A stretch of DNA of 64,000 bases, from positions 1,302,001 through 1,366,000 of the forward strand of contig NZ_JQMV01000003.1 of the NCBI RefSeq assembly GCF_000744885.1, in the 5' to 3' direction. A program made the position numbers and the translations under genes. Of this stretch, positions 1 to 64,000 are shown one piece after another. How positions within the stretch are numbered: position 1 is the stretch's first letter; the number at the start of each line of letters is the position of its first letter. This DNA comes from Thermus amyloliquefaciens. GTDB taxonomy: Bacteria; Deinococcota; Deinococci; Deinococcales; Thermaceae. Under the pieces are notes generated by a model. The model searched no databases, had not been told where the DNA came from, and worked only from the letters and a program-made list of their open reading frames with translations.

Positions 1-1841
1 AAGGCCGCTATGGGGAGTGGCTCCGGAACCTGGTGGACTGGGCCCTAAGCCGCAACCGCTACTGGGGCACCCCCCTGCCCATCTGGGTCTGCGGCGCTTG
101 CGGGAAGGAAGAGGCCATCGGGAGCATCGCCGAGCTAAGGGAGCGGGCCACCCATCCCCTGCCCGAGCCCTTTGACCCCCACCGGCCCCACGTGGACGGG
201 GTGGAGCTCCGCTGCGCCTGCGGGGGCACCATGCGGCGGGTGCCCTATGTGATCGATGTCTGGTACGACTCCGGGGCCATGCCCTTCGCCTCCTTGCACT
301 ACCCCTTTGAGAACCAGGAGGAGTTCCGGCAGGCCTTCCCCGCCGACTTCATCGCCGAGGGCATCGACCAGACCCGGGGCTGGTTCAACTCCTTGCACCA
401 GCTTGGGGTGATGCTCTTTGGCTCCATCGCCTTCAAAAACGTCATCTGCCACGGCCTCATCCTGGACGAGAAGGGGCAGAAGATGAGCAAGTCCAAGGGG
501 AACGTGGTGGACCCCTGGGACATCATCCGGGAGTTTGGGGCGGACGCCCTCAGGTGGTACATCTACATCTCCGCGCCCCCGGAGGCGGACCGGCGCTTCG
601 GGCCGAATCTGGTGCGGGAGACGGTGCGGGACTACTTCCTCACCCTTTGGAACGTGTATAGCTTCTTCGTGACCTACGCCAACCTGGACCGGCCGGACCT
701 CAAGAACCCCCCGCCGCCGGAGAAACGCCCGGAGCTGGACCGCTGGCTCCTGGCGCGGATCCAGGACCTGATCGGGAAGGTGACGGAGGCCCTCGAGGCC
801 TACGACCCCACCACCAGCGCCCGCGCCCTCCGCGACTTTGTGGTGGAGGACCTCTCCCAGTGGTACGTGCGCCGGGGCCGCAGGCGGTACTGGAAAAACG
901 AGGACCCCTTGGACCGGGAGTCCGCCTACGCCACCTTGTACCAGGCTCTGGTCACCGTCAGCCAGCTTTCCGCCCCCTTCACCCCCTTCCTGGCGGAGGT
1001 GCTTTGGCAGAACCTGGTGCGCTCGGTCAACCCCGAGGCTCCCCTTTCCGTGCACCTTTCCGACTGGCCCGAGGCGGAGGCCCATCTGGTGGACGAGGCC
1101 TTGGTGGCCAAGATGCGGGCCGTCCTCAAGGTGGTGGACCTGGCCCGCTCCGCCCGGGCCAAGAGCGGGGTCAAGACCCGCACCCCCCTCCCCCTCCTCA
1201 TGGTCACCGCCCCCAGCCCCCTGGAGCGGGAGGGCCTGAGGCATTTCGCCCCCGAGATCGCCGAGGAGCTCAACGTCAAGGAGGTGCGGGTGCTGGAGCC
1301 TGGGGAAGAGGTCCTCTCCTACCGGGTGCTCCCCAACCTGAAGCTTTTGGGGAAGAAGTACGGCAAGCGGGTGCCCGCCATCCGCGAAGCCCTGCAAAGG
1401 GAGGCGGAGCGGGTGGCCAGGCTCGTCCTTAAGGGCGAGGCGGTGCCCCTGGAGGTGGAGGGGGAGACCCTGGTCCTTGCCCCCGAGGAGGTGCTTTTGG
1501 AGGCCCAAGCCCCCGAGGGCTACGAAGCCCTGGAAAAGGAGGGGTACGTGGCCGCCCTGGAGGTCAGGGTCACGGAGGCGCTCAGGCTCGAGGGCCTGGC
1601 CCGGGACCTGATCCGCCACCTGCAACAGACCCGCAAGGAGATGGGACTAAGGGTCTCCGACCGCATCCGGGTGGGCTACGAGGCGGAGGGGGCCTACCGT
1701 GAGGCCCTTGCCCGCCACGGGGCCTGGATCGCCGAGGAGGTCCTGGCCCCGGAGTTCGGGGAAGGCCTCTTCCCCGGCCACGAGACCCTGCTGGAGGACG
1801 AGGAGGGCCGCGTGCGCTTCCGCGTGGAGAGGCTAGGCTAG
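1..1841 (+). CDS. ileS: Isoleucyl-tRNA synthetase, C-terminal part (5' end outside window)
   Basis: This is the 3' portion of a class I isoleucyl-tRNA synthetase, which charges tRNA-Ile in the cytoplasm. The reading frame is already open at the first base, so the N-terminus and the HIGH motif lie upstream. Visible features are the end of the Rossmann catalytic core with the class I KMSKS loop (KMSKSKGN near 480-510), a Cys-x2-Cys pair and a second Cys-x-Cys (near 92-200) that look like a zinc knuckle, then the helical anticodon-binding domain and a C-terminal extension. The stop is TAG at 1839-1841. Family identity is clear from the motifs and length. Confidence 0.95.
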
Positions 1842-1855
1842 AAGGATGGCGGAGC

Positions 1856-1885
1856 CCGCGGGTGGGCCTCGAGGCCCACCCGCGG
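1856..1885. terminator. Hairpin after ileS, possible terminator
   Basis: This is a perfect 13-bp inverted repeat with a TCGA loop, starting 15 bases after the ileS stop. No T-tract follows on either strand, so it may be a factor-dependent terminator or an mRNA-stabilising hairpin instead of an intrinsic terminator. Confidence 0.45.
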
Positions 1886-1994
1886 CAAAGGAGGCGATGG
1901 ACCCACCTCCGCCTGGGACCTTGGGCCTCCCATGGAGCCCGGCGGCGGACGAGCTCTAGCGGGGCGTGAACCCAAGGGAGGGCCAAGGGGGTGG

Positions 1995-2000
1995 TATATT
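1995..2000 (+). promoter_or_regulatory. -10 box for a leaderless M24 peptidase message
   Basis: TATATT ends 6 bases before the GTG at 2007, which places the start codon at the expected transcription start. I see no clear -35 hexamer and no Shine-Dalgarno sequence. Confidence 0.6.
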
Positions 2001-2006
2001 GGCCCC

Positions 2007-3041
2007 GTGTTGGACCCCAAGACCCTGCTGGACCCCCTGGGGCTAGACGCCCTTTACATCACCCGTCCGGAAAACGTGCGCTACCTATCGGGCTTCCCCC
2101 ACCCCGAGGACGCCCAGGCCTTGGTGACCCAGGAAGGGGCCTTCCTCCTCACCGACCCCCGCTACCCGGAGGCGGGCCGGGAAAGCCGCATCCCCGCCAA
2201 GGTCCTGAGGCGCGAGGAGAAGGAGGAGGTCTTCAGGGGCCTGAAGGGCCGGGTGGGTTTTGAGGCCGAGCACCTGCCTTACGCCGCCCTGGAGCGCCTC
2301 AGGGAGCTGGCCCCCGCGGAGTGGGTGCCCACCAAGGGGGTCATAGAGCGGCTCAGGCTCAAGAAGACCCCGGAGGAGGTGGAAAGGATCCGCGCCGCCC
2401 AGGCCCTGGCGGAGGAGGCCCTGGCCCACGCCCTAGGGCTCCTGAAGCCCGGGGTGGCCGAGCGGGAGGTGGCCTTGGAAATAGAGTTCTTCCTGCGCAA
2501 GCGGGGCGCTGGGGTGGCCTTCCCCCCCATCGTGGCCTCGGGGGAGCGGGGGGCCCTGCCCCACGCCGGGGCCTCGGAGAAGCCCTTGGGGAGGGGGGAG
2601 CTCGTCACCCTGGACCTGGGGGCCAGGGTGGAGGGCTACCACTCGGACATGACCCGCACCGTGGCCTTGGGCCAGGTGAACGGGGAGCTGAAGAGGGCCT
2701 TTTTTGCCGTCCTCGAGGCCCTGGAGAAGGCCCTGGAAGCCCTGGGCCCCGGCAAGAGCGCCAAGGAAGTGGACGCCCTGGCCCGCAAGGCCCTGGAGCG
2801 CCACGGGCTGGACCGCTACTTCGTCCACTCCCTGGGGCATGGGGTGGGGCTGGCGGTGCACGAGGGGCCCGCCCTCTCCCCCTATTCCGAGGACACCCTG
2901 GAGCCCGGCATGGTGGTCACCGTGGAGCCCGGGGTCTACCTGCCCGGGGTGGGCGGGGTGCGCATAGAGGAACTGGTCCTCATCACCGCAACCGGCATAG
3001 AGCTTCTTTCCCGCTCCCCCCGGGACTGGCAGGAGGTTTAG
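2007..3041 (+). CDS. M24 family metallopeptidase (Xaa-Pro peptidase type)
   Basis: This is a 344-residue cytoplasmic creatinase/prolidase-fold peptidase expected to cleave Xaa-Pro or N-terminal residues using two metal ions. The N-terminal creatinase-like domain (about 1-120) is followed by the pita-bread domain. Metal-ligand motifs are visible: LDLGARVEGYHSDMTRT supplies two Asp, HSLGHGVGLAVHE supplies a His, and EPGVY and RIEE supply two Glu. The GTG at 2007 is chosen because a TATATT box sits just upstream, giving a leaderless message; TTG at 2010 is an alternative. The stop abuts the next gene's GTG, so the two are probably co-transcribed. The family is sure; the exact substrate is not. 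Confidence 0.88.
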   Translation: MLDPKTLLDPLGLDALYITRPENVRYLSGFPHPEDAQALVTQEGAFLLTDPRYPEAGRESRIPAKVLRREEKEEVFRGLKGRVGFEAEHLPYAALERLRELAPAEWVPTKGVIERLRLKKTPEEVERIRAAQALAEEALAHALGLLKPGVAEREVALEIEFFLRKRGAGVAFPPIVASGERGALPHAGASEKPLGRGELVTLDLGARVEGYHSDMTRTVALGQVNGELKRAFFAVLEALEKALEALGPGKSAKEVDALARKALERHGLDRYFVHSLGHGVGLAVHEGPALSPYSEDTLEPGMVVTVEPGVYLPGVGGVRIEELVLITATGIELLSRSPRDWQEV

Positions 3042-3545
3042 GTGCGCGCCCTGGCCCTCGCCCTCTTCCTGGCCACCGCCTTGGCCCAGACCTATACCGT
3101 AAAGAAGAGGGACACCCTCTTCCGCATCGCCAAGGCCCACGGCCTGAGCGTGGCGGAGCTCAAGCGGCTTAACGGGCTCAGCACCGACCTGATCCATCCC
3201 GGGCAGGTCCTGCGGGTGGCCCCTGGGGAAGCCCCCGGGGTTCCCCCAGGCCCGGCCAGGGTTTTCCAGGAGGGCCTGGCGGTGTGGTACGGCCCGGGCT
3301 TCCACGGCAAGCGCACCGCCAGCGGGGAGCGCTACGACATGTACGCCCTCACCGCCGCCCACCCCACCCTCCCCTTCGGCACCCGGGTGCGGGTCACGAA
3401 CCTGAAAAACGGCCGGAGCGTGGTGGTGCGCATCAACGACCGGGGGCCCTTTGGCGGCAAGTACATCATTGACCTCTCCTACGCCGCCGCCAAGGCCATC
3501 GGAGCCCTCTCCGCCACCCGGGTGCGGCTGGAGGTCCTCCCATGA
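3042..3545 (+). CDS. Secreted LysM-RlpA-like protein
   Basis: This is a 167-residue exported protein. A short signal peptide (about 1-15, ending ATALAQ) is followed by a LysM peptidoglycan-binding domain (about 17-62, with the hallmark [11 protein letters not shown]) and then a double-psi beta-barrel of the RlpA type (about 78-167, with [20 protein letters not shown] and RINDRGPF). RlpA-type proteins bind or cleave glycan strands stripped of peptides at the septum. The catalytic-type Asp in NDRGPF is present. GTG at 3042 follows the preceding stop with no gap and the gene overlaps nfo by 4 bp, so it is an internal operon gene. Whether it is a true lytic transglycosylase is an inference. Confidence 0.85.
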
Positions 3546-4372
3546 GGCGCTACGGCTTCCACCTGTCCATCGCCGGGAAAAAGGGGGTGGCCGGGGCGGT
3601 GGAGGAGGCCCTGGGCCTTGGCCTCACCGCCTTCCAGATCTTCGCCAAAAGCCCGAGGAGCTGGAAGCCCCGCGCCCTTTCCCCAAGCGAGGTGGAAACC
3701 TTCCGCGCCCTTAGGGAGCTGGCCGGGGAGCTTCCCGGGGTGGTGCACGCCTCCTACCTGGTGAACCTGGGGGCGGAGGGGGAGCTTTGGGAAAAAAGCG
3801 TGATGAGCCTGGCGGACGACCTGGAAAAGGCCCGCCTCCTGGGCCTGGAGTACGTGGTGGTCCACCCGGGTTCCGGAAGCCCGGAACGGGTCAAGGAGGG
3901 GCTCCTGAAGGCCCTCCGCCTCGCCGGGGTGCGGGACAAACCCCAGCTCCTGGTGGAAAACACCGCCGGGGGCGGGGAGAAGGTGGGGGCCAGGTTTGAG
4001 GAGCTCTCCTGGCTCCTGGAGGACACCCCCCTGGGGGTCTGCCTGGACACCTGCCACGCCTACGCCGCGGGCTACGACGTGAAGGAGGCCCCGGAGGCCG
4101 TCCTCACCGAGCTGGAGCGGGCCGTGGGCCTGGAAAGGGTCGGCGTGGTGCACCTGAACGACTCCGTGGGGGGCTTGGGAAGCCGCATAGACCACCACGC
4201 CCACCTCCTCCAGGGGAGGATTGGCGAGGGCCTTAAGGGGGTGCTCCTGGATCCGCGCCTTTCGGACAAGGTCTTCATCCTGGAAACCCCAAGGAGCCCG
4301 GAGGAGGACGCCTGGAACCTGCGGGTGCTCCGGGGCTGGCTAGAGGAGGCCCCCGCCCAAGAGGAGGCGTAG
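3542..4372 (+). CDS. nfo: Endonuclease IV (AP endonuclease)
   Basis: This is a 276-residue TIM-barrel AP endonuclease that incises abasic sites in base-excision repair using three zinc ions. Zinc-ligand motifs are in order: [57 protein letters not shown] and ILETPR, matching the family throughout. The start ATG overlaps the upstream stop (ATGA), indicating translational coupling to the RlpA-like gene. The 3' end overlaps the convergent small membrane protein gene by 33 bp. Confidence 0.95.
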
Positions 4373-4558
4373 CGCGGAAACCACCAGGACCAGAAGGCCA
4401 AGCCTAAAGGCCCGCTCTTCCCCTAGGAGGAGGCCAAGCCCCGCCGCCAGCAAGCTCAAGGGCAGGACCAGCCAGTTGAGCCAGCCCAGGAGGGGCAGAA
4501 GGGCGGGGATCAGCAGGAATAGGGAAAGGACCGCCAAGGCCAGGCTAAGGAGGCGCAC
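4340..4558 (-). CDS. Small hydrophobic membrane protein
   Basis: This 72-residue protein is almost entirely hydrophobic, with probably two or three membrane segments (about 3-40 and 50-70). It has no motif I recognise. It starts 9 bp after the end of the M50 protease gene and runs in the same direction, so it looks like the last gene of that operon. Its end overlaps nfo on the opposite strand. It is plausible as a real gene because of its position and hydrophobic pattern, but no function can be assigned. Confidence 0.55.
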   Translation of the reverse strand: MRLLSLALAVLSLFLLIPALLPLLGWLNWLVLPLSLLAAGLGLLLGEERAFRLGLLVLVVSALRLLLGGGLL

Positions 4559-4567
4559 AACCGCATT

Positions 4568-5227
4568 CTAACCGAAGAAGAAGCCGAAGAAAGCCCTCCG
4601 GGCGAAGCGGAGGACCTCCTGGATGGGCCCCCGGAGCACGGTGAAGATGAGGAGGAAGGAAAGCCAGGCGTACTCCTCCAGCCGCCAGAAGAGGGGTTGC
4701 CAGGAAAGGGGCAGAAGGCTTTGCAGGATCTTGGAGCCGTCCAAGGGGGGAATGGGCAGCAGGTTGAACACCGCCAGGACCAGGTTGATGGAGCTGGCGA
4801 AGAAGAAGGCCAAGGCCAAAAGGCCCGCCACGGTCTGCCCCTCCCCCCTTAGGGTCAGCGCCACCCCCAAGGGGTCCAGGGCAAAGAGCCCCCGCACCAG
4901 GAGGGCAAAGAACACGGCCAAAACCAGGTTGATGACGATCCCGGCGATGGAGACCACAAAAAGCCCCATCCGGTAGGAGCGGAAGGCCGCGGGGTTGATG
5001 GGCACCGGCTTGGCCCAGCCGAAGCCCACCAGGAGAAGGAGCGCCGTGCCCAAGGGGTCCAGGTGCCTCAAGGGGTTCAGGGTGAGCCGCCCCTGGCGCT
5101 TGGCCGTGACGTCCCCGAAGCGATAGGCGGCGTAGGCGTGGCCCAGCTCATGCAACACCAGGCTGAAGACCAAGGCGAAAAAGGCCAGCCCAAAGGCCCA
5201 GGGGTCCTGCTGCAAAAGCCCGATCAT
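4568..5227 (-). CDS. Site-2 protease family (M50) intramembrane metalloprotease
   Basis: This 219-residue polytopic membrane protein has an intact zinc site: HELGH at residues 26-30 in the first membrane segment and a late [10 protein letters not shown] motif giving the third ligand Asp. It has no PDZ domain, so it belongs to the compact S2P subgroup and not the RseP type. Such proteases cleave membrane-bound substrates, often anti-sigma factors. The start ATG overlaps the stop of the upstream paralogue by 4 bp. The substrate is unknown. Confidence 0.85.
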
Positions 5228-5829
5228 AGCCCCAAAGCCCGATAGAGGGTTTCCAGAAGCCCCGCCAGCCCCCGGACCACCGAGCCCGTGACCCCGGTGA
5301 AGGAAAGGACCAGGAAGATGAGGATAAAGCCCAGGGGCCCGTACGCGGCGAGCTGGTCCAGGAAGCGCCGGGCCTCATACCCGCCCACCGCATAAAGGGC
5401 CTTGGCCCCATCCAAAGGGGGCACGGGGAAAAGGTAAATGGCGGCGTGGAGCAGCATGAGCCTTTGGGCCACCCAAAGCCCTTCCCCGAAGGGGTAGGGC
5501 AAAAAACGGGCCAACAGGCCGTACAGGAAGGCGGCCGCAAAAAACCCCAGGGGGCCCATGAGGGCCACCATGGCCCCCTTCCTCCCCGGCAGGTTGGTGG
5601 GCACGAAGCGTGGCCAACCGAAACCCAAAAGGACCAAAAGGACCAGACCCAAGGGCTCCAGGTGGGCCCGGAGGTCCAGGGAAAGGAAGCCGTAACGCCG
5701 GGGGGCCGTTTCCCCGTACCGGTCTGCCAGGTAGGCCTGGAAAAGGTTGTGAAGCACCAGGCCAAAAAGGGCGAAGGCGAAGGCCACCAGGAAGACCGGG
5801 GGGTCATTGAGGTAAGGAAAAAGACCCAT
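5224..5829 (-). CDS. M50-like membrane protein with a degenerate zinc motif (probable pseudoprotease)
   Basis: This 201-residue paralogue of the adjacent S2P protein shares its topology and even local phrases (LVLLVLLGFGWPRFVPTN compared with [16 protein letters not shown], and FPVPPLDGAK compared with [10 protein letters not shown]). Where the active enzyme has HELGH, this one reads HNLFQ (residues 27-31), so the catalytic Glu and the second zinc His are gone while the late Asp motif is kept. It is therefore predicted to be proteolytically dead and perhaps a partner or regulator of its neighbour. The start overlaps the upstream fusion gene by 26 bp. A start slightly downstream is possible. 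Confidence 0.78.
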   Translation of the reverse strand: MGLFPYLNDPPVFLVAFAFALFGLVLHNLFQAYLADRYGETAPRRYGFLSLDLRAHLEPLGLVLLVLLGFGWPRFVPTNLPGRKGAMVALMGPLGFFAAAFLYGLLARFLPYPFGEGLWVAQRLMLLHAAIYLFPVPPLDGAKALYAVGGYEARRFLDQLAAYGPLGFILIFLVLSFTGVTGSVVRGLAGLLETLYRALGL

Positions 5830-8290
5830 CGCCCATCAGTTTACGGGCTAAGGCCAGCTCCTCCTCAAAGGTCCTCACCTCGCCTGAAGCGCGGGCCTCG
5901 GCCACCCGGCGCAGGATTTCGCCCACCCTCGGGCCCGGCTTAAGGCCCAGCTGCAAAAGATCCCGCCCCATGAGGACCCGCCTCTTTTCCGTAAGCCAGG
6001 CCTCCTTCTCGGGAAAGAGGGCCAGGAAGACGCTCCGCAGGGGTTCTTTTCCCAAGGCCTCCTTGTCCGCCTCCTCCCAAAAGCCCCGGGAAAGCAAGGC
6101 CAAGGCCTCCTGCAAGCGCTTGGGAAGCCCCAGGGCCAAGGCCTTCTCCAGGGGATTTTCCTGGAAGTAGAGGAGAAGGAGGAGGCGGGCTTCCACCCTG
6201 GCCCGGGCCAGCGGGGCCCCTTCTCCCTCCTTAAGCCCCCACCCCAGCCTCAAAAAGGGATCCTTGGGGGGAAGCCTAAGCCCATAAAGGGGCCCCAAGG
6301 CCCCAAGCTCCTCCAGAAGGGAAAGGGCCTCGAGGAAGGTCTCCTCCTCCAAGGTCAAGAGGAGCTCGTCCCGCAGGCGGCTTTTGCTGGCACCCTGGAG
6401 GACCTCGGGGAGAAGGGCAGGGGGCAGGGTTTTCAAGGCCTCCTCGGAAAAGCGGAAGGCCAGCCGGGCGGCCAGGCGCGCCCCCCGGACGATGCGGCTA
6501 GGGTCCTCCACGAAGGAAAGGGGGTGAAGGGGACGGAGAAGGCGGGCCTTGAGGTCCCCCAGGCCCCCGTAAGGATCCAAAAGCTCCAGGGTGGCCAGGG
6601 ACAGGGCCATGGCGTTCACCGTGTAGTCCCGCCTCTCCAGGTCCTTGGCGATGGGGGCTGGGCGTACCTGGGGCAGGGCACCGGGGTAGGGGTACACCTC
6701 CTCCCGGCTTTCCGCCAGGTCCACGGTGAGGCCGAAGCTGACGTGTACCCGGGCGGTGCCGAAGGCGTAATGCAGGCCAAAGCTTCCCCCAAAGCGCTCC
6801 ACCAGGAAGCGGGCCACCTCCCCCACCCTGACCCCCGGTTCCAAAACCAGATCGATGTCGGGGCCTGACCGTTCCAAAAGGGCATCCCGCACCGCTCCCC
6901 CCACCAGGTAGACCCCTTGCGGGAAGGCCTCCTTGAGGGCCAGCACCACCCGCCTGGCCCCCTCAGGTAAGGTCTCCAGAATCTTCTCCCCCAAGGGCTT
7001 CTCCGAGGAAGGCGTCTTGCGGTAGAGGTCGGTACGGGTAAAGATCCCAAGGAGCCTGACGCCCTCCCCTAGCCTCTCCCCCACCAAGACCCTTCCCCCG
7101 CCCGCCTTCAAGTGGGGCTCCACCTCGGAGAGGAGGGTCTGGGGAGGAAGGACCACGGCCCGGGCCAAAAACCCCTCCACCGGGTGTTCGGCCAGGCCAA
7201 GCCGTTCCGCCTTCCTGAGGTCCCTTCTGCGGGCCAGGCCCAAGACCCGCACCCCCCCTGCCTCCAGGGGCTCCACCACGGGCATGGCCCCGTACCCGCG
7301 GCTCTCCAGAACCCGGAGGGCCTCCCGCACCGTGGTGGGGCGCAGGGTCTCCACGGGGGAGGTTATGACCTCGGCCAAGGTGGGCTCAGGATCCAGGTAC
7401 CGGGGAAGGCTCTCCAGAAGGCGCTTCACCGCATTGCGCACCCCCCGCACCCGGGCGAAGGCCGCCCGGGGGTGCCCCCCGCCCCCCACCTGGGAAAGCC
7501 AGCGCCCCACATCCAACCGCTCCCGGCTCCGGGCGATGAGGAGGACCTCGCGGGAAAGCCGAAGCACCAGCAACACCCCCTGGGCCTCGTGCAGGTCCAA
7601 TAGGGTATGGGCCAGGGGGGCCAGGGCGGGCACGTACCCCTCCTCCTGGGCCCGGGCGAGAAGAAGCCGAAACCCCTGGCGCTCCACCACCTTAGCGGTG
7701 CGGATGAGGGTTTTCAGGATCTCGCGGGCCTCTTCCCCCAGCTGGGGCCGCACCCACTCCCGCACCCGGGGGATCTCCGCACCCTGCTGGGCGAGAAAGT
7801 GGGCGGCCTCCAGGTCCAAGGGCGTGGTGGAGGGGAAGCTAAACCCCCCGGTGTCCTCCCAGATCCCCGCATAGGCCAAGGTGGCCTCCAAGGGGGTGAG
7901 CCTCAGGCCCCGTTCCCGAAGGAGGGGCACCAAAAGGCTCACCGTGGCCCCCACCTGGGCCACCCTGCCCCCCACCGCAGGCACATCCCCGGGCGCCCGG
8001 GGGTGGTGATCAAAGACCTGGAAGGGGACCCGACCCACCAAGGCCTTGAAGGGGCCGATGCGCTCGGGCCGGGCGTTGTCCACCAGGATGACCTCGTCCA
8101 CCCGCTCCAAGGGGATCTCCGCCGCTGGGACCAGATCCAGACGATCCTCCAGGAGGGGAGCGATCCCCTTCAGGGGCCCCTCGAGGCCCCCCACCAAGGC
8201 CAGGACACTCCCCGGGAATAGCCTCCCGGCCAGGACCATGGAGCCCAGGGCGTCAAAGTCCAGGTTCTCGTGGGCCACCACCACCCGCAC
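5804..8290 (-). CDS. DHH/DHHA1-CBS-tRNA nucleotidyltransferase fusion
   Basis: This 828-residue, three-part protein begins with a DHH phosphoesterase domain (HENLDFDALGS near 7-17, DHH at 94-96, DHHA1 glycine-rich GGGGHPRAAFA near 269-279). A CBS pair follows (about 305-425), then a class II tRNA nucleotidyltransferase/poly(A) polymerase head (GGAVRD at 464-469, catalytic DID at 478-480, RRDYTVNAMA and EDPSRIVRGARL downstream). It should add CC, A or CCA to tRNA 3' ends; several bacteria split CC and A addition between two enzymes, and I cannot tell which this one performs. GTG at 8290 is chosen because TAAGCT lies exactly at -12 to -7, giving a leaderless start. An IS abuts that box. Confidence 0.85.
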   Translation of the reverse strand: MRVVVAHENLDFDALGSMVLAGRLFPGSVLALVGGLEGPLKGIAPLLEDRLDLVPAAEIPLERVDEVILVDNARPERIGPFKALVGRVPFQVFDHHPRAPGDVPAVGGRVAQVGATVSLLVPLLRERGLRLTPLEATLAYAGIWEDTGGFSFPSTTPLDLEAAHFLAQQGAEIPRVREWVRPQLGEEAREILKTLIRTAKVVERQGFRLLLARAQEEGYVPALAPLAHTLLDLHEAQGVLLVLRLSREVLLIARSRERLDVGRWLSQVGGGGHPRAAFARVRGVRNAVKRLLESLPRYLDPEPTLAEVITSPVETLRPTTVREALRVLESRGYGAMPVVEPLEAGGVRVLGLARRRDLRKAERLGLAEHPVEGFLARAVVLPPQTLLSEVEPHLKAGGGRVLVGERLGEGVRLLGIFTRTDLYRKTPSSEKPLGEKILETLPEGARRVVLALKEAFPQGVYLVGGAVRDALLERSGPDIDLVLEPGVRVGEVARFLVERFGGSFGLHYAFGTARVHVSFGLTVDLAESREEVYPYPGALPQVRPAPIAKDLERRDYTVNAMALSLATLELLDPYGGLGDLKARLLRPLHPLSFVEDPSRIVRGARLAARLAFRFSEEALKTLPPALLPEVLQGASKSRLRDELLLTLEEETFLEALSLLEELGALGPLYGLRLPPKDPFLRLGWGLKEGEGAPLARARVEARLLLLLYFQENPLEKALALGLPKRLQEALALLSRGFWEEADKEALGKEPLRSVFLALFPEKEAWLTEKRRVLMGRDLLQLGLKPGPRVGEILRRVAEARASGEVRTFEEELALARKLMGDGSFSLPQ

Positions 8291-8296
8291 GCTTCC

Positions 8297-8302
8297 AGCT
8301 TA
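8297..8302 (-). promoter_or_regulatory. -10 box of the DHH-tRNA nucleotidyltransferase gene, cut off from upstream DNA by an IS
   Basis: On the minus strand TAAGCT occupies -12 to -7 relative to the GTG at 8290. The IS5-like element begins at the next base, 8303, and its CTTA target duplication lies inside this box. Any original -35 has been displaced by about 980 bp. Confidence 0.6.
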
Positions 8303-9280
8303 CTGGGCTTGCCTTGCAAGCCCTCTTGAGTTATGCCTTTCCCGAGATGGGCAAGCGCGGCTTCGTCCGAAGGGAACCGAGGCCCAAGGAAGTCCTAGAG
8401 CTCTGCCTGTACCTGGCCCAAGAGGTGGCCCCACCCACCCCCAAAGGCCACCGCGGCAGACCCTGGCGCTACACCCATGCCCTGTACCTGGCCCTCCTCC
8501 TCTTCCGCGCCTTCTACGGCCTCACCTACCGAGCCACAGAGGCCCATCTCCAGGACCTCCTAGAGGGCCCCTTCCCCTCCCACCAGGCCCTGGCCGCCTA
8601 TGCACAGAAACACCTGAACGAAGAGGTGCTGCAGGCGCTGCTGGAACGGCTGGTACAGAAAGTGGAAGCCCGGCTTCCCCAAGAGGAAGGGGAACCCCCC
8701 TTTTCTTGATGGACAGCACGGGGCTGGCCTACCGTAGCAAAGACACGGTGCTGCGCTGGCACAGGGGGCAGGAGGAGCGGCGGATGCGGGGGCACAGCCG
8801 GCTTTTGGCCCTGGTGCGGTGGAGGAGGGGGCAGAAGCTTTTGGCCCCTTGGGGGGGCGGGGTGGGGCGGGCGTATGCCCCTGACCCGAGGCTTGGGGCG
8901 GGGGTGCTCCTGCGGTTTGGGCTGGGGGGCGGGGTGCTTTTGGGGGACGCGGGCTTTGACGGGAGGGAGGTGTGGGAGGTGGTGCGAGGGCTTGGGGTGT
9001 GGCCCCTGATCCGGCTGCGGGGAGGGGGAGAGGTGCGGGATGAGGTGCGGCGGGAGGTAGCGGCGAGGTGGGACGGGGAGGTGTATCGGAGGCGAGGGGT
9101 GGTGGAGGGGGTGTTTGGGGGGATGAAGACGCGTTTGCGGAGGGGTTATTTGCAGGAGCGGAAACCGCATACGGCCATGTGGCGGGCCTTTATGGAGTTC
9201 CTTGCCTACGGCCTGCGCATCCTGCTCACCCTGCTTCCCCCTCAGGGGGGGTACAAGGCGATTTACTAGGCAAGCCCCAG
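8303..9280 (+). mobile_element. IS5-like insertion sequence (978 bp)
   Basis: The ends are imperfect inverted repeats: CTGGGCTTGCCT at the left and the complement of CTGGGGCTTGCCT at the right. They are flanked by a direct repeat CTTA (8299-8302 and 9281-9284); the repeat can be extended to CCAGCTTA because the right terminus also ends in CCAG. The left end contains an 8-bp perfect hairpin (8305-8323). The element holds one DDE transposase split by a -1 frame change. It lies between the DHH fusion gene and the tRNA-Ser promoter. Assignment to the IS5/IS4 superfamily rests on the DDE spacing and is less certain than the boundaries. Confidence 0.85.
8314..9269 (+). pseudogene. IS5-like DDE transposase in two frames
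   Basis: The first frame (from TTG 8314 or ATG 8347) stops at 8709. The second frame continues from about 8697 to 9269 and begins with LMDSTGL, which carries the first catalytic Asp. LLGDAGFDG gives the second Asp and GVVEGVFGGMK the catalytic Glu, so the DDE triad is complete once the frames are joined. The junction lies in C6T4 (8695-8704), where one extra base or a -1 slip restores the frame. This could be programmed frameshifting, transcript slippage, mutation or a sequencing error. The sense strand is C-rich before the junction and G-rich after it. Confidence 0.8.
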
Positions 9281-9285
9281 CTTAC

Positions 9286-9314
9286 TTGACGTTAAAAACG
9301 GGCCTTGTTAAACT
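9286..9314 (+). promoter_or_regulatory. Promoter of tRNA-Ser
   Basis: TTGACG (9286-9291), 17-bp spacer and TAAACT (9309-9314) put the transcript start about 8 bases before the mature tRNA. The IS right end at 9280 stops 5 bp short of the -35 box, so this promoter survived the insertion. Confidence 0.8.
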
Positions 9315-9328
9315 CAGGCTTGGCACTT

Positions 9329-9422
9329 GGAGAGGTGCCCGAGTGGCTGAAGGGACACGACTGGAAATCGTGTAGGCGGGCTTAAACCTGCCTCGCGGGT
9401 TCGAATCCCGCCCTCTCCGCCA
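9329..9422 (+). tRNA. tRNA-Ser (anticodon GGA)
   Basis: This is a 94-nt class II tRNA with a 7-bp acceptor stem (GGAGAGG/CCTCTCC), discriminator G and encoded CCA. The anticodon stem CACGA/TCGTG encloses the loop CTGGAAA, giving anticodon GGA, which reads UCC/UCU serine codons. A long variable arm precedes the T arm (GGGTTCGAATCCC). Confidence 0.97.
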
Positions 9423-9426
9423 AAGT

Positions 9427-9453
9427 CCCCTGCCCCTCAGGGCAGGGGGTTTT
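9427..9453 (+). terminator. Intrinsic terminator of tRNA-Ser
   Basis: A 9-bp GC stem (CCCCTGCCC/GGGCAGGGG) with a CTCA loop is followed by GTTTT, 4 bases after the tRNA CCA. Its left part also encodes the last residues of the convergent oxidoreductase fragment. Confidence 0.85.
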
Positions 9454-9777
9454 CTACTCCAACCACCCTCCCCTCCCGCCTGGCCGCCTCCGCCAGGAAG
9501 GTGAGCCGGTGGGCCAGCACCGCCTCGGCAAAGGGCTCCAGAAGGCCCTCGTCCCCCCTGGCCAACGCCTCCAAAAAAGCCCGCACCAGGCCCAGGTCCC
9601 CGCCCCCGTGCCCCGTGCGGATGGAACCCTCCCCCTCCGTCTCCAGGTCAATCACCCGCTCCCCACGCACAAAGCGGTAGACCCGCAGGTACCGTCCGTC
9701 CCCAAAGAGCTCCCCCTCCGTGCCAAAAATGCGCGTCTCCCGAAACCGCATCCGGCTCAAGCCCTCCACGTGCAGGC
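9437..9777 (-). pseudogene. Gfo/Idh oxidoreductase, C-terminal fragment cut by an IS
   Basis: About 113 residues remain of the C-terminal beta-sheet domain of a Gfo/Idh/MocA-type NAD(P)-dependent oxidoreductase (RETRIFGTEGELFGDGRYLR, then a helical tail). The N-terminal part is at 10929-11844, on the other side of the ISAs1-like element. The fragments share the 9-bp duplication CGTGCAGGC, and removing the IS restores one continuous reading frame. The gene is therefore inactivated by a single recent insertion. Confidence 0.88.
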
Positions 9778-10928
9778 CAGACTTGACCGTTATACCCCTT
9801 TTGGGGTAGACGGTTCTCCATGACCCTGCGCGAAGCCCTATCCCAGGTTCCCGACCCCCGGGCCCACAACCGCCGCTACCCCCTCTGGGGCCTGCTGGCC
9901 CTGGTTCTTTTGGCCTTCCTCTCCCGCGTGGACTCCCTGCGCGGCGTCTCCCGCTTTGCCCGCGCCAACCCCCACCTCCTCCCCCACCTGGGCCTGCGCA
10001 AGGCCCCGGGCCACACCGCCCTCACCCAACTCCTCCACCGCCTGGACCCCCAGGCCCTGGCGGAGGCCCTGGCCAAGGTCTTCCCGGGAAGGGAGCTGGA
10101 AGGGGAAAAGGTCCTGGTGGCCGACGGCAAGGTGCTGCGAGGGAGCGGTAAGGGGAAGAGCCCCCAGGTCCGCCTGGTGGAGGCCTGGGCCCTTTCCCTG
10201 GGGCGCACCCTGGCCCAGGCCAGGGCGGAGGGAAGGGAGGACAAGGCGCTTCTGGAGCTTTTGGAGCGCCTGGGGGCGGAGGGGCTTGTGGGGAAGGTGG
10301 TGGTGGGGGATGCGGGGTTTTTGTACCCCGAGGTGGCCCGCCGGGTGCGGGCAAAGGGGGGGAGTACCTCCTGGTGGTGAAGGGGAACCAGGAGGGGCTT
10401 TTGGGGTGGGTGCGGGAGGTGTTTGCGGGGATGGCGCGAGGAGCCCTGCCTGGGGAGACGCGGGCGGAGTGGGTGCGGGAGGCAGACGGGGAGGTGAGGC
10501 GGTACGAGGTGTGGGCTTCTCCGGTGTTGCCCCCGGAGGTGGCGGCCTTTCCTGGGGCCAGGCAGGCGGTGCGGCTGGTGCGGGAGGTGGTGGTGAAGGG
10601 GACGGGGGAGGTGAGGCGGAGGGAGGGGTACGCGCTCACGAGCCTGGGGCCGGAGGAGGCGGACGCCCGGGTGCTGGGGGAGATTTGGGTGGGGCGATGG
10701 GGGGTGGAGAATGGTTCCTTCTGGGTGCGGGATGTGCTTTTGCGGGAGGACGCCTTTCAGGTGCGGGGGCGAGGGGGTGAGGTGCTGGCGGTGTTGCGGG
10801 CGCACTTGGTCTCGTGGTTGAACTGGAAGGGGGTGCGCCGGAAGAAGGCGGCCTTGGAGGTTTTCTCCTTCAACCCCCTGGCTGCCCTGCGGTTCCTGGG
10901 GCTCTATGCAGAATAGCGGTCAAGTCTG
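9778..10928 (+). mobile_element. ISAs1-like insertion sequence, copy 1 (1151 bp)
   Basis: The element has perfect 12-bp terminal inverted repeats (CAGACTTGACCG) and a 9-bp target duplication CGTGCAGGC at 9769-9777 and 10929-10937. It is nearly identical to the inverted copy at 24244-25393. It inserted into a Gfo/Idh oxidoreductase gene. An internal palindrome (ACCCCTTTTGGGGT) lies just inside the left end. Confidence 0.93.
9820..10916 (+). pseudogene. ISAs1-family transposase in two frames, copy 1
   Basis: The first frame (9820-10380) carries the family N-terminus (PDPRAHNRRYPLWGLLALVL) and the first catalytic region VLVADGKVLRGS. The second frame carries LVVKGNQ, the WVGRWGVENGSFW Glu region and the C-terminal helices. 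The frames meet in a run of seven G (10356-10362): a -1 slip, or an eighth G, yields a continuous GGEYLLVVKGNQ. The same G7 is present in copy 2, which suggests either programmed -1 frameshifting or a shared systematic base-calling error. Confidence 0.85.
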
Positions 10929-11844
10929 CGTGCAGGCTGGCGGTGCGCCCGTCCTGGTATTCCAGCATCACCACCTGGTGGTCCGCCACGTCGTTCCTCC
11001 CCAGGTAGACGCACTCCCCGTAGGGCCCTTCCCCTAGGGCCTTAACCAGGTTCTCCCAGGTCACCGGGTAGGCCACCACGTCCAAGGGCCAGCCCCTTTC
11101 CCCACGTTCGTAGGCCTCCAGGTAGATGCGCCTGGCCGAGAAGGGGCAGGCCCGCTCCACCTCCTCCGGGCAGAAGAGGCAGCGGTCAGCCGCCCCCTGG
11201 GGCCGGTTCTCCGGCCGGAAGTGGAAAAGCCCCCCGAAGGAGGCCACCCGCCGCACCTCCCCCGGCATCACGAAAAGCAGCCAGTCCAGGTCGTGGACGC
11301 TCTTGGCCAGGAGAAAGGGGCTGGACTCCCTCTCCCTCCGCCAGTTCCCCCGCACGAAGCTGTGGGCGTAGTGCCAGTGGCCCACGGGCTCCAGGTGCTG
11401 CACGGAGACGGGCTCCCCGATGGCCCCCTCCCCCAGAAGGCGCTTCAGGGCCTGGGCGTAAGGGGTGTAGCGGAGCACGTGGGCCACGGCCACCATCCGC
11501 CCGGTGCGCGCCTTGGCCTGGGCCACCCTTTCCACCTCCTCCCAGGTGGGGGCGATGGGCTTTTCCAGGAGGAGGTGGTAGCCCTTTTCCATGAGGGCCA
11601 CCGCCGCCTCCGCGTGGAGCCGGTCGGGAAGGGCCACCACCGCGGCCTGGGCCAGCTGGGGCTTCTCCAGCGCTTCCCGCCAGTCCCGGAAGGTGTGCTC
11701 CACGTGGAAGGCTTGGCGGAAGGCTTGAAGGCGCTCAGGGCGGGGATCCGCCACCGCCACGATGCGGGCGCCCAGGGCGTGGGCGTGGCGCGCATAGGCC
11801 AGCCCCCGGTTTCCCGCTCCCAGAAAGACCAGGCTGGGCCCCAT
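10929..11844 (-). pseudogene. Gfo/Idh oxidoreductase, N-terminal fragment cut by an IS
   Basis: About 305 residues include the Rossmann NAD(P)-binding domain (LVFLGAGNRGLAYARHA), the family EKP motif (HLLLEKPIAPTWEE) and much of the catalytic domain, including a cysteine cluster (CLFCPEEVERAC) seen in a subset of Gfo/Idh proteins. The frame runs into the ISAs1 terminus at 10928. ATG 11844 is chosen because the dinucleotide-binding motif begins 4-10 residues after it; the open frame extends further upstream. The substrate is unknown, probably a sugar or inositol derivative as in other family members. Confidence 0.85.
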
Positions 11845-11865
11845 GGCCTCATCCTGCCACAGCCG

Positions 11866-11903
11866 AAAAGACCACCCCCCGGCCACACTACCGGGGGGGT
11901 GAA
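11866..11903 (-). terminator. Terminator of tRNA-Ala
   Basis: On the minus strand a CCCCCGG/CCGGGGG stem is followed by TGGTCTTTT. It lies 18 bp after the tRNA-Ala CCA end and upstream of the oxidoreductase fragment. Confidence 0.6.
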
Positions 11904-11920
11904 GCTTTGCCTCCTGGACT

Positions 11921-11995
11921 TGGTGGAGCGGAGGGGATTCGAACCCCTGACCTCCCGCTTGCAAGGCGGGTGCTCTCCCTCTGAGCTACCGCCCC
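11921..11995 (-). tRNA. tRNA-Ala (anticodon UGC)
   Basis: This is a 75-nt tRNA including the encoded CCA. The acceptor stem GGGGCGG/CCGCTCC contains the G3-U70 wobble pair that identifies alanine tRNAs. The anticodon stem CCCGC/GCGGG encloses CTTGCAA, giving anticodon TGC. The T arm has the invariant GGTTCGAATCC core. Confidence 0.97.
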
Positions 11996-12006
11996 AAGCC
12001 TAGGGG

Positions 12007-12035
12007 AGTATAGCCCAAAAGGGGGGGTTACGCAA
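12007..12035 (-). promoter_or_regulatory. Promoter of tRNA-Ala
   Basis: On the minus strand TTGCGT (12035-12030), 17-bp spacer and TATACT (12012-12007) end 11 bp before the mature tRNA. Its -35 overlaps the -35 of the divergent rpsB promoter by 4 bp. Confidence 0.7.
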
Positions 12036-12056
12036 AGGCCCTCCTGCCCCTATAAT
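12028..12056 (+). promoter_or_regulatory. Promoter of rpsB-tsf
   Basis: TATAAT at 12051-12056 is a perfect -10. A weak -35, TTACGC (12028-12033), lies 17 bp upstream. The predicted start near 12063 gives a leader of about 97 nt. Confidence 0.7.
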
Positions 12057-12062
12057 CGGAGA

Positions 12063-12159
12063 GGTGTGCCGGGCCAGCCCGCAGGCAGGGGAAGGTCCTG
12101 CGGGAAAGAGGACGGCGCACGGGAAACGCCAAGCCCAACCTTCCCCGAACGGGAGGAAT
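12063..12159 (+). promoter_or_regulatory. Structured 5' leader of rpsB
   Basis: The leader can fold into an outer helix GTGCCG/CGGCGCAC and an inner 8-bp helix CCCGCAGG/CCTGCGGG, followed by a single-stranded region with GGGAGGAAT as ribosome site. Such leaders in ribosomal-protein genes often bind the encoded protein for autoregulation; that role here is inference. Confidence 0.45.
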
Positions 12160-12948
12160 ATGCCTGTAAACATCAGCATTAAGGAGCTTCTTGAGGCAGG
12201 GGTTCACTTCGGCCACGAGCGCAAGCGCTGGAACCCTAAGTTCGGGCGCTACATCTATGCGGAGCGCAACGGCATCCACATCATCGACCTGCAGAAGACC
12301 ATGGTGGAGCTGGAGCGCACCTTCCGCTTCCTCGAGGACCTGGCCATGCGGGGGGGAACCATCCTCTTCGTGGGCACCAAGAAGCAGGCCCAGGACATCA
12401 TCCGCATGGAAGCGGACCGGGCGGGGATGCCCTATGTGAACCAGCGCTGGCTGGGTGGCATGCTCACCAACTTCAAGACCATCTCCCAACGGGTGAACCG
12501 CCTGGAGGAGCTGGAGAACCTCTTCGCCTCCCCGGAGATCCAGGACCGGCCCAAGAAGGAACAGGTGCGCCTGAAACACGAGCTGGACCGCCTGCAGAAG
12601 TACCTTTCGGGCTTCCGCCGTCTGAAGCGTCTTCCTGACGCCGTCTTCGTGGTGGACCCCACCAAGGAGGCCATCGCCGTCCGCGAGGCCCGGAAGCTCT
12701 TCATTCCCGTGATCGCCCTGGCGGACACCGACTCCGACCCCGACCTGGTGGACTACATCATCCCCGGCAACGACGACGCCATCCGCTCCATCCAGCTCAT
12801 CGTCTCCCGGGCCGTGGACCTCATCATCCAGGCCCGGGGCGGGGTGGTGGAACCCTCCCCCTCCTACGCCCTGGTGGAGGAGGCCGAGAGGGCAGAGGCC
12901 CAGGCCCAGGGGGCATCCGACCTTGGCGAGGACGAGGTGGAAGCATGA
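12160..12948 (+). CDS. rpsB: 30S ribosomal protein S2
   Basis: This 262-residue protein is a primary component of the small subunit. It matches S2 from its N-terminus ([24 protein letters not shown]) through the conserved TNFKTI and [15 protein letters not shown] regions to an acidic C-terminal tail. The open frame extends upstream, but ATG 12160 with GGGAGGAAT in front is the correct start by homology. The stop overlaps tsf by 4 bp, the usual rpsB-tsf arrangement. Confidence 0.97.
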
Positions 12949-13535
12949 GCCAGATGGAACTCATCAAAAAGCTGCGCGAGGCCACGGGCGCCGGCATGAT
13001 GGACGTGAAGAAGGCCCTGGAAGATGCCGGCTGGAACGAGGAAAAAGCCGTCCAGCTCCTCCGGGAGCGGGGGGCCATGAAGGCGGCCAAGAAGGCGGAG
13101 CGGGAGGCCCGGGAAGGGATCATCGGCCACTACATCCACCACAACCAGCGGGTGGGGGTCCTGGTGGAGCTCAACTGCGAGACCGACTTCGTGGCCCGGA
13201 ACGAGATCTTCCAGAACCTGGCTCGGGACCTGGCCATGCACATCGCCATGATGAACCCCCGCTACGTTTCCGCCGAGGAGATCCCCGCGGAGGAGCTGGA
13301 GAAGGAGCGCCAGATCTACATCCAGGCCGCCCTCAACGAGGGCAAGCCCCAGCAGATCGCGGAGAAGATCGCCGAGGGCCGCCTGAAGAAGTACCTGGAG
13401 GAGGTGGCCCTTATGGAACAGCCCTTCGTCAAGGACGACAAGGTGCGGGTGAAGGAGCTGATCCAGGAGGCCATCGCCAAGACCGGGGAAAACATCGTGG
13501 TGCGGCGGTTCTGCCGCTTTGAACTGGGGGCATAA
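12945..13535 (+). CDS. tsf: Elongation factor Ts
   Basis: This is the nucleotide-exchange factor for EF-Tu. It has 196 residues, the short form typical of Thermus, in contrast to about 280 in E. coli. The N-terminal UBA-like region ([26 protein letters not shown]) and the core motif [14 protein letters not shown], which contacts EF-Tu, are present. The ATG overlaps the rpsB stop. A strong terminator follows 15 bp after its stop. Confidence 0.97.
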
Positions 13536-14315
<780 letters not shown>

Positions 14316-14326
14316 AGGAGGGAAGC

Positions 14327-14884
14327 ATGAACCTGAAGGACCTCTACGCGGATACGCGGGCGCACATGCAAAAGAGCCTCGAGGCCCTGGAGCACAACCT
14401 GGCGGGCCTGCGCACCGGGCGGGCCAACCCCGCCCTTCTCCTCCACCTCAAGGTGGAGTACTACGGCACCCACGTGCCCCTGAACCAGATCGCCACCGTA
14501 ACCGCCCCCGACGCCAAGACCCTGGTGGTGCAGTCCTGGGACCAGAACGCCCTAAAGGCCATAGAAAAGGCCATCCGCGACTCCGACCTGGGCCTGAACC
14601 CCGCCAACAAGGGGGACGCCCTCTACATCAACATCCCCCCCCTCACCGAGGAGCGGCGCAAGGAGCTGGTGAAGACCGCCCGCCATTACGCCGAGGAGGG
14701 CAGGATCGCCATCCGCAACATCCGGCGGGAGGCCCTGGAGAAACTCAAGAAAATTTCTAAAGACCTTCACCTCTCCGAGGACGACACCAAGCGAGCCGAG
14801 GGGGAAATCCAGAAGATCACCGACGAGTTCATCGCCAAGGTGGACGAGCTTTTGGAGAAGAAGGAAGAGGAGATCCTGGGCTAA
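14327..14884 (+). CDS. frr: Ribosome recycling factor
   Basis: This 185-residue two-domain L-shaped protein splits post-termination ribosomes with EF-G. Conserved features are LRTGRANPALL in the first helix of domain I, the short beta-barrel domain II around YGTHVPLNQIA, and the C-terminal EEGRIAIRNIRREALEKLKK helix. GGAGGGAAGC is a good ribosome site. The length is normal. Confidence 0.97.
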   Translation: MNLKDLYADTRAHMQKSLEALEHNLAGLRTGRANPALLLHLKVEYYGTHVPLNQIATVTAPDAKTLVVQSWDQNALKAIEKAIRDSDLGLNPANKGDALYINIPPLTEERRKELVKTARHYAEEGRIAIRNIRREALEKLKKISKDLHLSEDDTKRAEGEIQKITDEFIAKVDELLEKKEEEILG

Positions 14885-14974
14885 AAACCCCTGGGTCCTA
14901 TCTTTGGTCGCTGTGGACGCTTTGCCCAAAGGCCATTCCCCCCTCGCCCCGGGGCCCATGGGGAAGGAGGGGTG

Positions 14975-15805
14975 ATGGGGGGGAAGGAGGACCTTTCCAC
15001 CCGGGTCCTTTCCGCCCTGGTGGGGGCCCTGGTGCTTTTGGTGGTCCTGTGGGCCGGCCTACCCCTCATCCTGCCCACCCTGGTTTTCGTCCTGGGGCTG
15101 GGGAGTCTGGAGCTCCGGGACATGCTGGCCAAGAGGGGCATCCGGCTGAACCTGCCCTTTCTGGTGGGGGGAGGGGTACTCCTTTTCCTTTTCTCCTTGC
15201 CCCAACTCCACTGGCACTTCCCCCAGGTGCCCTGGCGGGAGGTGGCCCTGGGGCTTTTCCTGATGGGGAGCTTCAGCTACGAGCTTCTGCGGGGAGCCGA
15301 CCTCACCCGCTTCGCCTTCACCCTCCTGGCCTTCTTGTACCTGCCCTGGAGCCTGGGCTACGTCCTCCTCCTGCGGGCAACCCCGGACGCCGGGCTCGGC
15401 CTTTGGACCCTCTCCCTGCCCATCGTGGCCAGCTTCGCCACCGACATCGGGGCCTACTTCGTGGGGCGGGCCCTGGGCCGGCAAAAGCTGGCCCCGGAGA
15501 TCTCCCCCGGGAAGACGGTGGAGGGCTCCTTGGGAGGGATTGCGGTAAGCTTCCTGGCCCTCGCCCTTTACACCGGGCTGGTGCGGGAGGTCTTCCCCTT
15601 CGGCCTATTGGAACTCTGGCTCTTCAGCCTCCTCCTTTCCCTGGCCGCCCAGCTGGGGGACCTGGGGGAATCCATGCTGAAGCGGTACTGTGGGGTGAAG
15701 GACTCGGGGCACTTCCTCCCCGGGCACGGGGGGCTTTTGGACCGGATTGACAGCCTACTCTTCACCTTCCCCCTCACCTACTTCCTGGTGGTGCTCTTCA
15801 CATGA
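14975..15805 (+). CDS. cdsA: Phosphatidate cytidylyltransferase
   Basis: This 276-residue polytopic membrane enzyme makes CDP-diacylglycerol from CTP and phosphatidate for phospholipid synthesis. About eight hydrophobic segments are visible. The family signature is near the C-terminus ([23 protein letters not shown], then [10 protein letters not shown]), and [11 protein letters not shown] with SPGKTVEG precedes it. ATG 14975 with GGAGG upstream is preferred; the adjacent GTG 14972 is possible. The stop overlaps dxr by 4 bp. Confidence 0.95.
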
Positions 15806-16905
15806 AACGGGTGGTGATCCTGGGCTCCACGGGTTCCATCGGCCGGCAGGCCCTGGAGGTCTGCCGCTGGCGGGGCTTCCGGGTGGTAGGGCTTGCCGCC
15901 GGGAGAAACCTCGAGGCCCTCTCCCAGCAGATCGCCGAGTGGCAACCCCTCCTGGTGGCCGCGGACCCGGGCCTGCACGGGGAGCTTAAGGCCCGCTTCC
16001 CCTGGCTGAGGCTGGGCACCCCGGAGGAGGTGGCCGCCCTGGAGGCGGAGGTGGCCGTGGCCGCCATTCCCGGGCTTGCGGGCCTCCCCCCCACCCGGGT
16101 GGCGGCGCGCACCGGCAAGCGCCTGGCCCTGGCCAACAAGGAGGCCATGGTGGCGGCCGGGCCCCTCCTTTGGCAGGAGGTGGAGGCCCATGGTGCCGAG
16201 ATCCTCCCCGTGGACTCCGAGCACTCGGCCCTTTTCCAGGCCCTTCTGGGGGAAAGACGGGAGGACGTGGCCGAGCTCATCCTCACCGCCAGCGGGGGCC
16301 CCTTCCTGCGGGAGCCCCAGGACCTCTCCCGGGTCACCCCGGAGATGGCCCTGAACCATCCCCGTTGGCGCATGGGCCCCAAGGTGACCATAGACTCGGC
16401 CACCCTCTTCAACAAGGGCCTCGAGGTCCTGGAGGCCAAAGAGCTCTTCCGCTTCCCCCTGGAGAGGATCCGGGTCCTGGTCCACCCCCAGGCCTACGTC
16501 CACGGCCTGGTGCGCTTCACGGACGGGAGCCTTAAGGCCCAGCTGGGCCCCACGGACATGCGCCTTCCCATCCAGTACGCCCTCACCTACCCCGAGCGGG
16601 CGGAAACCCCCCTTAAAGACCTTCCCCTCCCCGGGACCCTGGAGTTTTTGGAGCCAGACCTCAACCGTTTCCCCGCCCTGGCGGTGGCCTACGAGGCAGG
16701 AAGGCGGGGCGGGGTAGCCCAGGTAGCGGTCTCCGCCGCCGACGAGGTGGCGGTGGAGGCCTTCCTCTCCGGAAAAATCCCCTTCACCCAGATTCCCAAG
16801 ATCCTGGCCCAGGTCCTGGAAAACACCCCTTCCCTTCCCCTAACATGGGAAAACCTCTTCGCCGTGGACGCCTGGGCCCGGGAGGAGGCCAAGAGGTGGG
16901 CATGA
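15802..16905 (+). CDS. dxr: 1-deoxy-D-xylulose 5-phosphate reductoisomerase
   Basis: This 367-residue enzyme is the second in the non-mevalonate isoprenoid pathway and converts DXP to MEP with NADPH. The N-terminal Rossmann motif is [13 protein letters not shown]. The metal-site and substrate motifs [32 protein letters not shown] and [18 protein letters not shown] are intact. It overlaps cdsA and rseP by 4 bp each, which links lipid-carrier synthesis genes in one operon. Confidence 0.97.
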
Positions 16906-17912
16906 GCCTGGTCTGGTTTTTGATCATCATCGGCGTGAGCATCTTCGTGCACGAGCTTGGGCACTACCTGGCGGCGCGGGTGCAGGGGGTACGGGTCAAG
17001 GCCTTCAGCCTGGGCTTTGGTCCCATCCTGTGGAAACGGCACGCCTGGGGCACGGAGTGGCGGCTTTCCGCCATTCCCCTCGGCGGGTATGCGGACATCG
17101 AGGGCCTCCTCCCCGAGGAGCGGGGCCGGGGGTACGATGCGCTTCCCTTTCCCGGAAAGCTTCTGGTCCTGACGGCCGGGGTCATGATGAACATCCTCCT
17201 GGCCTGGGGGCTCCTGGCCTACCTCTTCACCGCCCAAGGGGTACCGGAGGCCACGGGAAAGGCGGTGATCCTGGAGGTCCTCCCGGGAAGCGTGGCGGAG
17301 GAAGCGGGGCTAAGGGCGGGCGACGTCCTGGTGGCCGTGGACGGCACCCCCCTCGCCCAGGCCCAGGGGATTGAGCGGCTGAAGACCCCGGGGGAGCACA
17401 CCCTCACCCTGCGCCGCCAGGGGCAGGAACTCACCCTCACCCTCACCTGGCGGGAGGGCATGGAGCGGCTTGGGGTGGTGTACCAGCCCGAGGTGGCCTT
17501 CCGCAGGGTGGGCTTCCTGGAGGGGTTCGGCCTGGCGGTGAGCCGCTCCTTGGCCTTCGGCCCCCAGATGGCCAAGGCCTTGGTGAGCGGGCTTTTGGGC
17601 GTGCTGGCCGGGAACCCAGACAGCGGGGTGGTGGGCCCCCTGGGCATCGTGGCGGAAACAGGCCGGGCGGCCAAGGAGGGCCTTTTCCGCCTCCTGGAGC
17701 TCACCGTGGCCATCAACCTCTCCCTGGCCCTTTTCAACCTCCTGCCCATTCCCGCCCTGGATGGGGGGCGGGTTCTCCTCCTCCTCCTTTCCCGCTTTCT
17801 CCGCATCCGCCCCGAGCAGGAGGCCATGGTCCACTACCTGGGCTTCGTCTTCCTCATGCTCCTGATCCTCCTGGTCACCTTCCAGGACCTGAGGAGGCTT
17901 CTCGGAGGCTAG
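16902..17912 (+). CDS. rseP: RseP-type site-2 protease with PDZ domain
   Basis: This 336-residue membrane metalloprotease has [10 protein letters not shown] in the first membrane segment for zinc binding, one PDZ domain (about 115-185), and a C-terminal [14 protein letters not shown] motif giving the third ligand. E. coli RseP has two PDZ domains; this shorter form has one. It sits in the widespread cdsA-dxr-rseP order. ATG 16902 overlaps the dxr stop. Confidence 0.93.
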
Positions 17913-18542
17913 ATGGAGGCCACCGTCCTCATCCCCGCCTACAACGAGGAGGCCACCATCGCCGGGGTGGTGCGGGTGGCCAAGGAGGCGGGCTTTCCCG
18001 TGGTGGTGGCGGACGACGGCTCGGGGGACCGCACCGCCCAGGAGGCGGCCAAGGCCGGGGCCCAGGTGGTGCGCCTGCCCCAGAACCGGGGTAAGGGCGG
18101 GGCCCTGGCGGAGGGGCTCAGGCGGGTAGAGACCCCTTGGGTCCTCCTCCTGGATGCGGACCTCTTGGGCCTGGCCCCTCAGCATCTCCACGCCCTCCTG
18201 GCCCCCGTGGCGGCGGGGGAGGCGGAGATGACGGTGGGCGTATTTCAGGGGGGGAGGCTTTCCACGGACCTCGCCATGCGCCTCACCCCCTTCCTCTCCG
18301 GGCAACGGGCCCTGAGGACGGAGGACCTTAGGAGGGTGCCGGGCCTACCGGACGCCCGCTACGACCTGGAACTCCTCCTCACCCGCCACGCCCGAAGGGA
18401 GGGCTGGCGGGTCCTCTACCTGCCCCTCCCCGGGGTGAGCCAGGTGATGAAGGAGGAGAAGCGGGGGCTTTTGCCGGGCTTCCTCCACCGCCTGCGCATG
18501 TACCGGGAGATCCTGAGGTACTACCTCAAGGCCAAGGCCTAA
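17913..18542 (+). CDS. Family 2 glycosyltransferase
   Basis: This 209-residue GT-A fold protein has VLIPAYNEEATIAGVV at the N-terminus, VVADDGSGD as the first nucleotide-binding Asp pair and LLLDADLLG as the DxD-type metal motif. It has no membrane segments, so it is cytoplasmic. The start follows the rseP stop with no gap. It is similar in outline to dolichol-phosphate mannosyltransferase-like and glucosyl-phosphoglycerate-synthase-like enzymes; donor and acceptor cannot be decided. Confidence 0.82.
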   Translation: MEATVLIPAYNEEATIAGVVRVAKEAGFPVVVADDGSGDRTAQEAAKAGAQVVRLPQNRGKGGALAEGLRRVETPWVLLLDADLLGLAPQHLHALLAPVAAGEAEMTVGVFQGGRLSTDLAMRLTPFLSGQRALRTEDLRRVPGLPDARYDLELLLTRHARREGWRVLYLPLPGVSQVMKEEKRGLLPGFLHRLRMYREILRYYLKAKA

Positions 18543-19083
18543 GGACGTTGCAAGAGCTCCACCCAGGCCTCCTGGGTGCGGTAGGCCACCACCCCAAGGC
18601 CCGGGACCAGGAAGATCTCCTTGAGGTCGGTACCCCCCTTCTCCGTGGTGTAGGCCACCCGGAGCCTATAGGCGTTGAAGGCCCCGGCCTTCACCTTAAC
18701 CCCTTCCACGCCCTCCACCCGGGCGGAGAGGGCCACCCTTTGCCCCTGGAACCGGGCGCTTCCCCCCCAGGAAAGCCCCACCTCCAACCTCGAGGGGTAG
18801 AGCAGGAGGGGGGCGTAAAGGGAAAGTACCCCTCGGGCAACCCCACCCCGAGGAGGAAAAGCCCCTCGGGTCCTCCCTTGAGCCGGTCCTCGCGAAAGAG
18901 GCGCCCCTCCCTTAGGTAGCGCAGGCGGAAGCCCTCCGGGGTGGGGATGAGTTCCTGCACCACGCCGTCGGAATACCGGTACCGCCCGCCCGCTTGGGGA
19001 AAGACCTGGCCCAGGGCCAGGGAAAAGAACACCCCTAGCGCCAAAAGGCACCGGAAACCCCGCCACCTCCTTGAGGGTCCCAT
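18539..19083 (-). pseudogene. Secreted protein with a single-base frameshift
   Basis: The N-terminal frame starts at ATG 19083 and has a signal peptide ending near ALG-QVFPQAGG. The C-terminal frame, ending at 18539, continues with LSLYAPLLLYPSRLEVGLSW and a beta-rich region. The two frames join if the C4 run at 18829-18832 had one more C, giving a product of about 181 residues. The composite resembles periplasmic beta-rich proteins such as DUF3108, but I cannot name the family firmly. It could be an intact gene with a base-calling error. It converges with the glycosyltransferase gene, overlapping by 4 bp. Confidence 0.6.
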
Positions 19084-19090
19084 GGCCCTC

Positions 19091-19876
19091 CTACTCGGCC
19101 TCCCCCAGCTCGTGCCCCCGCCGGGTGGCCGCCTCCACCGCCTCGTAGAAGGCGGCCCGGAGGGCGCGGGCCTCGAGGGCGTGGAGGCCGTGGATGGTGG
19201 TTCCGCCGGGGCTCGCCACCTCGTCCTTGAGCTGGGCGGGATGGCGGCTTTTCAATAGCTCCCCCGTGGCCGCCAAGGCCTCCGCCGCCAGGCGCAGGGC
19301 CAAGGCCCGGGGCATGCCCATCTTCACCCCGGCGTCGGCCAAGGCCTCGGCCACCACCGCCAGATAGGCGGGGGCCGAGGCGGACATGGCGGTAAAGGGG
19401 TCAAAGAGGTGCTCGGGGATCTCGTACACATCCCCCACGGTGGCGAAGAGGGCCCGGGCGAAGGCCAAATCCCCCGCCTCCCTGGCCTCCTGCAAGGCGG
19501 TGAGGGCGGTGGAGCTTTCCCCGATCACCGCCGCCAGGTTGGGCATGGCCCGCACCACCCGCCGGGTGTCCAGCCTGCGGGAGAGCACCGCGGTGGACAC
19601 CCCCGCCATGATGGAGATGTACCCCACCCCAGGGTGGGCCATCTCCGGGGCCAGATGGGGAAAATCCCGGGGCTGGACGGCAAGAAGCACCCGCTCCGCC
19701 TGGGCGAGCTCCTTGAGGGTTAAAGGGCGGAGGCCAAAGGCCTCGGCCAGCTCCCGGGTGCGCTCCGGGGTGCGGCCCACCACCCCCACCTCCTCCGGCC
19801 TCAGGAAGCCCCGCTCCAGGGCGCCCTTCAGGATGCTCCTCCCCATCTTCCCCAGGCCCACAAACGCCAGCTTCAT
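19091..19876 (-). CDS. proC: Pyrroline-5-carboxylate reductase
   Basis: This 261-residue enzyme makes the last step of proline synthesis, reducing P5C with NAD(P)H. The N-terminal Rossmann fold begins [29 protein letters not shown] is the family signature; the C-terminal dimer domain contains [18 protein letters not shown]. The ATG overlaps the rsmB stop, so it is in one operon with rsmB and spoVS. Confidence 0.95.
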
Positions 19877-21081
19877 GCCCTAGAGTTTACCTTCCGCAGG
19901 CGGAGGTAATAAAACCCATCCAACCCCCCCTCCGGGGCCACGTAAACCCCCAGCCCCGCCTTGAGGACGGGAAGGGGGCAGGGGGGGCAGGGGATGGGCT
20001 CGGGTGCGAACTCCGGATGCCGGGCGAGGAAGGCCCGGGCCACCCCCTCCCCTTCCTCCTCCGTCAGGGTGCAGACGCTATAGACCAAGACCCCCCCTTC
20101 CTCCGTGGCCTGGGCGGCGGTCTCCAGGAGCTTAAGCTGCAACCCCGCCATGCGCCCGGGGTCTTGCGGGGCCAAACGGTAGCGGAGCTCAGGGTGGCCG
20201 CGAAAGGTACCGGTGCCGGTGCAAGGGGCGTCCAGGAGGACCTTTTGGGCCTTCTCGGAAAGGGGCTCCGTCAGGTCCTGGGTGCGGTAGGCCACCCTTA
20301 GGCCCAGCTTTTCCGCCGTGCGCATCCCCGCCGCCTGGCGCTTGGGGTTCCGGTCGTAGGACACCACCTCGGCCCCCTTGGCGGCCAGGTAAAAGGCCTT
20401 GAGCCCCGCACCCCCGCAAAGGTCCAGCACCTTGTCCCCCGGGCCCGGCTCGAGGAGCTGGGCGGCGAAGAGGGAGGCGGGGTTCTGGGGCTGGAGGCCC
20501 AAGGCGGAGAAGTCCGTCTTCCCTCCCTCCCAGAGGTAGCTATCGGGGACCGGGCCCGGCGGCAACCCCGCCACGGGGCGGTAGGCGGTGACGAAGAGGG
20601 GGGCGGGTTCGTTGAACCCCTCGGCGAAGGCCACCTGGCCGAAAAACCCCTGCCAGGCCTGGCAAAGCCAGTCGGGAAGGCTCAGGCGCACGCACTCGGG
20701 GGCCTCCCGCGGGTGCAGGCGGCGGAGCACGGCGTTCACCAGGCCCGCCAGGCGGGCGGATACCCTCTTGGTCTCCTCCACCCAGGGGCTCACCCGGGCA
20801 TGGTCGGGCTTGCCGGAAAGCCACTCCCAGGCCCCGAGGCGCAAAACCCAGCGGACGGGAGGAGGAAGCCCCTCCGGCCTCCTGAGGTGGGGCTCCAAGA
20901 GGTGGTCCAGGAACCTCAGGTGGCGGAGGACCCCGTACACCAAATGGGTGACGTAGGCCTTGTCCCGCTCCGGCCAGGAGAGGCGGTCCAGGGCCCGGTC
21001 CAGCAAGAACTGGGCCCTGCCGCCCCGCTCCACCTCCAGGAGGATGCGCAGGGCCAGGGCCCTGGGGCCTTCGGGCCTCAA
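19873..21081 (-). CDS. rsmB: rRNA (cytosine-C5) methyltransferase, RsmB/NOL1-NOP2-Sun family
   Basis: This 402-residue protein has an N-terminal NusB-like RNA-binding domain (about 1-130) and a SAM-dependent methyltransferase domain. [17 protein letters not shown] is the SAM motif, and the two catalytic cysteines are in [15 protein letters not shown] and [12 protein letters not shown]. RsmB methylates 16S rRNA C967 in E. coli; the exact base here is an inference. The start is TTG 21081, overlapping the SpoVS stop (TTGA). Confidence 0.88.
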
Positions 21082-21350
21082 GACTCCAGGGGGTGGGCCT
21101 TGATGCTGAACTTGAGGGCGGTCCGCTCCTCGTTCTCCAGGTCCAGCTTGACGAAGGCCGGCTTCACCACCAGGTCCAGGTTGTCGGGGGCGATGTACCC
21201 GCGGGCGATGGCGATGGCCTTCACCGCCTGGTTCACCGCCTGGGGCCCGATGGCCTGCACCTCCACCTCCCCCTTGGTGCGCAAGAGCGCCGCAATGGCA
21301 CCGGCCACGGAGTTGGGGCGGGACTTAGAAGACACGCGCAACGTTTCCAC
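21078..21350 (-). CDS. spoVS: SpoVS family protein
   Basis: This 90-residue Alba-like fold protein matches SpoVS end to end (LRVSSKSRPNSVAGAIAALLR, AIGPQAVNQAVKAIAIARGYIAP). SpoVS is named for Bacillus spore coat assembly, but Thermus does not sporulate, so it must have another role, perhaps nucleic-acid binding. It has its own promoter and heads the rsmB-proC operon. A remnant of another spo-named gene, spoVR, lies 2.6 kb away. Confidence 0.93.
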   Translation of the reverse strand: METLRVSSKSRPNSVAGAIAALLRTKGEVEVQAIGPQAVNQAVKAIAIARGYIAPDNLDLVVKPAFVKLDLENEERTALKFSIKAHPLES

Positions 21351-21412
21351 TTTGACCTCCTGAAAGCTCTTAGGCCACCCTGCTTCGGAAGGACATGGGC
21401 GGCTTCAGGCCC

Positions 21413-21441
21413 ATGCTAGAGCAAAAGGGCCCCGCGCGCAA
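21413..21441 (-). promoter_or_regulatory. Promoter of spoVS-rsmB-proC
   Basis: On the minus strand TTGCGC (21441-21436), 17-bp spacer and TAGCAT (21418-21413) are found. The -35 abuts the stop codon of the upstream SRPBCC gene. A leader of about 55 nt with AGGAGGTC as ribosome site follows. Confidence 0.6.
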
Positions 21442-21879
21442 CTAGGAAGCCAGGACCCGCTCCTCGAGGCCCTTGAGAAGGCTCTCTATGTTCTCCTGCA
21501 TAAGCTTTTGCACCAGCCTCTGCAGGAGCCCGCCAAAGATGGGGATGGTGAGCTCGTAGGTGAGGCTCAAGACCACCCGGGTGCCCTCCCCTTCCGGCAG
21601 GAAGACCCAGGTGCCCTCGTAGCGGTCAAAATCCCCCTCCGGGGAGTAGAAGCGGTTCCTAAGGTTCTGGTCGTCCCACTCCTCCTCCTCCAGCCAGCGG
21701 ACCTTCTTGCCCATGGCCACCGCCACCCATTCGCTTCGGGTGCGCTGGCCCTCCTGGGCGAGCACCCGGAGGCTTTCCACCTCCTTCAGGTAGGGCTTCA
21801 AGCCCTCCAGGTCCTTGGCCAGGGCGTAGACCTTTTCCGCTGGGGCCTTGATGAAGCGCTCCGCACGCACCTCGGGCAT
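21442..21879 (-). CDS. SRPBCC (START/polyketide-cyclase-like) protein
   Basis: This 145-residue cytoplasmic protein has the helix-grip fold pattern: an opening strand (VRAERFIKAPAEKVYALAKDLEGL), central antiparallel strands (KVRWLEEEEWDDQNLRNRFYSPEGDFDRYEGTW is broken up by turns) and a long C-terminal helix. The family binds hydrophobic ligands such as quinones or lipids. No catalytic residues can be assigned. It follows recX after 9 bp. Confidence 0.8.
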   Translation of the reverse strand: MPEVRAERFIKAPAEKVYALAKDLEGLKPYLKEVESLRVLAQEGQRTRSEWVAVAMGKKVRWLEEEEWDDQNLRNRFYSPEGDFDRYEGTWVFLPEGEGTRVVLSLTYELTIPIFGGLLQRLVQKLMQENIESLLKGLEERVLAS

Positions 21880-21888
21880 GGGCTCTTT

Positions 21889-22323
21889 TTACCCGCTTTC
21901 CTCCTCCTTGACAAGCCGGTAGGCCTCCAAGGCCACGGAAAGGGGAAAGCCCCGTCCCTGGAGGAAGCGCACCGCCTTAGCCTTGTCCTGGCGCCGGGGG
22001 TAGCGGCGGAGGACCTTAAGCGCCGCCTCCAGGCTCTCCTCCTCCCCATAGGCGGCCAGCACCTTCGCCACCACCTCCTCCGCCACCCCCTGGGCCCTGA
22101 GGAGGTGGCGGAGCTTGTGGGGACCGTACTTCCGCCTGGAGGCCACGAAGGCCTCCGCAAAGGCCTGGTCGTTCAGGTAGCCCAGCGCCTCGAGGCGGGC
22201 CAAAACCCCTTCCACCTCCCCTTCGGGGAAGCGGCGCAAAAGCTTTTCCCTTAAGCGGGCCCGGCTCAGGGCCCTTTGGGAAAGAAGCCTCAGGGCGTAG
22301 GCCAGGGCCTCGGACTTTTCCAT
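21889..22323 (-). CDS. recX: RecX regulatory protein
   Basis: This 144-residue all-helical protein binds RecA filaments and restrains recombination. Three tandem three-helix repeats are visible, with the characteristic LLSQRALSRARLREKL, LNDQAFAEAFVASRRKYGPHKLRHLLRAQGV and a final RRQDKAKAVRFLQGRGF. ATG 22323 is chosen because TACCCT sits exactly at -12 to -7 (leaderless); ATG 22329 would add two residues. The divergent phosphoesterase start is only 24 bp away. Confidence 0.9.
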   Translation of the reverse strand: MEKSEALAYALRLLSQRALSRARLREKLLRRFPEGEVEGVLARLEALGYLNDQAFAEAFVASRRKYGPHKLRHLLRAQGVAEEVVAKVLAAYGEEESLEAALKVLRRYPRRQDKAKAVRFLQGRGFPLSVALEAYRLVKEEESG

Positions 22324-22329
22324 ACCCAT

Positions 22330-22339
22330 AGGGTACGCT
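22330..22339. promoter_or_regulatory. Overlapping divergent -10 boxes of recX and the phosphoesterase gene
   Basis: TACCCT on the minus strand (22335-22330) and TACGCT on the plus strand (22334-22339) share two bases. Each is at the right distance for a leaderless start (22323 and 22347). The two promoters cannot be occupied at the same time. Confidence 0.5.
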
Positions 22340-22346
22340 AAGGCCC

Positions 22347-23033
22347 ATGCGGGTCTTCGCCATCGCCGACCCCCATCTCTCCCGCCTCAACCCCAAGCCC
22401 ATGACCATCTTCGGCCCCAACTGGCAGGGCCACCCCGAGGCCTTCTTCCGGGGCTGGCGGGAGGTGGTGGCAGAGGAAGACCTGGTGATTGTCCCCGGGG
22501 ACATCTCCTGGGCCATGCGCTTGGGGGAGGCCCTGCCGGACCTTCTGGACCTGGCCGCCCTGCCCGGGACCAAGGTGCTCCTAAAGGGCAACCACGACTA
22601 CTGGTGGCCCTCCATAAGCCGCTTAAGGGCGGTGCTTCCTCCCAGGATGTACGCCCTGCAAAACGACGCCCTGGTCCTCCAGGGGGTGGCGGTGGCGGGA
22701 ACCCGGGGCTGGCAGTACCCACCCCCCACCCCGGAGGACGAGAGGATCTTCGCCCGGGAGGTGGAAAGGCTAAAGCTCTCCCTGCAGGACCTGAGGGGCA
22801 AAACCTACCGCCACCTTCTGGTGGCCTTTCACTTCCCCCCTTTCGGCCCCAAGGGGGAGGCCACCCCCCTTTTGGAGCTGGCCGCCGAAGCCGCTCCCCA
22901 GGCCATCGTCTACGGCCACCTGCACGGGGCGGATCCCGAGAAGCTTCCCAAGGCGTACCAGGGCATCCCCCTCCACCTGGTGGCCGCGGACGCCCTGGCC
23001 TTCCGGCCCAAGCCGATCCTGGAGGTAGGATAA
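22347..23033 (+). CDS. Calcineurin-like metallophosphoesterase
   Basis: This 228-residue protein carries the dimetal phosphoesterase blocks in order: AIADPHL, VPGDISW, KGNHDYW, LLVAFHFPPF and VYGHLHGAD. It has no signal peptide. Family members of this size hydrolyse diverse phosphodiesters or nucleotides, and the substrate cannot be inferred. It is followed 4 bp later by the AsnC-type gene. Confidence 0.88.
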   Translation: MRVFAIADPHLSRLNPKPMTIFGPNWQGHPEAFFRGWREVVAEEDLVIVPGDISWAMRLGEALPDLLDLAALPGTKVLLKGNHDYWWPSISRLRAVLPPRMYALQNDALVLQGVAVAGTRGWQYPPPTPEDERIFAREVERLKLSLQDLRGKTYRHLLVAFHFPPFGPKGEATPLLELAAEAAPQAIVYGHLHGADPEKLPKAYQGIPLHLVAADALAFRPKPILEVG

Positions 23034-23037
23034 GGGG

Positions 23038-23316
23038 GTGATCACCGCCTTCGTCCTCATCCGGACCCGCGGGGAGCGCATCGCCGCCTTGGGCGAGGCC
23101 ATCGCCGAACTCCCCCAGGTGGCCGAGGTCTACTCCGTCACCGGCCCCTTTGACCTGGTGGCCCTCTTGCGCCTTAAGGACCTCGAGGAGCTGGACGACG
23201 CCGTCACCCAGGGGATCCTGGCCATGGAAGGGGTGGAGCGCACGGAAACCCTCCTCGCCTTCCGCGCCTACCCCAAGAAGCTCCTGGACCAGGGCTTCGC
23301 CCTGGGGGGAGGGTAG
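23038..23316 (+). CDS. Stand-alone Lrp/AsnC ligand-binding (RAM) domain
   Basis: This 92-residue protein has only the regulatory alpha-beta sandwich of Lrp/AsnC regulators (AFVLIRTRGERIAALGEAIAELPQVAEVYSVTGPFDLVALLRLKDLEEL) and no helix-turn-helix. Such small proteins form ring-like oligomers that bind amino acids, and some lack any DNA-binding role. GTG 23038 has AGGATAAGG upstream. Confidence 0.85.
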   Translation: MITAFVLIRTRGERIAALGEAIAELPQVAEVYSVTGPFDLVALLRLKDLEELDDAVTQGILAMEGVERTETLLAFRAYPKKLLDQGFALGGG

Positions 23317-23328
23317 GGCCTTAAGGCC

Positions 23329-23877
23329 TTGGCTCCCCCACCCCTAGCCTTCCTCCTCGCCCTCCAAGGGGGGCTACTCCTCTTGGGGGCCTCCGGCATG
23401 CTCCTCCTCGGCCTCCCCTTTGGCCAGGCGGGCCCCAAGGAGTTGGCCTATGCCCTGGGCCTCCTCCTGGCCCTGGGTGGCCTGGAGGTCCTCTTCCGGA
23501 GGCTTTTCCCCGCCTCCTTCCGGGAGGCCGAGGGTCTCCACCGGGAGGTGGGGCGGGCCCTAAAGGCGGCCGGGGTGGGGCCGGGTTTCCTCCTTCTTCT
23601 CGCCCTCCTCTCGGGGGTGGCGGAGGAGGTCTTCTTCCGGGGCCTTCTGCAAAGCCTCCTCATGGCCTGGCTTGGGCCCCTGGGGCTCCTCCTGCAGGCC
23701 CTGGCCTTTGCCCTCCTCCACCCCGCCCCCAGGCGGGCCTTCGCCTATCCCGTTTACACCGGGCTTGCCGGGCTCCTTTTCGGCCTCGCCTACCTCCTCA
23801 CGGGAAGCCTCCTCCCCGGCATCCTGGCCCACTTCCTCCATAACGCCCGGGGGTTCTACGAGATCTCAAAAGGCTAG
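23329..23877 (+). CDS. CPBP family (CAAX-like) intramembrane glutamic protease
   Basis: This 182-residue polytopic membrane protein carries the Abi/CPBP motifs: EEVFFRG, giving the Glu-Glu-x3-Arg catalytic site, then FALLHPAP and a C-terminal HFLHNARGF giving the conserved His residues. TTG 23329 is the most upstream plausible start; ATG 23398 is an alternative. It is cotranscribed with the two genes upstream. The substrate is unknown. Confidence 0.82.
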   Translation: MAPPPLAFLLALQGGLLLLGASGMLLLGLPFGQAGPKELAYALGLLLALGGLEVLFRRLFPASFREAEGLHREVGRALKAAGVGPGFLLLLALLSGVAEEVFFRGLLQSLLMAWLGPLGLLLQALAFALLHPAPRRAFAYPVYTGLAGLLFGLAYLLTGSLLPGILAHFLHNARGFYEISKG

Positions 23878-23900
23878 AACCGGGGCCACATTCTCCCCGC

Positions 23901-24243
23901 CGCTACCCCCACTGGCGCTGGGGTAGCGAGTACCTGCGCCACCGGGAAACCTACCGCTATGGCCTCGGGCGCATCTACGAGCTGGTGGTGAACACCCACC
24001 CCGTCCGGGCCTACCTCCTCAAGGGCAACACCCTCCTCGCCCAAAAGCTGGTCATGGCCCACGTCTATGCCCACGCCGACTTCTTCCAGAACAACCTGGC
24101 CTTTAAGCCCATCCCCAAGGACATGCACGAGGAAATGGCCCACCACGCGGCCTTTGTGGAAAGACCCCATTGTGGAGCTGGTGGACGCCAACTACGGGAA
24201 CCGGGGCGAGCTCCTCCTGGTGCACGCCCACGAGGGGGTGGGG
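23901..24243 (+). pseudogene. SpoVR-like gene remnant, 5' part
   Basis: From 23901 the frame reads RYPHWRWGSEYLRHRETYRYG and continues through LGRIYELVVNTHPVRAYLLK, EGN-like KGNTLLAQKLVMAHVYAHADFF and DMHEEMAHHAAFVER, which is the N-terminal region of SpoVR. No start codon remains and about 40-50 N-terminal residues are absent. At about 24165 the sequence jumps, with a frame change, to the C-terminal region (DPIVELVDANYGNRGELLLV), so several hundred residues are deleted. The second ISAs1 copy interrupts it at 24244. This is a decayed gene and not a base-calling artefact. Confidence 0.85.
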
Positions 24244-25393
24244 CAGACTTGACCGCTATTCTGCATAGAGCCCCAGGAACCGCAGGGCAGCCAGGGGGTT
24301 GAAGGAGAAAACCTCCAAGGCCGCCTTCTTCCGGCGCACCCCCTTCCAGTTCAACCACGAGACCAAGTGCGCCCGCAACACCGCCAGCACCTCACCCCCT
24401 CGCCCCCGCACCTGAAAGGCGTCCTCCCGCAAAAGCACATCCCGCACCCAGAAGGAACCATTCTCCACCCCCCATCGCCCCACCCAAATCTCCCCCAGCA
24501 CCCGGGCGTCCGCCTCCTCCGGCCCAAGGCTCGTGAGCGCGTACCCCTCCGTCCGCCTCACCTCCCCCGTCCCCTTCACCACCACCTCCCGCACCAGCCG
24601 CACCGCCTGCCTGGCCCCAGGAAAGGCCGCCACCTCCGGGGGCAACACCGGAGAAGCCCACACCTCGTACCGCCTCACCTCCCCGTCTGCCTCCCGCACC
24701 CACTCCGCCCGCGTCTCCCCAGGCAGGGCTCCTCGCGCCATCCCCGCAAACACCTCCCGCACCCACCCCAAAAGCCCCCCCTGGTTCCCCTTCAGCACCA
24801 GGAGGTACTCCCCCCCTTTGCCCGCACCCGGCGGGCCACCTCGGGGTACAAAAACCCCGCATCCCCCACCACCACCTTCCCCACAAGCCCCTCGGCCCCC
24901 AGGCGCTCCAAAAGCTCCAGAAGCGCCTTGTCCTCCCTTCCCTCCGCCCTGGCCTGGGCCAGGGTGCGCCCCAGGGAAAGGGCCCAGGCCTCCACCAGGC
25001 GGACCTGGGGGCTCTTCCCCTTACCGCTCCCTCGCAGCACCTTGCCGTCGGCCACCAGGACCTTTTCCCCTTCCAGCTCCCTTCCCGGGAAGACCTTGGC
25101 CAGGGCCTCCGCCAGGGCCTGGGGGTCCAGGCGGTGGAGGAGTTGGGTGAGGGCGGTGTGGCCCGGGGCCTTGCGCAGGCCCAGGTGGGGGAGGAGGTGG
25201 GGGTTGGCGCGGGCAAAGCGGGAGACGCCGCGCAGGGAGTCCACGCGGGAGAGGAAGGCCAAAAGAACCAGGGCCAGCAGGCCCCAGAGGGGGTAGCGGC
25301 GGTTGTGGGCCCGGGGGTCGGGAACCTGGGATAGGGCTTCGCGCAGGGTCATGGGAATCATTTACCCCAAAAGGGGTATAACGGTCAAGTCTG
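24244..25393 (-). mobile_element. ISAs1-like insertion sequence, copy 2 (1150 bp)
   Basis: It has the same 12-bp terminal repeats CAGACTTGACCG as copy 1, and a 10-bp target duplication GGGGGTGGGG (24234-24243 and 25394-25403). It lies in the opposite orientation to copy 1, 13.3 kb away, and differs from it by a few substitutions and one base in length near the left end. It sits inside the spoVR remnant. Confidence 0.93.
24256..25361 (-). pseudogene. ISAs1-family transposase in two frames, copy 2
   Basis: It has the same organisation as copy 1: the first frame runs from 25361 to 24792 and the second ends at 24256, meeting at the same seven-G run (24810-24816 on the plus strand as C7). The start here is ATG 25361, with a second ATG four codons in. 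Substitutions relative to copy 1 include Val to Leu and Glu to Gly in the LVVKGNQEG segment. Confidence 0.85.
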
Positions 25394-25520
25394 GGGGGTG
25401 GGGCTGGACCTGAGGAAAACCCAGGCGGTGCTGGAGAACCTGCACCGCCTCTGGGGCCGGCCCGTGCACCTTAAGACGGTGGTGGGGGAGAAGGAAACCC
25501 TGCTTTCCGCCGGGGGCTAG
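25394..25520 (+). pseudogene. SpoVR-like gene remnant, 3' end
   Basis: The sequence after the IS reads GVGLDLRKTQAVLENLHRLW and GRPVHLKTVVGEKETLLSAGG then TAG, the C-terminus of SpoVR. It is in frame with the upstream fragment when the IS and its duplication are removed. Its stop overlaps the 3' end of the TlpA-like gene by 4 bp on the opposite strand. Confidence 0.82.
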
Positions 25521-26308
25521 CGCAACACCCTGAGGTAGCCGAGGAGGAGCGCCTCGGACAACTCCCCCAGATGGCGGGCCACCAGGCGGCCTGAGCTGTC
25601 AAAGAAGAAGGTGGTGGGCAGCCCCTGGACCCCCAGGGCCTGGGAAACCCGGGTCTCCGGGTCCAGGAGCACCCACTCTGGGGCCAGCCCCTGCCCCTCC
25701 AAAAACGCCTTCACCACCGCAGGACCTTCCCCCTGGCTCACGAAGGCAAAGCGGACCCCCGGGTGCTCCTGGCTCAGCCGCACCATCATGGGAAGCTCCC
25801 GGCGGCAGGGAGGGCACCAGGTGGCCCAGGTGTTGAGCACCAAGGGCTTGCCCCGAAAGTCCTCAAGGTTCACGGGCGTCCCTCCCAGGGCGGAGAGCTC
25901 CAGCGCGGGCAGGCGCACCTCCTGCCCCCCACCGCCCCGGGTGAAGAGCACCCCCGCCGTCAGGCCGGCCAACAACGCCGCCACCAAGGCGTAGCGCCAA
26001 AGATGCTTGGGCACCACCATCAGCGTATACCCTCCTCCCGCCAAGATACCCCAGACGGGGTCAAACCCCCCCTGCCAGACGTAGAGCACCGAGAGGGGAT
26101 CCTTCGCGAAGACAGGAAGGTTTTCCAGAACAAACCCCAAGCGCGCCCCCACCAGGCCCAGGAAAACCGCGTTATAGGCCCAGGGGGAAAACCTGCGGTC
26201 CACCTTGCGGGCCAGCACCTCCCCTGTAATCACCAGGACCAAAAGGGCCAAGGCCACCTGGACCCTTGTCCAGGGAATGGCCAAAGGCCCAAGCTGCACC
26301 GCGTCCAT
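25517..26308 (-). CDS. Lgt-like membrane domain fused to TlpA-type thioredoxin
   Basis: This 263-residue protein has about 120 N-terminal residues that form several membrane segments and resemble prolipoprotein diacylglyceryl transferase (GARLGFVLENL, VWQGGFDPVWGILAGG). The catalytic His of the Lgt HGG motif is missing, so this part is probably only an anchor. A periplasmic thioredoxin domain of the TlpA type follows with WCPPC at 164-168 and a cis-proline loop GLPTTFFF. It likely reduces or oxidises exported protein disulfides. It overlaps the rhodanese gene by 1 bp and ends the operon started by the disulfide oxidoreductase. Confidence 0.85.
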   Translation of the reverse strand: MDAVQLGPLAIPWTRVQVALALLVLVITGEVLARKVDRRFSPWAYNAVFLGLVGARLGFVLENLPVFAKDPLSVLYVWQGGFDPVWGILAGGGYTLMVVPKHLWRYALVAALLAGLTAGVLFTRGGGGQEVRLPALELSALGGTPVNLEDFRGKPLVLNTWATWCPPCRRELPMMVRLSQEHPGVRFAFVSQGEGPAVVKAFLEGQGLAPEWVLLDPETRVSQALGVQGLPTTFFFDSSGRLVARHLGELSEALLLGYLRVLR

Positions 26309-26682
26309 CAGCGGACCAGCGGATACCCCGCCCGCTCTATGGCCAGCACCCCACCCTCCAGGTTGTAGAGGTTGGTGTAGCCCTTTTTCTTCAGGTACTC
26401 TGCCGCCTGGCGGCTGCGGTTGCCGCTACGGCAGTAGAGGTACACCGGCTTGTCCTTGGGAAGGGAGTCCCCCCACTGGGCGATGGCCTCCACGGGGAGG
26501 TTGAGGGCCCCGGGCACGTGCCCCGAGGCAAACTCCTGGGGGGTGCGCACGTCCACCACCACCGCCCCGGCCTCGAGGGCCCGGTAAAGCTCCTCCGGGC
26601 CCACGTTCTGGTAGCTCCCCTTGGGCCCGCAGGCGGCGAGAAGGGCCAAGGGCAAAAGGGCGAGGAGGGCGCGCCGGGTCAT
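26308..26682 (-). CDS. Lipoprotein rhodanese
   Basis: This 124-residue single-domain sulfurtransferase has a lipoprotein signal (LLALLPLALLAAC, Cys 18) that anchors it outside the membrane. The rhodanese domain contains VVDVRTPQEFASGHVPGALN and the active-site loop YCRSGNRS with the persulfide-forming Cys. It lies between the PDO and TlpA-like genes with 2 bp and 1 bp spacing, which suggests a joint role in extracytoplasmic sulfur or disulfide chemistry. Confidence 0.9.
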   Translation of the reverse strand: MTRRALLALLPLALLAACGPKGSYQNVGPEELYRALEAGAVVVDVRTPQEFASGHVPGALNLPVEAIAQWGDSLPKDKPVYLYCRSGNRSRQAAEYLKKKGYTNLYNLEGGVLAIERAGYPLVR

Positions 26683-26684
26683 GG

Positions 26685-27374
26685 CTAGGCCTTCACCCCC
26701 ACGGCCTTGCGGATGGCCTGCAGGAACTGGGAGAGGGGCTGGGCTCCCAGGATCCTCTCCTTGCCGTGGTTCACGATGGTGTCCGGCACCCCGTGGATAT
26801 GGTAGCGGCTAGAGAGCTCCGGGAACTCGTTGGCCTCGATCATCTCACCCCAGACCTTGGGGGAGGCGTAGGCCATGCGGTGGGCGGTGCGCACCGCCTG
26901 CGGGCAGTAGGGGCAGGTGGGGGTCACGAAGACCTGGAGCACCACCTCCTCAGGGAGGTTGTTCAGCTCCTGGACCACGTTTTCCGGGAGTCCGTGCCCG
27001 TCCCGGCCCAGCATCTCGAGGTCCTCCAAGAGGCTGGCAAACTCATACCCCGCCGGGATACCCCGGTAGCGCAGGTTGATGGCGGAAGAACCCTTCTCCC
27101 GGAGGATCAGGGTGGGGGCCGCCTCCACCTGGTACTCCTTGGCCTTCTCCTGCCCCTCAGGGGTGGCGAGATCGTAGACCACCAGGTGAAGCTTGTCGGA
27201 AAGGGCAGCCAGCTCCTCCAGAAGCTGCTTGGTCTCCTTGCAGTACAGGCAGGGCTCCTTACCCGGGGCGATGAGGGTGGAGGTGTCGGTGAAAAGCACA
27301 AGCTCCACATCCCGCGCCAGGTTGGAAAGCCGCTCGCGTACGATCTCCTGCTCCTTCGGTCCCAGTAACGCCAT
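26685..27374 (-). CDS. Protein disulfide oxidoreductase (glutaredoxin-like, two thioredoxin folds)
   Basis: This 229-residue PDO has two thioredoxin units with active sites CLYC (42-45) and CPYC (154-157), the arrangement known from Pyrococcus, Aquifex and Thermus PDO, where it supports cytoplasmic disulfide bonds in thermophiles. ATG 27374 with AGGAGGAAACC in front is chosen over the upstream in-frame GTG-type start. It heads the leftward arm of the sulfur locus, and its leader contains a CsoR/CstR-like palindrome. Confidence 0.9.
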   Translation of the reverse strand: MALLGPKEQEIVRERLSNLARDVELVLFTDTSTLIAPGKEPCLYCKETKQLLEELAALSDKLHLVVYDLATPEGQEKAKEYQVEAAPTLILREKGSSAINLRYRGIPAGYEFASLLEDLEMLGRDGHGLPENVVQELNNLPEEVVLQVFVTPTCPYCPQAVRTAHRMAYASPKVWGEMIEANEFPELSSRYHIHGVPDTIVNHGKERILGAQPLSQFLQAIRKAVGVKA

Positions 27375-27387
27375 GGTTTCCTCCTGG

Positions 27388-27405
27388 ATACCCCCGTAGG
27401 GGTAC
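27388..27405. promoter_or_regulatory. CsoR/CstR-like operator in the PDO leader
   Basis: ATACCCCCGTAGGGGTAC is a near-perfect palindrome matching the TACCC-N-GGGTA layout of CsoR-family operators. It lies just upstream of the PDO ribosome site and just downstream of a likely minus-strand -10 (TATATT near 27422-27417). Confidence 0.6.
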
Positions 27406-27468
27406 ATCCTTTATTGAATATAGCAGACGTTTGCCCTGAAGAATAGACCCGCGAACACGCCTTCCCCA

Positions 27469-27498
27469 TTGACACCACTTACCCCCATAGGGTATCTT
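27469..27498 (+). promoter_or_regulatory. Promoter of the persulfide dioxygenase operon with embedded operator
   Basis: TTGACA (27469-27474) is a perfect -35 and TATCTT (27493-27498) a -10 at 18-bp spacing. The CsoR/CstR-like palindrome TTACCCCCATAGGGTATC (27479-27496) fills the spacer, so a bound repressor would exclude RNA polymerase. Confidence 0.68.
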
Positions 27499-27538
27499 GG
27501 CGGCGTGGGGACAATCGTCCCATACCGGAGGTGAAAGC

Positions 27539-28975
27539 ATGGTTTTCAGGCAAATTTACGAGGAAGGCTTGGCCCAAATGAGCTACCTCCTGGGGTGCGC
27601 CGCCACCGGGGAAGCCCTGGTGGTGGACCCAAAGCGGGACGTGGACACCTACCTGGAGCTGGCCGAGAGCCTGGGCCTGCGCATCACCGCCATCGCGGAA
27701 ACCCACATCCACGCCGACTACCTCTCGGGGGCCCGGGAGCTCGCCCGGGCCACCGGGGCCACCCTCTACCTCTCCGACGAGGGGGACGAGAACTGGAAGT
27801 ACCAGGGCCTGGAAGGGTTCGCCCATGTCCTCCTTAAGGACGGGGACGAGTTTAGGGTGGGGAACATCCGCATCCGGGCGGTGCACACCCCCGGCCACAC
27901 CCCCGAGCACCTCTCCTTCCTGGTGGCCGATGGGGCCGTCACCGACGAACCCCTCCTCTTCCTCACGGGCGACTTCGTCTTCGTGGGGGACATCGGGCGC
28001 CCTGACCTGCTGGAGGAGGCCGCGGGCATCAAGGGTACCGCGGTGCCCGGGGCCCGGCGCATGTTCCAAAGCCTCAAGGAGAAGTTCCTCACCCTCCCCG
28101 ACCACGTCCAGGTCTGGCCCGGCCACGGGGCGGGTTCCGCCTGCGGTAAGGCCTTGGGGGCCCTTCCCGCCACCACCGTGGGCTACGAGCGCCGGCACGC
28201 CTGGTGGGCGGAGTATTTGGAAAAGGACGACGAGGAGGGGTTTGTCAAGGCCCTTCTTTCCGGCCAACCGGAGGCCCCCACCTACTTCAAGGAGATGAAG
28301 CGGCTGAACCGGGACGGGATGCCCATCCTGGGTGGCATCCCCCACCCGGGCCGGCTCACCAAGGCCCAGTTTGACCGGTACCTGCGGGAGGGGGCCATCC
28401 TGGTGGACACCCGGGACAAGTTCGCCTTCGCCGGCGGGCACATCCGCGGGGCCATCAACATCCCCGCAGGCAAGAACTTCGCCACCTGGGCCGGGTGGCT
28501 TCTCCCTTACGACCGCCCCCTCATCCTCCTGGCCCACCCCTCGGAGGTGGAGGGCCTGACCCGGGCCCTGATCCGCATCGGCCTGGACGAGGTGGTGGGG
28601 TACATCCCAGGCCTCGAGGGGTATGCCGACGGGGAGCTGGAGACCGTGCCCCAGATCACCGCCCGGGAGGCCAAGGCCCTTTGGGAGCGGGGCGAGGCCC
28701 TGGTCCTGGACGTGCGGGGCCGGGACGAGTACCTGGCGGGGCACATCCCGGGGGCCCTGAACCTCCATGCGGGGCGGGTCTTGGCCCACCTGGACCGGCT
28801 CCCCAAGGACAAGCCCCTCATCGTCCACTGCGTGGGCGGGGACCGCTCCAGCACCGCCATCAGCGCCCTTCTCTCCCACGGCATCCGGAACGCCCTCAAC
28901 CTCACCGGGGGGATCAGGGCCTGGCAGGAGGCGGGCTTCCCGGTGGTGAAGGGGGAGGAGCTGGTAGGCGCCTAA
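27539..28975 (+). CDS. Persulfide dioxygenase-rhodanese fusion (CstB-like)
   Basis: This 478-residue protein has an ETHE1-like metallo-beta-lactamase domain (about 1-245; THIHADY at 55-61, HTPGH at 116-120, TGDFVF and the Asp of VGDIGRPDL), then a rhodanese domain with no active cysteine (Ala 332 region, LLAHPSEVE) and a second, active rhodanese (Cys 431 in VHCVGGDRS). CstB in Staphylococcus has the same order and converts low-molecular-weight persulfides to thiosulfate. ATG 27539 has GGAGGTGAAAGC in front. It is followed by a tandem rhodanese and a TauE exporter, the same set as cst operons. Confidence 0.87.
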   Translation: MVFRQIYEEGLAQMSYLLGCAATGEALVVDPKRDVDTYLELAESLGLRITAIAETHIHADYLSGARELARATGATLYLSDEGDENWKYQGLEGFAHVLLKDGDEFRVGNIRIRAVHTPGHTPEHLSFLVADGAVTDEPLLFLTGDFVFVGDIGRPDLLEEAAGIKGTAVPGARRMFQSLKEKFLTLPDHVQVWPGHGAGSACGKALGALPATTVGYERRHAWWAEYLEKDDEEGFVKALLSGQPEAPTYFKEMKRLNRDGMPILGGIPHPGRLTKAQFDRYLREGAILVDTRDKFAFAGGHIRGAINIPAGKNFATWAGWLLPYDRPLILLAHPSEVEGLTRALIRIGLDEVVGYIPGLEGYADGELETVPQITAREAKALWERGEALVLDVRGRDEYLAGHIPGALNLHAGRVLAHLDRLPKDKPLIVHCVGGDRSSTAISALLSHGIRNALNLTGGIRAWQEAGFPVVKGEELVGA

Positions 28976-28984
28976 GCGCCAAGC

Positions 28985-29013
28985 GGGGAACCGGGGTTTG
29001 GCCCCGGTTCCCC
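28985..29013 (+). terminator. Intercistronic hairpin in the sulfur operon
   Basis: This is a perfect 12-bp stem (GGGGAACCGGGG/CCCCGGTTCCCC) with a five-base loop, immediately before the AAAGGAGG ribosome site of the next gene. It has no T-tract, so it more likely protects mRNA ends or tunes relative expression than terminates. Confidence 0.5.
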
Positions 29014-29027
29014 AAAGGAGGTGACCC

Positions 29028-29687
29028 ATGCACCAGGCCCAGGTCAAGGACCTAAGCCCAGAGGAAGCGAAGAGGCTACACGAGCAGGGGGTGCCCTTCA
29101 TCGACGTGCGGGAAGTGGAGGAGTACGCCCAGGCCCGGATTCCCGGGGCAAGCCTCCTGCCCCTTTCCGAGTTCATGGCCCGTTACGGGGAGATCCCCCA
29201 GGACCGGCCCGTGGTCCTTTACTGCCGCACGGGCAACCGCTCCTGGCAAGCGGCGGCCTGGCTCTCCGCCCAGGGGTACGGGAACGTCTATAACCTCGAG
29301 GGGGGCATCGTCCGCTGGTACCGCTCGGGCCTCCCCGTGGACACCACCCCGGTGGAGGTGGGTTACGCCGCCACCCCCTTCCAGGAGGTGGGCCCCCACG
29401 AGGCGAAGGGGCTTCTGCAGGAGGCCTTGGTGGTGGACGTGCGCGAGCCCTGGGAGTATGCGGAAGGGCACCTGCCCGGGGCGGTGAACATCCCCCTTTC
29501 CTCCTTGCCGCAGAGGCTCTCGGAACTTCCCAAGGACCGGCCCATCCTCCTGGTGTGCAACTCCGGCAACCGCTCGGGCGTGGCCGCGGACTTCCTGGTG
29601 GGGCAGGGCTTCCCCGGGGAGCGGGTCTACAACCTGGAGGGGGGCACCTACGCCTGGATGGGGGCGGGGCTTCCCGTGGAGCGATGA
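29028..29687 (+). CDS. Tandem rhodanese sulfurtransferase
   Basis: This 219-residue protein has two rhodanese domains that both keep an active-site loop: YCRTGNRSW in the first (about 1-110) and VCNSGNRSG in the second (about 115-219). It lacks a signal peptide and should act in the cytoplasm, passing sulfane sulfur between persulfide donors and acceptors. The stop overlaps the TauE gene (ATGA). Confidence 0.9.
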   Translation: MHQAQVKDLSPEEAKRLHEQGVPFIDVREVEEYAQARIPGASLLPLSEFMARYGEIPQDRPVVLYCRTGNRSWQAAAWLSAQGYGNVYNLEGGIVRWYRSGLPVDTTPVEVGYAATPFQEVGPHEAKGLLQEALVVDVREPWEYAEGHLPGAVNIPLSSLPQRLSELPKDRPILLVCNSGNRSGVAADFLVGQGFPGERVYNLEGGTYAWMGAGLPVER

Positions 29688-30442
29688 GCCTCGCCCTCCT
29701 CGGCGCCCTCCTCATCGGCCTTTCCCTGGGGCTTCTGGGATCCGGGGGGTCCATCCTCACCGTGCCCGTCCTGGTCTACCTCCTGGGCGAGGCCCCCAAG
29801 CAGGCCATCGCGGAAAGCCTCCTCATCGTGGGGGGCATCGCCCTCCTCGGGGCGCTTCCCTACGCCCTAAGGGGCCTGGTGGACGGGCGGAACGTGCTCC
29901 TCTTCGGCCTCCCGGGCATGGCGGGCACCTACCTGGGGGCTTGGCTCTCCCGCTTCGTGACGGGAGAGGTGCAGCTTTTGGCCTTCGCCTCGGTGATGCT
30001 CCTCGCCGCCTACTTCATGGCCCGGCCCGCCCCCCTCCGCCCCAAGGCCCACAAGCGCCAGGCTTGGAAGATCGTTCTGGATGGGGTCTTCGTGGGTGCC
30101 CTCACCGGCTTCGTGGGGGTGGGCGGGGGGTTTTTGATCGTGCCCGCCCTGGTCCTCCTGGGGGGGCTTCCCATGCACCTGGCCATCGGGACCAGCCTTT
30201 TCGTCATCGCCCTGAAGTCCTTCGCCGGCTTCTACAAGTACCTTCACCTCCTGCCGGCGTACGGGCTTTCGGTGAACTACGCCGTGGTGGGGCTTTTCGT
30301 CCTGGTGGGAACCCTGGGGAGCTTCTTGGGAGGGAGGCTTGCGGTGCGCCTGCCCCAGGAGGGGCTTAAGCGGGGCTTCGCCCTCTTCCTGGTGGTTATG
30401 GGGGTCTTCATCCTAGCCCAGAACCTGGCCTCGAGGCCCTAA
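29684..30442 (+). CDS. TauE/SafE family sulfite/sulfonate exporter
   Basis: This 252-residue inner-membrane protein has about eight membrane segments and the duplicated glycine-rich family motif (LLGSGGSILTVPVLVYLLG and VGVGGGFLIVPALVLLGG). In cst-type operons a TauE protein removes sulfite or thiosulfate made by persulfide oxidation, and that role fits here. The start overlaps the rhodanese stop. Confidence 0.9.
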   Translation: MSLALLGALLIGLSLGLLGSGGSILTVPVLVYLLGEAPKQAIAESLLIVGGIALLGALPYALRGLVDGRNVLLFGLPGMAGTYLGAWLSRFVTGEVQLLAFASVMLLAAYFMARPAPLRPKAHKRQAWKIVLDGVFVGALTGFVGVGGGFLIVPALVLLGGLPMHLAIGTSLFVIALKSFAGFYKYLHLLPAYGLSVNYAVVGLFVLVGTLGSFLGGRLAVRLPQEGLKRGFALFLVVMGVFILAQNLASRP

Positions 30443-30451
30443 ACTGGAGGG

Positions 30452-31303
30452 GTGCCCTTCCGCACCCTCCTGGTGGTCCAAGCGGAGGTAAGGCCCGATT
30501 TCTACCGCACGGAGGAGGCCTTTCGGGAGCGGGTCTTTAGCCTCCTAAAGCCCCTTCAGGGCACCCCCTCCCCCCGCCTGGCCGCCCTGCCGGAACTCTT
30601 CGGGCTTCCCCTCTTCCTGCACCTGGGGGGGGATTTCCACCCCCGGGAGCTCCTCGCCTCTCCCCTCTCCCCCTGGAGGCGGGCCCGGAAGGCCTACGAG
30701 GCCTTCCACCGCACCATGGCCGAGGCCGCCAGGGCCTTTGGCACCTACCTGCTTTCGGGCACCCTCCTCTCCCCCCCTTACGAGGAGGAGCTTGCCCGGG
30801 GGCGGTTCGCCCGCACCCCCCTCTTCCAGAACCTGGCCCTCTTCTTCAACCCCCAAGGCCGCCTCCTGGCCCAGGTGCCCAAGATGGAGCTCACCCCGCC
30901 CGAGCGCTGGCTGAGGCGGGGGAGGTTCGGCCCCCACCTGGTGGAAACCCAAGCGGGGAGGGTGGGGATCCTCATCTGCCTGGACGGGTTCTTTGAGCGC
31001 CACCTGGCCCGGCTGGACGCCCTGGGGGCCGAGGTCCTCCTGCAACCCTCCGCCAACCCCGCCCCCTGGGACCGCCCCTGGCCCTGGGATCCGAGCCGGA
31101 AGGAGGGGGAGGTCTGGCTGGCCTCGGCCCGGGAAAGGCTTTTGGGCCGGGAGCACCTCCGGCTCCTCCTGAACCCCATGCTGAACGGCAGGATCCTGGG
31201 CCTCGCCTTTGAGGGGCGAAGCGGCCTCTACGCCCCCGGGGAGGCCCTCCTCCTGGCCCAGTCCCCCGTGGGGGACGAGGGCCTCCTCCACACCCTGCCC
31301 TGA
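30452..31303 (+). CDS. Carbon-nitrogen hydrolase (nitrilase superfamily)
   Basis: This 283-residue enzyme shows the Glu-Lys-Cys triad: LPELFG, PKMELTPPE and ICLDGFFE. No signal peptide is present. The sequence around the cysteine is atypical enough that I cannot place it among amidases, nitrilases or carbamoylases. GTG 30452 is preceded by GGAGG and follows the TauE gene after 9 bp, so it may be part of the same transcript. Confidence 0.82.
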   Translation: MPFRTLLVVQAEVRPDFYRTEEAFRERVFSLLKPLQGTPSPRLAALPELFGLPLFLHLGGDFHPRELLASPLSPWRRARKAYEAFHRTMAEAARAFGTYLLSGTLLSPPYEEELARGRFARTPLFQNLALFFNPQGRLLAQVPKMELTPPERWLRRGRFGPHLVETQAGRVGILICLDGFFERHLARLDALGAEVLLQPSANPAPWDRPWPWDPSRKEGEVWLASARERLLGREHLRLLLNPMLNGRILGLAFEGRSGLYAPGEALLLAQSPVGDEGLLHTLP

Positions 31304-31305
31304 GG

Positions 31306-32220
31306 CTAAAGGCGCTCGGGGAAGAGGCGGATGGGGAAGGGGCGGGTGAGGGCCTTGGCGAGTTTTTCCCAGGCCAGGTCCTTCACCTGGCCCTCGAGGC
31401 CCTCCCGCACCTCCTCCAGGGGGTAGCGGCCCGCGGGCTTCACCTCCTCCAGGAGGATGAGGTGGAAGCCAAACTCCGTGCCCACGGGCTGGGAGACCTG
31501 CCCCGGCTTCAGGGAGCGAAGGGCCCTGTCAAAGGCAGGAACATAGGTGCCCTCGGGCTCGCACCCCAGGTCGCCCCCCGCCTCCTTGGAACCCGGGTCC
31601 TGGGAGAGGGCCCGGGCCACCTCAAGGAAGGCCTCCCCCTTCCCCAGGCGGGCCAGGGCCTCCTTGGCCGCCTCGAGGGTGGGCACGAGGATGTGCCGGG
31701 CGCAGTAAAGGGTGGGGTGGCGGAACTCGGGGGAAAGGAGCCAAAGGGCCTTTAGGGCCGCAGGGGAGACGCGGAGCTTGGCCCGGTAGTGGGCCTCCAG
31801 GGCCTCCAGGGCCATGGCCTCGGTGAGGAGGGTGCGGTAGGTGGCCAGGTCCCCCACCCCGGCCTCCTTCAAAGCCAGGAGGAGGGCCTCCTCCGAGGGG
31901 AAGGCCTCCTTGAGCTGCCACACCTTAGCCTCCACCGCCTCCGCCTTGGGCCAGAAGCCCTGGGCCCGGGCCACCTGGAGGAGGGCCCTCTCCTCCGCCA
32001 GGGCCTCCAGGTAGGGGGCGCGGTACTGGGCCAAAAGCTCCCGGGTTTCCTCGGAGTCGGGCAGGCCCAGCTGGCGCAGGGCGCCTTGGACGAAGAGGCC
32101 GAAGCGGAGCTCAAACTGGCTTTTGGTGAGGGTTTCGGAGCCCACCTGGGCCACCACGGGGTCCTCCTGGGCGAAGGCGAAACCCAGGACCAGGATCAAG
32201 GTAGCGGCGAAAGCGCGCAT
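31306..32220 (-). CDS. Exported parvulin-type peptidyl-prolyl isomerase (SurA/PrsA-like)
   Basis: This 304-residue exported foldase has a signal peptide ending near FAFAQE, an N-terminal helical chaperone region, a PPIC parvulin domain (about 175-270; HILVP, GGDLGCEPEGTYVPAFDRAL, TEFGFHLILLEE) and a short C-terminal helix. It should assist folding of envelope proteins. ATG 32220 gives the proper signal peptide although the frame is open further upstream. It is divergent from hemE with 22 bp between starts. Confidence 0.85.
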   Translation of the reverse strand: MRAFAATLILVLGFAFAQEDPVVAQVGSETLTKSQFELRFGLFVQGALRQLGLPDSEETRELLAQYRAPYLEALAEERALLQVARAQGFWPKAEAVEAKVWQLKEAFPSEEALLLALKEAGVGDLATYRTLLTEAMALEALEAHYRAKLRVSPAALKALWLLSPEFRHPTLYCARHILVPTLEAAKEALARLGKGEAFLEVARALSQDPGSKEAGGDLGCEPEGTYVPAFDRALRSLKPGQVSQPVGTEFGFHLILLEEVKPAGRYPLEEVREGLEGQVKDLAWEKLAKALTRPFPIRLFPERL

Positions 32221-32225
32221 GCCCC

Positions 32226-32235
32226 ATGCTAGCAT
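32226..32235. promoter_or_regulatory. Palindromic overlapping -10 boxes of the foldase gene and hemE
   Basis: ATGCTAGCAT is a perfect palindrome that reads TAGCAT on both strands. It is 6-11 bp before the foldase ATG (32220) and 8-13 bp before GTG 32243 of hemE, fitting leaderless transcription in both directions from overlapping sites. Confidence 0.5.
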
Positions 32236-32242
32236 GGGGGGC

Positions 32243-33259
32243 GTGAACGACCTCATCCTCCGGGCGGCCCGGGGCGAACCCACCCCCAGGCCCCCCGTCT
32301 GGTTCATGCGCCAGGCGGGCCGCTACCAGAAGGAGTACCAGGAGATCCGCAGGCGCTACACCCTTCCCGAGATCGTGCAAAACCCTGAGGTCTGCGCCGA
32401 GGTCACCCTCCTCCCCGTGCGCCAGCTGGGCGTGGACGCCGCCATCCTCTTCGCCGACATCACCACCCCCCTCCACGGCATGGGGGTGGAGCTGGACCTG
32501 GTGGAGGGGAAGGGCCCGGTCATCCACCGCCCCATCCGGGACGCCAAGGGGGTGGAGGCCCTGAGGCCTTTGGAGCCCGAGGAGGCCGTGCCCTTCGTGC
32601 TGGAGACCATCCGCCTCCTAAAGCGGGAGCTCCCCGTGCCCCTCATCGGCTTCGCCGGGGCCCCCTTCACCCTGGCCAGCTACCTGGTGGAAGGGGGGCC
32701 AAGCCGCCACTTCCTGGAGGTGAAGGCCTTCATGTACCGGGAGGAGGCGCTTTGGCACCGCCTCATGGAGCGGCTTACCCTGGCCATGGCCCGCTACCTG
32801 AGGGCCCAGGTGGAGGCGGGGGCCGACCTCCTCCAGGTCTTTGACTCCTGGGTGGGGGCCCTTTCCCTCGCGGACTACCGCCGCTACGTGAAGCCCCACA
32901 TGGCCAGGCTCTTCCAGGAGCTAAGGCCCCTTGGGGTACCCGTCATCCACTTCGGGGTGGGGACGATGGGCCTTTTAAAGGACATGGCGGAGGCCGGGGG
33001 GGATGTGATGGGTCTGGACCACCACACCCCCCTGCCCTGGGCCCGGGAGGCCCTGGGGGAAACCCCGGTCCAGGGCAACCTGGACCCCGCCCTCCTCTTC
33101 GCCCCCAAGGAGGTGCTAAAGCGCGAGGTGCGGCGCATCCTGGAGGAAAACGCAAGCCGGCCTGGGCACATCTTCAACCTGGGCCACGGGATCCTGCCCA
33201 AGACCCCGGTGGAGAACGTGCGGTATGTGGTAGAACTCATCAAGGAGGCAACGGCATGA
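32243..33259 (+). CDS. hemE: Uroporphyrinogen decarboxylase
   Basis: This 338-residue TIM-barrel enzyme decarboxylates uroporphyrinogen III to coproporphyrinogen III. RPPVWFMRQAGRY near the N-terminus is the first family signature and GFAGAPFTLASYLVEGG the second; LGHGILPKTPVENV is at the C-terminus. GTG 32243 gives the typical MNDL start; ATG 32234 would add three residues. It is coupled to hemH (ATGA). Confidence 0.95.
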   Translation: MNDLILRAARGEPTPRPPVWFMRQAGRYQKEYQEIRRRYTLPEIVQNPEVCAEVTLLPVRQLGVDAAILFADITTPLHGMGVELDLVEGKGPVIHRPIRDAKGVEALRPLEPEEAVPFVLETIRLLKRELPVPLIGFAGAPFTLASYLVEGGPSRHFLEVKAFMYREEALWHRLMERLTLAMARYLRAQVEAGADLLQVFDSWVGALSLADYRRYVKPHMARLFQELRPLGVPVIHFGVGTMGLLKDMAEAGGDVMGLDHHTPLPWAREALGETPVQGNLDPALLFAPKEVLKREVRRILEENASRPGHIFNLGHGILPKTPVENVRYVVELIKEATA

Positions 33260-34209
33260 ACGTGCTCCTCATGGCCTACGGTACCCCCTACACCCCGGAG
33301 GAGATCGAGCCCTACTACACCGACATCCGCCGGGGTAGGCGCCCGTCCGAAGAGCTCCTTAAGGAGCTGGAGGAACGCTACGCCGCCATCGGCAAAAGCC
33401 CCCTCAACGAGATCACCCTGGCCCAGGCCATCAGGCTCCAGGCGCTTTTGAACCTCGAGGCCCCCGCCTACCCCAAGCGCCTCCTGGGCCCCTTTGGCCC
33501 CCGCACCCCCCAGGGCCCGGCCAGGGTGTACGTGGGCACCAAGCACTGGCACCCCTCCATTGGAGAAGCCATCGCCGCCATGCACGAGGACGGGGTGAAG
33601 CGGGCGGTGGCCATCGTGGCCGCCCCCCACTACTCCCTAAGGAGCGTGGCCGAGTACAAGGAGAAGGTGGAGCAGGCCCTGAAAGCCCTACCCGAGCCCA
33701 TGGAGTTCCTCTGGGTGGAAAGCTACGAGGCCCACCCCGGCCTCATCGCCGCCTACGCCCGGCGCCTGGAGGAGGCCATCTGGCGGCTGCAAGAGCCCAG
33801 GAAGGCGGCCTACGTCTTCACCGCCCACTCCATCCCCCTTTCGGCGGTGGAGCGGGGGGACCCCTATCCCCGCCAGGTGGAAAGGACGGCGGAGCTCATC
33901 GCCAAGAGGCTTGCCCTTCCCCGCTTCTCCGTGGCCTACCAGTCCGCGGGCCGCACCCCCGAGCCCTGGCTGGGCCCCGACATCAACGAGCACCTCCGGG
34001 CCCTCAGGGAGGAGGGCTATGCGGAGGTGGTGGTGCAGGCGGTGGGCTTCCCCGCGGACCACCTGGAGGTCTACTACGACCTGGACCTCGAGGCCCAGGC
34101 CACCGCAAGGGAGGTGGGGCTAAGGCTCCTCAGGGCCCGAAGCCTCAACGCTGATTTGGACTATATCCAGGTACTCAAGGACCTGGTGGAGGAGGCGTGG
34201 CTCAGGTAG
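33256..34209 (+). CDS. hemH: Ferrochelatase (proto- or coproporphyrin type)
   Basis: This 317-residue enzyme inserts iron into a porphyrin. The catalytic His is in VFTAHSIPL, and QSAGRTPEPWLGPDI with downstream VVVQAVGFPADHLEVYYDLD forms the rest of the active site. Whether it works on protoporphyrin IX or coproporphyrin III depends on which terminal heme pathway this organism uses, which the window does not settle. It lies between hemE and hemY with overlaps at both ends. Confidence 0.92.
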   Translation: MNVLLMAYGTPYTPEEIEPYYTDIRRGRRPSEELLKELEERYAAIGKSPLNEITLAQAIRLQALLNLEAPAYPKRLLGPFGPRTPQGPARVYVGTKHWHPSIGEAIAAMHEDGVKRAVAIVAAPHYSLRSVAEYKEKVEQALKALPEPMEFLWVESYEAHPGLIAAYARRLEEAIWRLQEPRKAAYVFTAHSIPLSAVERGDPYPRQVERTAELIAKRLALPRFSVAYQSAGRTPEPWLGPDINEHLRALREEGYAEVVVQAVGFPADHLEVYYDLDLEAQATAREVGLRLLRARSLNADLDYIQVLKDLVEEAWLR

Positions 34210-35552
34210 CCGTGGTGGGCGGGGGCTGGGCGGGGCTTGCCGCCGCCTTGGCCCTGAAGGAGGCCGGGGTGGACTTCCGGCTCTTTGAGGCCGGACTTCG
34301 CCTGGGGGGCAAGGTGCGCACCCATAAGGGGGAGGGGTTTTTGGTGGAAGGGGGCCCCGACGCCAGCGTGCGCTACAAAAAGGAGGTGCTGGAGCTGGCG
34401 GAGCGGTTTGGCCTCACCCCCATCGGCACCCTGCCCGCCAAGCCCGCCGCCTACATCCTGCGCAAGGGCAAGGCCCACCCCCTCCCCGAGGGGCTTTTGC
34501 AAATCGTCCCCGGGGACCTCAAGGGCCTCTACCGCACCCCCCTCCTCTCCTTTTCCGGGAAGCTTAGGGCCCTTTATGACCTCTTCCTCCCCCGCGGGGC
34601 CAAGGAGGATGAAAGCCTGAGGGAGTTCGTGGAGAGGAGGCTAGGCCCCGAGGTTTTCGCCGCCCTGGTGGCCCCCTTGGCGGGGGGCATCTACGGGGGC
34701 GAGCCCGAGGAGCTTTCCATGAAGGCCGCCTTCCCCCAGCTTCTGGAGCTGGAAAGGAGGCATCGGAGCCTCATCCTGGGGGCCATGCGGGCCAAAAAGG
34801 CCCGGGGAAGCCGCGAGGGGGGGAGCCTGTTCTTCTCCTTCCCGGAGGGGCTTGCCCTCCTAACCCGAAGGCTTGCGGAGGAGGTGGCGGGAAAAATCCT
34901 GCTGGGCACCCCGGTGCTGGCCCTCGAGCCCCTGGGGGGGCTTTACCGTCTTCACACCCCTAAGGGGACCTGGGAGGCGGAGGCCGTGGTCCTGGCCACC
35001 CCTGCCCCGGTGGCCGCCCAGCTCCTAAGGCCCTTCCTTCCCGAAGCCACCGCGCTCCTCAAGGGCATTCCCCACACCCCCGCCGCCACGGTAAGCCTGG
35101 CCTTTGCCGAGGCCCTGCCCCTGGAAGGGCATGGCCTTTTGGTGGCCAAGGGGGAGGGGTACAGGGCCAGGGGGTTCACCTGGACGCACCGGAAGTGGCC
35201 GGGAAGGGCCCCGGAGGGCTGGTCCCTGGTGCGGGCCTACTTTTCCGGGGAGACGGCGAGGCTTTCCGAGGCGGAGCTGGCCAAGGTGGCCCTGGAGGAC
35301 CTCCGCCTCTTCCTGGGCCGGGAGGTGCGCCCCGAGCGCACCTGGGTCTTCCGCTTCCCCGAGGGGATGCCCGCCTACCGGGTGGGGCATCTGGAACGCA
35401 TAGGGCGGTTAGAAACCGCCCTCCTCAAGGCCCCTGGCCTCTTCCTGGCGGGAAACTACCTGGAAGGGGTGGGCCTGCCCGAGGTGGTGCGCTCGGGGCG
35501 TAAGGCGGCCGAGCGGGCCCTCGGGTACCTGGCCCTAACCCCCACCCCCTAG
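34197..35552 (+). CDS. hemY: HemY-type oxygen-dependent porphyrinogen oxidase
   Basis: This 451-residue FAD enzyme has an N-terminal dinucleotide-binding motif (VAVVGGGWAGLAAALALKEAG), the substrate region VEGGPDASVRYKKEV and a C-terminal FAD motif GLFLAGNYLEGVGLPEVVRSG. HemY-type enzymes oxidise protoporphyrinogen or, in coproporphyrin-dependent organisms, coproporphyrinogen. GTG 34197 overlaps the hemH stop by 13 bp. Confidence 0.9.
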   Translation: MAQVAVVGGGWAGLAAALALKEAGVDFRLFEAGLRLGGKVRTHKGEGFLVEGGPDASVRYKKEVLELAERFGLTPIGTLPAKPAAYILRKGKAHPLPEGLLQIVPGDLKGLYRTPLLSFSGKLRALYDLFLPRGAKEDESLREFVERRLGPEVFAALVAPLAGGIYGGEPEELSMKAAFPQLLELERRHRSLILGAMRAKKARGSREGGSLFFSFPEGLALLTRRLAEEVAGKILLGTPVLALEPLGGLYRLHTPKGTWEAEAVVLATPAPVAAQLLRPFLPEATALLKGIPHTPAATVSLAFAEALPLEGHGLLVAKGEGYRARGFTWTHRKWPGRAPEGWSLVRAYFSGETARLSEAELAKVALEDLRLFLGREVRPERTWVFRFPEGMPAYRVGHLERIGRLETALLKAPGLFLAGNYLEGVGLPEVVRSGRKAAERALGYLALTPTP

Positions 35553-35587
35553 GCAAGCCCCCGCCAGGGGGATAAGATGGGCCAAAC

Positions 35588-37828
35588 ATGGCCCTGCCCT
35601 ACCCCGTGGTCGCCTTGGGCTCCCTTCTGCTCGGGCTTTTGGCGGGGGTTTTGGGCTACACCGCCCCCCACATCCTCCCCTGGCTCATGATCTTCACCGC
35701 CAGCACCGCCAGCGTGCACGGGCTTTCCTGGGGGGTGGCGGCGTCTTTGGCCTCCACCTTGGTTCTCCTTCTCTTCCCCGGCTTCAATACCTTGGCCCTA
35801 GCCTTGCTCCTCCTTTCCGCCTACCTGGCCCACGGCATCGGGGAAAGCCTCCGGCGGGCCCACCGGCGGGCCAAGGCCCTGGCCCGGAGCCAAAGGCTCC
35901 TGGCGGAGGCCCTCGAGGCCCTACCCCAAGCGGAAAACCGGGAAGAGCTCCTCCGAAGCCTCCCCGGGCGCCTGGCGGCCCTGGGGGAAGGGGGGCATGT
36001 GGGGGTATGGACACCCACCGGCCAGGGCTTCCGCCTCTTGGCAAGCATCCCTCCCCTTTCCCTTCAGGAGGTGCCCGCCAGCGGGGTCCTGGACCGGGCC
36101 TTCCGGGAGGGGCGCCCCGTGCACGTGCCCCACGTGGGCCAGGAGCCTGGCTACATCCCCGCTCCCGGCCTCCACACCCAAACGGAGCTGGCCCTGCCCC
36201 TTAAGGAAAGGGACCAGGTGGTGGCCATTTTGAACCTGGAGCGGGGGCAGCCCTTCGCTCCCGAAGAGGTGGAGGGCCTCGTGCGCTTCGCCCAGGCGGT
36301 AAGCCTCCAGCTGGACCGCTTGGCCGACCTCGAGGAGCGCAGGCTCATCGCCGACCTCTCGGAACGCCTGCAGAGCGCCAGCACCCTGGAGGAGGCGGGG
36401 GCCAAGGCCCTCGCCCTCCTCCTCGCCTCCCTGGGGCTACCCTCGGGCACCCTTTGGGAGGCGCGGGGTGGACGGATGGCAGCCTTGGCCTACCACGGGG
36501 TGGAAGAGCCCTCCCTCCTCCAGGTGCTGCGGGAAGGCCTTCCCTACGGGGTGGGCCTGGCCTGGCAGGTGTACGAGACCCAAAGCCCGGTGTTCACGGC
36601 CCGCTATGCGGAAGAAAACCGGGCGGCGCCCACCCTGAAGGCCCTGGGCTGGCGCACCTTCGCCGCCCTTCCCCTCCCTTCCCCCGGCGCGCCCCGTAGC
36701 CGCCGGGTGCTGGTGGTGGGCCAGAGGGAGGAGCGGCTTTGGCGAAAGGCGGAGGTGGAACGCCTCCTCCTCTTCTGCCGCACCCTGGGACTGGGGCTGG
36801 AGCGCCTGACGGAAAGAAGCCGCCATGAGGCGGTGAACCGGCTCTTCCTGAACCTGCTAGAGGTACCCCCCGAGGACCTCTACCAGCCCCTCCTGGAGGA
36901 GGCCATCCGCCAGGTGCCGGGCGCGGAGGCGGGAAGCCTCCTGGTCCTGGAAGGGAAAGAGTACCGCTACAAGGCGGCCCTCGGCTACGACCTGGAAGGC
37001 CTTAAGGGGGTGGCCTTTTCCTTGGAAGACCAGCTCCGCTGGTACGGGCAAGGGCGGGAAAAGGCCCTAAGGGGAGAGCCCCGCATCCTGAGCGCGGAAG
37101 CGCAGACCATCGCCGAGATCAGCCACGAGACCGCCCCCCCGGAGGTCATGGACGCCGCGGGAAGGGTCCGGGAGATCCAGGCCAACCTCTGCCTGCCCAT
37201 CCCCTACAAGGGGGAGGTGCTGGCCTACCTGAACCTGGACAACCTCCACGACCCCAAGGCCTTCGGGGAGGACTCCTTGGAGGCCGCCCGCTTCTTCGCC
37301 GCGCCCCTGGCCACCCTGCTCCACGAGGTCCGCACCCGCCACCTCCTGGAGGAGGCGGCCCTCACCGACCCCCTCACAGGCCTAGGCAACCGCCGGGCCT
37401 TTGACCGTTACCTGCTGGAGGAGCTCAAGCGGGCGGAGCGCTACGGCTACCCCCTTTCCCTGGCGATCCTGGACCTACGGGGCTTCAAGCAGGTGAACGA
37501 CCGCCTGGGCCACGCGGTGGGCGACCTGGCCCTGATCCAGGTGGCCCAAGCCCTTGGAAGGGAAAGGCGCAACGGGGACCGGCTCTTCCGCTGGGGCGGG
37601 GACGAGTTCGCCGCCCTTTTTCCCCACACCCCCAAACAGGGGGCCATCGCCGCCGCCTTCCGCTACGCCCAAGCCATCCAAAAGCTCTGTTTTGAGGGGC
37701 TCTGCCTGGGGGTGAACATCGGGGTGGCCACCTTTCCCGAGGACGGCACCACCCCGGATGCCCTGCTTTCCGCAGCCGACACCCGCATGTACGAGGCCAA
37801 AACCCGGGGGCTGGCGGTATTCGCTTGA
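35588..37828 (+). CDS. Membrane diguanylate cyclase with GAF domains
   Basis: This 746-residue protein has three or four N-terminal membrane segments (about 5-95), three GAF-like sensor domains (about 110-245, 255-420, 435-595) and a C-terminal GGDEF domain. The active site is WGGDEF and an RxxD inhibitory site (RNGD) lies five residues before it, so it should make c-di-GMP and be subject to product inhibition. ATAAGAT shortly upstream of ATG 35588 suggests a leaderless message. Its GAF3-GGDEF part is clearly paralogous to the next gene. Confidence 0.9.
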   Translation: MALPYPVVALGSLLLGLLAGVLGYTAPHILPWLMIFTASTASVHGLSWGVAASLASTLVLLLFPGFNTLALALLLLSAYLAHGIGESLRRAHRRAKALARSQRLLAEALEALPQAENREELLRSLPGRLAALGEGGHVGVWTPTGQGFRLLASIPPLSLQEVPASGVLDRAFREGRPVHVPHVGQEPGYIPAPGLHTQTELALPLKERDQVVAILNLERGQPFAPEEVEGLVRFAQAVSLQLDRLADLEERRLIADLSERLQSASTLEEAGAKALALLLASLGLPSGTLWEARGGRMAALAYHGVEEPSLLQVLREGLPYGVGLAWQVYETQSPVFTARYAEENRAAPTLKALGWRTFAALPLPSPGAPRSRRVLVVGQREERLWRKAEVERLLLFCRTLGLGLERLTERSRHEAVNRLFLNLLEVPPEDLYQPLLEEAIRQVPGAEAGSLLVLEGKEYRYKAALGYDLEGLKGVAFSLEDQLRWYGQGREKALRGEPRILSAEAQTIAEISHETAPPEVMDAAGRVREIQANLCLPIPYKGEVLAYLNLDNLHDPKAFGEDSLEAARFFAAPLATLLHEVRTRHLLEEAALTDPLTGLGNRRAFDRYLLEELKRAERYGYPLSLAILDLRGFKQVNDRLGHAVGDLALIQVAQALGRERRNGDRLFRWGGDEFAALFPHTPKQGAIAAAFRYAQAIQKLCFEGLCLGVNIGVATFPEDGTTPDALLSAADTRMYEAKTRGLAVFA

Positions 37829-37852
37829 AGCCCCGCCAAAAAGGGGTATACT
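37825..37852 (+). promoter_or_regulatory. Promoter of the GGDEF-EAL and HD-GYP genes
   Basis: TTGAAG (37825-37830) overlaps the stop of the previous gene; 16 bp later TATACT (37847-37852) precedes ATG 37868 by 15 bp. Confidence 0.65.
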
Positions 37853-37867
37853 GGACCTGGCCCACCC

Positions 37868-40444
37868 ATGGAAGGAACCTGGGGCCCCATCCTTTGGCAA
37901 GCGCTCCTTCCCCTGCTGCGCCGGGGGCTCGAGGGGCTTGCGGAGTCGCTTGAGCAGGCGGCCCTGGCCCTCTCTGCCCACCGGGCCTACCTCTTCCGCC
38001 TGGAGGAAGGCCAGGGCACCTGGTACGCCAGCCAGCTGGCGGAATGGGCGGGTCCGGACACCACCCCCCAGCTGCAAAACCCCCACCTGCAACGCCTCCC
38101 CATGCGGGAAAGGGGCTATGGACGTTGGCTGGATCTTTTCCTTGCGGGTCGGGCGGTGGCCGGACCGGTGGCCTCCTTCCCCCAGGAGGAAAGGCCCTTG
38201 CTGGAAGCCCAAGAGATCCAAAGCCTCCTGGTGGTGCCCGTTTTCGTGGAGGAGAGGCTTTGGGGGTTCCTGGGGGTGGACGACTGCCGGCGGGAAAGGG
38301 GTTTCAGCCCAGAGGAGGAGGCCTTTCTCCGGGCTTTGGCCGAGGCCCTAGCCCACACCCTGGAACTCTGGGAAAGGAAACGGTGGCTGGAAACCCTGCT
38401 CCTCGCCTCCCCCTTTTACCTGGCGCGGCTGGACAAGGAAGGGCGCATCCTGTACGCCAACCCCGCCTTGAAAGGGGCTTTGCCCCAGGACCTGCGCCTT
38501 CCCGTGGAGGAGGCCCTCCGCCACCCCGGCCGCCCCCGCACCCTCCTCACCCGGCAGGAGCGGGCGGTGGAGTGGACCCTGGTGGCCGTGCCTGGGCCGG
38601 GGCAGGAGGTGCTGGAGGTGTTGGCCTTGGGCGTGGACGTGACCGCCCGGGAGGAGGCAGAAGCCCGGGAGAAGCGGTGGAACGCCTTCCGCAAAAACCT
38701 GCTGCGGGTTTACGAAACCCTCATGGCGGAGGGACTTTCCGACTCCATCTTTGGGCTGATCCTCGAGGCCGCCCTGGACACCATCCCCGCCGCGCAGGCG
38801 GGGAGCGTCACCGTGCTCATGGAGGACGGTGGCTACCACTTCCTGGCGGCGAAGGGCTACGACCTTAACGCCCTCCGCCAGGTATGCCTGCGCCCCGAAG
38901 AACCCCTATCCCTCACCGGCCACAGGGAGGCCCAGGTATTCACCTGGAAGGACCTGGAACGCTTCAACGCCCGTCTGGACGTAAAAAGGCGCAAAATAAT
39001 GGAGGAAGCCGGCAGGGTGCGGGAGATCAAGGCCATCCTCTCCGTCCCCGTGTACCTGGCGGGGGAGCGCAAGGCCTTCTTATACCTGGATAACTTTGAG
39101 CAGGAGGACGCCTTTACCCCCCTGGACCTGGAGCTGGCCCAAGCCTTCGCCAGTCAGCTGGGCCTGCTCCTCCGCAGGTTGGAGCTGGAGGGCAGGCTCC
39201 AGCACCTGGCTTACCACGATCCCCTCACCGGTCTTCCCAACCGCCTCTTCTTCCTGGACAAGCTGGCGCAAGCCCTTGGGGAAAAGGGGACCGATCTGGC
39301 CATCCTTTACCTGGACCTGGACGGGCTCAAGCTGGTGAACGACCTGGAAGGGCATGCGGCGGGGGACGAGGTGATCCGGGTCATGGCCGCCCGCTTCCGG
39401 GCCGCCCTCCGCCCCCGCGACCTGGTGGCCCGGCAAGGGGGAGATGAGTTCTTGGTGCTCCTCACCGGCATCAAGGGGGCCGAGGACGTCATCGCCGTTG
39501 CCGAAAGGCTTCTGGAGGTGGCCCGCCTGCCCTGCCCCGTAGGGGAACGGGTCTACCACCTCTCCACCTCCATCGGCATCGCCCTGGGAGAACCCGGGCT
39601 GGCTCCGGGCGAGCTCCTCCAGCGGGCCGACCTGGCCCTGTACCGGGCCAAGGGGGAAGGCAAGGACCGCCTGGCCTTCTTTGAGCCCCACCTCCAAGAA
39701 GCCCTCCGGCGGGAAACCGATCTCCTGGAAGCCTTGCGGGAGGACCTGGAACGGGGCGAAGGCCTCTGGCTGGCCTACCAGCCCATCGTGGATCTGGGCA
39801 CGGGCCAAACCGTGGCCTTAGAGGCCCTTCTCCGCTGGCGCCTGGCCCCGCCTTCGGAGCTCATTCCCCTGGTGGAAAGGCACCGGCTTATGGGCCAGCT
39901 TGGGCACTGGATCCTCCACCAGGCCTGTAAGGAGCAAGGCCGCCACGGGCTTAGGGTGCACGTGAACGTCAGCCCCCTGGAACTCCTAGACCCCACCTAC
40001 CCCTTTCGGGTGGCCGAGACCCTAGAGGCAACTGGTTGTCCCCCCCACCGCCTGGTCCTGGAGGTGACCGAAACCTCCCTGATCCCCGACGACCGCGGAC
40101 GCGACGCCAGCCGGGCCCTCGAGGCCCTCCGGAACCTGGGGATAGGGATCTACCTGGACGACTTCGGCTCGGGCTACTCTAGCCTGGAGCGGCTGGCCGA
40201 GCTCCCCGTGCAGGGGGTCAAGCTGGGCCAGGCCTTCACCCGGCGCCTCGGGACCCCGCCCAATCCCCAGGGCTCCTCCGCCCGGCTGGTGGCCGCCGTC
40301 TTGGCCCTGGCCAAAGCCTTGGGGCTGGAGGCCATTGCGGAGGGGATTGAGGACCAGGCCACCCTGGACTACCTGCGGCGCCTGGGCTTCCCCCTGGGCC
40401 AGGGCTACCTCTGGGGATGGCCCAAGCCCCTCCCGATAGAATGA
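37868..40444 (+). CDS. GAF-PAS-GAF-GGDEF-EAL c-di-GMP enzyme
   Basis: This 858-residue cytoplasmic protein has an N-terminal GAF (about 25-165), a PAS (about 175-260), a second GAF (about 275-440), GGDEF (about 445-600; QGGDEF with RxxD site RPRD) and EAL (about 610-855). The GGDEF domain looks active. The EAL domain keeps EALLRW, NVS, the Glu of EVTET, DDFGSGYSSL and EAIAEGIED, but the usual Lys-x-Asp is Lys-x-Gly (VKLGQAF), which may weaken metal binding. It could be bifunctional or mainly a cyclase. It overlaps the HD-GYP gene by 4 bp. Confidence 0.9.
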   Translation: MEGTWGPILWQALLPLLRRGLEGLAESLEQAALALSAHRAYLFRLEEGQGTWYASQLAEWAGPDTTPQLQNPHLQRLPMRERGYGRWLDLFLAGRAVAGPVASFPQEERPLLEAQEIQSLLVVPVFVEERLWGFLGVDDCRRERGFSPEEEAFLRALAEALAHTLELWERKRWLETLLLASPFYLARLDKEGRILYANPALKGALPQDLRLPVEEALRHPGRPRTLLTRQERAVEWTLVAVPGPGQEVLEVLALGVDVTAREEAEAREKRWNAFRKNLLRVYETLMAEGLSDSIFGLILEAALDTIPAAQAGSVTVLMEDGGYHFLAAKGYDLNALRQVCLRPEEPLSLTGHREAQVFTWKDLERFNARLDVKRRKIMEEAGRVREIKAILSVPVYLAGERKAFLYLDNFEQEDAFTPLDLELAQAFASQLGLLLRRLELEGRLQHLAYHDPLTGLPNRLFFLDKLAQALGEKGTDLAILYLDLDGLKLVNDLEGHAAGDEVIRVMAARFRAALRPRDLVARQGGDEFLVLLTGIKGAEDVIAVAERLLEVARLPCPVGERVYHLSTSIGIALGEPGLAPGELLQRADLALYRAKGEGKDRLAFFEPHLQEALRRETDLLEALREDLERGEGLWLAYQPIVDLGTGQTVALEALLRWRLAPPSELIPLVERHRLMGQLGHWILHQACKEQGRHGLRVHVNVSPLELLDPTYPFRVAETLEATGCPPHRLVLEVTETSLIPDDRGRDASRALEALRNLGIGIYLDDFGSGYSSLERLAELPVQGVKLGQAFTRRLGTPPNPQGSSARLVAAVLALAKALGLEAIAEGIEDQATLDYLRRLGFPLGQGYLWGWPKPLPIE

Positions 40445-43400
40445 AAAAAGTGATGGCCAACGCGCCTTGGAAAATCAGCCTGATCTACGTTGCCTTTTCC
40501 CTCCTCTGGATCCTAGGGAGCGACCAACTCCTCCTGAAGCTTCTTCCTTGGCCAGAAGAGCTAATCCGTTGGCAAACGGGCAAGGGCCTGGTTTTCGTCC
40601 TCCTTTCCGCAGGATTGATCTACGCCCTGACCGCCCGCTGGGAGCGGGACCGGCAAAGGTCGGCCCAGCTCCTGGAGGCCTCTGAGCGGCGTTTCCGGGC
40701 CCTCGTGGAAAACAGTCGGGAAGTGACCTTCGTCCTGGACGCAACAGGGCGGATCACCTACGCCTCCCCCAACGTGGGGCAGGTCCTGGGCTACGATCCC
40801 CAGGGCTACCTCCAGGAACCCACCTCCGCCCTGGGGTTTGTGCACCCGGAAGACCGCCCCTACGCCGAGGCGGTCTTCGAGGACCTGCTGCGCCATCCCG
40901 GGGCTGTTCGGGAGTACAGCTTCCGCCTGCTGGACGCCCAAGGGCAGGTGCGCCAAGCGCGGATTTGGGGGCGCAACCTTTTGCACGATCCGGCGGTGGC
41001 AGGCATCGTCCTCCACGTGCGGGACGAAAGCGAACTGGAGGAGGAACGGGCTAAGCTCCAAGGCCTCTTGGAGGCCCTCCCGGGACGGGTCTTTCAAGCC
41101 CGGGTACCGGAAGGTGCCGACCCTGCCTTCCTTCCCCTTTGGTACGCTTCCCCCCAAGGGGAAGCCATCCTGGGGTACCCTCCTCAGGAGCTCGGCAAAG
41201 ACCCGCACGCCTTCTATGCCAAGGTGCACCCCGAGGACCGGGAAAAGGCCCAGCAGGTGCGCCGGGAAGCGGTAAAGCGCCCCTATGAACCCCAAAGGGT
41301 CACCTACCGTTTCTGGCATGGGCAAAGGCAACGCTGGATCTGGATGCAGGACACCCTGGTTTATCACCCTTACAATCGCCTGCTGACCGGCTACGGGGTG
41401 GAGGTCACCGAGATCATGGAGGCGGAGGAACGCTTCCGCCTCCTCTTCCAAGCCCATCCCCTGCCCATGTGGGTCTACGACCGGGAAACCTACCGCTTCC
41501 TGGAGGTGAACGAGGCGGCCCTCGCCCAGTATGGCTACACCCGGGAGGAGTTCCTCTCCATGACCATTCTGGAAATCAGTCCGGAACAGGAGCGGCTCCT
41601 GGAGGAACTCCCGAGCGAAAGACCCCCATTGTCCCATTCAGGCCCCTGGACCCACCGCTTGAAGGACGGGCGGGAGATCCAGGTGGAGATCCACTCCCAT
41701 CTCCTGGACTATGCGGGCCGGCCCGCGGTCTTGGTGGTGGCCCTGGACGTCACCCAGGAGAAGGCTAAGGAAAGAGCCCTCCGGGAGTCCGAGGCCCTCT
41801 TCCGCACCCTGGCGGAAACCGCTCCCGCCCTCATCCTCATGTGGCAGGGGGAGCGCCTCACCTTTGCCAACGAAGAGGCCCTACGCCTCACCGGATACAC
41901 CCGGGAGGAGCTCCAAAGCCGGCCCATCTGGGAGTTCGTCCATCCAGCCGATCGGGAGATGGTGCGGGAAAGGGGTCTGGCCCGCATCCGTGGGGACAAC
42001 CCTCCGAGCCGCTATCCCTTTCGCATCCTCACCAAGGCGGGGGAGGTGCGCTGGCTGGACTATTCCGCCGCCCGGGTGGAGATCGGCGGCAAGCCTGCCG
42101 TCTTGGGGGTGGGGCTGGACATCACGGAGGCCAAGGAGCGGGAGCTCGCCTTGGAGGCCTTCGCCCGGGTGAGCCTGGCCCTGCGGCAAAGCGAGGACCT
42201 GAAGGAGATGATGGAGGCCGCCCTGGACACGGTGCTCGCCGTCATGGAGGCCCCGGCGGGGAGCATCCTCCTCTACGACCAGGAGACGGGCCGCCTGGAG
42301 GAGGCGGCGAGCCGGGGCTGGCTTAAGGAGGTCCCCACACCCCCCACCCTGGCCGAAGGGGGCATGGTGGCCCGGGCCTTCCAGGGAGAGGTGGTGGTCA
42401 GCCAGGACCTGAAGCAGGACCCCCGGGTGCGCCCTGGGGCCCGGAGCCTGGTCCCCGAGGGCTGGAGCGGGGTCGTGGTCCCCCTTCTGGCGGGCAAGGA
42501 ACCCGTGGGGGCCCTCACCCTGGCCTGGCCTCACCCCCGCACCCCTACCCCGAGGGAGGTGGAACGGGCCCAGTTGGTGGCGGAAACCCTGGGCAACGCC
42601 GTGCACCGGGCCAGCCTTCGCCGTAAGCTCGCCCGGAGGGTGGAGCACCTGGAGGCCCTCCGGGCCATAGACCAGGCCATCGCCGGCTCCTTGGCCCTCG
42701 AGCCCACCCTGGAGATCTTCCTCAACCAGGTGATGCGCCTTCCCCTGGACGCCGCCGCCCTCTTTCTTTATGAACCCAGGGAAAAGGGCCTCAGGCTGGA
42801 GGGCCACCGGGGCTTCCTCTCCCCCAAGGCCCTCCTGCCCAAAGAAATCCGCCTGGGCCAGGGCCACGTGGGCCAGGCCGCCCTGCAGGGGGGCAAGGTG
42901 GCCGTGGACGACCTCACCCGGCAACCTGGGGCTCACCCGGACTTCACCCTCAAAGAGGGTCTGGTGGCGGAACGGGTCTATCCCCTCTTCGCCAAAGGCA
43001 AACTCCTGGGTGCCTTGGCTGTCTTTACCCGCAGGCCATGGGACCTTTCCCCTGAGGACGAGGAGTTCCTCGAGGCCCTGGCCACCCAGGGCGCCATCGC
43101 CCTGGACAACGCCCGCACCTTCCAGGAACTCCTGAAAAGCCAGCGGGAGCTGGAGGCCGCCTACGACCTCACCCTCTGGGGCTGGGCTAAGGCGGTGGAA
43201 CTAAGGGACCAGGAGACCGCCGGGCACACCGAGCGGGTCACGGCGCTCACCCTGCGCCTAAGCAGGGCCCTGGGGGTGCCCGAGGAAGACCTAGACGACA
43301 TAAGGCGGGGAGCCATCCTCCACGACGTGGGCAAGCTGGGCATCCCCGACGCCATCCTCCTCAAACCGGAGCCCCTCACCGAGGAGGAGCAGGCCATCAT

Positions 43401-43728
43401 GAAAAAACACCCCGTCTACGCCTACGAGTGGCTCTCCGGCATCCCCTTCCTCAAGAAGGCCCTGGAGATCCCTTATGGCCACCACGAGCGCTGGGACGGC
43501 TCCGGATACCCCCGGGGGCTAAAGGGCCTGGAGATCCCCCTTTCGGCCCGCATCTTCGCCGTGGTGGACGTGTACGACGCCCTGACCTCCGACCGCCCTT
43601 ACCGGAAGGCCTGGCCCAGGGATAAGGCCCTGGCCTACATAGAAGAGCAAGGGGGCAAGCAGTTTGACCCCGAGGTGGTGGCGGCCTTCCTGGGGTTGAT
43701 GGCCGGGGAAGAGCATCTCCTGTCCTAG
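40441..43728 (+). CDS. PAS/GAF-sensing HD-GYP phosphodiesterase
   Basis: This 1095-residue protein has two N-terminal membrane segments (about 8-60), four PAS-like domains (about 75-580), two GAF-like domains (about 585-900) and a complete HD-GYP domain (about 910-1085; HTERVTALTLRLS, ILHDVGKLGIPD, HHERWDGSGYP, DVYDALTSDRPYR). HD-GYP enzymes hydrolyse c-di-GMP to GMP. ATG 40441 overlaps the previous stop, so a cyclase/phosphodiesterase and this hydrolase are made from one message. Confidence 0.9.
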   Translation: MKKVMANAPWKISLIYVAFSLLWILGSDQLLLKLLPWPEELIRWQTGKGLVFVLLSAGLIYALTARWERDRQRSAQLLEASERRFRALVENSREVTFVLDATGRITYASPNVGQVLGYDPQGYLQEPTSALGFVHPEDRPYAEAVFEDLLRHPGAVREYSFRLLDAQGQVRQARIWGRNLLHDPAVAGIVLHVRDESELEEERAKLQGLLEALPGRVFQARVPEGADPAFLPLWYASPQGEAILGYPPQELGKDPHAFYAKVHPEDREKAQQVRREAVKRPYEPQRVTYRFWHGQRQRWIWMQDTLVYHPYNRLLTGYGVEVTEIMEAEERFRLLFQAHPLPMWVYDRETYRFLEVNEAALAQYGYTREEFLSMTILEISPEQERLLEELPSERPPLSHSGPWTHRLKDGREIQVEIHSHLLDYAGRPAVLVVALDVTQEKAKERALRESEALFRTLAETAPALILMWQGERLTFANEEALRLTGYTREELQSRPIWEFVHPADREMVRERGLARIRGDNPPSRYPFRILTKAGEVRWLDYSAARVEIGGKPAVLGVGLDITEAKERELALEAFARVSLALRQSEDLKEMMEAALDTVLAVMEAPAGSILLYDQETGRLEEAASRGWLKEVPTPPTLAEGGMVARAFQGEVVVSQDLKQDPRVRPGARSLVPEGWSGVVVPLLAGKEPVGALTLAWPHPRTPTPREVERAQLVAETLGNAVHRASLRRKLARRVEHLEALRAIDQAIAGSLALEPTLEIFLNQVMRLPLDAAALFLYEPREKGLRLEGHRGFLSPKALLPKEIRLGQGHVGQAALQGGKVAVDDLTRQPGAHPDFTLKEGLVAERVYPLFAKGKLLGALAVFTRRPWDLSPEDEEFLEALATQGAIALDNARTFQELLKSQRELEAAYDLTLWGWAKAVELRDQETAGHTERVTALTLRLSRALGVPEEDLDDIRRGAILHDVGKLGIPDAILLKPEPLTEEEQAIMKKHPVYAYEWLSGIPFLKKALEIPYGHHERWDGSGYPRGLKGLEIPLSARIFAVVDVYDALTSDRPYRKAWPRDKALAYIEEQGGKQFDPEVVAAFLGLMAGEEHLLS

Positions 43729-43801
43729 GGGCCGAAGCGTGCCCGGGAGAGGCGAAGAGGCATGGCCCCGGCCTTTTTGGGCTTGGGCCACCACGGGGCA
43801 C

Positions 43802-44104
43802 TTAGCCCCAGCCCAGGAGCCGCCGGGCCTCCGGGGAAAGCCGGGCCGGGGTCCAAGGGGGTTCAAAGGTGAGTTCCACCTCTACCTCCTCCACGCCCGG
43901 GATGCGGCTTAAGGCCTGCCGCACCGCATCCCCCATGCTGTCGTGCAGGGGGCAGCCCGGGGTGGTGAGGGTCATGCGCACATAGGCCCTAGGGGGATCC
44001 ACCTTAAGCTCGTAGATGAGCCCCAGGTTCACCACGTCCAGGCCCAGCTCCGGGTCGTAGACCGTGCGCAAAAGGTTCCACGCCTGCTCCTCCAAAGGGT
44101 TCAT
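43802..44104 (-). CDS. DUF59 (MIP18/PaaD-like) iron-sulfur assembly factor
   Basis: This 100-residue protein has the DUF59 core ([22 protein letters not shown], then [22 protein letters not shown]), including the conserved Cys used in Fe-S cluster delivery. It is translationally coupled (ATGA) to the frameshifted membrane protein gene upstream and lies behind an FNR-type box. A role in maturing Fe-S proteins such as nitrate reductase or an NO-related enzyme is inference. Confidence 0.87.
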
Positions 44105-45249
44105 CGCCGCATCACCTCCCAAAGGGCGTAAACATGGGGAAAAACGCCGGCGAGGTAGATCCACCCCGCCCAGGGAAGGAAGGGAAGAAGAAGCGCCCCC
44201 ACGGCCAACAAAGCCCCTGCCCCATACCCCGCGCCCTCCGGGAGCATCTCCTTGAGCAGGGGCACCTTCTCCTTCCCCGCCCTCGGGGCATACCGGTGGG
44301 TCCAGACCAAAAAGGGCAGGATCTTGTAGAGCATCCCCGTCACCACCAGCCCCACGAAACCCAAGGCGAACCAAAGGGCTGCCCAGACCGGTTGAAAGGG
44401 CAGAGCCAGGAGGGCAAGGCCCAGGAAGAAAAGGCCCAGGAGGTAGTGCCGCACCCCGATGTCCAGGGCCTTTTTCATACGGTTTTTGAGGATGCGCCCG
44501 GTGTCGTAGAGGGCGAGGGCATAGGCCAAAAGGAGGAGGAGATAGCCCAGCCTCTCCCCCATGGCCAGACCCAGAAGCCCCAGGTTGGCCGCCCAGAGGA
44601 AAAGCCCCAAGACCCGCTCGTCCACCCCGTGGGTGAGGGTGAACATGGAAAGGAGCTTAAACCCCACCCCCAGGATGGAGAGGAGGAAGACCCCACCCAA
44701 ACCGGCAAGGAGGTGCCAGACCAGCCTTTCCGGGTCGTAAAAGCCGTAGCGCTGGGAAAGGGCCTGCAAAAGGCCCAAGAGAGGGGTGAGGACCAGGTAG
44801 AAGACCACCCAGGCCAAGGCGGTGGCCACCCGGTTCCAACGGGGGCTTGGCGGAAGGTGAGGTAGGCGTGGTAGGCGAAAAAGAGCAGGGCCACAAGGGT
44901 CAGGGCCCCCCCACCGGGACCAGAAGGGGCGCTTGGGCGAAGCCCAAGGCCAGAAGGAAAACCCCCAGGCCCCACAGGGCCATCACCGGATACCCCCATT
45001 CCGGGCGAAAGAGGGGCGCCTCCAGGACCACCGGCAAAAGCTGGTGCATGGCCCCGAGGAGCACCCCCACCCCAAAGCCCAGGAGGAACAGGTGGGCCAC
45101 GGCCAAACCCAAGGGTGCCGGGGTAAGGAAAGCGCCTCCGGATGAAGGGCCAGAAGAAGGCCGGCCGCCAGGAAAAACCCCTCTCCCCAAAAGATGAAAC
45201 CGGCGGGGATGGCGAGGGGGATCACGCGGGTATGGGCCGTGGCCAACAT
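44101..45249 (-). pseudogene. Heme-copper-oxidase subunit I-like membrane protein with three frameshifts
   Basis: Four reading-frame segments together describe one polytopic protein of about 385 residues, from ATG 45249 to 44101. The segments join if one base is added at each of three homopolymers: A3 at 45129-45131, C7 at 44906-44912 and G5 at 44841-44845. The composite has about ten membrane segments with conserved His/Gln patterns ([37 protein letters not shown]), like the heme-binding helices of oxidase/NO-reductase subunit I. It may be an NnrS- or CcoN-like NO-related protein. Because all three defects are single losses in homopolymers, it may be intact in the organism. Confidence 0.6.
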
Positions 45250-45284
45250 CAGGTTAATCTTGAGTCCGCCCCTCGGGATTGGCC

Positions 45285-45298
45285 ATGACCCAGGTCAA
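45285..45298 (-). promoter_or_regulatory. FNR-type box 1, upstream of the membrane protein-DUF59 operon
   Basis: In gene direction TTGACCTGGGTCAT fits TTGAY-N4-RTCAW. Its centre is 42.5 bp before ATG 45249, with a possible -10 (AAGATT or GATTAA) directly upstream of the start codon. Confidence 0.68.
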
Positions 45299-45306
45299 GA
45301 CCCCCC

Positions 45307-46149
45307 TCAGCGGCCCGGGGGCAGGAGGGTGAGGAGGTCCCCCTCCCCCAAGGGGGTGGCCAGGCCCTCGAGGTAGCGCACATCCCGGCCATTGAGCAAC
45401 ACCGCCCAGCGGGGCCTAAACCGCCAGAGGGTCTTGGGCTCCAACCAAAGGCCCACCTCCTCCTCGGCGGCCACGGCCTCCAGGGCCAAGTCCCTTAGGG
45501 CGGGGTTCACGGCAAAGGCCTTGAGGAGGGCTTCCCCCACGCTACCCGCCCGCAGGGAAAGGGGCTTGGGCAAGGCAGGGTAGGCCAGGCCCAAGGCCTG
45601 GAAGCGCACGGCCACCCTACCCTCCCTCAGGGCCAAGGCCGCATCAAACCCCTTCCGCATCACCTCCTCCTGGGCGGCCAGGTAGACGAGCCATGGGCGC
45701 ACGTCCCGCACCCTCTCCGCCACGTACCGCCCCACCTGGGCAAAGGAAAGGCCCACGTACTCCGGAGGGATATGGGCCCCCTTCGGGCCAAGCCCCCCGT
45801 GCCAAAGCCCTGCCCGGTACACCTCCCGGGCAAACTCCGCCGAGGTGTCCACGCCAAGGGTGCGGGCCAGCCAAGCGGAGAAGAAGGCCCGCCTGAGGTA
45901 AAGCTCCTCCTCCGGCACCCTGCCCTCCCAACCCAGGGCCCGGGCGGTACCCGGGTGGCGGCTCAGATGGTCGTACACCCCGGCCACAAAGGCCGCGGCC
46001 CCCTCCAGGAGCCTTTCCGCATCCAGGCGCATGGCCCGCTTCGCCTCCTCCCCAAGACCGCCAAAGGCGAGAAGGTCGGCGAAAACCGCCTCCGGTAGCG
46101 GCGGCAGGTCTAGAACCAGGGCCTCCTCACGCCACACCACCCCCTTCAT
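45307..46149 (-). CDS. Sensor-globin domain fused to a MoaD-like beta-grasp domain (predicted)
   Basis: In this 280-residue protein residues about 30-175 are all-helical and read like a protoglobin/globin-coupled-sensor fold, with His117 in YRAGLWHGGL as candidate proximal heme ligand followed by IPPEYVGLSFAQVGRYV. Residues 178-280 match a MoaD/ThiS ubiquitin-like fold: RVAVRFQALGL, SVGEALLKAF, WAVLLNGRDVRYL, PLGEGDLLTLLPP. The C-terminus is PPGR and not the Gly-Gly that MoaD needs for thiocarboxylation. I know of no described family with this pairing. The ATG overlaps the stop of a short upstream frame. The fusion is seen in sequence; heme binding and function are inference. Confidence 0.72.
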   Translation of the reverse strand: MKGVVWREEALVLDLPPLPEAVFADLLAFGGLGEEAKRAMRLDAERLLEGAAAFVAGVYDHLSRHPGTARALGWEGRVPEEELYLRRAFFSAWLARTLGVDTSAEFAREVYRAGLWHGGLGPKGAHIPPEYVGLSFAQVGRYVAERVRDVRPWLVYLAAQEEVMRKGFDAALALREGRVAVRFQALGLAYPALPKPLSLRAGSVGEALLKAFAVNPALRDLALEAVAAEEEVGLWLEPKTLWRFRPRWAVLLNGRDVRYLEGLATPLGEGDLLTLLPPGR

Positions 46150-46403
46150 CCTCCCCTCCTTTCCCGTTCCTCCCGCATTTTCCTCAGCATATCCCCCGTG
46201 CCCACCCGCCTACGCAGGGCGCGGGCGAAGGCCAGGAGCCGCAACCCTCCATCCGCAGGAAGAAGCCCACCAGCCCCGCATGCGCGTGGGAGGGGCGGAA
46301 GGGCCCCCCAGGCTGGGGAAGGGGTAAGAGAGGGTGCCCCGGAGGGCGGTGTATGGCGGTAGAAAGGGACCGCCCAGACGAAGAGGAAGTGCCAAAAGCC
46401 CAC
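46146..46403 (-). other. Region between the DUF2249 gene and the globin fusion; uncertain, possibly decayed reading frame
   Basis: About 285 bp separate the DUF1858/DUF2249 stop (46433) from the globin start. One open frame ends in RRRVGTGDMLRKMREERER and its TGA overlaps the globin ATG, which looks like translational coupling. Its middle part, however, is proline-rich in the way typical of a shadow frame. Switching frames twice gives a more hydrophobic composite containing HAHAGLVGFF. I cannot decide between a small broken gene and untranslated leader. Confidence 0.3.
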
Positions 46404-46432
46404 GGGTCCTCCCCGAGAGCGGCCCCCAGGGC

Positions 46433-47227
46433 CTAGCCCCCCTTGCGGATCAGGATCTCCACCCGCCCCGGGCCGAGGTCCTTCAGCAGGTAGGCGTGCC
46501 CCTCCTCCTCGAGGCGGGCCAGGAGGTGCACCGGGCGGCGCACGTGGTGGACCAGAAGCTTCTCCCCAGGCTTGAGGCCAGCCAAAGCCTCCAGGACCCG
46601 CATCATGGGCAGGGGGGGCTCGAGGTTCTCCTCAATCTGGACCTCCGCCTGGTAGTCCTCCCAGTCCCCTTCGCTCAAGGGGCCGGGGCCTGCGGCCACC
46701 CCTCGCCCTTCCCCAAACTGCTGGCGGTAGAAGTGAACGCGGTAATGCCTCTCCCCCAGCCGCTCGCACCAGGCCAAAAAGCCTTGCTTCCCCAGGACCT
46801 TGTAAAGGGGGATGGGCTCAAAGAGCACCTCCAAAACCAGCCTCTTCCCGGGTTCCACCTCCTGGGCCGCCGCCATGATGGCCTGGAAGGGCTCCCCGCC
46901 CCGCTCCAGGATGGGCCGCACGTCCAGCTGGAAGCCAACGGGGGCCGATAACCAAGAAGGCGGCGGGGTGCCGAGGAGGCTTTCCGCCTGCCCTATGGGC
47001 ACCTCCGGCCTGGCCTCCACCCCCAGGGCCCGGTTCAAGCGGGCCACCAGCTCCTCAGGCTCCAGCCCCCCCATCCTGGCCGCCTGGGCCACGGTGACCA
47101 GATTGGGCATGGTCTTGCGCAGAAGGGGGTTCTTGAGCTTCTGGAAAACGGGGCTTGCCTCCACCAGGACCTGAAGGAGCTCTGGCCAGCGCCTTAGGAC
47201 CTCGGCCACCTTCATCTCGGGGTGCAC
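46433..47227 (-). CDS. DUF1858-DUF2249-DUF2249 protein
   Basis: This 264-residue protein has an N-terminal DUF1858 helix bundle (MKVAEVLRRWPELLQVLVEASP, related to the ScdA N-terminus) and then two DUF2249 alpha-beta domains (about 95-170 and 185-264, the latter with ALAGLKPGEKLLVHHVRRPVHL). DUF2249 genes cluster with nitrite and NO metabolism in many bacteria. GTG 47227 overlaps the stop of the upstream single-DUF2249 gene (TAGTG); ATG 47254 would extend it by nine residues. It is probably part of the operon behind FNR-type box 2. Confidence 0.82.
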   Translation of the reverse strand: MHPEMKVAEVLRRWPELLQVLVEASPVFQKLKNPLLRKTMPNLVTVAQAARMGGLEPEELVARLNRALGVEARPEVPIGQAESLLGTPPPSWLSAPVGFQLDVRPILERGGEPFQAIMAAAQEVEPGKRLVLEVLFEPIPLYKVLGKQGFLAWCERLGERHYRVHFYRQQFGEGRGVAAGPGPLSEGDWEDYQAEVQIEENLEPPLPMMRVLEALAGLKPGEKLLVHHVRRPVHLLARLEEEGHAYLLKDLGPGRVEILIRKGG

Positions 47228-47445
47228 TACCGCTTGCCGATCCTCACCCGCCATACCTCCGGTCCCTCCTCCAGGTACGCCCAGTCCACCTGCCCCGGCC
47301 TTTCCGCCATGAGCTGGTAGTAAAGGGGCTTGGGATCGTGGTCGTTGACCAAGACCAAGCTCTCCCCAGGCTTCAGGCTGTCAAAAAGGGCAAAGATCCG
47401 GGGGTGCCGTTCCCGTGGGGGTAAGGTGCGCACATCCAGCTCCAT
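47227..47445 (-). CDS. DUF2249 protein
   Basis: This 72-residue single-domain protein has the DUF2249 signature (LDVRTLPPRERHPRIFALFDSL, then LVNDHDPKPLYYQLMAERPG). It is homologous to the two C-terminal domains of the next gene. It begins the operon that runs to the globin-MoaD gene, and its ATG lies 41.5 bp from the centre of FNR-type box 2. The molecular function of this family is not established. Confidence 0.85.
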   Translation of the reverse strand: MELDVRTLPPRERHPRIFALFDSLKPGESLVLVNDHDPKPLYYQLMAERPGQVDWAYLEEGPEVWRVRIGKR

Positions 47446-47479
47446 GCCCTAAGCCTCCCTCGCCCTTCCCTTCCCCGCC

Positions 47480-47493
47480 ATGACCTGGGTCAT
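47480..47493 (-). promoter_or_regulatory. FNR-type box 2, upstream of the DUF2249 operon
   Basis: ATGACCTGGGTCAT is a 14-bp near-perfect palindrome (only the central CTGG breaks symmetry). Its centre is exactly 41.5 bp upstream of ATG 47445, the class II activator position if the message is leaderless. Confidence 0.72.
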
Positions 47494-47530
47494 GCCCTCT
47501 TTTCGCCGGATCGTTCTCGGGAAGGCTCGG

Positions 47531-47580
47531 AAAAGCCGACCCCTTTTCGGGGCCCCCGCCCTGACGAAGCCAGGGCGGGG
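47531..47580 (-). terminator. Double-hairpin terminator of the nar operon
   Basis: On the minus strand, 14 bp after the narK2 stop, CCCCGCCCTG pairs with CAGGGCGGGG across a short loop. A second hairpin CCCC-GAAAA-GGGG follows, then TCGGCTTTT. Confidence 0.78.
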
Positions 47581-47594
47581 TAGAGCAGGGTGCG

Positions 47595-48926
47595 CTAGCA
47601 GGGCTTTTCCGCCCCTTTTCGGGCGTAGTAGTACCAGTTCAGGAAGAGGTTGAAGGCGTAGAAGACCATGAGGCCATAGAAGAAGGCGGTAAAGCTCCCT
47701 GTGGCCTTTTGCGTGTAGCCGGCCAAGGTGGAGAAGATGAAAGGCCCATAGGCGGCGATGGCCGCAGTCCAGCCGATGACCCCACCCGCCTGCCTGGGGG
47801 GGAAGATCATGGGCATCTGCTTGAAGGTGCTGGCGTTCCCCACCCCGCTGAAGAAGAAGACCAAGAGCATGGCCAGAACAAAGAAGGGGAACTGCTCCAA
47901 GGAGGTGGGCCGGGTATAGAGGGTCACCAGAAGGGCGGAGAGGAAGATGCCGATGGCGGAAACCTGGGTGACGATGGCCCCTCCATAGCGGTCTGAGATG
48001 GGCCCAGCGATGACCCTGGCCAACGAACCCACCAGCGGGCCCAGGAAGGCGTACTTCAGGGGATCGGGGGCACCGTCAAACTTCCCGTAGACCTCCCGGA
48101 TCAAAAGGGGAAAGATGGCGGAAAACCCGGAGAAGGAGCCGAAGGTCATGATGTAGAGGCTGGTCATGAACCAGGTGTGTTTGTCGCGGAAGATGTCCAA
48201 CTGCTCGCGAAAGTTAGCGCGCACCGGGACGCTTCTTAAGTACACCCATGCCAGCAAGGCCCCCACCAGCACAAAGGGCACCCAGATGAAGGTGGCGTTC
48301 TGCAACCAGATGGGTTGGGATACCCCGGGCTTGGGGGTAAAGGTTTGGGGCCCGCCCAGAAGGGAGCCAAAAAGGGCGAAGCCGATGATCCAAGGGGTCA
48401 CGAACTGGACCACGGAAACGCCGAAGTTGCCGATGCCCGCTTGTAACCCTAGGGCCGTCCCCTGGAGGCGCTTGGGGAAAAAGTAGCTGGTGGAGGGCAT
48501 GAAGCCCGAGAAGTTCCCCCCGCCGATCCCCGCCAAGAAGGCCAAGAGGAGAAGGATCCAGTAGGGGGTATGGGTGTTCTGCACGGCAAAGCTCCAGCCC
48601 AGGAGGGGGATGAGCAGAAGCAGGGTGGAGAAGGTCACCAGGTGCCGGGTGCCCAGAATAGGGGGCAGGAAGGTCCAGACGATGCGCAAGGTGCCCCCAG
48701 CGAGCCCCGGCATGGCCGTGAGCCAGAAAAGCTGGAGGGTGGAAAGCTCAAACCCCACCTTGGGCAGGCGCACCACCAGGGCGCTCACCACAAACCAGGT
48801 GATGAAGGACAGGGTGAGGTTGAAGGTGGTGATCCAAAGGGTGCGCCAGGCCAAGGCGGCATCCCACCGCTTGGGATCCTCGGGGTTCCACTCGGAGATC
48901 CAGGTACCCTTCGCTGCCTTCAGCAT
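47595..48926 (-). CDS. narK2: Nitrate/nitrite transporter NarK2 (major facilitator family)
   Basis: This 443-residue protein has 12 predicted membrane segments. Nitrate-porter signatures are the glycine-rich GIGGGNFSGFMPSTSYFFPK in helix 5 and GNASTFKQMPMIFPP in the second half. It should carry nitrate in or exchange nitrate and nitrite. The ATG overlaps the restored narK1 stop by 7 bp. It is the last gene of the nar operon. Confidence 0.92.
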   Translation of the reverse strand: MLKAAKGTWISEWNPEDPKRWDAALAWRTLWITTFNLTLSFITWFVVSALVVRLPKVGFELSTLQLFWLTAMPGLAGGTLRIVWTFLPPILGTRHLVTFSTLLLLIPLLGWSFAVQNTHTPYWILLLLAFLAGIGGGNFSGFMPSTSYFFPKRLQGTALGLQAGIGNFGVSVVQFVTPWIIGFALFGSLLGGPQTFTPKPGVSQPIWLQNATFIWVPFVLVGALLAWVYLRSVPVRANFREQLDIFRDKHTWFMTSLYIMTFGSFSGFSAIFPLLIREVYGKFDGAPDPLKYAFLGPLVGSLARVIAGPISDRYGGAIVTQVSAIGIFLSALLVTLYTRPTSLEQFPFFVLAMLLVFFFSGVGNASTFKQMPMIFPPRQAGGVIGWTAAIAAYGPFIFSTLAGYTQKATGSFTAFFYGLMVFYAFNLFLNWYYYARKGAEKPC

Positions 48927-50250
48927 GGGCGATCTCCTTTCAATTCAAACTCGTTTTTAAGGTGCTTGGCCTCCTGTTGCAGAAGCTGGAGGACGGTAAG
49001 GTGCATCCAGAGGAAGCTCACCGCGGCAAGAAGGAAGAGGACGAAGAAGGTCATCTGGGGCAGACCAGTCCAGGCCTGGGCGTAGGCGAAAAGGGGCGGG
49101 AGGAAGAAGCCCCCCAAGGCCCCCAGCAAGCCCACCAGCCCCCCACGGCCCCCACGTCCTTGGGGAAGTAGGTGGGGATGTGTTTGTACACCGCCGCCTT
49201 ACCGACCCCCATTCCCACACCAATCAGGAACACCAAGGCGGTGAAGAGCCAAACGTTCATGGTGAACCGCATGACCTCCTTGGCCCCCTGCTTGGTGTAG
49301 AGGACGATGTGCCCCTCCGGCATCATGAGAACCCCCGAGGCCAGGAGGATGATGCCGAAGGTCCAGTACATGACCCTCCGGGCCCCGAAGCGGTCGGAAA
49401 AGTAGCCGCCCAGGGGCCTTAGGAGGCTCGCGGGGAAGATGAAGAGGGCGGTGAGGAGGGCGGCTTCATGCAGAGGCAGGCCGAAGACATCCACGTAGTA
49501 CTTGGGCAGCCAGGCGCTTAGGGCCACGTAGGCCCCGAAGACCACCACGTAGTAGAGGCTGAAGCGCCAAACCCTTACGTACCTAAGGGGTGCCAGCATT
49601 TCCAAGAAGGGCCTTCCCTGCCCTGGGCGCTTATCCTGCCTGGGGGTACCGACCCACATGACCAAGCCCATCAGGACGAGGAGCACCGCGTACAGGAAGG
49701 GAATGAAGCGCCAGCCCCCTGGGATGAGCCCCCCCAGGTACCCAGCGGCGGGGACGCTGGCGATGAGGGCCGGGCCGATGAACTTGGTGACGCTGGCCCC
49801 CACGTTCCCCGCGCCAAAGACCCCGAGGGCAAACCCCTGTTGGTCCTTGGGGAACCAGGCGGAGTTCCAGGCGATGCCCACGCTGAAAGAGTTGCCGGCA
49901 AAGCCCACCAAGAAGGCGTAAAGAAGGAGCTCCTGGTAGCTTCCTGCCCGGGATACCAGGTAGGCGGGGATGGCGGTGAAGAAGAGCATGAGGGTGAAGA
50001 CGAGCCGCCCTCCGTAGCGGTCGGTGAGGATGCCAGCGAAAAGCCGCCACAGGGAGCCGTTCAGGATGGCCACCGCCGAGAGCCAGGAAAGCTGTACGTC
50101 CGTGAGGCCAAACTCCTTGCGGATGGGCACCCCCAGCACCCCGAACATCAGCCAGACGGCGAACATCACCGTGAAGCCGAGGGTGGAGAGCCAGAGAACC
50201 CTAAGCCGGTCTGGACGTTCTTTTTCCAGCTGAAGGGGATCCTGGACCAT
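48920..50250 (-). CDS. narK1: Nitrate/nitrite transporter NarK1 with an apparent frameshift near the 3' end
   Basis: The first frame (50250-49051) encodes membrane segments 1-10 with the nitrate-porter motif GFAGNSFSVGIAWNSAWFPK. It then runs out of frame after KDVGAVGG. The frame ending at 48920 continues with LLGALGGFFLPPLFAYAQAW and the last two segments. One extra C in the C6 run at 49139-49144 joins them into about 443 residues. As sequenced the protein would lack its last two helices. Because the defect is one base in a homopolymer, an intact gene is quite possible. Confidence 0.85.
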
Positions 50251-50253
50251 GGT

Positions 50254-50931
50254 TCACCTCGCCAGCTTGCGTATCCAGATGGCTATCTGCCAAGGCCTAA
50301 AGAGGTAGCCCAGAGGGACGGTGATGATGTGGACCAACCGGGAGAAGGGGAAGAGCGCTAGGAAGACCCAGAAGTTGAAGACGTGGAGCTGGGTCCAGAA
50401 GGGCAGGTCGGCGATGAGTTCCGGCCGAGGCTGCAGGGTGAGAACAGACCACAGGTAGGGGGTCATGACCGCCGGGAACCAGAAGCTCCCGTAGCGGTAA
50501 AAGAGGGCGGTAAGGACCCCGGAAAGGGCGGAGACGAAGACCACCACCAGCACCAGGTAATCCATAGGGGTGGAAGCCGCCCGCACCCGGGCCACGGCCA
50601 TCCGCCGGGCCAGGAGCACGTAGGTGCCCACAAGGGCCCAAAGCCCAAGGCCGAGCCCGGTGATCTCCAGGAGGTAAAGCCTTAAGGGCACAGCGTTCCA
50701 AAGGAGAAGCCCCTTGGGGACCAAAAGGGCCAGAAGGTGGCCAAGGAGCACCAAGACCAGCCCCCAGTGCATGGCCACGGAGCCGTAAAAGAGGCGCTTT
50801 TGTTCTAGAAGCTGGCTGGACTGGGCCGAGACGGAAAAGGGCCTATACACCATGCGGTAGGCGGTGACCGCCACCGCCAAGGTGAGGGCGATGTAGGGGA
50901 AGACGCCGAAGAGAAGGGTGTTCCAGTTCAT
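50254..50931 (-). CDS. narI: Respiratory nitrate reductase gamma subunit (cytochrome b)
   Basis: This 225-residue membrane subunit has five transmembrane helices. The His residues that bind two b hemes are in GSVAMHWGLVLVLLGHLLAL and QLHVFNFWVFLALFPFSRLVH. It takes electrons from menaquinol and passes them to NarH. It follows narJ and precedes narK1 with 3 bp gaps, typical of the nar operon. Confidence 0.94.
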   Translation of the reverse strand: MNWNTLLFGVFPYIALTLAVAVTAYRMVYRPFSVSAQSSQLLEQKRLFYGSVAMHWGLVLVLLGHLLALLVPKGLLLWNAVPLRLYLLEITGLGLGLWALVGTYVLLARRMAVARVRAASTPMDYLVLVVVFVSALSGVLTALFYRYGSFWFPAVMTPYLWSVLTLQPRPELIADLPFWTQLHVFNFWVFLALFPFSRLVHIITVPLGYLFRPWQIAIWIRKLAR

Positions 50932-50934
50932 CCT

Positions 50935-51447
50935 TCACCTCCCTGCCAGGACGCCTTGCAAAGCCTCCTGGACCCCCTCGAGGACCAGGAGGTAGGGGTT
51001 CTTGGCGTCCAGGGTCTTAAGGGTCTTGTGCATCTCCGTAAGGGCCTTGGGCAGGATTTCCAAGAGCTCGGGAAGGGGGTCTTGGCACCGGGCCAGGTAG
51101 CGGAGGACATTGCTCAAGTGGTCGGGAAGCTCGCTTCCCGGGTCCAGGCCCACCTCCCGGAAGGCCCGCACCAAAGCGGCCAGAAGCTCCCCCCGCTGGT
51201 AGCTCTCCCCGTACACCGCAAAGCCCACATAGGGCGCGGTGGTGGGGGTGAGGTCCAGGGTGCGGGTGTAAAGCTCCTCCCACTCCCCCAAGGAGAGTTC
51301 CTCCACCCGGCGCAGGAAGCGCTCCAGCTTCTGCTTGGCAGGGCCCCGGGGGCACTCAATCCAGCGCCGCCACAGCTCCTCCAAACGGCCGGGCAGGGGA
51401 TAGTCCAGGGCCAAGGCCAGGGTTTCCAAGAGGGTAGGGTTACCCAT
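50935..51447 (-). CDS. narJ: Nitrate reductase assembly chaperone
   Basis: This 170-residue cytoplasmic helical protein of the NarJ/TorD family is required to insert the Mo cofactor into NarG. Conserved features are LALALDYPLP at the N-terminus, LYTRTLDLTPTTAPYVGFAVYGESYQRG in the centre and DHLSNVLRYLARC. It lies between narH and narI. Confidence 0.92.
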   Translation of the reverse strand: MGNPTLLETLALALDYPLPGRLEELWRRWIECPRGPAKQKLERFLRRVEELSLGEWEELYTRTLDLTPTTAPYVGFAVYGESYQRGELLAALVRAFREVGLDPGSELPDHLSNVLRYLARCQDPLPELLEILPKALTEMHKTLKTLDAKNPYLLVLEGVQEALQGVLAGR

Positions 51448-51457
51448 GGCCTCCCCC

Positions 51458-52993
51458 CTACTCCCCCCTCAAGGGGGGCTGGATGTAACCGAAGCCCGCC
51501 TCGCCCTTGTGGGCCAGGGGATCCTTCCAGACCTCGGCGGCCATCTCCCGGTGGTAGGGAGGCAGGACGAAGCGCTCCTCCAAGGTGGGCAGGGTGGTGA
51601 GGCGGTAGATGGCCTCGGCCTCCTCCAGGGTGAGCCTCGCGTCCGCCAGCACCTTCAGGGCCTTCTCCGTGGGCCTTCCCTCGAGGCTTTCCTGCCGCTT
51701 CAGGATGCGCACCGCCAGCATCTTCTTCAGGGCGGGGACGATGAGGCTCTCGTTGCCGGCGGTGAAGAGGTTGGCCAGGTACTTCACCGGCATCCTGGTC
51801 TTTTCCAGGTTCTCGTACACCTCAAAGTCCAAGTCGGTCTCCGGGAGGTCTAGCCGCACCAGCCCACCGTTCCCCTGGCTAGCCCTAAGCGCCTTCTCCA
51901 AGGTGGAAACCACGGGGGAAAGGGGCGGGACGTAGAACATCATGGCCAAGGTGCGGTACTCGGGGTGCAAGGGGAAGGCCAGCCCCCAGAGCTTCACGAA
52001 CTTGTAGATGGGGGAGTTCTGGGCCGCCCGGATCCAGCCGTCGTCAAGGCCCTCGGCTTTGGCGGCGGCGATGACCTCGGGGTCAAAGGGATCCAGGATG
52101 ATCCCGAGCTGGGACTCTACCAGCCGGTCGTCGGGCACCATGGCGGCCTCGGGGATACGGTCGGCATCGTAAAGAAGAACCCCCATGTAGCGGATCCGCC
52201 CCACGCAGGAGTGGGCGCAGGCCGGGGCCTGGCCGGTTTCCAGCCGGGGGAAGCAGAGGATGCACTTCTCGCTCTTCCCCGTGGCCCAGTTGTAGTAGAC
52301 CTTCTTGTAGGGGCAGGCGGCCACGCACATCCGCCACGCCTTGCACTTGTTCTCGTTGACCAGGACCACCCCGTCCTCCGCCCGCTTGTAGATGGCCCCC
52401 GAGGGGCAGGCGGCCACGCAGGCGGGGTTCAGGCAGTGGTTGCAGATGCGGGGCAGGTACTGGAAGACCACCCCCTCGATCTCGGAAAGCTGGGCCCGCA
52501 CCTCGGGGTCCAAAGCCGCCAGGTTGGGGTCGTTCTCGGCGTAAAGGGGGCTTCCCCCCAGGTCGTCGTCCCAGTTGGGCCCAGCCGTTGGGGTCATGGG
52601 TTCCCCCGTGATCATGGAGATGGGAATGGCGGTGGGCTGATCCTCCCCTTCTGGGCTGGTGAAGAGGTCGCTGTAGCGGAAGGTGTAGGGCTCGTAGTAA
52701 TCGTCCAGGGAGGGCAGGGCGGGGTTGAAGAAGAGGCGGGCAAGCCCCTGGGCGCGCGAGTGAAGACGCAGGTCCAGATGGCCATCCTTATAGGTCCAGC
52801 CCCCCCGGAAGCGCTCCTGGTCCTCCCAGCCCGTGGGGTAGCCGGCCCCAGGCCGGGTCTCCACGTTGTTCCACCACATGTACTCCGCGCCCTTGCGGTC
52901 GGTCCAGAGGTTCTTGCAGGCGATGGAGCAGGTGTGGCAGCCGATGCACTTGTCCAGGTGGAAGAGCATGGACATGTGGGCTCTAACCTTCAC
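51458..52993 (-). CDS. narH: Respiratory nitrate reductase beta subunit
   Basis: This 511-residue iron-sulfur subunit has four cysteine clusters: CIGCHTCSIACKN, CNHCLNPACVAACPSG, CKAWRMCVAACPYKK (with Trp replacing a Cys, as in the 3Fe-4S site) and CILCFPRLETGQAPACAHSC. It relays electrons from NarI to NarG on the cytoplasmic side. The length matches the family. Confidence 0.96.
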   Translation of the reverse strand: MKVRAHMSMLFHLDKCIGCHTCSIACKNLWTDRKGAEYMWWNNVETRPGAGYPTGWEDQERFRGGWTYKDGHLDLRLHSRAQGLARLFFNPALPSLDDYYEPYTFRYSDLFTSPEGEDQPTAIPISMITGEPMTPTAGPNWDDDLGGSPLYAENDPNLAALDPEVRAQLSEIEGVVFQYLPRICNHCLNPACVAACPSGAIYKRAEDGVVLVNENKCKAWRMCVAACPYKKVYYNWATGKSEKCILCFPRLETGQAPACAHSCVGRIRYMGVLLYDADRIPEAAMVPDDRLVESQLGIILDPFDPEVIAAAKAEGLDDGWIRAAQNSPIYKFVKLWGLAFPLHPEYRTLAMMFYVPPLSPVVSTLEKALRASQGNGGLVRLDLPETDLDFEVYENLEKTRMPVKYLANLFTAGNESLIVPALKKMLAVRILKRQESLEGRPTEKALKVLADARLTLEEAEAIYRLTTLPTLEERFVLPPYHREMAAEVWKDPLAHKGEAGFGYIQPPLRGE

Positions 52994-53008
52994 GGTCTTC
53001 CTCCTTTC

Positions 53009-56000
53009 TCACCACTCCGGGGGCCTTTCCAGCTTGCGCACGAAGACCCAGGTGTCCCGGTTCACCCCCACCGGCCCCCAGTAGTTGAAGGCGTAGGTGA
53101 ACTGGGCGTAGCCGCCGGACATCAAAACGGGCTTGAGGCGGGCCCGGGTGATGGAGTTGTTCATGCCGGCCCGCTTGCCCCTCAGGGGGCTTTTGGGAAT
53201 GCCCACGGTGCGCTCGGTGGCGTGGTAGACGAAGACCGTCCCCCGGGGAATGCGGGCGGAGACGATGGCCCGCTGCACGAAGACCCCGTTGTCGTTGAAA
53301 AGCTCCACCCAGTCGTTGTCCTGGATGCCCAGCTCCGCCGCATCCTTGTCGTTGAGCCAGACGGGGTACCCACCCCGGGAAAGAGTCATCATGCGGTGGT
53401 TTTCCGAGTAGGTGGAGTGGATGGACCACTTCCCGTGGGGGGTGATGTAGTTCATGAGCTTGCCGCTGGCCTCTTGGGAGCTCCTCTCCGTCTCCTGGAG
53501 CATGTGGACCTCGGGCCTTGGCTTGTAGGTGGGGAGGTGTTCGCCAAAGGCCAGGTAGTTGGGGTGGTCCAGGTAGAAGTGCTGCCTGCCCGTAAGCGTC
53601 CGCCAGGGGATGAGGCGCTCCACGTTCAAGGTGTAGGGGCTATAGGCCCGGCCCTGGTTGATGATGGCGCTCCAGGTGGGGGTGGTAAGCTGGCGGCGGG
53701 GCTGAGCCACGATGTCCTTAAAGGAGATGCGCACGTGGCGGTTGCCCTCGGCGAGGTCCGTGAGTTTCACCCCTGTCTTCTTCTCCTCGTCCAGGAAGGC
53801 CCGGTAGGCCAGTTCCCCGTTGGAAACCGGGTCCAGGAGGAGGATGGCCTCGGCCACCTGGCGGGCCTCCTCGAGGCTCGGCCGCTTCTCCCCCTGGAAG
53901 AGGCGGGGCTGGCGCTCGGCAAGCTCCCGGTAGAAGTCCTCCACGGGGATGGTAAGCCCGTGCATCCCCACCCCCACCTTCTCCACCGCCGGCCCCAGGG
54001 TGACCATCTTCTCGTAGATCTGGGTGTAGTCCCGCTCCACCACCCGGAACTTGGGCATGGTCTTGCCGGGGATGGGCTCCACCTCCCCCCGCTTCCAGTC
54101 CCGGTCCTCCAGCTGGGCCAGCTCGTCCGGGGTGTCGTGCTGCAGGGGGATCATGACGATGTCCTTTACGGGCTTGGGCAGGTGGACCTTGGCCAGCTCC
54201 GACACCTTCTTGGCGATAGCCTTAAAGATCTCCCAGTCCGGCTTGGACTCCCAAGCGGGGGGCACCGCCGCCTGCAGGGGGTTGATGAAGGTGTGCAGGT
54301 CGGTGGTGTTCAGGTCGTCCTTCTCGTACCAGGTGGCGGCGGGGAGGACGATGTCGGAGTAGAGGGCGCTGGTGTCCATGCGGAAGTTGAGGTCCACCAC
54401 CAGGTCCAGCTTCCCCTCGGGGGCCGGCTTGCGGTAGACCACCTCCTGGACGTGCCCCTCCGCCCGCTCCTCCGCGATGGCGGTGCTGTGGGTGCCCAGG
54501 TAGTGGCGCATGAAGAACTCATGCCCCTTGGCGCTGGTGCCGATGGCGTTCCCCCGCCAGATGAACCAGACCCTGGGCCAGTTCTCAGGAGCGTCGGGGT
54601 CCTCCACGGCGAACCGCAGCTCCCCCCGCTTAAGGGCTTCCACCACGTACTGGACGATCTCCGCCTCGGTCTTGGCTCCCCTGGCCTCCGCCTCCTTGAC
54701 CACCTCCAGAGGACTCTTGTTGAACTGGGGGAAGAAGGGGAGCCAACCCTTGCGCACCGCCCGCACCTGGTGGTCAATGGTGTGGTCGGAAAGCCCCTGG
54801 GCCGTCTTGTCGTAAGCGGAAAAGCCCCGCTCGTAGCGCCACTGGTCGGAGTGGACGTAGTGGAAGCTCGGGGTGTTCTGCTGCCTGGGGGGATAGCCCC
54901 AGTCGGCGGCGAAGGCGATGGGGCCCCAGGAGGCCTGGTTGGCCAGCTTCTCCTGGCCCACGTAGTGGGCCAGCCCTCCCCCATTCACCCCCACGCTTCC
55001 CGTGAGCATGAGGGCCACAATCCCCGCCCGGTAAAGAAGGTTGTTGTGGTACCAGTGGTTGATGCCCGCCCCGATGATGATGAGGTTCTTCCCCTTGGTC
55101 TTGAGGCCGTTTTCCGCCCAGGAGCGGGCGTACTTAAGCAGGGTGTCCCGGTGGATCCCCGTCCACTTCTCCTGCCAAGCGGGGGTGTAGGGAAGGTCAT
55201 CCCCGTAGTCCTTGGGATACTCCCCCGGAAGGCCCCGCCCCACCCCGAACTGGGCCATGAGGAGGTCGAAAACCGTGGCCACCGCCACCTTTTCCCCGTC
55301 CTTGGTGGTGACGTACTTCAGGGGCACGCCCCGCTTCAGCTTCCGATCCGAAGCGAAGTCGTCAAACTCCACCAAGGCCACCTCGTCCTCCATCCCGAGG
55401 AAGGTGAGGCGGGGGTTTAAGGGCTCGCCGGTCCTGGGGTCCTCCAGCTTCAGGTTCCACTTGCCCTTTTCCTTCTGCCAGCGGAAGCCAAGGGTTCCCC
55501 CGGGCATCTTGGGGCCCTTCTCCTCGTCCCAAATGAGAAGTTTGAAATCCCCGTTCTCCTCCTCGGCGTATTCCGCAAGGCGGTTCGCCCGCAGGTAGCG
55601 GCCTGGGCGCCCGTCCCGGATCTCCACCAGGAAGGGGGCGTCGGTGTACCGCTTCAGGTAGTCCTGGAAGTAGGGTACCTCCCTTTCCGCGTAGTACTCC
55701 TTGAGGAGGACGTGGTTCACCGCCATCCAGAAGGCCCCGTCTTGGCCAGGGTTGATGGGCATCCACCAGTCGGCGTACTTGGCCACCTGGGAGAAGTCCG
55801 GGCTGAAGACGGTGAGCTTGGCCCCCGCATGGCGCACCTCGGAGATGAAGTGGGTGTCGGGGGTGCGGGTCATGTTGAGGTTGGAGCCCATGACGGCGAT
55901 GAAGCGGGCGTTGTACCAGTCGGCGGACTCGTGGACGTCCGTCTGCTCCCCCCAGATCTCCGGCGAGGCGTTGGGCAGGTCGCAGTACCAGTCGTAAAAG

Positions 56001-56599
56001 CTCATGGGCACGCCGCCCAGGAGGGAAAGGAAGCGAGAACCCGCGGCGTAGGAGATCTGGCTCATGGCAGGGATGGGGGAGAACCCGATCACCCGGTCGG
56101 GCCCATAGCGCTTCACCGTGGAGACCACCGCGGCGGCGATGAGCTCCAGGACCTCGTCCCAGCTGGCCCGCCTGAACCCGCCCTTACCGCGGGCCTTCTG
56201 GTAGCGCTTGCGCTTGTGGGGGTCGCTTTGAATGGCCTCCCAGGCGGCCACGGGGTCGGGGTGCTGCTTCCTGGCCTCCCGCCAGAGGTCCAAGAGGACC
56301 CCCTTGGCGTAGGGGTACTTCACCCGGATGGGGCTATACAGGTACCAGCTGAAGCTGATGCCCCGCTGGCACCCCCTGGGCTCGTAGGGGGGAAGGCCCG
56401 CCTCGAGGCTCGGGTAGTCCGTGGCCTGAAGCTCCCAGGTGACCACGCCGTCCTTGACGAAAACCTCCCAGGAGCAAGAACCCGTGCAGTTCACCCCGTG
56501 GGTGGTGCGTACCCGCTTGTCGTGCTGGAAACGGTTGCGGTAAAACTCCTCCCACTTCCTCTCCGTCGGGCTCTCTATTTCCTTGATCCAGTCTTTCAT
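53009..56599 (-). CDS. narG: Respiratory nitrate reductase alpha (molybdenum) subunit
   Basis: This 1196-residue catalytic subunit reduces nitrate to nitrite at a Mo-bisMGD centre. The N-terminal [13 protein letters not shown] supplies the His-x3-Cys-x3-Cys of the FS0 cluster. The Mo-ligand Asp is in [18 protein letters not shown]. Molybdopterin-binding regions follow ([36 protein letters not shown]). No Tat signal is seen, as usual for cytoplasm-facing NarG. A long open frame on the opposite strand is a composition artefact. Confidence 0.97.
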
Positions 56600-56601
56600 G
56601 T

Positions 56602-57396
56602 CTACCTCCTAAGCTGGCTTTGGATGCGCTCCGCCAGGCTCTTGGGCCTCAGCTGCCAGAGGATGGCCTGGTAAAGCAAGAGCAGCCCCCAAAGGACCAA
56701 CCCCGCCACCAAAAACCGTCCCAAGTACAGGGAAGGGGGCCTTGGCACCTCCTGGGAAACCTGGGTCAGGAAGGCGGCCAGGGCCGCCGCCTCCGCCTCG
56801 GTGAGGGGCTTGCCCTTGTAGGCCTCCCGCATCACGGGGAAAGCGGGGTTTTGCAAGAGGGCGGTAAGCCCCGCCTCGCCCCCCAGGCGCTTCGCGGCAT
56901 CCGTGAGGTCCTTCCCCATGGACCCCCCGCCCAAGAAGCCCACCCCCGCCACCGTGTGGCAGGCCTGGCAGGGCGCCCCACCGTTTTGCAAGGCCCTCTG
57001 GCCCAGGTAAAGGGCCCGGCCCAGGGCGGGGTCCCCCTGCACCTGGGGAGCGGGTGCCTGGGCCTCGGCCTGGGCGCTGGACAAACCCTTTAGGTATTGG
57101 GCGATGGCCCGGGCCTCGGCCTCGGGCACCTGGGGCATGGGGGGCATGACCCCGTTGTAGGCCACCCCGCCCACCTCCAAGGGGCCCGAAAGCCCCTCCC
57201 GCACCACCTTCACCACATAGGCCTCCTCCTGCACCCTGGGGTTCCCCGCCAAAGGGGGTATGGCCCCGGGGATGCCCTGGCCCTCCGCACCGTGACAGGC
57301 GGCGCAGTACTGGCCGTAAAGGGCCTTCCCCTCCTGGGCCGGCGCTAGGGAAAGGGCCAGGAGCAAGGCCAGGGGAAAGAAGCGTTTGCCCTTCAT
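56602..57396 (-). CDS. narC: Diheme cytochrome c of the nitrate reductase complex
   Basis: This 264-residue exported protein has a signal peptide (ends near SLAPAQE), two class I cytochrome c domains (CAACH near residue 33 and CQACH near 135) and one C-terminal membrane anchor. In Thermus thermophilus NarC is the first gene of the nar operon and passes electrons in the complex. ATG 57396 with GGAGGTGAGG is chosen over GTG 57402. It is divergent from dnrS. Confidence 0.92.
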
Positions 57397-57492
57397 CCTC
57401 ACCTCCGGTCTCCAGTGTGGGAAGGAGGCCTGGCACCCGCTTTCCCCCAGGGGGACATTCGTCCTAAAAGAAGTGCCCTATCTTGGAAGGCG
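57397..57492. promoter_or_regulatory. Divergent narC-dnrS promoter region
   Basis: This 96-bp region holds the start signals of the nar operon and of dnrS. TATCTT at 57479-57484 is a candidate -10 for a near-leaderless dnrS. GGGACATTCGTCCT (57452-57465) keeps the GAC-N4-GTC core of the FNR-type boxes but lacks their flanking TTGA/TCAA, so it is only a weak candidate site. No clear narC -10 is visible. Confidence 0.5.
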
Positions 57493-59301
57493 ATGAAGCC
57501 CCTGGCCCGGCTACGGCTGGATCCTAAGGGAAAGGCCTCGGTCCTCGAGGCCGACCCCTCCTTGGGCCTGGAAGGGAATGGCCTCCCCTGCGCCCTTCTG
57601 GTGCAAGGGCAGGACCCCTTCGGCCGCCCCCTTTGCTCCCGCTGCCCGGTGCAGCGGGAACTGAGGCGAGGGGCTTACCGGGCCAGCACCCCCCTCCTCT
57701 TCAAGGGCAGGCGCCTCCGCTGCCAGGGGTATCGGGAAAAGGACGGTTTTCTGGTGGAGCTCTACCCCGAGCGGGCCGAACCCCCCAACCTTCTCCTGGA
57801 GCTCTCCCGCCTCACCCAGCACCTCCTGCAAAGCCCGGAAAAGCTCCCCGAGGCCCTGGAGGACTTCCTCCGTACCCTCCGCCAAGCCCTGGACATGGAG
57901 GCCGCCGAGCTCTTCCTGGCGGACCCGGAGGAGCACCACCTGATCCTCACCGCCTATGAGGGCCTCCACCGGGAGGCCTTCTTGGAAAAGCCCTGGTTTC
58001 AGCTGGGGGAGGGTTATCCCGGCATCGTGGCCCTGAAACGGGAACCCCTCTTCACCCACGCCCTGGGGAAAGACCCCCGGTATCTGCGGCAAAAGGTCAA
58101 GCAGCTGGGCTACCAGACCTACATCTGCTACCCCTTGGAGCTTCCCCAAGGGCTCATCGGGGTTCTGAACCTGGCCTCCCGGGACCCACGCCTGGACCAC
58201 CAGGAGCCCCTAGAGACCCTCTCCCGCATCGCCCCCCTCTTCGCCAGCACCCTGTATACCCTGCTCACCCGGTTGGGAGAGGTGGGCTTACAGGCCCTCC
58301 ACCAACATCTCTACCGGGGCGAGGTTTCCGAGGCGCGGCTTGCCTTCCTAAAGGGGATCCAGCGCCTGAGCCAAGCCACCGGTGTCCGCCTGGTGGCCCG
58401 GGGTGGGGAAAGGTGGGAAACGGGCTTCGTCCCCCCCTGCGGGATGCAGGACTGCCCCTGCTGGAAAGGGAAGGTGGTGGGCCACAAAAACGGCCTTCCC
58501 GACTGCCCCGAAGCCCAGGGGCGCCCCAGGATCTGCCTACCCCTCTGGGCCCGGGGGGAGGTGGTGGCCGTGGCCACCTTGTTCCACGCCCGTCCCCCCA
58601 GGCCCACCACCCGCCCAGCAGCCCCCACCCTGTGGCTCTCCCGGCTGGCGGTTCCTTTCCTCTTCCCGCCCTCAAGCCAAGAAAGGGCCGATGCTCCCGA
58701 GCTAGAGATCTATGCCTTAGGGCAGTTCCGCGTGCGGCATCGGGGGAAGGAGCTTACCTCCAAAACCTTTGGCCGGCGCGGGGCCTTCCAGTTTTTCAAG
58801 TACCTCTTGGCCAACAAGGACCGGGCCCTTTACATAGACGAACTTTGCGAAACCCTCTGGCCTGACCTCCCGCCGGAGAGGGCACGGCAGGAGCTGTACA
58901 CCCAGGTCTACCACCTCCGCAAAACCCTTCCCGGGATCGTGGAGCGGGAGGGAGACTACTATCGGCTGAAGCTCCCTGAAGACCGCTTCCTGGACTTTGA
59001 GCGCTTTGAGGAGCTCATGCGCAAGGCCGATCTTGAGGAGGGGCTTTCGGCCTTCAAAACCCTCAGGCAGGCCCTGGAACTTTACAAGGGGCCTCTTTTT
59101 GGGGATGACCCCTACGGGGAGTGGGCCGAGGCGGAAAGGAGCTACCTGCAGGAACGGGCCCTCTCCGGCCTCCTGCGCCTGGGGGAGTTGGCCGAGGCCT
59201 TGGGCTATTTGGAGGTCGCCAAGGAAGCCTACGCCCGGGCCCTAAAGCTGGAGCCCTACCTGGAGGAAGCGCAAAGGCGCTTGGCCCTTTTGAAGGGGTA
59301 A
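57493..59301 (+). CDS. dnrS: DnrS-like regulator: cysteine-rich GAF sensor with SARP/BTAD transcription activator domain
   Basis: This 602-residue protein has an N-terminal cysteine-rich segment (PFGRPLCSRCPVQREL near 40-60), a GAF domain (about 105-265), a second cysteine cluster (PPCGMQDCPCW near 315 and DCPEAQGRPRIC near 340), a SARP-type winged helix (about 415-500; FGRRGAFQFFKYLLANKDRAL) and a bacterial transcriptional activation domain of helical repeats to the end. Position and architecture match DnrS of the T. thermophilus nitrate element. The cysteines could hold an Fe-S or redox switch (inference). It is followed 2 bp later by dnrT. Confidence 0.87.
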   Translation: MKPLARLRLDPKGKASVLEADPSLGLEGNGLPCALLVQGQDPFGRPLCSRCPVQRELRRGAYRASTPLLFKGRRLRCQGYREKDGFLVELYPERAEPPNLLLELSRLTQHLLQSPEKLPEALEDFLRTLRQALDMEAAELFLADPEEHHLILTAYEGLHREAFLEKPWFQLGEGYPGIVALKREPLFTHALGKDPRYLRQKVKQLGYQTYICYPLELPQGLIGVLNLASRDPRLDHQEPLETLSRIAPLFASTLYTLLTRLGEVGLQALHQHLYRGEVSEARLAFLKGIQRLSQATGVRLVARGGERWETGFVPPCGMQDCPCWKGKVVGHKNGLPDCPEAQGRPRICLPLWARGEVVAVATLFHARPPRPTTRPAAPTLWLSRLAVPFLFPPSSQERADAPELEIYALGQFRVRHRGKELTSKTFGRRGAFQFFKYLLANKDRALYIDELCETLWPDLPPERARQELYTQVYHLRKTLPGIVEREGDYYRLKLPEDRFLDFERFEELMRKADLEEGLSAFKTLRQALELYKGPLFGDDPYGEWAEAERSYLQERALSGLLRLGELAEALGYLEVAKEAYARALKLEPYLEEAQRRLALLKG

Positions 59302-59303
59302 GG

Positions 59304-59957
59304 ATGGAGCTGAAGCAGGTTCCCCTGTTCCGAGACCTGGCCCTCGAGGACCTGGAGGCCCTGGAGCGGGAAGCCCGGGCCCGGCGGCTGAAGCGGGGCG
59401 AGGTGCTCTTTTTGGAGGGAGAACCCGTGCACTCCCTTTTCGTGGTGGAAAAAGGCCTCATCAAGGTGTACAAGCTGGACCCCCAAGGGCGCAAGCAGGT
59501 GGTGCTCCACCTGGAGGGCCCAGGGCGGATCCTGGCGGAGGTGGCCCTCTTCCTAGACCGCCCCACCTACCCCGCCAGCGCCGAGGCCCTGGAGGAAAGC
59601 CAGGTCCTGGCCATCCCCAAGGAGCGCTTCTTCCAGCTGGCGGAGGCCCGTCCCCCCTTGGCCCGGGCCCTGATCCGTTACCTGGCCCGGCGCCAGGGGC
59701 AGCTTCTCCACCTTCTGGACCGTCTGGTCTTCCACGAGGTGCGGGAAAGGCTATGCGACTTCCTTCTGCAGAAGCTGGCGGAGGAGGGCCAAGGGTTTTA
59801 CCTACCCACCAACCCGGAGCTCGCCGCCCTTTTGGGCACCGTGCCCGAGGCGGTTTCCCGGAACCTGGGCCAGCTCTATCGCCAAGGCCTTATCCGGCTC
59901 CAGGGAAGGCGGGTAGAGGTGCCTGACCCTCAGGCCTTAGCGAATTGGATACGGTAA
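59304..59957 (+). CDS. dnrT: DnrT-like Crp/Fnr-family activator
   Basis: This 217-residue protein has a cyclic-nucleotide-type beta barrel (about 5-115), a dimer helix and a winged-helix domain with recognition helix TVPEAVSRNLGQL. Glu182, Ser185 and Arg186 reproduce the E-xx-SR of FNR, which reads TTGA half sites. It has only one cysteine (Cys151), so it lacks the FNR Fe-S oxygen sensor and is more like DNR/NnrR regulators. Four matching boxes occur in this window. It is co-transcribed with dnrS. Confidence 0.9.
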   Translation: MELKQVPLFRDLALEDLEALEREARARRLKRGEVLFLEGEPVHSLFVVEKGLIKVYKLDPQGRKQVVLHLEGPGRILAEVALFLDRPTYPASAEALEESQVLAIPKERFFQLAEARPPLARALIRYLARRQGQLLHLLDRLVFHEVRERLCDFLLQKLAEEGQGFYLPTNPELAALLGTVPEAVSRNLGQLYRQGLIRLQGRRVEVPDPQALANWIR

Positions 59958-59965
59958 ATCGGGCG

Positions 59966-60226
59966 TCACTCCAGCACGTGTACGTTGGGTAGCGTCTGGG
60001 CCCATTGGCGGTTCTTCTCAATGTAGGATTTCCACTCCTCGGGTACATCCTCCTCGGGGAAGATGGCGTTCACCGGGCAGGCGGGCACGCAGGCCCCGCA
60101 GTCAATGCACTCGTCCGGGTGGATGTAAAGCTGCTCCCCGGCGTCGTAGATGCACTCCACGGGGCAGACCTCCTGGCAAGACCGGTCCTTCACGCCGATG
60201 CAGGGCTCGCAGATCACGTGGGGCAT
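59966..60226 (-). CDS. Seven-iron ferredoxin
   Basis: This 86-residue electron carrier has the 3Fe-4S/4Fe-4S cysteine pattern: CEPCIGVKDRSCQEVCPVECI followed by CIDCGACVPACPVNAIF, and a short C-terminal helix, as in the well-studied Thermus ferredoxin. ATG 60226 has GGAGGTGTTT in front. FNR-type box 3 is 52.5 bp upstream, and a leader of about 11 nt would put that box at the class II position. Confidence 0.93.
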   Translation of the reverse strand: MPHVICEPCIGVKDRSCQEVCPVECIYDAGEQLYIHPDECIDCGACVPACPVNAIFPEEDVPEEWKSYIEKNRQWAQTLPNVHVLE

Positions 60227-60271
60227 AAACACCTCCAAGGTCCAGCCTGCTCGCGGGCCCCGGAACCGTCC

Positions 60272-60285
60272 ATGACGGAGGTCAA
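60272..60285 (-). promoter_or_regulatory. FNR-type box 3, upstream of the ferredoxin gene
   Basis: In gene direction TTGACCTCCGTCAT fits TTGAY-N4-RTCAW. It lies between the divergent ferredoxin and redoxin genes, 52.5 bp from the ferredoxin ATG and 65.5 bp from the redoxin ATG. Confidence 0.6.
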
Positions 60286-60343
60286 GGAGGGCAAGCGCCC
60301 CTAGGACACCTTGGCCGGGGAGGAAACGGGGTACCCTAAGGGC

Positions 60344-60739
60344 ATGGTCCGCCTGCGCACCCCCCTTCCCCCCTGCCGCCTCTGGACCCCGGAGGGGGCC
60401 AAGGTCTACCTGCCGGACCTCAAGGGGAGGATCCTGGTCCTGGTGCGAAACCCTGGGCTGGCCCAGGCCCTGGCGGAGCGGCAGGAGGAGCTCCGGGAGC
60501 TTTCCGCCCAGGCCTACCTCCTGGCCCATTCCCCCGCGGCAAGCCCCCTCCCGGTCCTCCTGGACCCGGAGGGCACACTCCTTGCGGCCCTCCCGGAGGA
60601 GGGGGTCCTGGTGGCCGACGCCTACCTGGAGGTCCACCACCTGGGCCCCGCAAGGGACGCGGAGGAGGTGCTGGCCTGGGTGGGCTTCGTGGCCGCCCAG
60701 TGCCCGGAGTGCGTGCTGCCAGAATCGGATTGGACTTAG
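60344..60739 (+). CDS. Small redoxin-like protein
   Basis: This 131-residue protein has a thioredoxin-like beta-alpha arrangement reminiscent of peroxiredoxin-family proteins (VYLPDLKGRILVLVRNPGLAQALAERQEELREL, then VLLDPEGTLLAALP). The usual N-terminal CxxC site is missing, and a Cys-Pro-Glu-Cys pair lies instead near the C-terminus (AAQCPECVLPESD). TACCCT directly before ATG 60344 suggests a leaderless start. The function is unknown. Confidence 0.65.
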   Translation: MVRLRTPLPPCRLWTPEGAKVYLPDLKGRILVLVRNPGLAQALAERQEELRELSAQAYLLAHSPAASPLPVLLDPEGTLLAALPEEGVLVADAYLEVHHLGPARDAEEVLAWVGFVAAQCPECVLPESDWT

Positions 60740-60964
60740 CCTCCCATACCCCTACCCAAAGGCCAGGAACCCGCCAACTCGCATTATCCCTGGACTATAT
60801 ACAGGGATTTCCTTAGCCAAAGGGAAAAAGGCGCGCCCAGGCTCTTCTTTGGGTCCCCGTCGTGGCGCATGCCCCGATGGGGCCCAGCGCCCCAACCCCA
60901 ACCCTTGGCCAGGGGAGGAAGCAACGGACCTGGCCATAAGGAACGTGGCATGGGCCCTGGGGTC
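60740..60964. other. Intergenic region with a palindromic repeat unit
   Basis: This stretch between the redoxin stop and the protoglobin promoter holds one recognisable element, the imperfect stem-loop at 60855-60882. I see no gene or tRNA in the rest. Confidence 0.5.
60851..60882. repeat. Palindromic repeat unit, copy A (imperfect)
   Basis: GGGTCCCCGTCGTGGCGCA (60851-60869) is identical over 19 bp to 62170-62188. Here the right arm has diverged (GCCCCGATGGGG), so the stem is imperfect. It may act as the terminator of the redoxin gene. Confidence 0.6.
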
Positions 60965-60993
60965 TTGACGAGACCACGGGGGGATGCTATTAT
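60965..60993 (+). promoter_or_regulatory. Promoter of the protoglobin-P460 operon
   Basis: TTGACG (60965-60970), 17-bp spacer and TATTAT (60988-60993) are close to consensus. The start near 61000 gives a leader of about 17 nt with AAGGAGGT as ribosome site. Confidence 0.8.
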
Positions 60994-61016
60994 TTAGGAG
61001 TCCTAAGGAGGTGCCC

Positions 61017-61601
61017 ATGCCGCAGATACCGGGCTACACCTACGGGGATCCTGCCCTTCCGCCCTCACCGGTTTCCTTGGAGGAACTGGAACGCCTAAAG
61101 GCGTGCCTCCTCTGGACCGAGGAGGATGACAAGGCCCTGGAACAAGCAGGTAAAGTGCTGGAAGACCAGGTGGAAGAGGTGCTGGACCTTTGGTACGGCT
61201 TTGTGGGAAGCCATCCCCACCTCCTCCACTACTTCACAGACCCTCAAGGCAACCCCATTCCGGACTACCTGGAAAGGGTGCGGCGGCGCTTCGGCCAATG
61301 GATCCTGGACACCTGCTTCCGCCCCAAGGACGAGACCTGGCTCCGTTACCAGCACGAGATAGGCCTGCGCCACCACCGAACCAAGAAGAATCAGACGGAT
61401 GGGGTGACCTCCGTGCCGCACATCCCCTTGCGCTACCTTATTTCCTTCATCTATCCCATCACTGCTACCATAAAGCCCTTCCTAACCAAGAAGGGCCATA
61501 ACCCAGAAGAGGTGGAAAGGATGTACCAAGCCTGGTTCAAAGCCGTGGTGCTCCAGGTGGCCCTTTGGTCCTACCCATACACCCAACCGGGGGATTTTTA
61601 G
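61017..61601 (+). CDS. Protoglobin
   Basis: This 194-residue single-domain heme protein matches the protoglobin family throughout: DKALEQAGKVLEDQVEEVLD, the proximal-His region YQHEIGLRHHRTKKN (His119 or His120) and the C-terminal MYQAWFKAVVLQVALW. The archaeal protoglobin of Methanosarcina uses His120. Protoglobins bind O2, CO and NO; here the neighbour is cytochrome P460 and the nar genes are close, so NO handling is a reasonable inference. Confidence 0.93.
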   Translation: MPQIPGYTYGDPALPPSPVSLEELERLKACLLWTEEDDKALEQAGKVLEDQVEEVLDLWYGFVGSHPHLLHYFTDPQGNPIPDYLERVRRRFGQWILDTCFRPKDETWLRYQHEIGLRHHRTKKNQTDGVTSVPHIPLRYLISFIYPITATIKPFLTKKGHNPEEVERMYQAWFKAVVLQVALWSYPYTQPGDF

Positions 61602-61617
61602 GAAGGAGGTGGTATCC

Positions 61618-62109
61618 ATGAAGAAGGTTGCGGCGGCCCTAAGCGTATTGGTGTCGGCCCTTTGGGTGGCAGCCCAGTACGGGGGAGGGGTATCCCAACC
61701 CGCCTTCCCCTACCCCGAGGGCTACCGGCTCTGGACCCATGTGAAGAGCATGGAGCTGAAGCCGGGCCACCCCCTTTATGAGAGCTTCGGCGGGTTGCAC
61801 CACATCTACGTGAACCAGACCGGGCTCAGGACCTACCTGGAGGGCAAGAAGAACCCCTTCCCCAAAGGGACGGTCATCGTCTTTGACCTCCTCGAGGCCA
61901 AGGTGGAGGGAAACGCCCTCCTGGAAGGCCCGCAGAAGCTCATTGGGGTCATGGTGAAGGATCCCGACCGCTACCCGGCCACCGGGGGCTGGGGGTACTA
62001 CGCCTTCGGCCCGGATAAAAAACCCCTCAGCATCGACCCCCAATCCTGCCACGCCTGCCATCAGGGAGCCGCCAACACCGACTTCGTCTTCAGCGCCTTC
62101 CGGCCCTAA
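61618..62109 (+). CDS. Cytochrome P460 family protein
   Basis: This 163-residue exported protein has a signal peptide (about 1-20), a beta-rich P460/c'-beta fold (FPKGTVIVFDLLEAK, IGVMVKDPDRYPATGGWGYYAF) and one c-type heme site CHACH near the C-terminus. Family members oxidise hydroxylamine to N2O/NO or bind NO. The catalytic Lys cross-link of true P460 cannot be confirmed by eye. It follows the protoglobin gene after 16 bp with GGAAGGAGG, so both are made together. Confidence 0.88.
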   Translation: MKKVAAALSVLVSALWVAAQYGGGVSQPAFPYPEGYRLWTHVKSMELKPGHPLYESFGGLHHIYVNQTGLRTYLEGKKNPFPKGTVIVFDLLEAKVEGNALLEGPQKLIGVMVKDPDRYPATGGWGYYAFGPDKKPLSIDPQSCHACHQGAANTDFVFSAFRP

Positions 62110-62169
62110 GTGCCGGCGCATGGGGGGTTGCTGCCATGGGCAGGGAAGAAGGGCGATGAGGCCTTTCCG

Positions 62170-62201
62170 GGGTCCCCGTCGTGGCGCAAGCCACGACGGG
62201 G
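62170..62201. repeat. Palindromic repeat unit, copy B (perfect 12-bp hairpin)
   Basis: CCCCGTCGTGGC (62174-62185) pairs perfectly with GCCACGACGGGG (62190-62201) around a GCAA tetraloop. Its left arm plus flank repeats 19 bp from copy A. It lies between the P460 stop and the MarR start and could end the P460 message. Confidence 0.7.
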
Positions 62202-62217
62202 TGCTTAAGATGGAGGG

Positions 62218-62781
62218 GTGGGAGCCTCGCAAGGCCAAGGGGAGGAAAAGCTCCTCGCCCTTATAGAGCGCCTGGGCCAGGTGGAACGGGCCCTGCTCAC
62301 CCGGCAGGCCTTCCACCTGGGCCTTACGGCCTTGCAAGCCCAGCTTCTCCTGCACCTCTCCGAGAGGCCCCGGGGGGTGGTTTCCCTTGCAGAACAGTTC
62401 TCCCTAACCCCGGCCACGGTGAGCGAGGCCCTCGCCAGCCTGGAACGCAAAGGCCTTCTGGCGCGGACCAAGGACCCCGAAGACGGCCGGCGTTGGATCC
62501 AAAAGCCCACCGAGGAAGGGCTTCGGGTGGTCCAGGCCCTAAAAGGCTACGCACGTCCCCTTCAACAGGCCCTGGGGAAGGTGTCCAACCCAGAGGACCT
62601 CCTTTTGGGGCTCACGGAGGTATTGGCGGAGCTGGTGCTCCAAGGGACCGTACCCGAGACCGGCCTTTGCCTGACCTGCCGTCATCTGCGGCGGGAAGGA
62701 GGCTTTTCCTGCGCCCTCCTGGGCCTGGCCTTGACGCCTTGGGACCTTCGCCTCGCCTGCCCGGACCACACCCCCGCCTAA
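62218..62781 (+). CDS. MarR-family regulator with a C-terminal four-cysteine motif
   Basis: This 187-residue protein has a MarR winged helix (about 30-110; LAEQFSLTPATVSEALASLERKGLL and the wing RTKDPEDGRRW). A C-terminal extension carries Cys151, Cys154, Cys165 and Cys181 (C-x2-C-x10-C-x15-C), ending ACPDH. That spacing could bind an Fe-S cluster or zinc and make the protein a redox or NO sensor (inference). GTG 62218 has GGAGG before it. It is adjacent to the protoglobin-P460 operon and converges on the radical SAM gene, overlapping by 4 bp. Confidence 0.85.
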   Translation: MGASQGQGEEKLLALIERLGQVERALLTRQAFHLGLTALQAQLLLHLSERPRGVVSLAEQFSLTPATVSEALASLERKGLLARTKDPEDGRRWIQKPTEEGLRVVQALKGYARPLQQALGKVSNPEDLLLGLTEVLAELVLQGTVPETGLCLTCRHLRREGGFSCALLGLALTPWDLRLACPDHTPA

Positions 62782-63908
62782 CGCCTTGCCCCGGGAGCCT
62801 TCCCCACACGCTCTAGCCACGCGGGAGGCACATAGGCACACCGGGGTTCGCTTTGCAGGTAGTCCCCGGTCTCGGCCCAAGCCCTGGCCCGGCTTCCCCC
62901 GCACACGTACCGGTACTCGCAAACCCCGCACTTCCCCTTCAACCGGTCTTTGTCGCGCAACGCCTGGAAGAGGGGGCTATTCCGGTAAATCTCCAGGAGC
63001 GTCCTTTCCCGCACGTTCCCCGCATAGACAGGAAGAAAACCCGAAGGGGCCACATCCCCGGTGGCCGAGACAAAGACAAAGCCGTTGCCGTCCGTGACCC
63101 CAAGGCGGGAATGCTCCATGCCATCTTGGAAATACTCCCGGTACATGCTCTCGCCCGCCGCCAAAGCTCGGTCCTGGCCAACCCCTTCCCTGCGCCTTTG
63201 CAACACCACCCGGCGGAAGTGGTGGGCCTCGGTGGTCTTCACGTGGAAGGGGTAGGAAAGGGAAACCTCGTAAAGCCAGTGGAGCACTTCCTCAAACTGC
63301 CGTGCAGAGAGTTGCCTTAGGAGGGCCCCCCGCCCCACGGGCACCAGGAAGAAAAGGCTCCAAAGGACTACCCCTTTCTCCGCTAGGAGATCCGGCAAGG
63401 CCCGAATCTCCGGCCAGTTCTCCCGGGTCACGGTGGTGTTTACCTGGGTGGGAAGCCCCGCCTCCTTGGCCCAGTCCAAGGCCGCCAGGGTCCGGGCGAA
63501 GGTGCCCTCCTCCCCCCGGAAGGCGTCGTGGCTCTGGGGGCTGGCCCCGTCCAGGGAGAGGGCCAGCCGGGTCACCCCGGCCTCCTTGAGCTGGAAGACC
63601 TTCTCCCGGGTGAGGAGGGGGGTGGCCGCCGGGGTGAGGCCCACCTTGAGGCCCAGCTCCCGGGCCCTTTGGATGAGGACGGTAAGGTCAGGGCGGGCCA
63701 GGGGGTCCCCCCCGGTGAGGAGCAGGAGGGGCTTGGGCCGGTAGGTGGCCACTTCCTCTATGAGCCCCAAGCCCTCCTCCGTGGAAAGCTCCCCGGGCAG
63801 GGGGTGGGGCATGGCCGAGGCGCGGCAATGGCGGCAGGCCAGGAGGCAGGCGTTGGTCACCTCCCAGGCGACCAGGTAGGGGTACTGGGCGAACTCAGGG
63901 CGCTCCAT
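62778..63908 (-). CDS. Radical SAM/SPASM protein (heme-modifying type)
   Basis: This 376-residue enzyme has CLLACRHC (about 18-25) to bind the SAM-cleaving 4Fe-4S cluster, LLLLTGGDPLARPDL as the glycine-rich SAM motif and a C-terminal SPASM cysteine region (CGVCEYRYVCGG with a later Cys). Overall it resembles AhbC/AhbD/NirJ-type proteins that tailor heme or heme d1. Its FNR-type box and nitrogen-oxide setting fit a heme d1 or related role, but no other nirJ-pathway gene is in the window. Confidence 0.82.
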   Translation of the reverse strand: MERPEFAQYPYLVAWEVTNACLLACRHCRASAMPHPLPGELSTEEGLGLIEEVATYRPKPLLLLTGGDPLARPDLTVLIQRARELGLKVGLTPAATPLLTREKVFQLKEAGVTRLALSLDGASPQSHDAFRGEEGTFARTLAALDWAKEAGLPTQVNTTVTRENWPEIRALPDLLAEKGVVLWSLFFLVPVGRGALLRQLSARQFEEVLHWLYEVSLSYPFHVKTTEAHHFRRVVLQRRREGVGQDRALAAGESMYREYFQDGMEHSRLGVTDGNGFVFVSATGDVAPSGFLPVYAGNVRERTLLEIYRNSPLFQALRDKDRLKGKCGVCEYRYVCGGSRARAWAETGDYLQSEPRCAYVPPAWLERVGKAPGARR

Positions 63909-63944
63909 GGAAACAGGGTAAGGGAGCCACCACCTCCCCGGGCC

Positions 63945-63958
63945 ATGACCGGGGTCAA
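63945..63958 (-). promoter_or_regulatory. FNR-type box 4, upstream of the radical SAM gene
   Basis: In gene direction TTGACCCCGGTCAT fits TTGAY-N4-RTCAW. The centre is 43.5 bp before ATG 63908, with TACCCT as candidate -10 close to the start codon. Confidence 0.68.
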
Positions 63959-64000
63959 GGCCAGGGCCGAACAAGGTTGTCCAGGGGCCCCAAAGCCTTT

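Follow-up and report, generated by a model that had tools for sequence, protein, structure and literature searches.

CstR-type repressors are known for small operons of sulfide detoxification. CstR of S. aureus was judged to control one operon directly (PMC5480029). In the YrkD cluster of B. licheniformis, a CstR-like repressor stands over genes for a rhodanese, a persulfide dioxygenase, TauE and a thioredoxin-like protein, and two regions of the cluster are bound (PMC9918477). The so-called type 2 operator of the CsoR family is defined as TAC-X9-GTA; in Streptomyces lividans it is accompanied by G/C tracts, as in ATACCCCCTAGGGGTA, and serves copper efflux targets that answer a copper signal (PMC3902906). 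Within the genus Thermus, TTHA1953 of T. thermophilus HB8 has been published as a CsoR-like repressor of sox genes. Its two cysteines are residues 39 and 68, and it binds DNA most strongly in the reduced state. It represses soxW and neighbouring genes in vivo, and its deletion, in a strain that already exists, raises TTHA1422 113-fold (PMC10318464).

The locus described here lies in a window of 64,000 nucleotides, by which we mean the whole stretch of Thermus amyloliquefaciens DNA that was analysed (G000:C3:1302001-1366000). It is a divergon, consisting of these parts:

27375-27538, intergenic centre, with the PDO arm leftward and the cstB arm rightward
26685-27374, minus strand, PDO, protein disulfide oxidoreductase (TIGR02187, 252.6 bits against a cut-off of 185)
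26308-26682, minus strand, lipoprotein rhodanese (PF00581; lipoprotein-like N-terminus LLAAC)
25517-26308, minus strand, TlpA/ResA-like membrane protein (Redoxin, AhpC-TSA; LGT-like N-terminal part)
27539-28975, plus strand, CstB-like persulfide dioxygenase-rhodanese (PF00753 and PF00581; 3tp9, 3r2u)
29028-29687, plus strand, tandem rhodanese (two PF00581 stretches)
29684-30442, plus strand, TauE/SafE exporter (PF01925)

The CstB-like protein matches two solved relatives, 3tp9 and 3r2u, over nearly its full length, and PDO is 91-96% identical to its counterparts in named Thermus relatives. An earlier reading of this DNA, made from the sequence only, had equated the rightward genes with the Staphylococcus cst set. 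The likeness holds for CstB and TauE, and a dithiol repressor of the CsoR family is present in both organisms; however, the tandem rhodanese does not correspond to the multidomain CstA, and the Thermus operon contains neither sqr nor a linked repressor gene (PMC5480029). As in the CstR regulon, cstB is accompanied by sulfurtransferase and TauE genes, and the genome encodes a two-cysteine repressor that lacks the copper-binding histidine (Cys, Phe, Cys). Unlike S. aureus cst, the locus adds a second arm with PDO, the lipoprotein rhodanese and the TlpA-like protein (PMC5480029). The set is thus wider than that of CstR, as had been claimed, but this is not special to the genome at hand: in sister genera, PDO, rhodanese and TlpA form one arm together with a CsoR gene. 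The YrkD cluster resembles the divergon in its kinds of genes and, with its two bound regions, in the number of sites, and differs in having a linked repressor, a single direction and a two-component system on top; neither a disulfide oxidoreductase nor a thioredoxin reductase is reported for it in the available text (PMC9918477).

Two palindromes occupy the space between the arms, at exactly the positions first proposed for them:

27389-27404 (palindrome 27388-27405), no strand, site 1, TACCCCCGTAGGGGTA, TAC-X10-GTA, in the PDO leader
27480-27494 (palindrome 27479-27496), no strand, site 2, TACCCCCATAGGGTA, TAC-X9-GTA, in the cstB promoter
27469-27498, plus strand, cstB promoter, TTGACA (27469-27474), spacer of 18, TATCTT (27493-27498)
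27417-27425, minus strand, proposed extended -10 of the PDO arm, TGCTATATT on the minus strand, assigned by eye

The cstB promoter has a perfect -35 box and is the sole promoter-like site that a promoter scan returned in 27000-28000. The scan bears out the placement of site 2 between the two boxes, which it also overlaps. Site 1 is found, as had been stated, in the PDO leader, directly upstream of the ribosome site that serves the start codon at 27374, so that it is flanked by this ribosome site and the proposed extended -10. The columns of the latter are mostly conserved in the Thermus alignment, and the scan of 27000-28000 did not return it. Both sites are thus placed to block a promoter, site 2 between the -35 and -10, which it overlaps, and site 1 downstream of the proposed -10. 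The published type 2 form is fitted exactly by site 2, and site 1 is one base longer (PMC3902906). Operators of this type have G/C tracts of four or more bases within the repeat; site 1 carries CCCCC and GGGG, site 2 carries CCCCC and, in the other arm, GGG. This recalls the S. lividans operators, which differ in their copper targets and signal; the S. aureus copA site is ATACCtataGGGGGTAC (PMC5947656). Three lines support assigning the palindromes to the CsoR/CstR type: the operator as defined in print (PMC3902906), the conservation of the sites, and the two-cysteine CsoR genes that are linked to cst in related bacteria.

The cstB leader contains a further inverted repeat, GGGAC-N4-GTCCC, at 27508-27521 of the window. 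It is kept in 19/19 aligned sequences except for three changes at one pair (two G-U, one mismatch), none of them compensatory. It may be a leader hairpin or a site for another protein.

Judged by single-sequence statistics, the pair of sites is only modestly unusual. At two or fewer mismatches, TACCCCNNTAGGGTA has 5 matches in the window against 1.5 expected, a number reached in 3 of 100 shuffles. Relaxed patterns with at most one mismatch are hardly enriched genome-wide (94 against 78 in the control, and 82 against 78). Exact TACCC-N5-GGGTA occurs three times in the genome and exact TACCC-N6-GGGTA ten times, seven of these ten in a form that belongs to an insertion sequence. Because both the window test and the relaxed genome counts are weak, we used comparison between genomes as evidence. 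We searched the 250 bp upstream of cstB and accepted any match to TACCC-N5/6-GGGTA that deviated at no more than one of its 10 fixed positions. There were 48 such regions from 46 genomes, two of which have two cstB copies and two a broken cstB. The site is present in 45 of the 48 regions and absent from three. Control windows 500-750 bp upstream of cstB contain it in 3/48 cases, two of them matching a palindrome that lies close to a csoR gene of the same operon; random 250-bp windows contain it in 170 of 5000. Among Thermus regions, the exact X9 site is found in 26/26 and the exact X10 site in 25/26. Compared with the window, 25 distinct Thermus sequences are 96.8% identical in site 1, 90.4% in site 2 and 98.7% in the -35 box, against 54.9% between the sites. 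The middle of site 1 varies (CGTA, GGTA, TATC, CCTA) and both its arms are constant. Across relatives, the case that the sites are more than chance is therefore strong, whereas in the window alone it is modest.

The sequence-only reading had noted that no csoR or cstR gene lies in the window. A genome-wide search agrees with this and finds exactly two genes of the family (PF02583), both elsewhere. One (L002) forms a copZ-csoR pair, has the residues C-H-H and matches TTHA1719. The other (L001, G000:C3:68870-69148) is the ortholog of TTHA1953, with Cys39, Cys68 and a Phe at the His position (PMC10318464). It is located 1.26 Mb from the divergon and is preceded by a dnaX-like frame, named by eye. 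In Thermus, the Cys-Cys pattern without copper His occurs only in the TTHA1953 ortholog. In a tree of 52 CsoR proteins, many of whose forks are unresolved, the TTHA1953 type forms clade A (support 96/87) and the cst-linked type clade B (89/85). A clade B gene closes the PDO arm in G030 and G033 and follows PDO in G031; it lies upstream of cstB in G029, in the second G031 copy and in G027 (2.4 kb off), and is divergent from cstB in G041. Thermus, G028 and G039 possess the divergon and its sites and have no clade B match, which leaves the clade A protein as their sole two-cysteine protein without His; G039 additionally encodes a C-H-C protein. A repressor gene near the operon is thus found only in sister genera and not in Thermus, and we do not class the locus as a CstR operon proper. 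The genome does encode proteins of the CsoR family, as the earlier reading requires, and the likely repressor is the TTHA1953 ortholog, not a cst-linked CstR.

Autoregulation of the TTHA1953 ortholog was considered and rejected: a half-site, TACCCCCTAT (minus strand), is kept upstream of it, with no full palindrome. Among upstream regions of TTHA1953 orthologs, 2/30 have a site within one mismatch, at other places. Four genomes (G034, G035, G036, G029; L161, L162, L164, L167) encode a TTHA1953-like CsoR paralog about 11 kb past soxY. Both of its cysteines are replaced (Phe, Trp), which makes the usual mode of thiol sensing impossible.

The published data on TTHA1953 are partly against this assignment. 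Its selected consensus, TACNNTACNNNNGTANNGTA, differs from the divergon sites and has no G/C tracts, a TTHA0653/4 site with a four-C tract was left unprotected, and changes of spacing made binding weaker by a factor of 10-15. Treatment with NaHS failed to release TTHA1953 from DNA, and cst, PDO and trxB are absent from the targets given in the available text (PMC10318464). The consensus may be viewed as a pair of TAC-N9-GTA repeats shifted by five bases against each other. Site 2 has four mismatches of 12 to it and site 1 five; in G004 and G028, the cst site 2 is the sole genome position within one mismatch. In the window's own genome, TACNNTACNNNNGTANNGTA has 3 matches against 6 in the control at two or fewer mismatches, and 83 against 100 at three or fewer, and since it is not enriched it cannot define a regulon here. 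The soxW leader has a TAC-X9-GTA core that resembles site 2 and is kept in 21 of 22 Thermus/G028 loci; it is probably the site that TTHA1953 binds.

When exact matches outside open reading frames and insertion sequences are considered, the genome contains the two cst sites and one more, upstream of trxB (C3:1981592). Exact palindromes at C3:1038908, 1444186 and 1822896 were not retained as targets, because they fall within open reading frames. The trxB product is a thioredoxin reductase above the family cut-off (TIGR01292). We looked for a site within one mismatch upstream of trxB in the 56 of 61 genomes that were testable, G025, G027, G049, G056 and G058 being omitted as they have no whole ortholog. 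The site is present in 23/26 Thermus genomes, in 20/25 other genomes with a clade A or B repressor and in 0/5 without either, these five being four from one family and one from another. Broken down by repressor, it is found in 29 of 33 genomes with A only, 7 of 7 with both, 7 of 11 with B only and none of 5 with neither; clades of genomes absent from the tree were assigned by percent identity, and G059 is grouped with B, even though its protein falls outside both clades in the tree. The site is missing from four A-only and four B-only genomes; in three of the former (G003, G018, G022) the corresponding position holds a form with more mismatches. The association with repressor presence has a Fisher p of 0.0018, a value that overstates independence owing to kinship. 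Shuffled regions reach such a match in 0 to 8% of cases and control windows in 1/29.

A second possible addition, some 9 kb away from trxB, is a glutaredoxin-like gene present in 22 of the 25 genomes examined. TAC-X9-GTA abuts its ATG at a fixed place in 21 of 22 loci (L334:1114-1382 and 21 others). It stays a candidate, since it could equally be a -10 box with a leaderless start. The genus-wide site search behind it covered 27 genomes; among the matches listed, 20 chosen stretches were examined.

The seven copies of TACCCCAAAAGGGGTA were dropped as targets, this form being carried by an insertion sequence, as seen in the two copies examined. The element belongs to the ISAs1 family, its transposase frame is split in two, and TACCCCAAAAGGGGTA sits between the start of the gene and the end of the element. 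The palindrome occurs at seven places in G000:C3, including 25363-25378 and 9793-9808 of the window.

Could a repressor from outside the CsoR family bind the palindromes in Thermus? Neither known Thermus CsoR consensus fits the sites fully (PMC10318464), and the cst-linked clade B gene is absent from the genus. We still regard such a protein as unlikely, for the sites retain the CsoR operator form, the same form recurs in genera with a linked CsoR gene, and the trxB sites track the presence of clades A and B, albeit with neither-clade genomes that are few and related. Somewhat more doubtful is binding by the copper CsoR, the TTHA1719 ortholog beside copZ, which would make the locus answer copper. 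It is the genome's one CsoR-family member besides the TTHA1953 ortholog, and TAC-X9-GTA sites do serve copper CsoRs in other bacteria (PMC3902906). However, the published TTHA1719 site, CCCCACCCCACCTGGGGTGGGG, differs from sites 1 and 2, which makes a copper signal less likely, and TTHA1719 failed to bind the TTHA1953 consensus (PMC10318464). Further, the copZ leader in this genome has a long C-run/G-run site that, compared by eye, is like CCCCACCCCACCTGGGGTGGGG and unlike the cst sites, and there is no copper gene among those of the divergon. It is very improbable that the palindromes simply arise from promoter and leader sequence and bind no repressor: parts of them do overlap promoter elements, and the relaxed and window-only statistics are weak as given above, but the half-sites are near-invariant beside freely varying flanks, the arms of site 1 are fixed around a variable middle, and control windows are nearly free of such sites.

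We therefore favour, with fair though not full confidence, the reading of sites 1 and 2 as operators of a two-cysteine, CstR-like repressor of the CsoR family, which in Thermus would be the TTHA1953 ortholog. What argues for it are the clade B genes that sister genera carry within or next to this divergon and the trxB sites that follow clades A and B. The sites, how well they are kept and where they lie, the genes present, the pattern of cysteines and the sites at trxB are observed; from these we infer binder, repression and signal as follows. Reduced repressor would bind as paired tetramers. On site 2 it would cover the space between the cstB -35 and -10, and on site 1 the start of the PDO transcript, so that both arms are off; trxB would be blocked as well. 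Upon oxidation or persulfidation of Cys39/Cys68 the repressor would be released. Oxidation and export of sulfane sulfur might then fall to CstB, the rhodaneses and TauE, and disulfide handling to PDO and the TlpA-like protein; the trxB operator would let thioredoxin reductase be induced jointly with PDO, its likely partner. A single disulfide reductase chain made up of NADPH, thioredoxin reductase and PDO is known from archaea (PMC7465337). PDO and trxB under shared operators would thus be one response unit, and a single repressor may control the whole system of cst, PDO and trxB.

If the same operators drive PDO and trxB, persulfide handling and protein-disulfide chemistry come under one switch, which would matter for the question of how thermophiles reconcile sulfur oxidation with a large number of disulfides in the cytoplasm. 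More tentatively, the two-cysteine CsoR could be a general thiol-disulfide switch of the Thermales, one unlinked repressor acting on cst, sox, thioredoxin reductase, PDO and perhaps glutaredoxin and doing work like that of OxyR, Spx or SigR; Thermus would then have retained the operators but passed control of its divergon from a linked CstR to this unlinked relative. Neither the operator type nor the repressor family is new. What looks new is the unlinked control of a divergon, the X10 site and the extension to trxB and PDO; literature searches on CstR/CsoR, Thermus and Meiothermus listed no paper that, by its title or the opening of its abstract, describes PDO or trxB of Thermales as under CstR-type control.

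Several minor observations concern sox. One copy of the insertion sequence with TACCCCAAAAGGGGTA lies upstream of soxW (L126, G000:C3 near 1707655), where other Thermus have a divergent cytochrome gene region; control of sox may be altered in this strain by the insertion. Two Thermus drafts, G015 (L157) and G011 (L158), have no soxY match and carry deletions through cstB and its neighbours, with PDO, rhodanese and tlpA retained, so loss of sox and loss of the cst arm may go together. Finally, in four sister-genus genomes (L147, L149, L150, L151) the cstB operon lies about 7 kb or less from soxY, a proximity that suggests one joint sulfur cluster.

Follow-up and report, generated by a model that had tools for sequence, protein, structure and literature searches.

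A protoglobin-type globin fused to a MoaD-like domain with a changed C-terminus is conserved in Thermus, beside drpAB, and in a second Thermales family

The 64-kb stretch of Thermus amyloliquefaciens DNA analyzed in this work, hereafter the window, includes a gene (positions 45307 to 46149, minus strand) with an ATG start and an open reading frame of 280 amino acids, the product of which joins a globin of the protoglobin type to a MoaD-like domain. This pairing is real, it is conserved in Thermus and in a second family of the Thermales, and it is apparently undescribed so far. Literature searches on protoglobins or globin-coupled sensors with MoaD gave no description of it, in agreement with an earlier reading of this DNA made from its letters alone (the sequence-only reading), and the β-grasp reviews checked include no mention of a globin. 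The NCBI label for the Thermus orthologs, of which that of T. thermophilus is WP_014511187.1, is ‘protoglobin domain-containing protein’, where the MoaD half is unnamed. We establish here the architecture of the protein, its conserved candidate haem ligands, the loss of its tail, the selection that acts on it, and the synteny and co-occurrence of its gene. The role that we consider likeliest would be the sensing of a gas in connection with orf144, a membrane protein, and in Thermus with the Drp circuit as well.

Of the 19 further Thermus genomes with the gene, 18 have the fused ORF unbroken, as do 12 genomes of the second Thermales family. An artefact of assembly, frameshift or joining was rejected on the basis of these 30 genomes from two families, and the possibility raised at the outset, that two separate genes had been joined here by an error, finds no counterpart in them. 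The single Thermus exception is that of T. parvatiensis (G016), where the gene is frameshifted and seems to be split because the replicon is full of indels. In this replicon, pTP143 (G016:C2), NarI, NarO and DrpB are frameshifted together with the fusion gene, which points to an indel-rich assembly. Purifying selection acts on both halves: compared with the remaining Thermus copies, the globin part has a median dN/dS of 0.095 and the MoaD part one of 0.205.

The globin domain encompasses residues about 20 to 178 (45616 to 46092, minus strand). As the sequence-only reading had proposed for the N-terminal half, there is a match to PF11563 (Pfam Protoglobin) over residues 22 to 147, with an E value of 2.8e-9 and a score of 37.6 bits versus a cut-off of 25. 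The same profile matches all 29 aligned homologues when matches are counted at E 0.1 or better, and hhalign gave 92% to the Thermus globins. The residue previously singled out as a candidate proximal ligand, His117 (codon at 45799 to 45801, minus strand), is the only invariant histidine in the 29 sequences and aligns with the GLRH of the canonical protoglobin and the GLVH of the single-domain globins of Thermus. Tyr59 (codon at 45973 to 45975, minus strand), the predicted distal B-helix tyrosine, is one of three tyrosines invariant in the same set and is aligned with the WY of the canonical protoglobin, so that His117 and Tyr59 correspond in position to the proximal histidine and the B-helix tyrosine found in other Thermus protoglobins. 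On these sequence grounds the fusion protein can be assigned to the protoglobin family. The denitrification island encodes another globin, the canonical full-length protoglobin of the window (60984 to 61601, plus strand; PF11563 E 1.5e-35), after which comes a haem protein resembling cytochrome P460 (61609 to 62109; PF16694 E 1.4e-29).

Structure predictions for the whole protein and for the globin half used close relatives only, which led to low confidence. The globin half reached block pLDDT values of about 35 to 60, with a pLDDT of 45 for its separate model. Sensor globins or protoglobins made up all of the 12 best Foldseek matches of this low-confidence model (E values of 0.02 to 0.75); since the alignment behind the model included one protoglobin from the window, this result is concordant with the profile match and not independent of it. 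The informative parts of the models are the C-terminal half, the blocks of which mostly have pLDDT values of 63 to 79, and, for the rest, only the predicted overall order of the helices.

The C-terminal half, residues 179 to 280 with a domain at about 179 to 278 (45310 to 45615, minus strand), has a ubiquitin-like β-grasp fold of the MoaD/SAMP1 type. The PF02597 (ThiS) match of the window protein, E 0.0016, is below the cut-off, and 27 of the 29 homologues are matched by this profile with a best E value of 3.3e-6. The structure 1v8c, a Thermus MoaD-related protein, is matched at 2.7e-5, or at 6.2e-7 with the family profile, a profile-profile comparison with hhalign gave 98.3% to the Thermus MoaD-related family, and a Foldseek search with the model found 2l52 (SAMP1) at E 2e-4 and 1v8c at E 6e-4. 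The MoaD/ThiS pattern originally discerned in the letters is thus borne out by these comparisons.

The protein ends in PPGR (45310 to 45321, minus strand) where the paralogues read PPVAGG. That this end has no Gly-Gly had been noticed before, and it is invariant in 29 of 29 homologues. The tail lost by the MoaD-like domain is the one needed for the usual sulfur chemistry. Cysteine is missing from the window protein and occurs only three times in all 29 sequences; the loss of VAGG together with the absence of cysteines from the window protein and from nearly all of its homologues argues against sulfur transfer or conjugation, and an active sulfur carrier was rejected. The genome encodes four other ThiS-family proteins, and no moaE, moeB, thiF or moa gene was recognized in the annotated neighbourhoods of the fusion gene in Thermus or in genera g13 and g14 of the second family.

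The location in a nitrate-respiration island was correctly identified beforehand, with nar genes nearby in the window and in the Thermus loci; what was overlooked is that the neighbours of the fusion gene are drpA and drpB, a published nitrate-sensing operon. The order on the minus strand of the window is narC-narGHJI, two MFS transporter genes, drpA, drpB, a remnant of orf144, the fusion gene, memb383 and a SufT-like gene, and dnrS, dnrT and further denitrification genes are found on the other side. Immediately downstream of nar, Thermus has a compact series of genes, drpA-drpB-orf144-globin/MoaD, in which the fusion gene comes fourth; the gene order is constant in all Thermus loci compared, and T. 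thermophilus has drpB, orf144 and the fusion gene either overlapping or separated by no more than 3 nt. The window drpA (47227 to 47445, minus strand) codes for a DUF2249 protein of 72 amino acids, which shares 86% identity with its counterpart at the drpA position in T. thermophilus SG0.5JP17-16 and fits the published description (PMC6282519), and drpB (46433 to 47254, minus strand) codes for a protein of 273 amino acids including a DUF1858 and two DUF2249 domains, with the size and domains reported in the same study. In T. thermophilus NAR1, drpAB is a DnrT-dependent operon required for nitrate control; the RT-PCR and the mutants of that work were confined to drpA and drpB, the next genes being outside of the study (PMC6282519).

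The third gene, orf144, is intact in the other Thermus loci compared. Its product, a small protein of the membrane, has an HxH motif resembling that of COX1, and its match to PF00115 (E 6.8e-5) is below the cut-off. In the window strain the gene is broken by indels and a gap of about 170 to 180 nt, leaving fragments in several frames (46167 to 46403, minus strand). On the other side of the fusion gene, memb383 (44101 to 45249, minus strand), the gene for a polytopic membrane protein, shows three 1-base deletions beside G/C runs as compared with its relatives. These may be PacBio errors or real decay: the T. amyloliquefaciens genome was assembled from PacBio data (PMC4769583), and indel errors of this origin have been documented for Thermus (PMC7694296). 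The damage to orf144 is too large to be ascribed to such errors. The SufT-like gene (43802 to 44110, minus strand) codes for a SufT/MIP18-type Fe-S assembly protein (PF01883 E 1.1e-22).

An FNR/DNR-like palindrome is found at 47481 to 47492, with its center 41.5 nt before drpA, and a second copy follows the fusion gene at 45286 to 45297, with its center 42.5 nt before memb383 (no strand assigned to either). The 12-mer, TGACCTGGGTCA, has exactly two occurrences in the 64-kb window, which are these. A palindrome of the same class precedes drpA in 16 of 16 loci and memb383 in 13 of 16, and in these 16 loci it never precedes drpB, orf144 or the fusion gene, for which reason drpA-drpB-orf144-fusion looks like one unit. 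The pattern suggests two units, drpA-drpB-orf144-fusion and memb383-SufT, predicted to be under a regulator of the CRP/FNR family. DnrT belongs to the DNR subgroup (PMC5748679) and is the obvious candidate, because drp expression requires it (PMC6282519); we infer the assignment of the box to DnrT from this dependence. Palindromes of the type TTGAC-N4-GTCAT were also seen at 60272 to 60285, at a ferredoxin gene, and at 63945 to 63958, at a nirJ-like gene; the centers lie 41.5 to 43.5 nt before the start codons of drpA, memb383 and the nirJ-like gene and 52.5 nt before that of the ferredoxin gene. Together, the four palindromes of this type suggest a putative DnrT-type regulon. A scan with the sigma-70 consensus found no promoter.

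A survey of Thermus genomes for the fusion and its PPGR end, as had been proposed, found the gene kept in 20 of 27, with PPGR in every aligned homologue. These 20 are exactly the genomes that have drpB, and the other 7 have neither gene (20/20 versus 0/7, Fisher p 1.1e-6 with shared ancestry ignored). Of the fusion-bearing Thermus genomes, 18 also have narG. The two without it are G021, where narGHJI has been lost and drpAB-orf144-fusion-memb383-SufT kept, and G009, the contig of which stops just past drpA. A further genome, G062, 98% complete, has the fusion gene and no narG. The second Thermales family has full-length homologues, at about 52 to 60% identity, in 12 genomes with or without narG, and there the gene is found away from nar and drp. 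In genus g13 it follows UspA-orf144, so that the pair formed by orf144 and the fusion gene recurs in this family, and in genus g14 (L121-L125) it lies after a ferredoxin gene and, where the next genes are covered, near hemC and a gene for a Fur-type regulator. An obligate role in nitrate respiration was rejected on account of these contexts and of G021. Several other Thermaceae have drpB, orf144, memb383 and SufT in a cluster, with the fusion gene absent from the drp loci. Outside of the Deinococcota no fusion was found in one plasmid collection, and a scan of close-relative genomes gave only Thermus; the restriction to Thermales rests on the Deinococcota, that collection and that scan, and is not proof of absence elsewhere.

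The fusion protein resembles the globin-coupled sensors and protoglobins (HemAT, DosC, AfGcHK, the M. acetivorans protoglobin) in its PF11563 match above the cut-off, in the alignable proximal His and B-helix Tyr, in having an N-terminal globin followed by another domain, and in that these proteins are the best structure matches of the low-confidence globin-half model. It differs from the sensors in its C-terminal domain, which is a MoaD-type β-grasp and not a methyl-accepting, cyclase, kinase or other known transmitter; no transmitter of a known type was found in the fusion protein or its homologues, only the ThiS/MoaD β-grasp. The same β-grasp domain and the common sequence GRDVRYLxGLxTPL...PP relate it to T. 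thermophilus 1v8c and archaeal SAMP1 (2l52). Unlike them, it ends in PPGR without VAGG, has an insertion before the last strands and carries a globin. With the DrpA/DrpB system of T. thermophilus NAR1 (PMC6282519) it shares the locus, the predicted transcription unit and, across the 27 Thermus genomes, a perfect co-occurrence with drpB, but it includes neither DUF2249 nor DUF1858 and is also found away from drp in the second family. As judged from these features, the protein with its lost tail is not a sulfur carrier and would fall outside the known classes of globin-coupled sensors.

The data suggest that the fusion protein is a component of a sensor that has escaped notice, and not an enzyme of the molybdenum cofactor. 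In the reading that we favor, to which we give an even chance, it would be a cytoplasmic haem globin with a non-conjugating β-grasp adaptor as output, which senses gas through the candidate residues His117 and Tyr59, signals to a partner and tunes the nitrate/NO response. The protein would be a cytoplasmic globin of the protoglobin/globin-sensor type, with an output module turned from the MoaD lineage into a non-conjugating, protein-binding adaptor. In Thermus it would probably be expressed as part of the drp transcription unit, which is anaerobic and depends on nitrate and DnrT, if co-transcribed as predicted. O2 or NO would most likely be bound through His117/Tyr59, and the β-grasp surface, together with the GRD...PPGR end that never varies, could relay the state of the ligand to a partner that would most likely be orf144 and/or DrpB. 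The nitrate/NO response would be tuned as a result, and a haem gas sensor would have been recruited in Thermus to the DnrT/Drp circuit. Some facts speak against this reading. The globin half gave poor models, the published drpAB phenotypes were explained without the fusion gene, the fusion gene does not always adjoin orf144 (part of the second family has ferredoxin and hemC genes there instead), and the window strain has an intact fusion gene and a destroyed orf144, yet the species converts nitrate to N2O (PMC4769583).

The globin half could alternatively be a scavenger of NO or O2, or an NO-dioxygenase-like haem protein, that protects the nitrate-respiring cell, the β-grasp serving only to anchor or stabilize it, e.g. 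at orf144 as an electron-supplying haem protein of the membrane. The haem-copper-oxidase-like orf144 next door (with its sub-threshold PF00115 match), the ferredoxin and hemC neighbours in one subfamily, and the nearby SufT-type Fe-S assembly protein, cytochrome P460 and second protoglobin, all of which fit nitrosative stress, lend this explanation some weight. We nevertheless hold it to be rather unlikely, as the presence of an output-like domain whose tail is invariant suggests a role beyond scavenging, the globin carries no reductase domain, and a canonical protoglobin of full length is already encoded in the island. A loss of haem binding by the globin half, with the entire protein acting as a structural adaptor comparable to a pseudo-globin or a stressosome-like module, would be in keeping with a modest PF11563 score and a match that stops before the last helices; it is made improbable by the low dN/dS of the globin half and by the candidate proximal His and B-helix Tyr, neither of which varies among the 29 sequences of the two families.

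The sequence-only reading had offered two functions, a gas-regulated supply of cofactor and a protein-protein adaptor. The adaptor is the best fit, and the supply of cofactor is without support because in the second family the gene lies away from nar and in the annotated neighbourhoods it is never beside moa genes. A related explanation, that a tailless MoaD acts as a decoy or regulator in sulfur-carrier biology which engages MoaE or MoeB/ThiF of the E1-like type and, when the globin binds gas, stops or gates the synthesis of Mo cofactor for NarG, starts from a clear MoaD-lineage domain without Gly-Gly and from the Mo-dependent nitrate reductase that adjoins it in Thermus. We consider it very improbable given the same neighbourhoods free of annotated moa and moe genes, the retention of the fusion in genomes without narG, its location in the second family, and the four additional ThiS-family proteins.

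How Thermus senses nitrate without NarX/NarL is a stated open question (PMC6282519). DrpA and DrpB have no identified signal chemistry, and a haem globin in the same predicted unit is a concrete candidate for a gas- or redox-sensing step. It is conceivable, and we advance it only tentatively, that the fusion proteins define a new class of globin-coupled sensors with a tailless, ubiquitin-lineage β-grasp as output, which in Thermus would form with orf144 and DrpA/B a membrane-associated nitrate/NO complex unrelated to NarXL, FNR and NnrR. The fusion protein also extends the apparent output modules of globins by a ubiquitin-lineage domain, the tail of which is invariant and non-conjugating.
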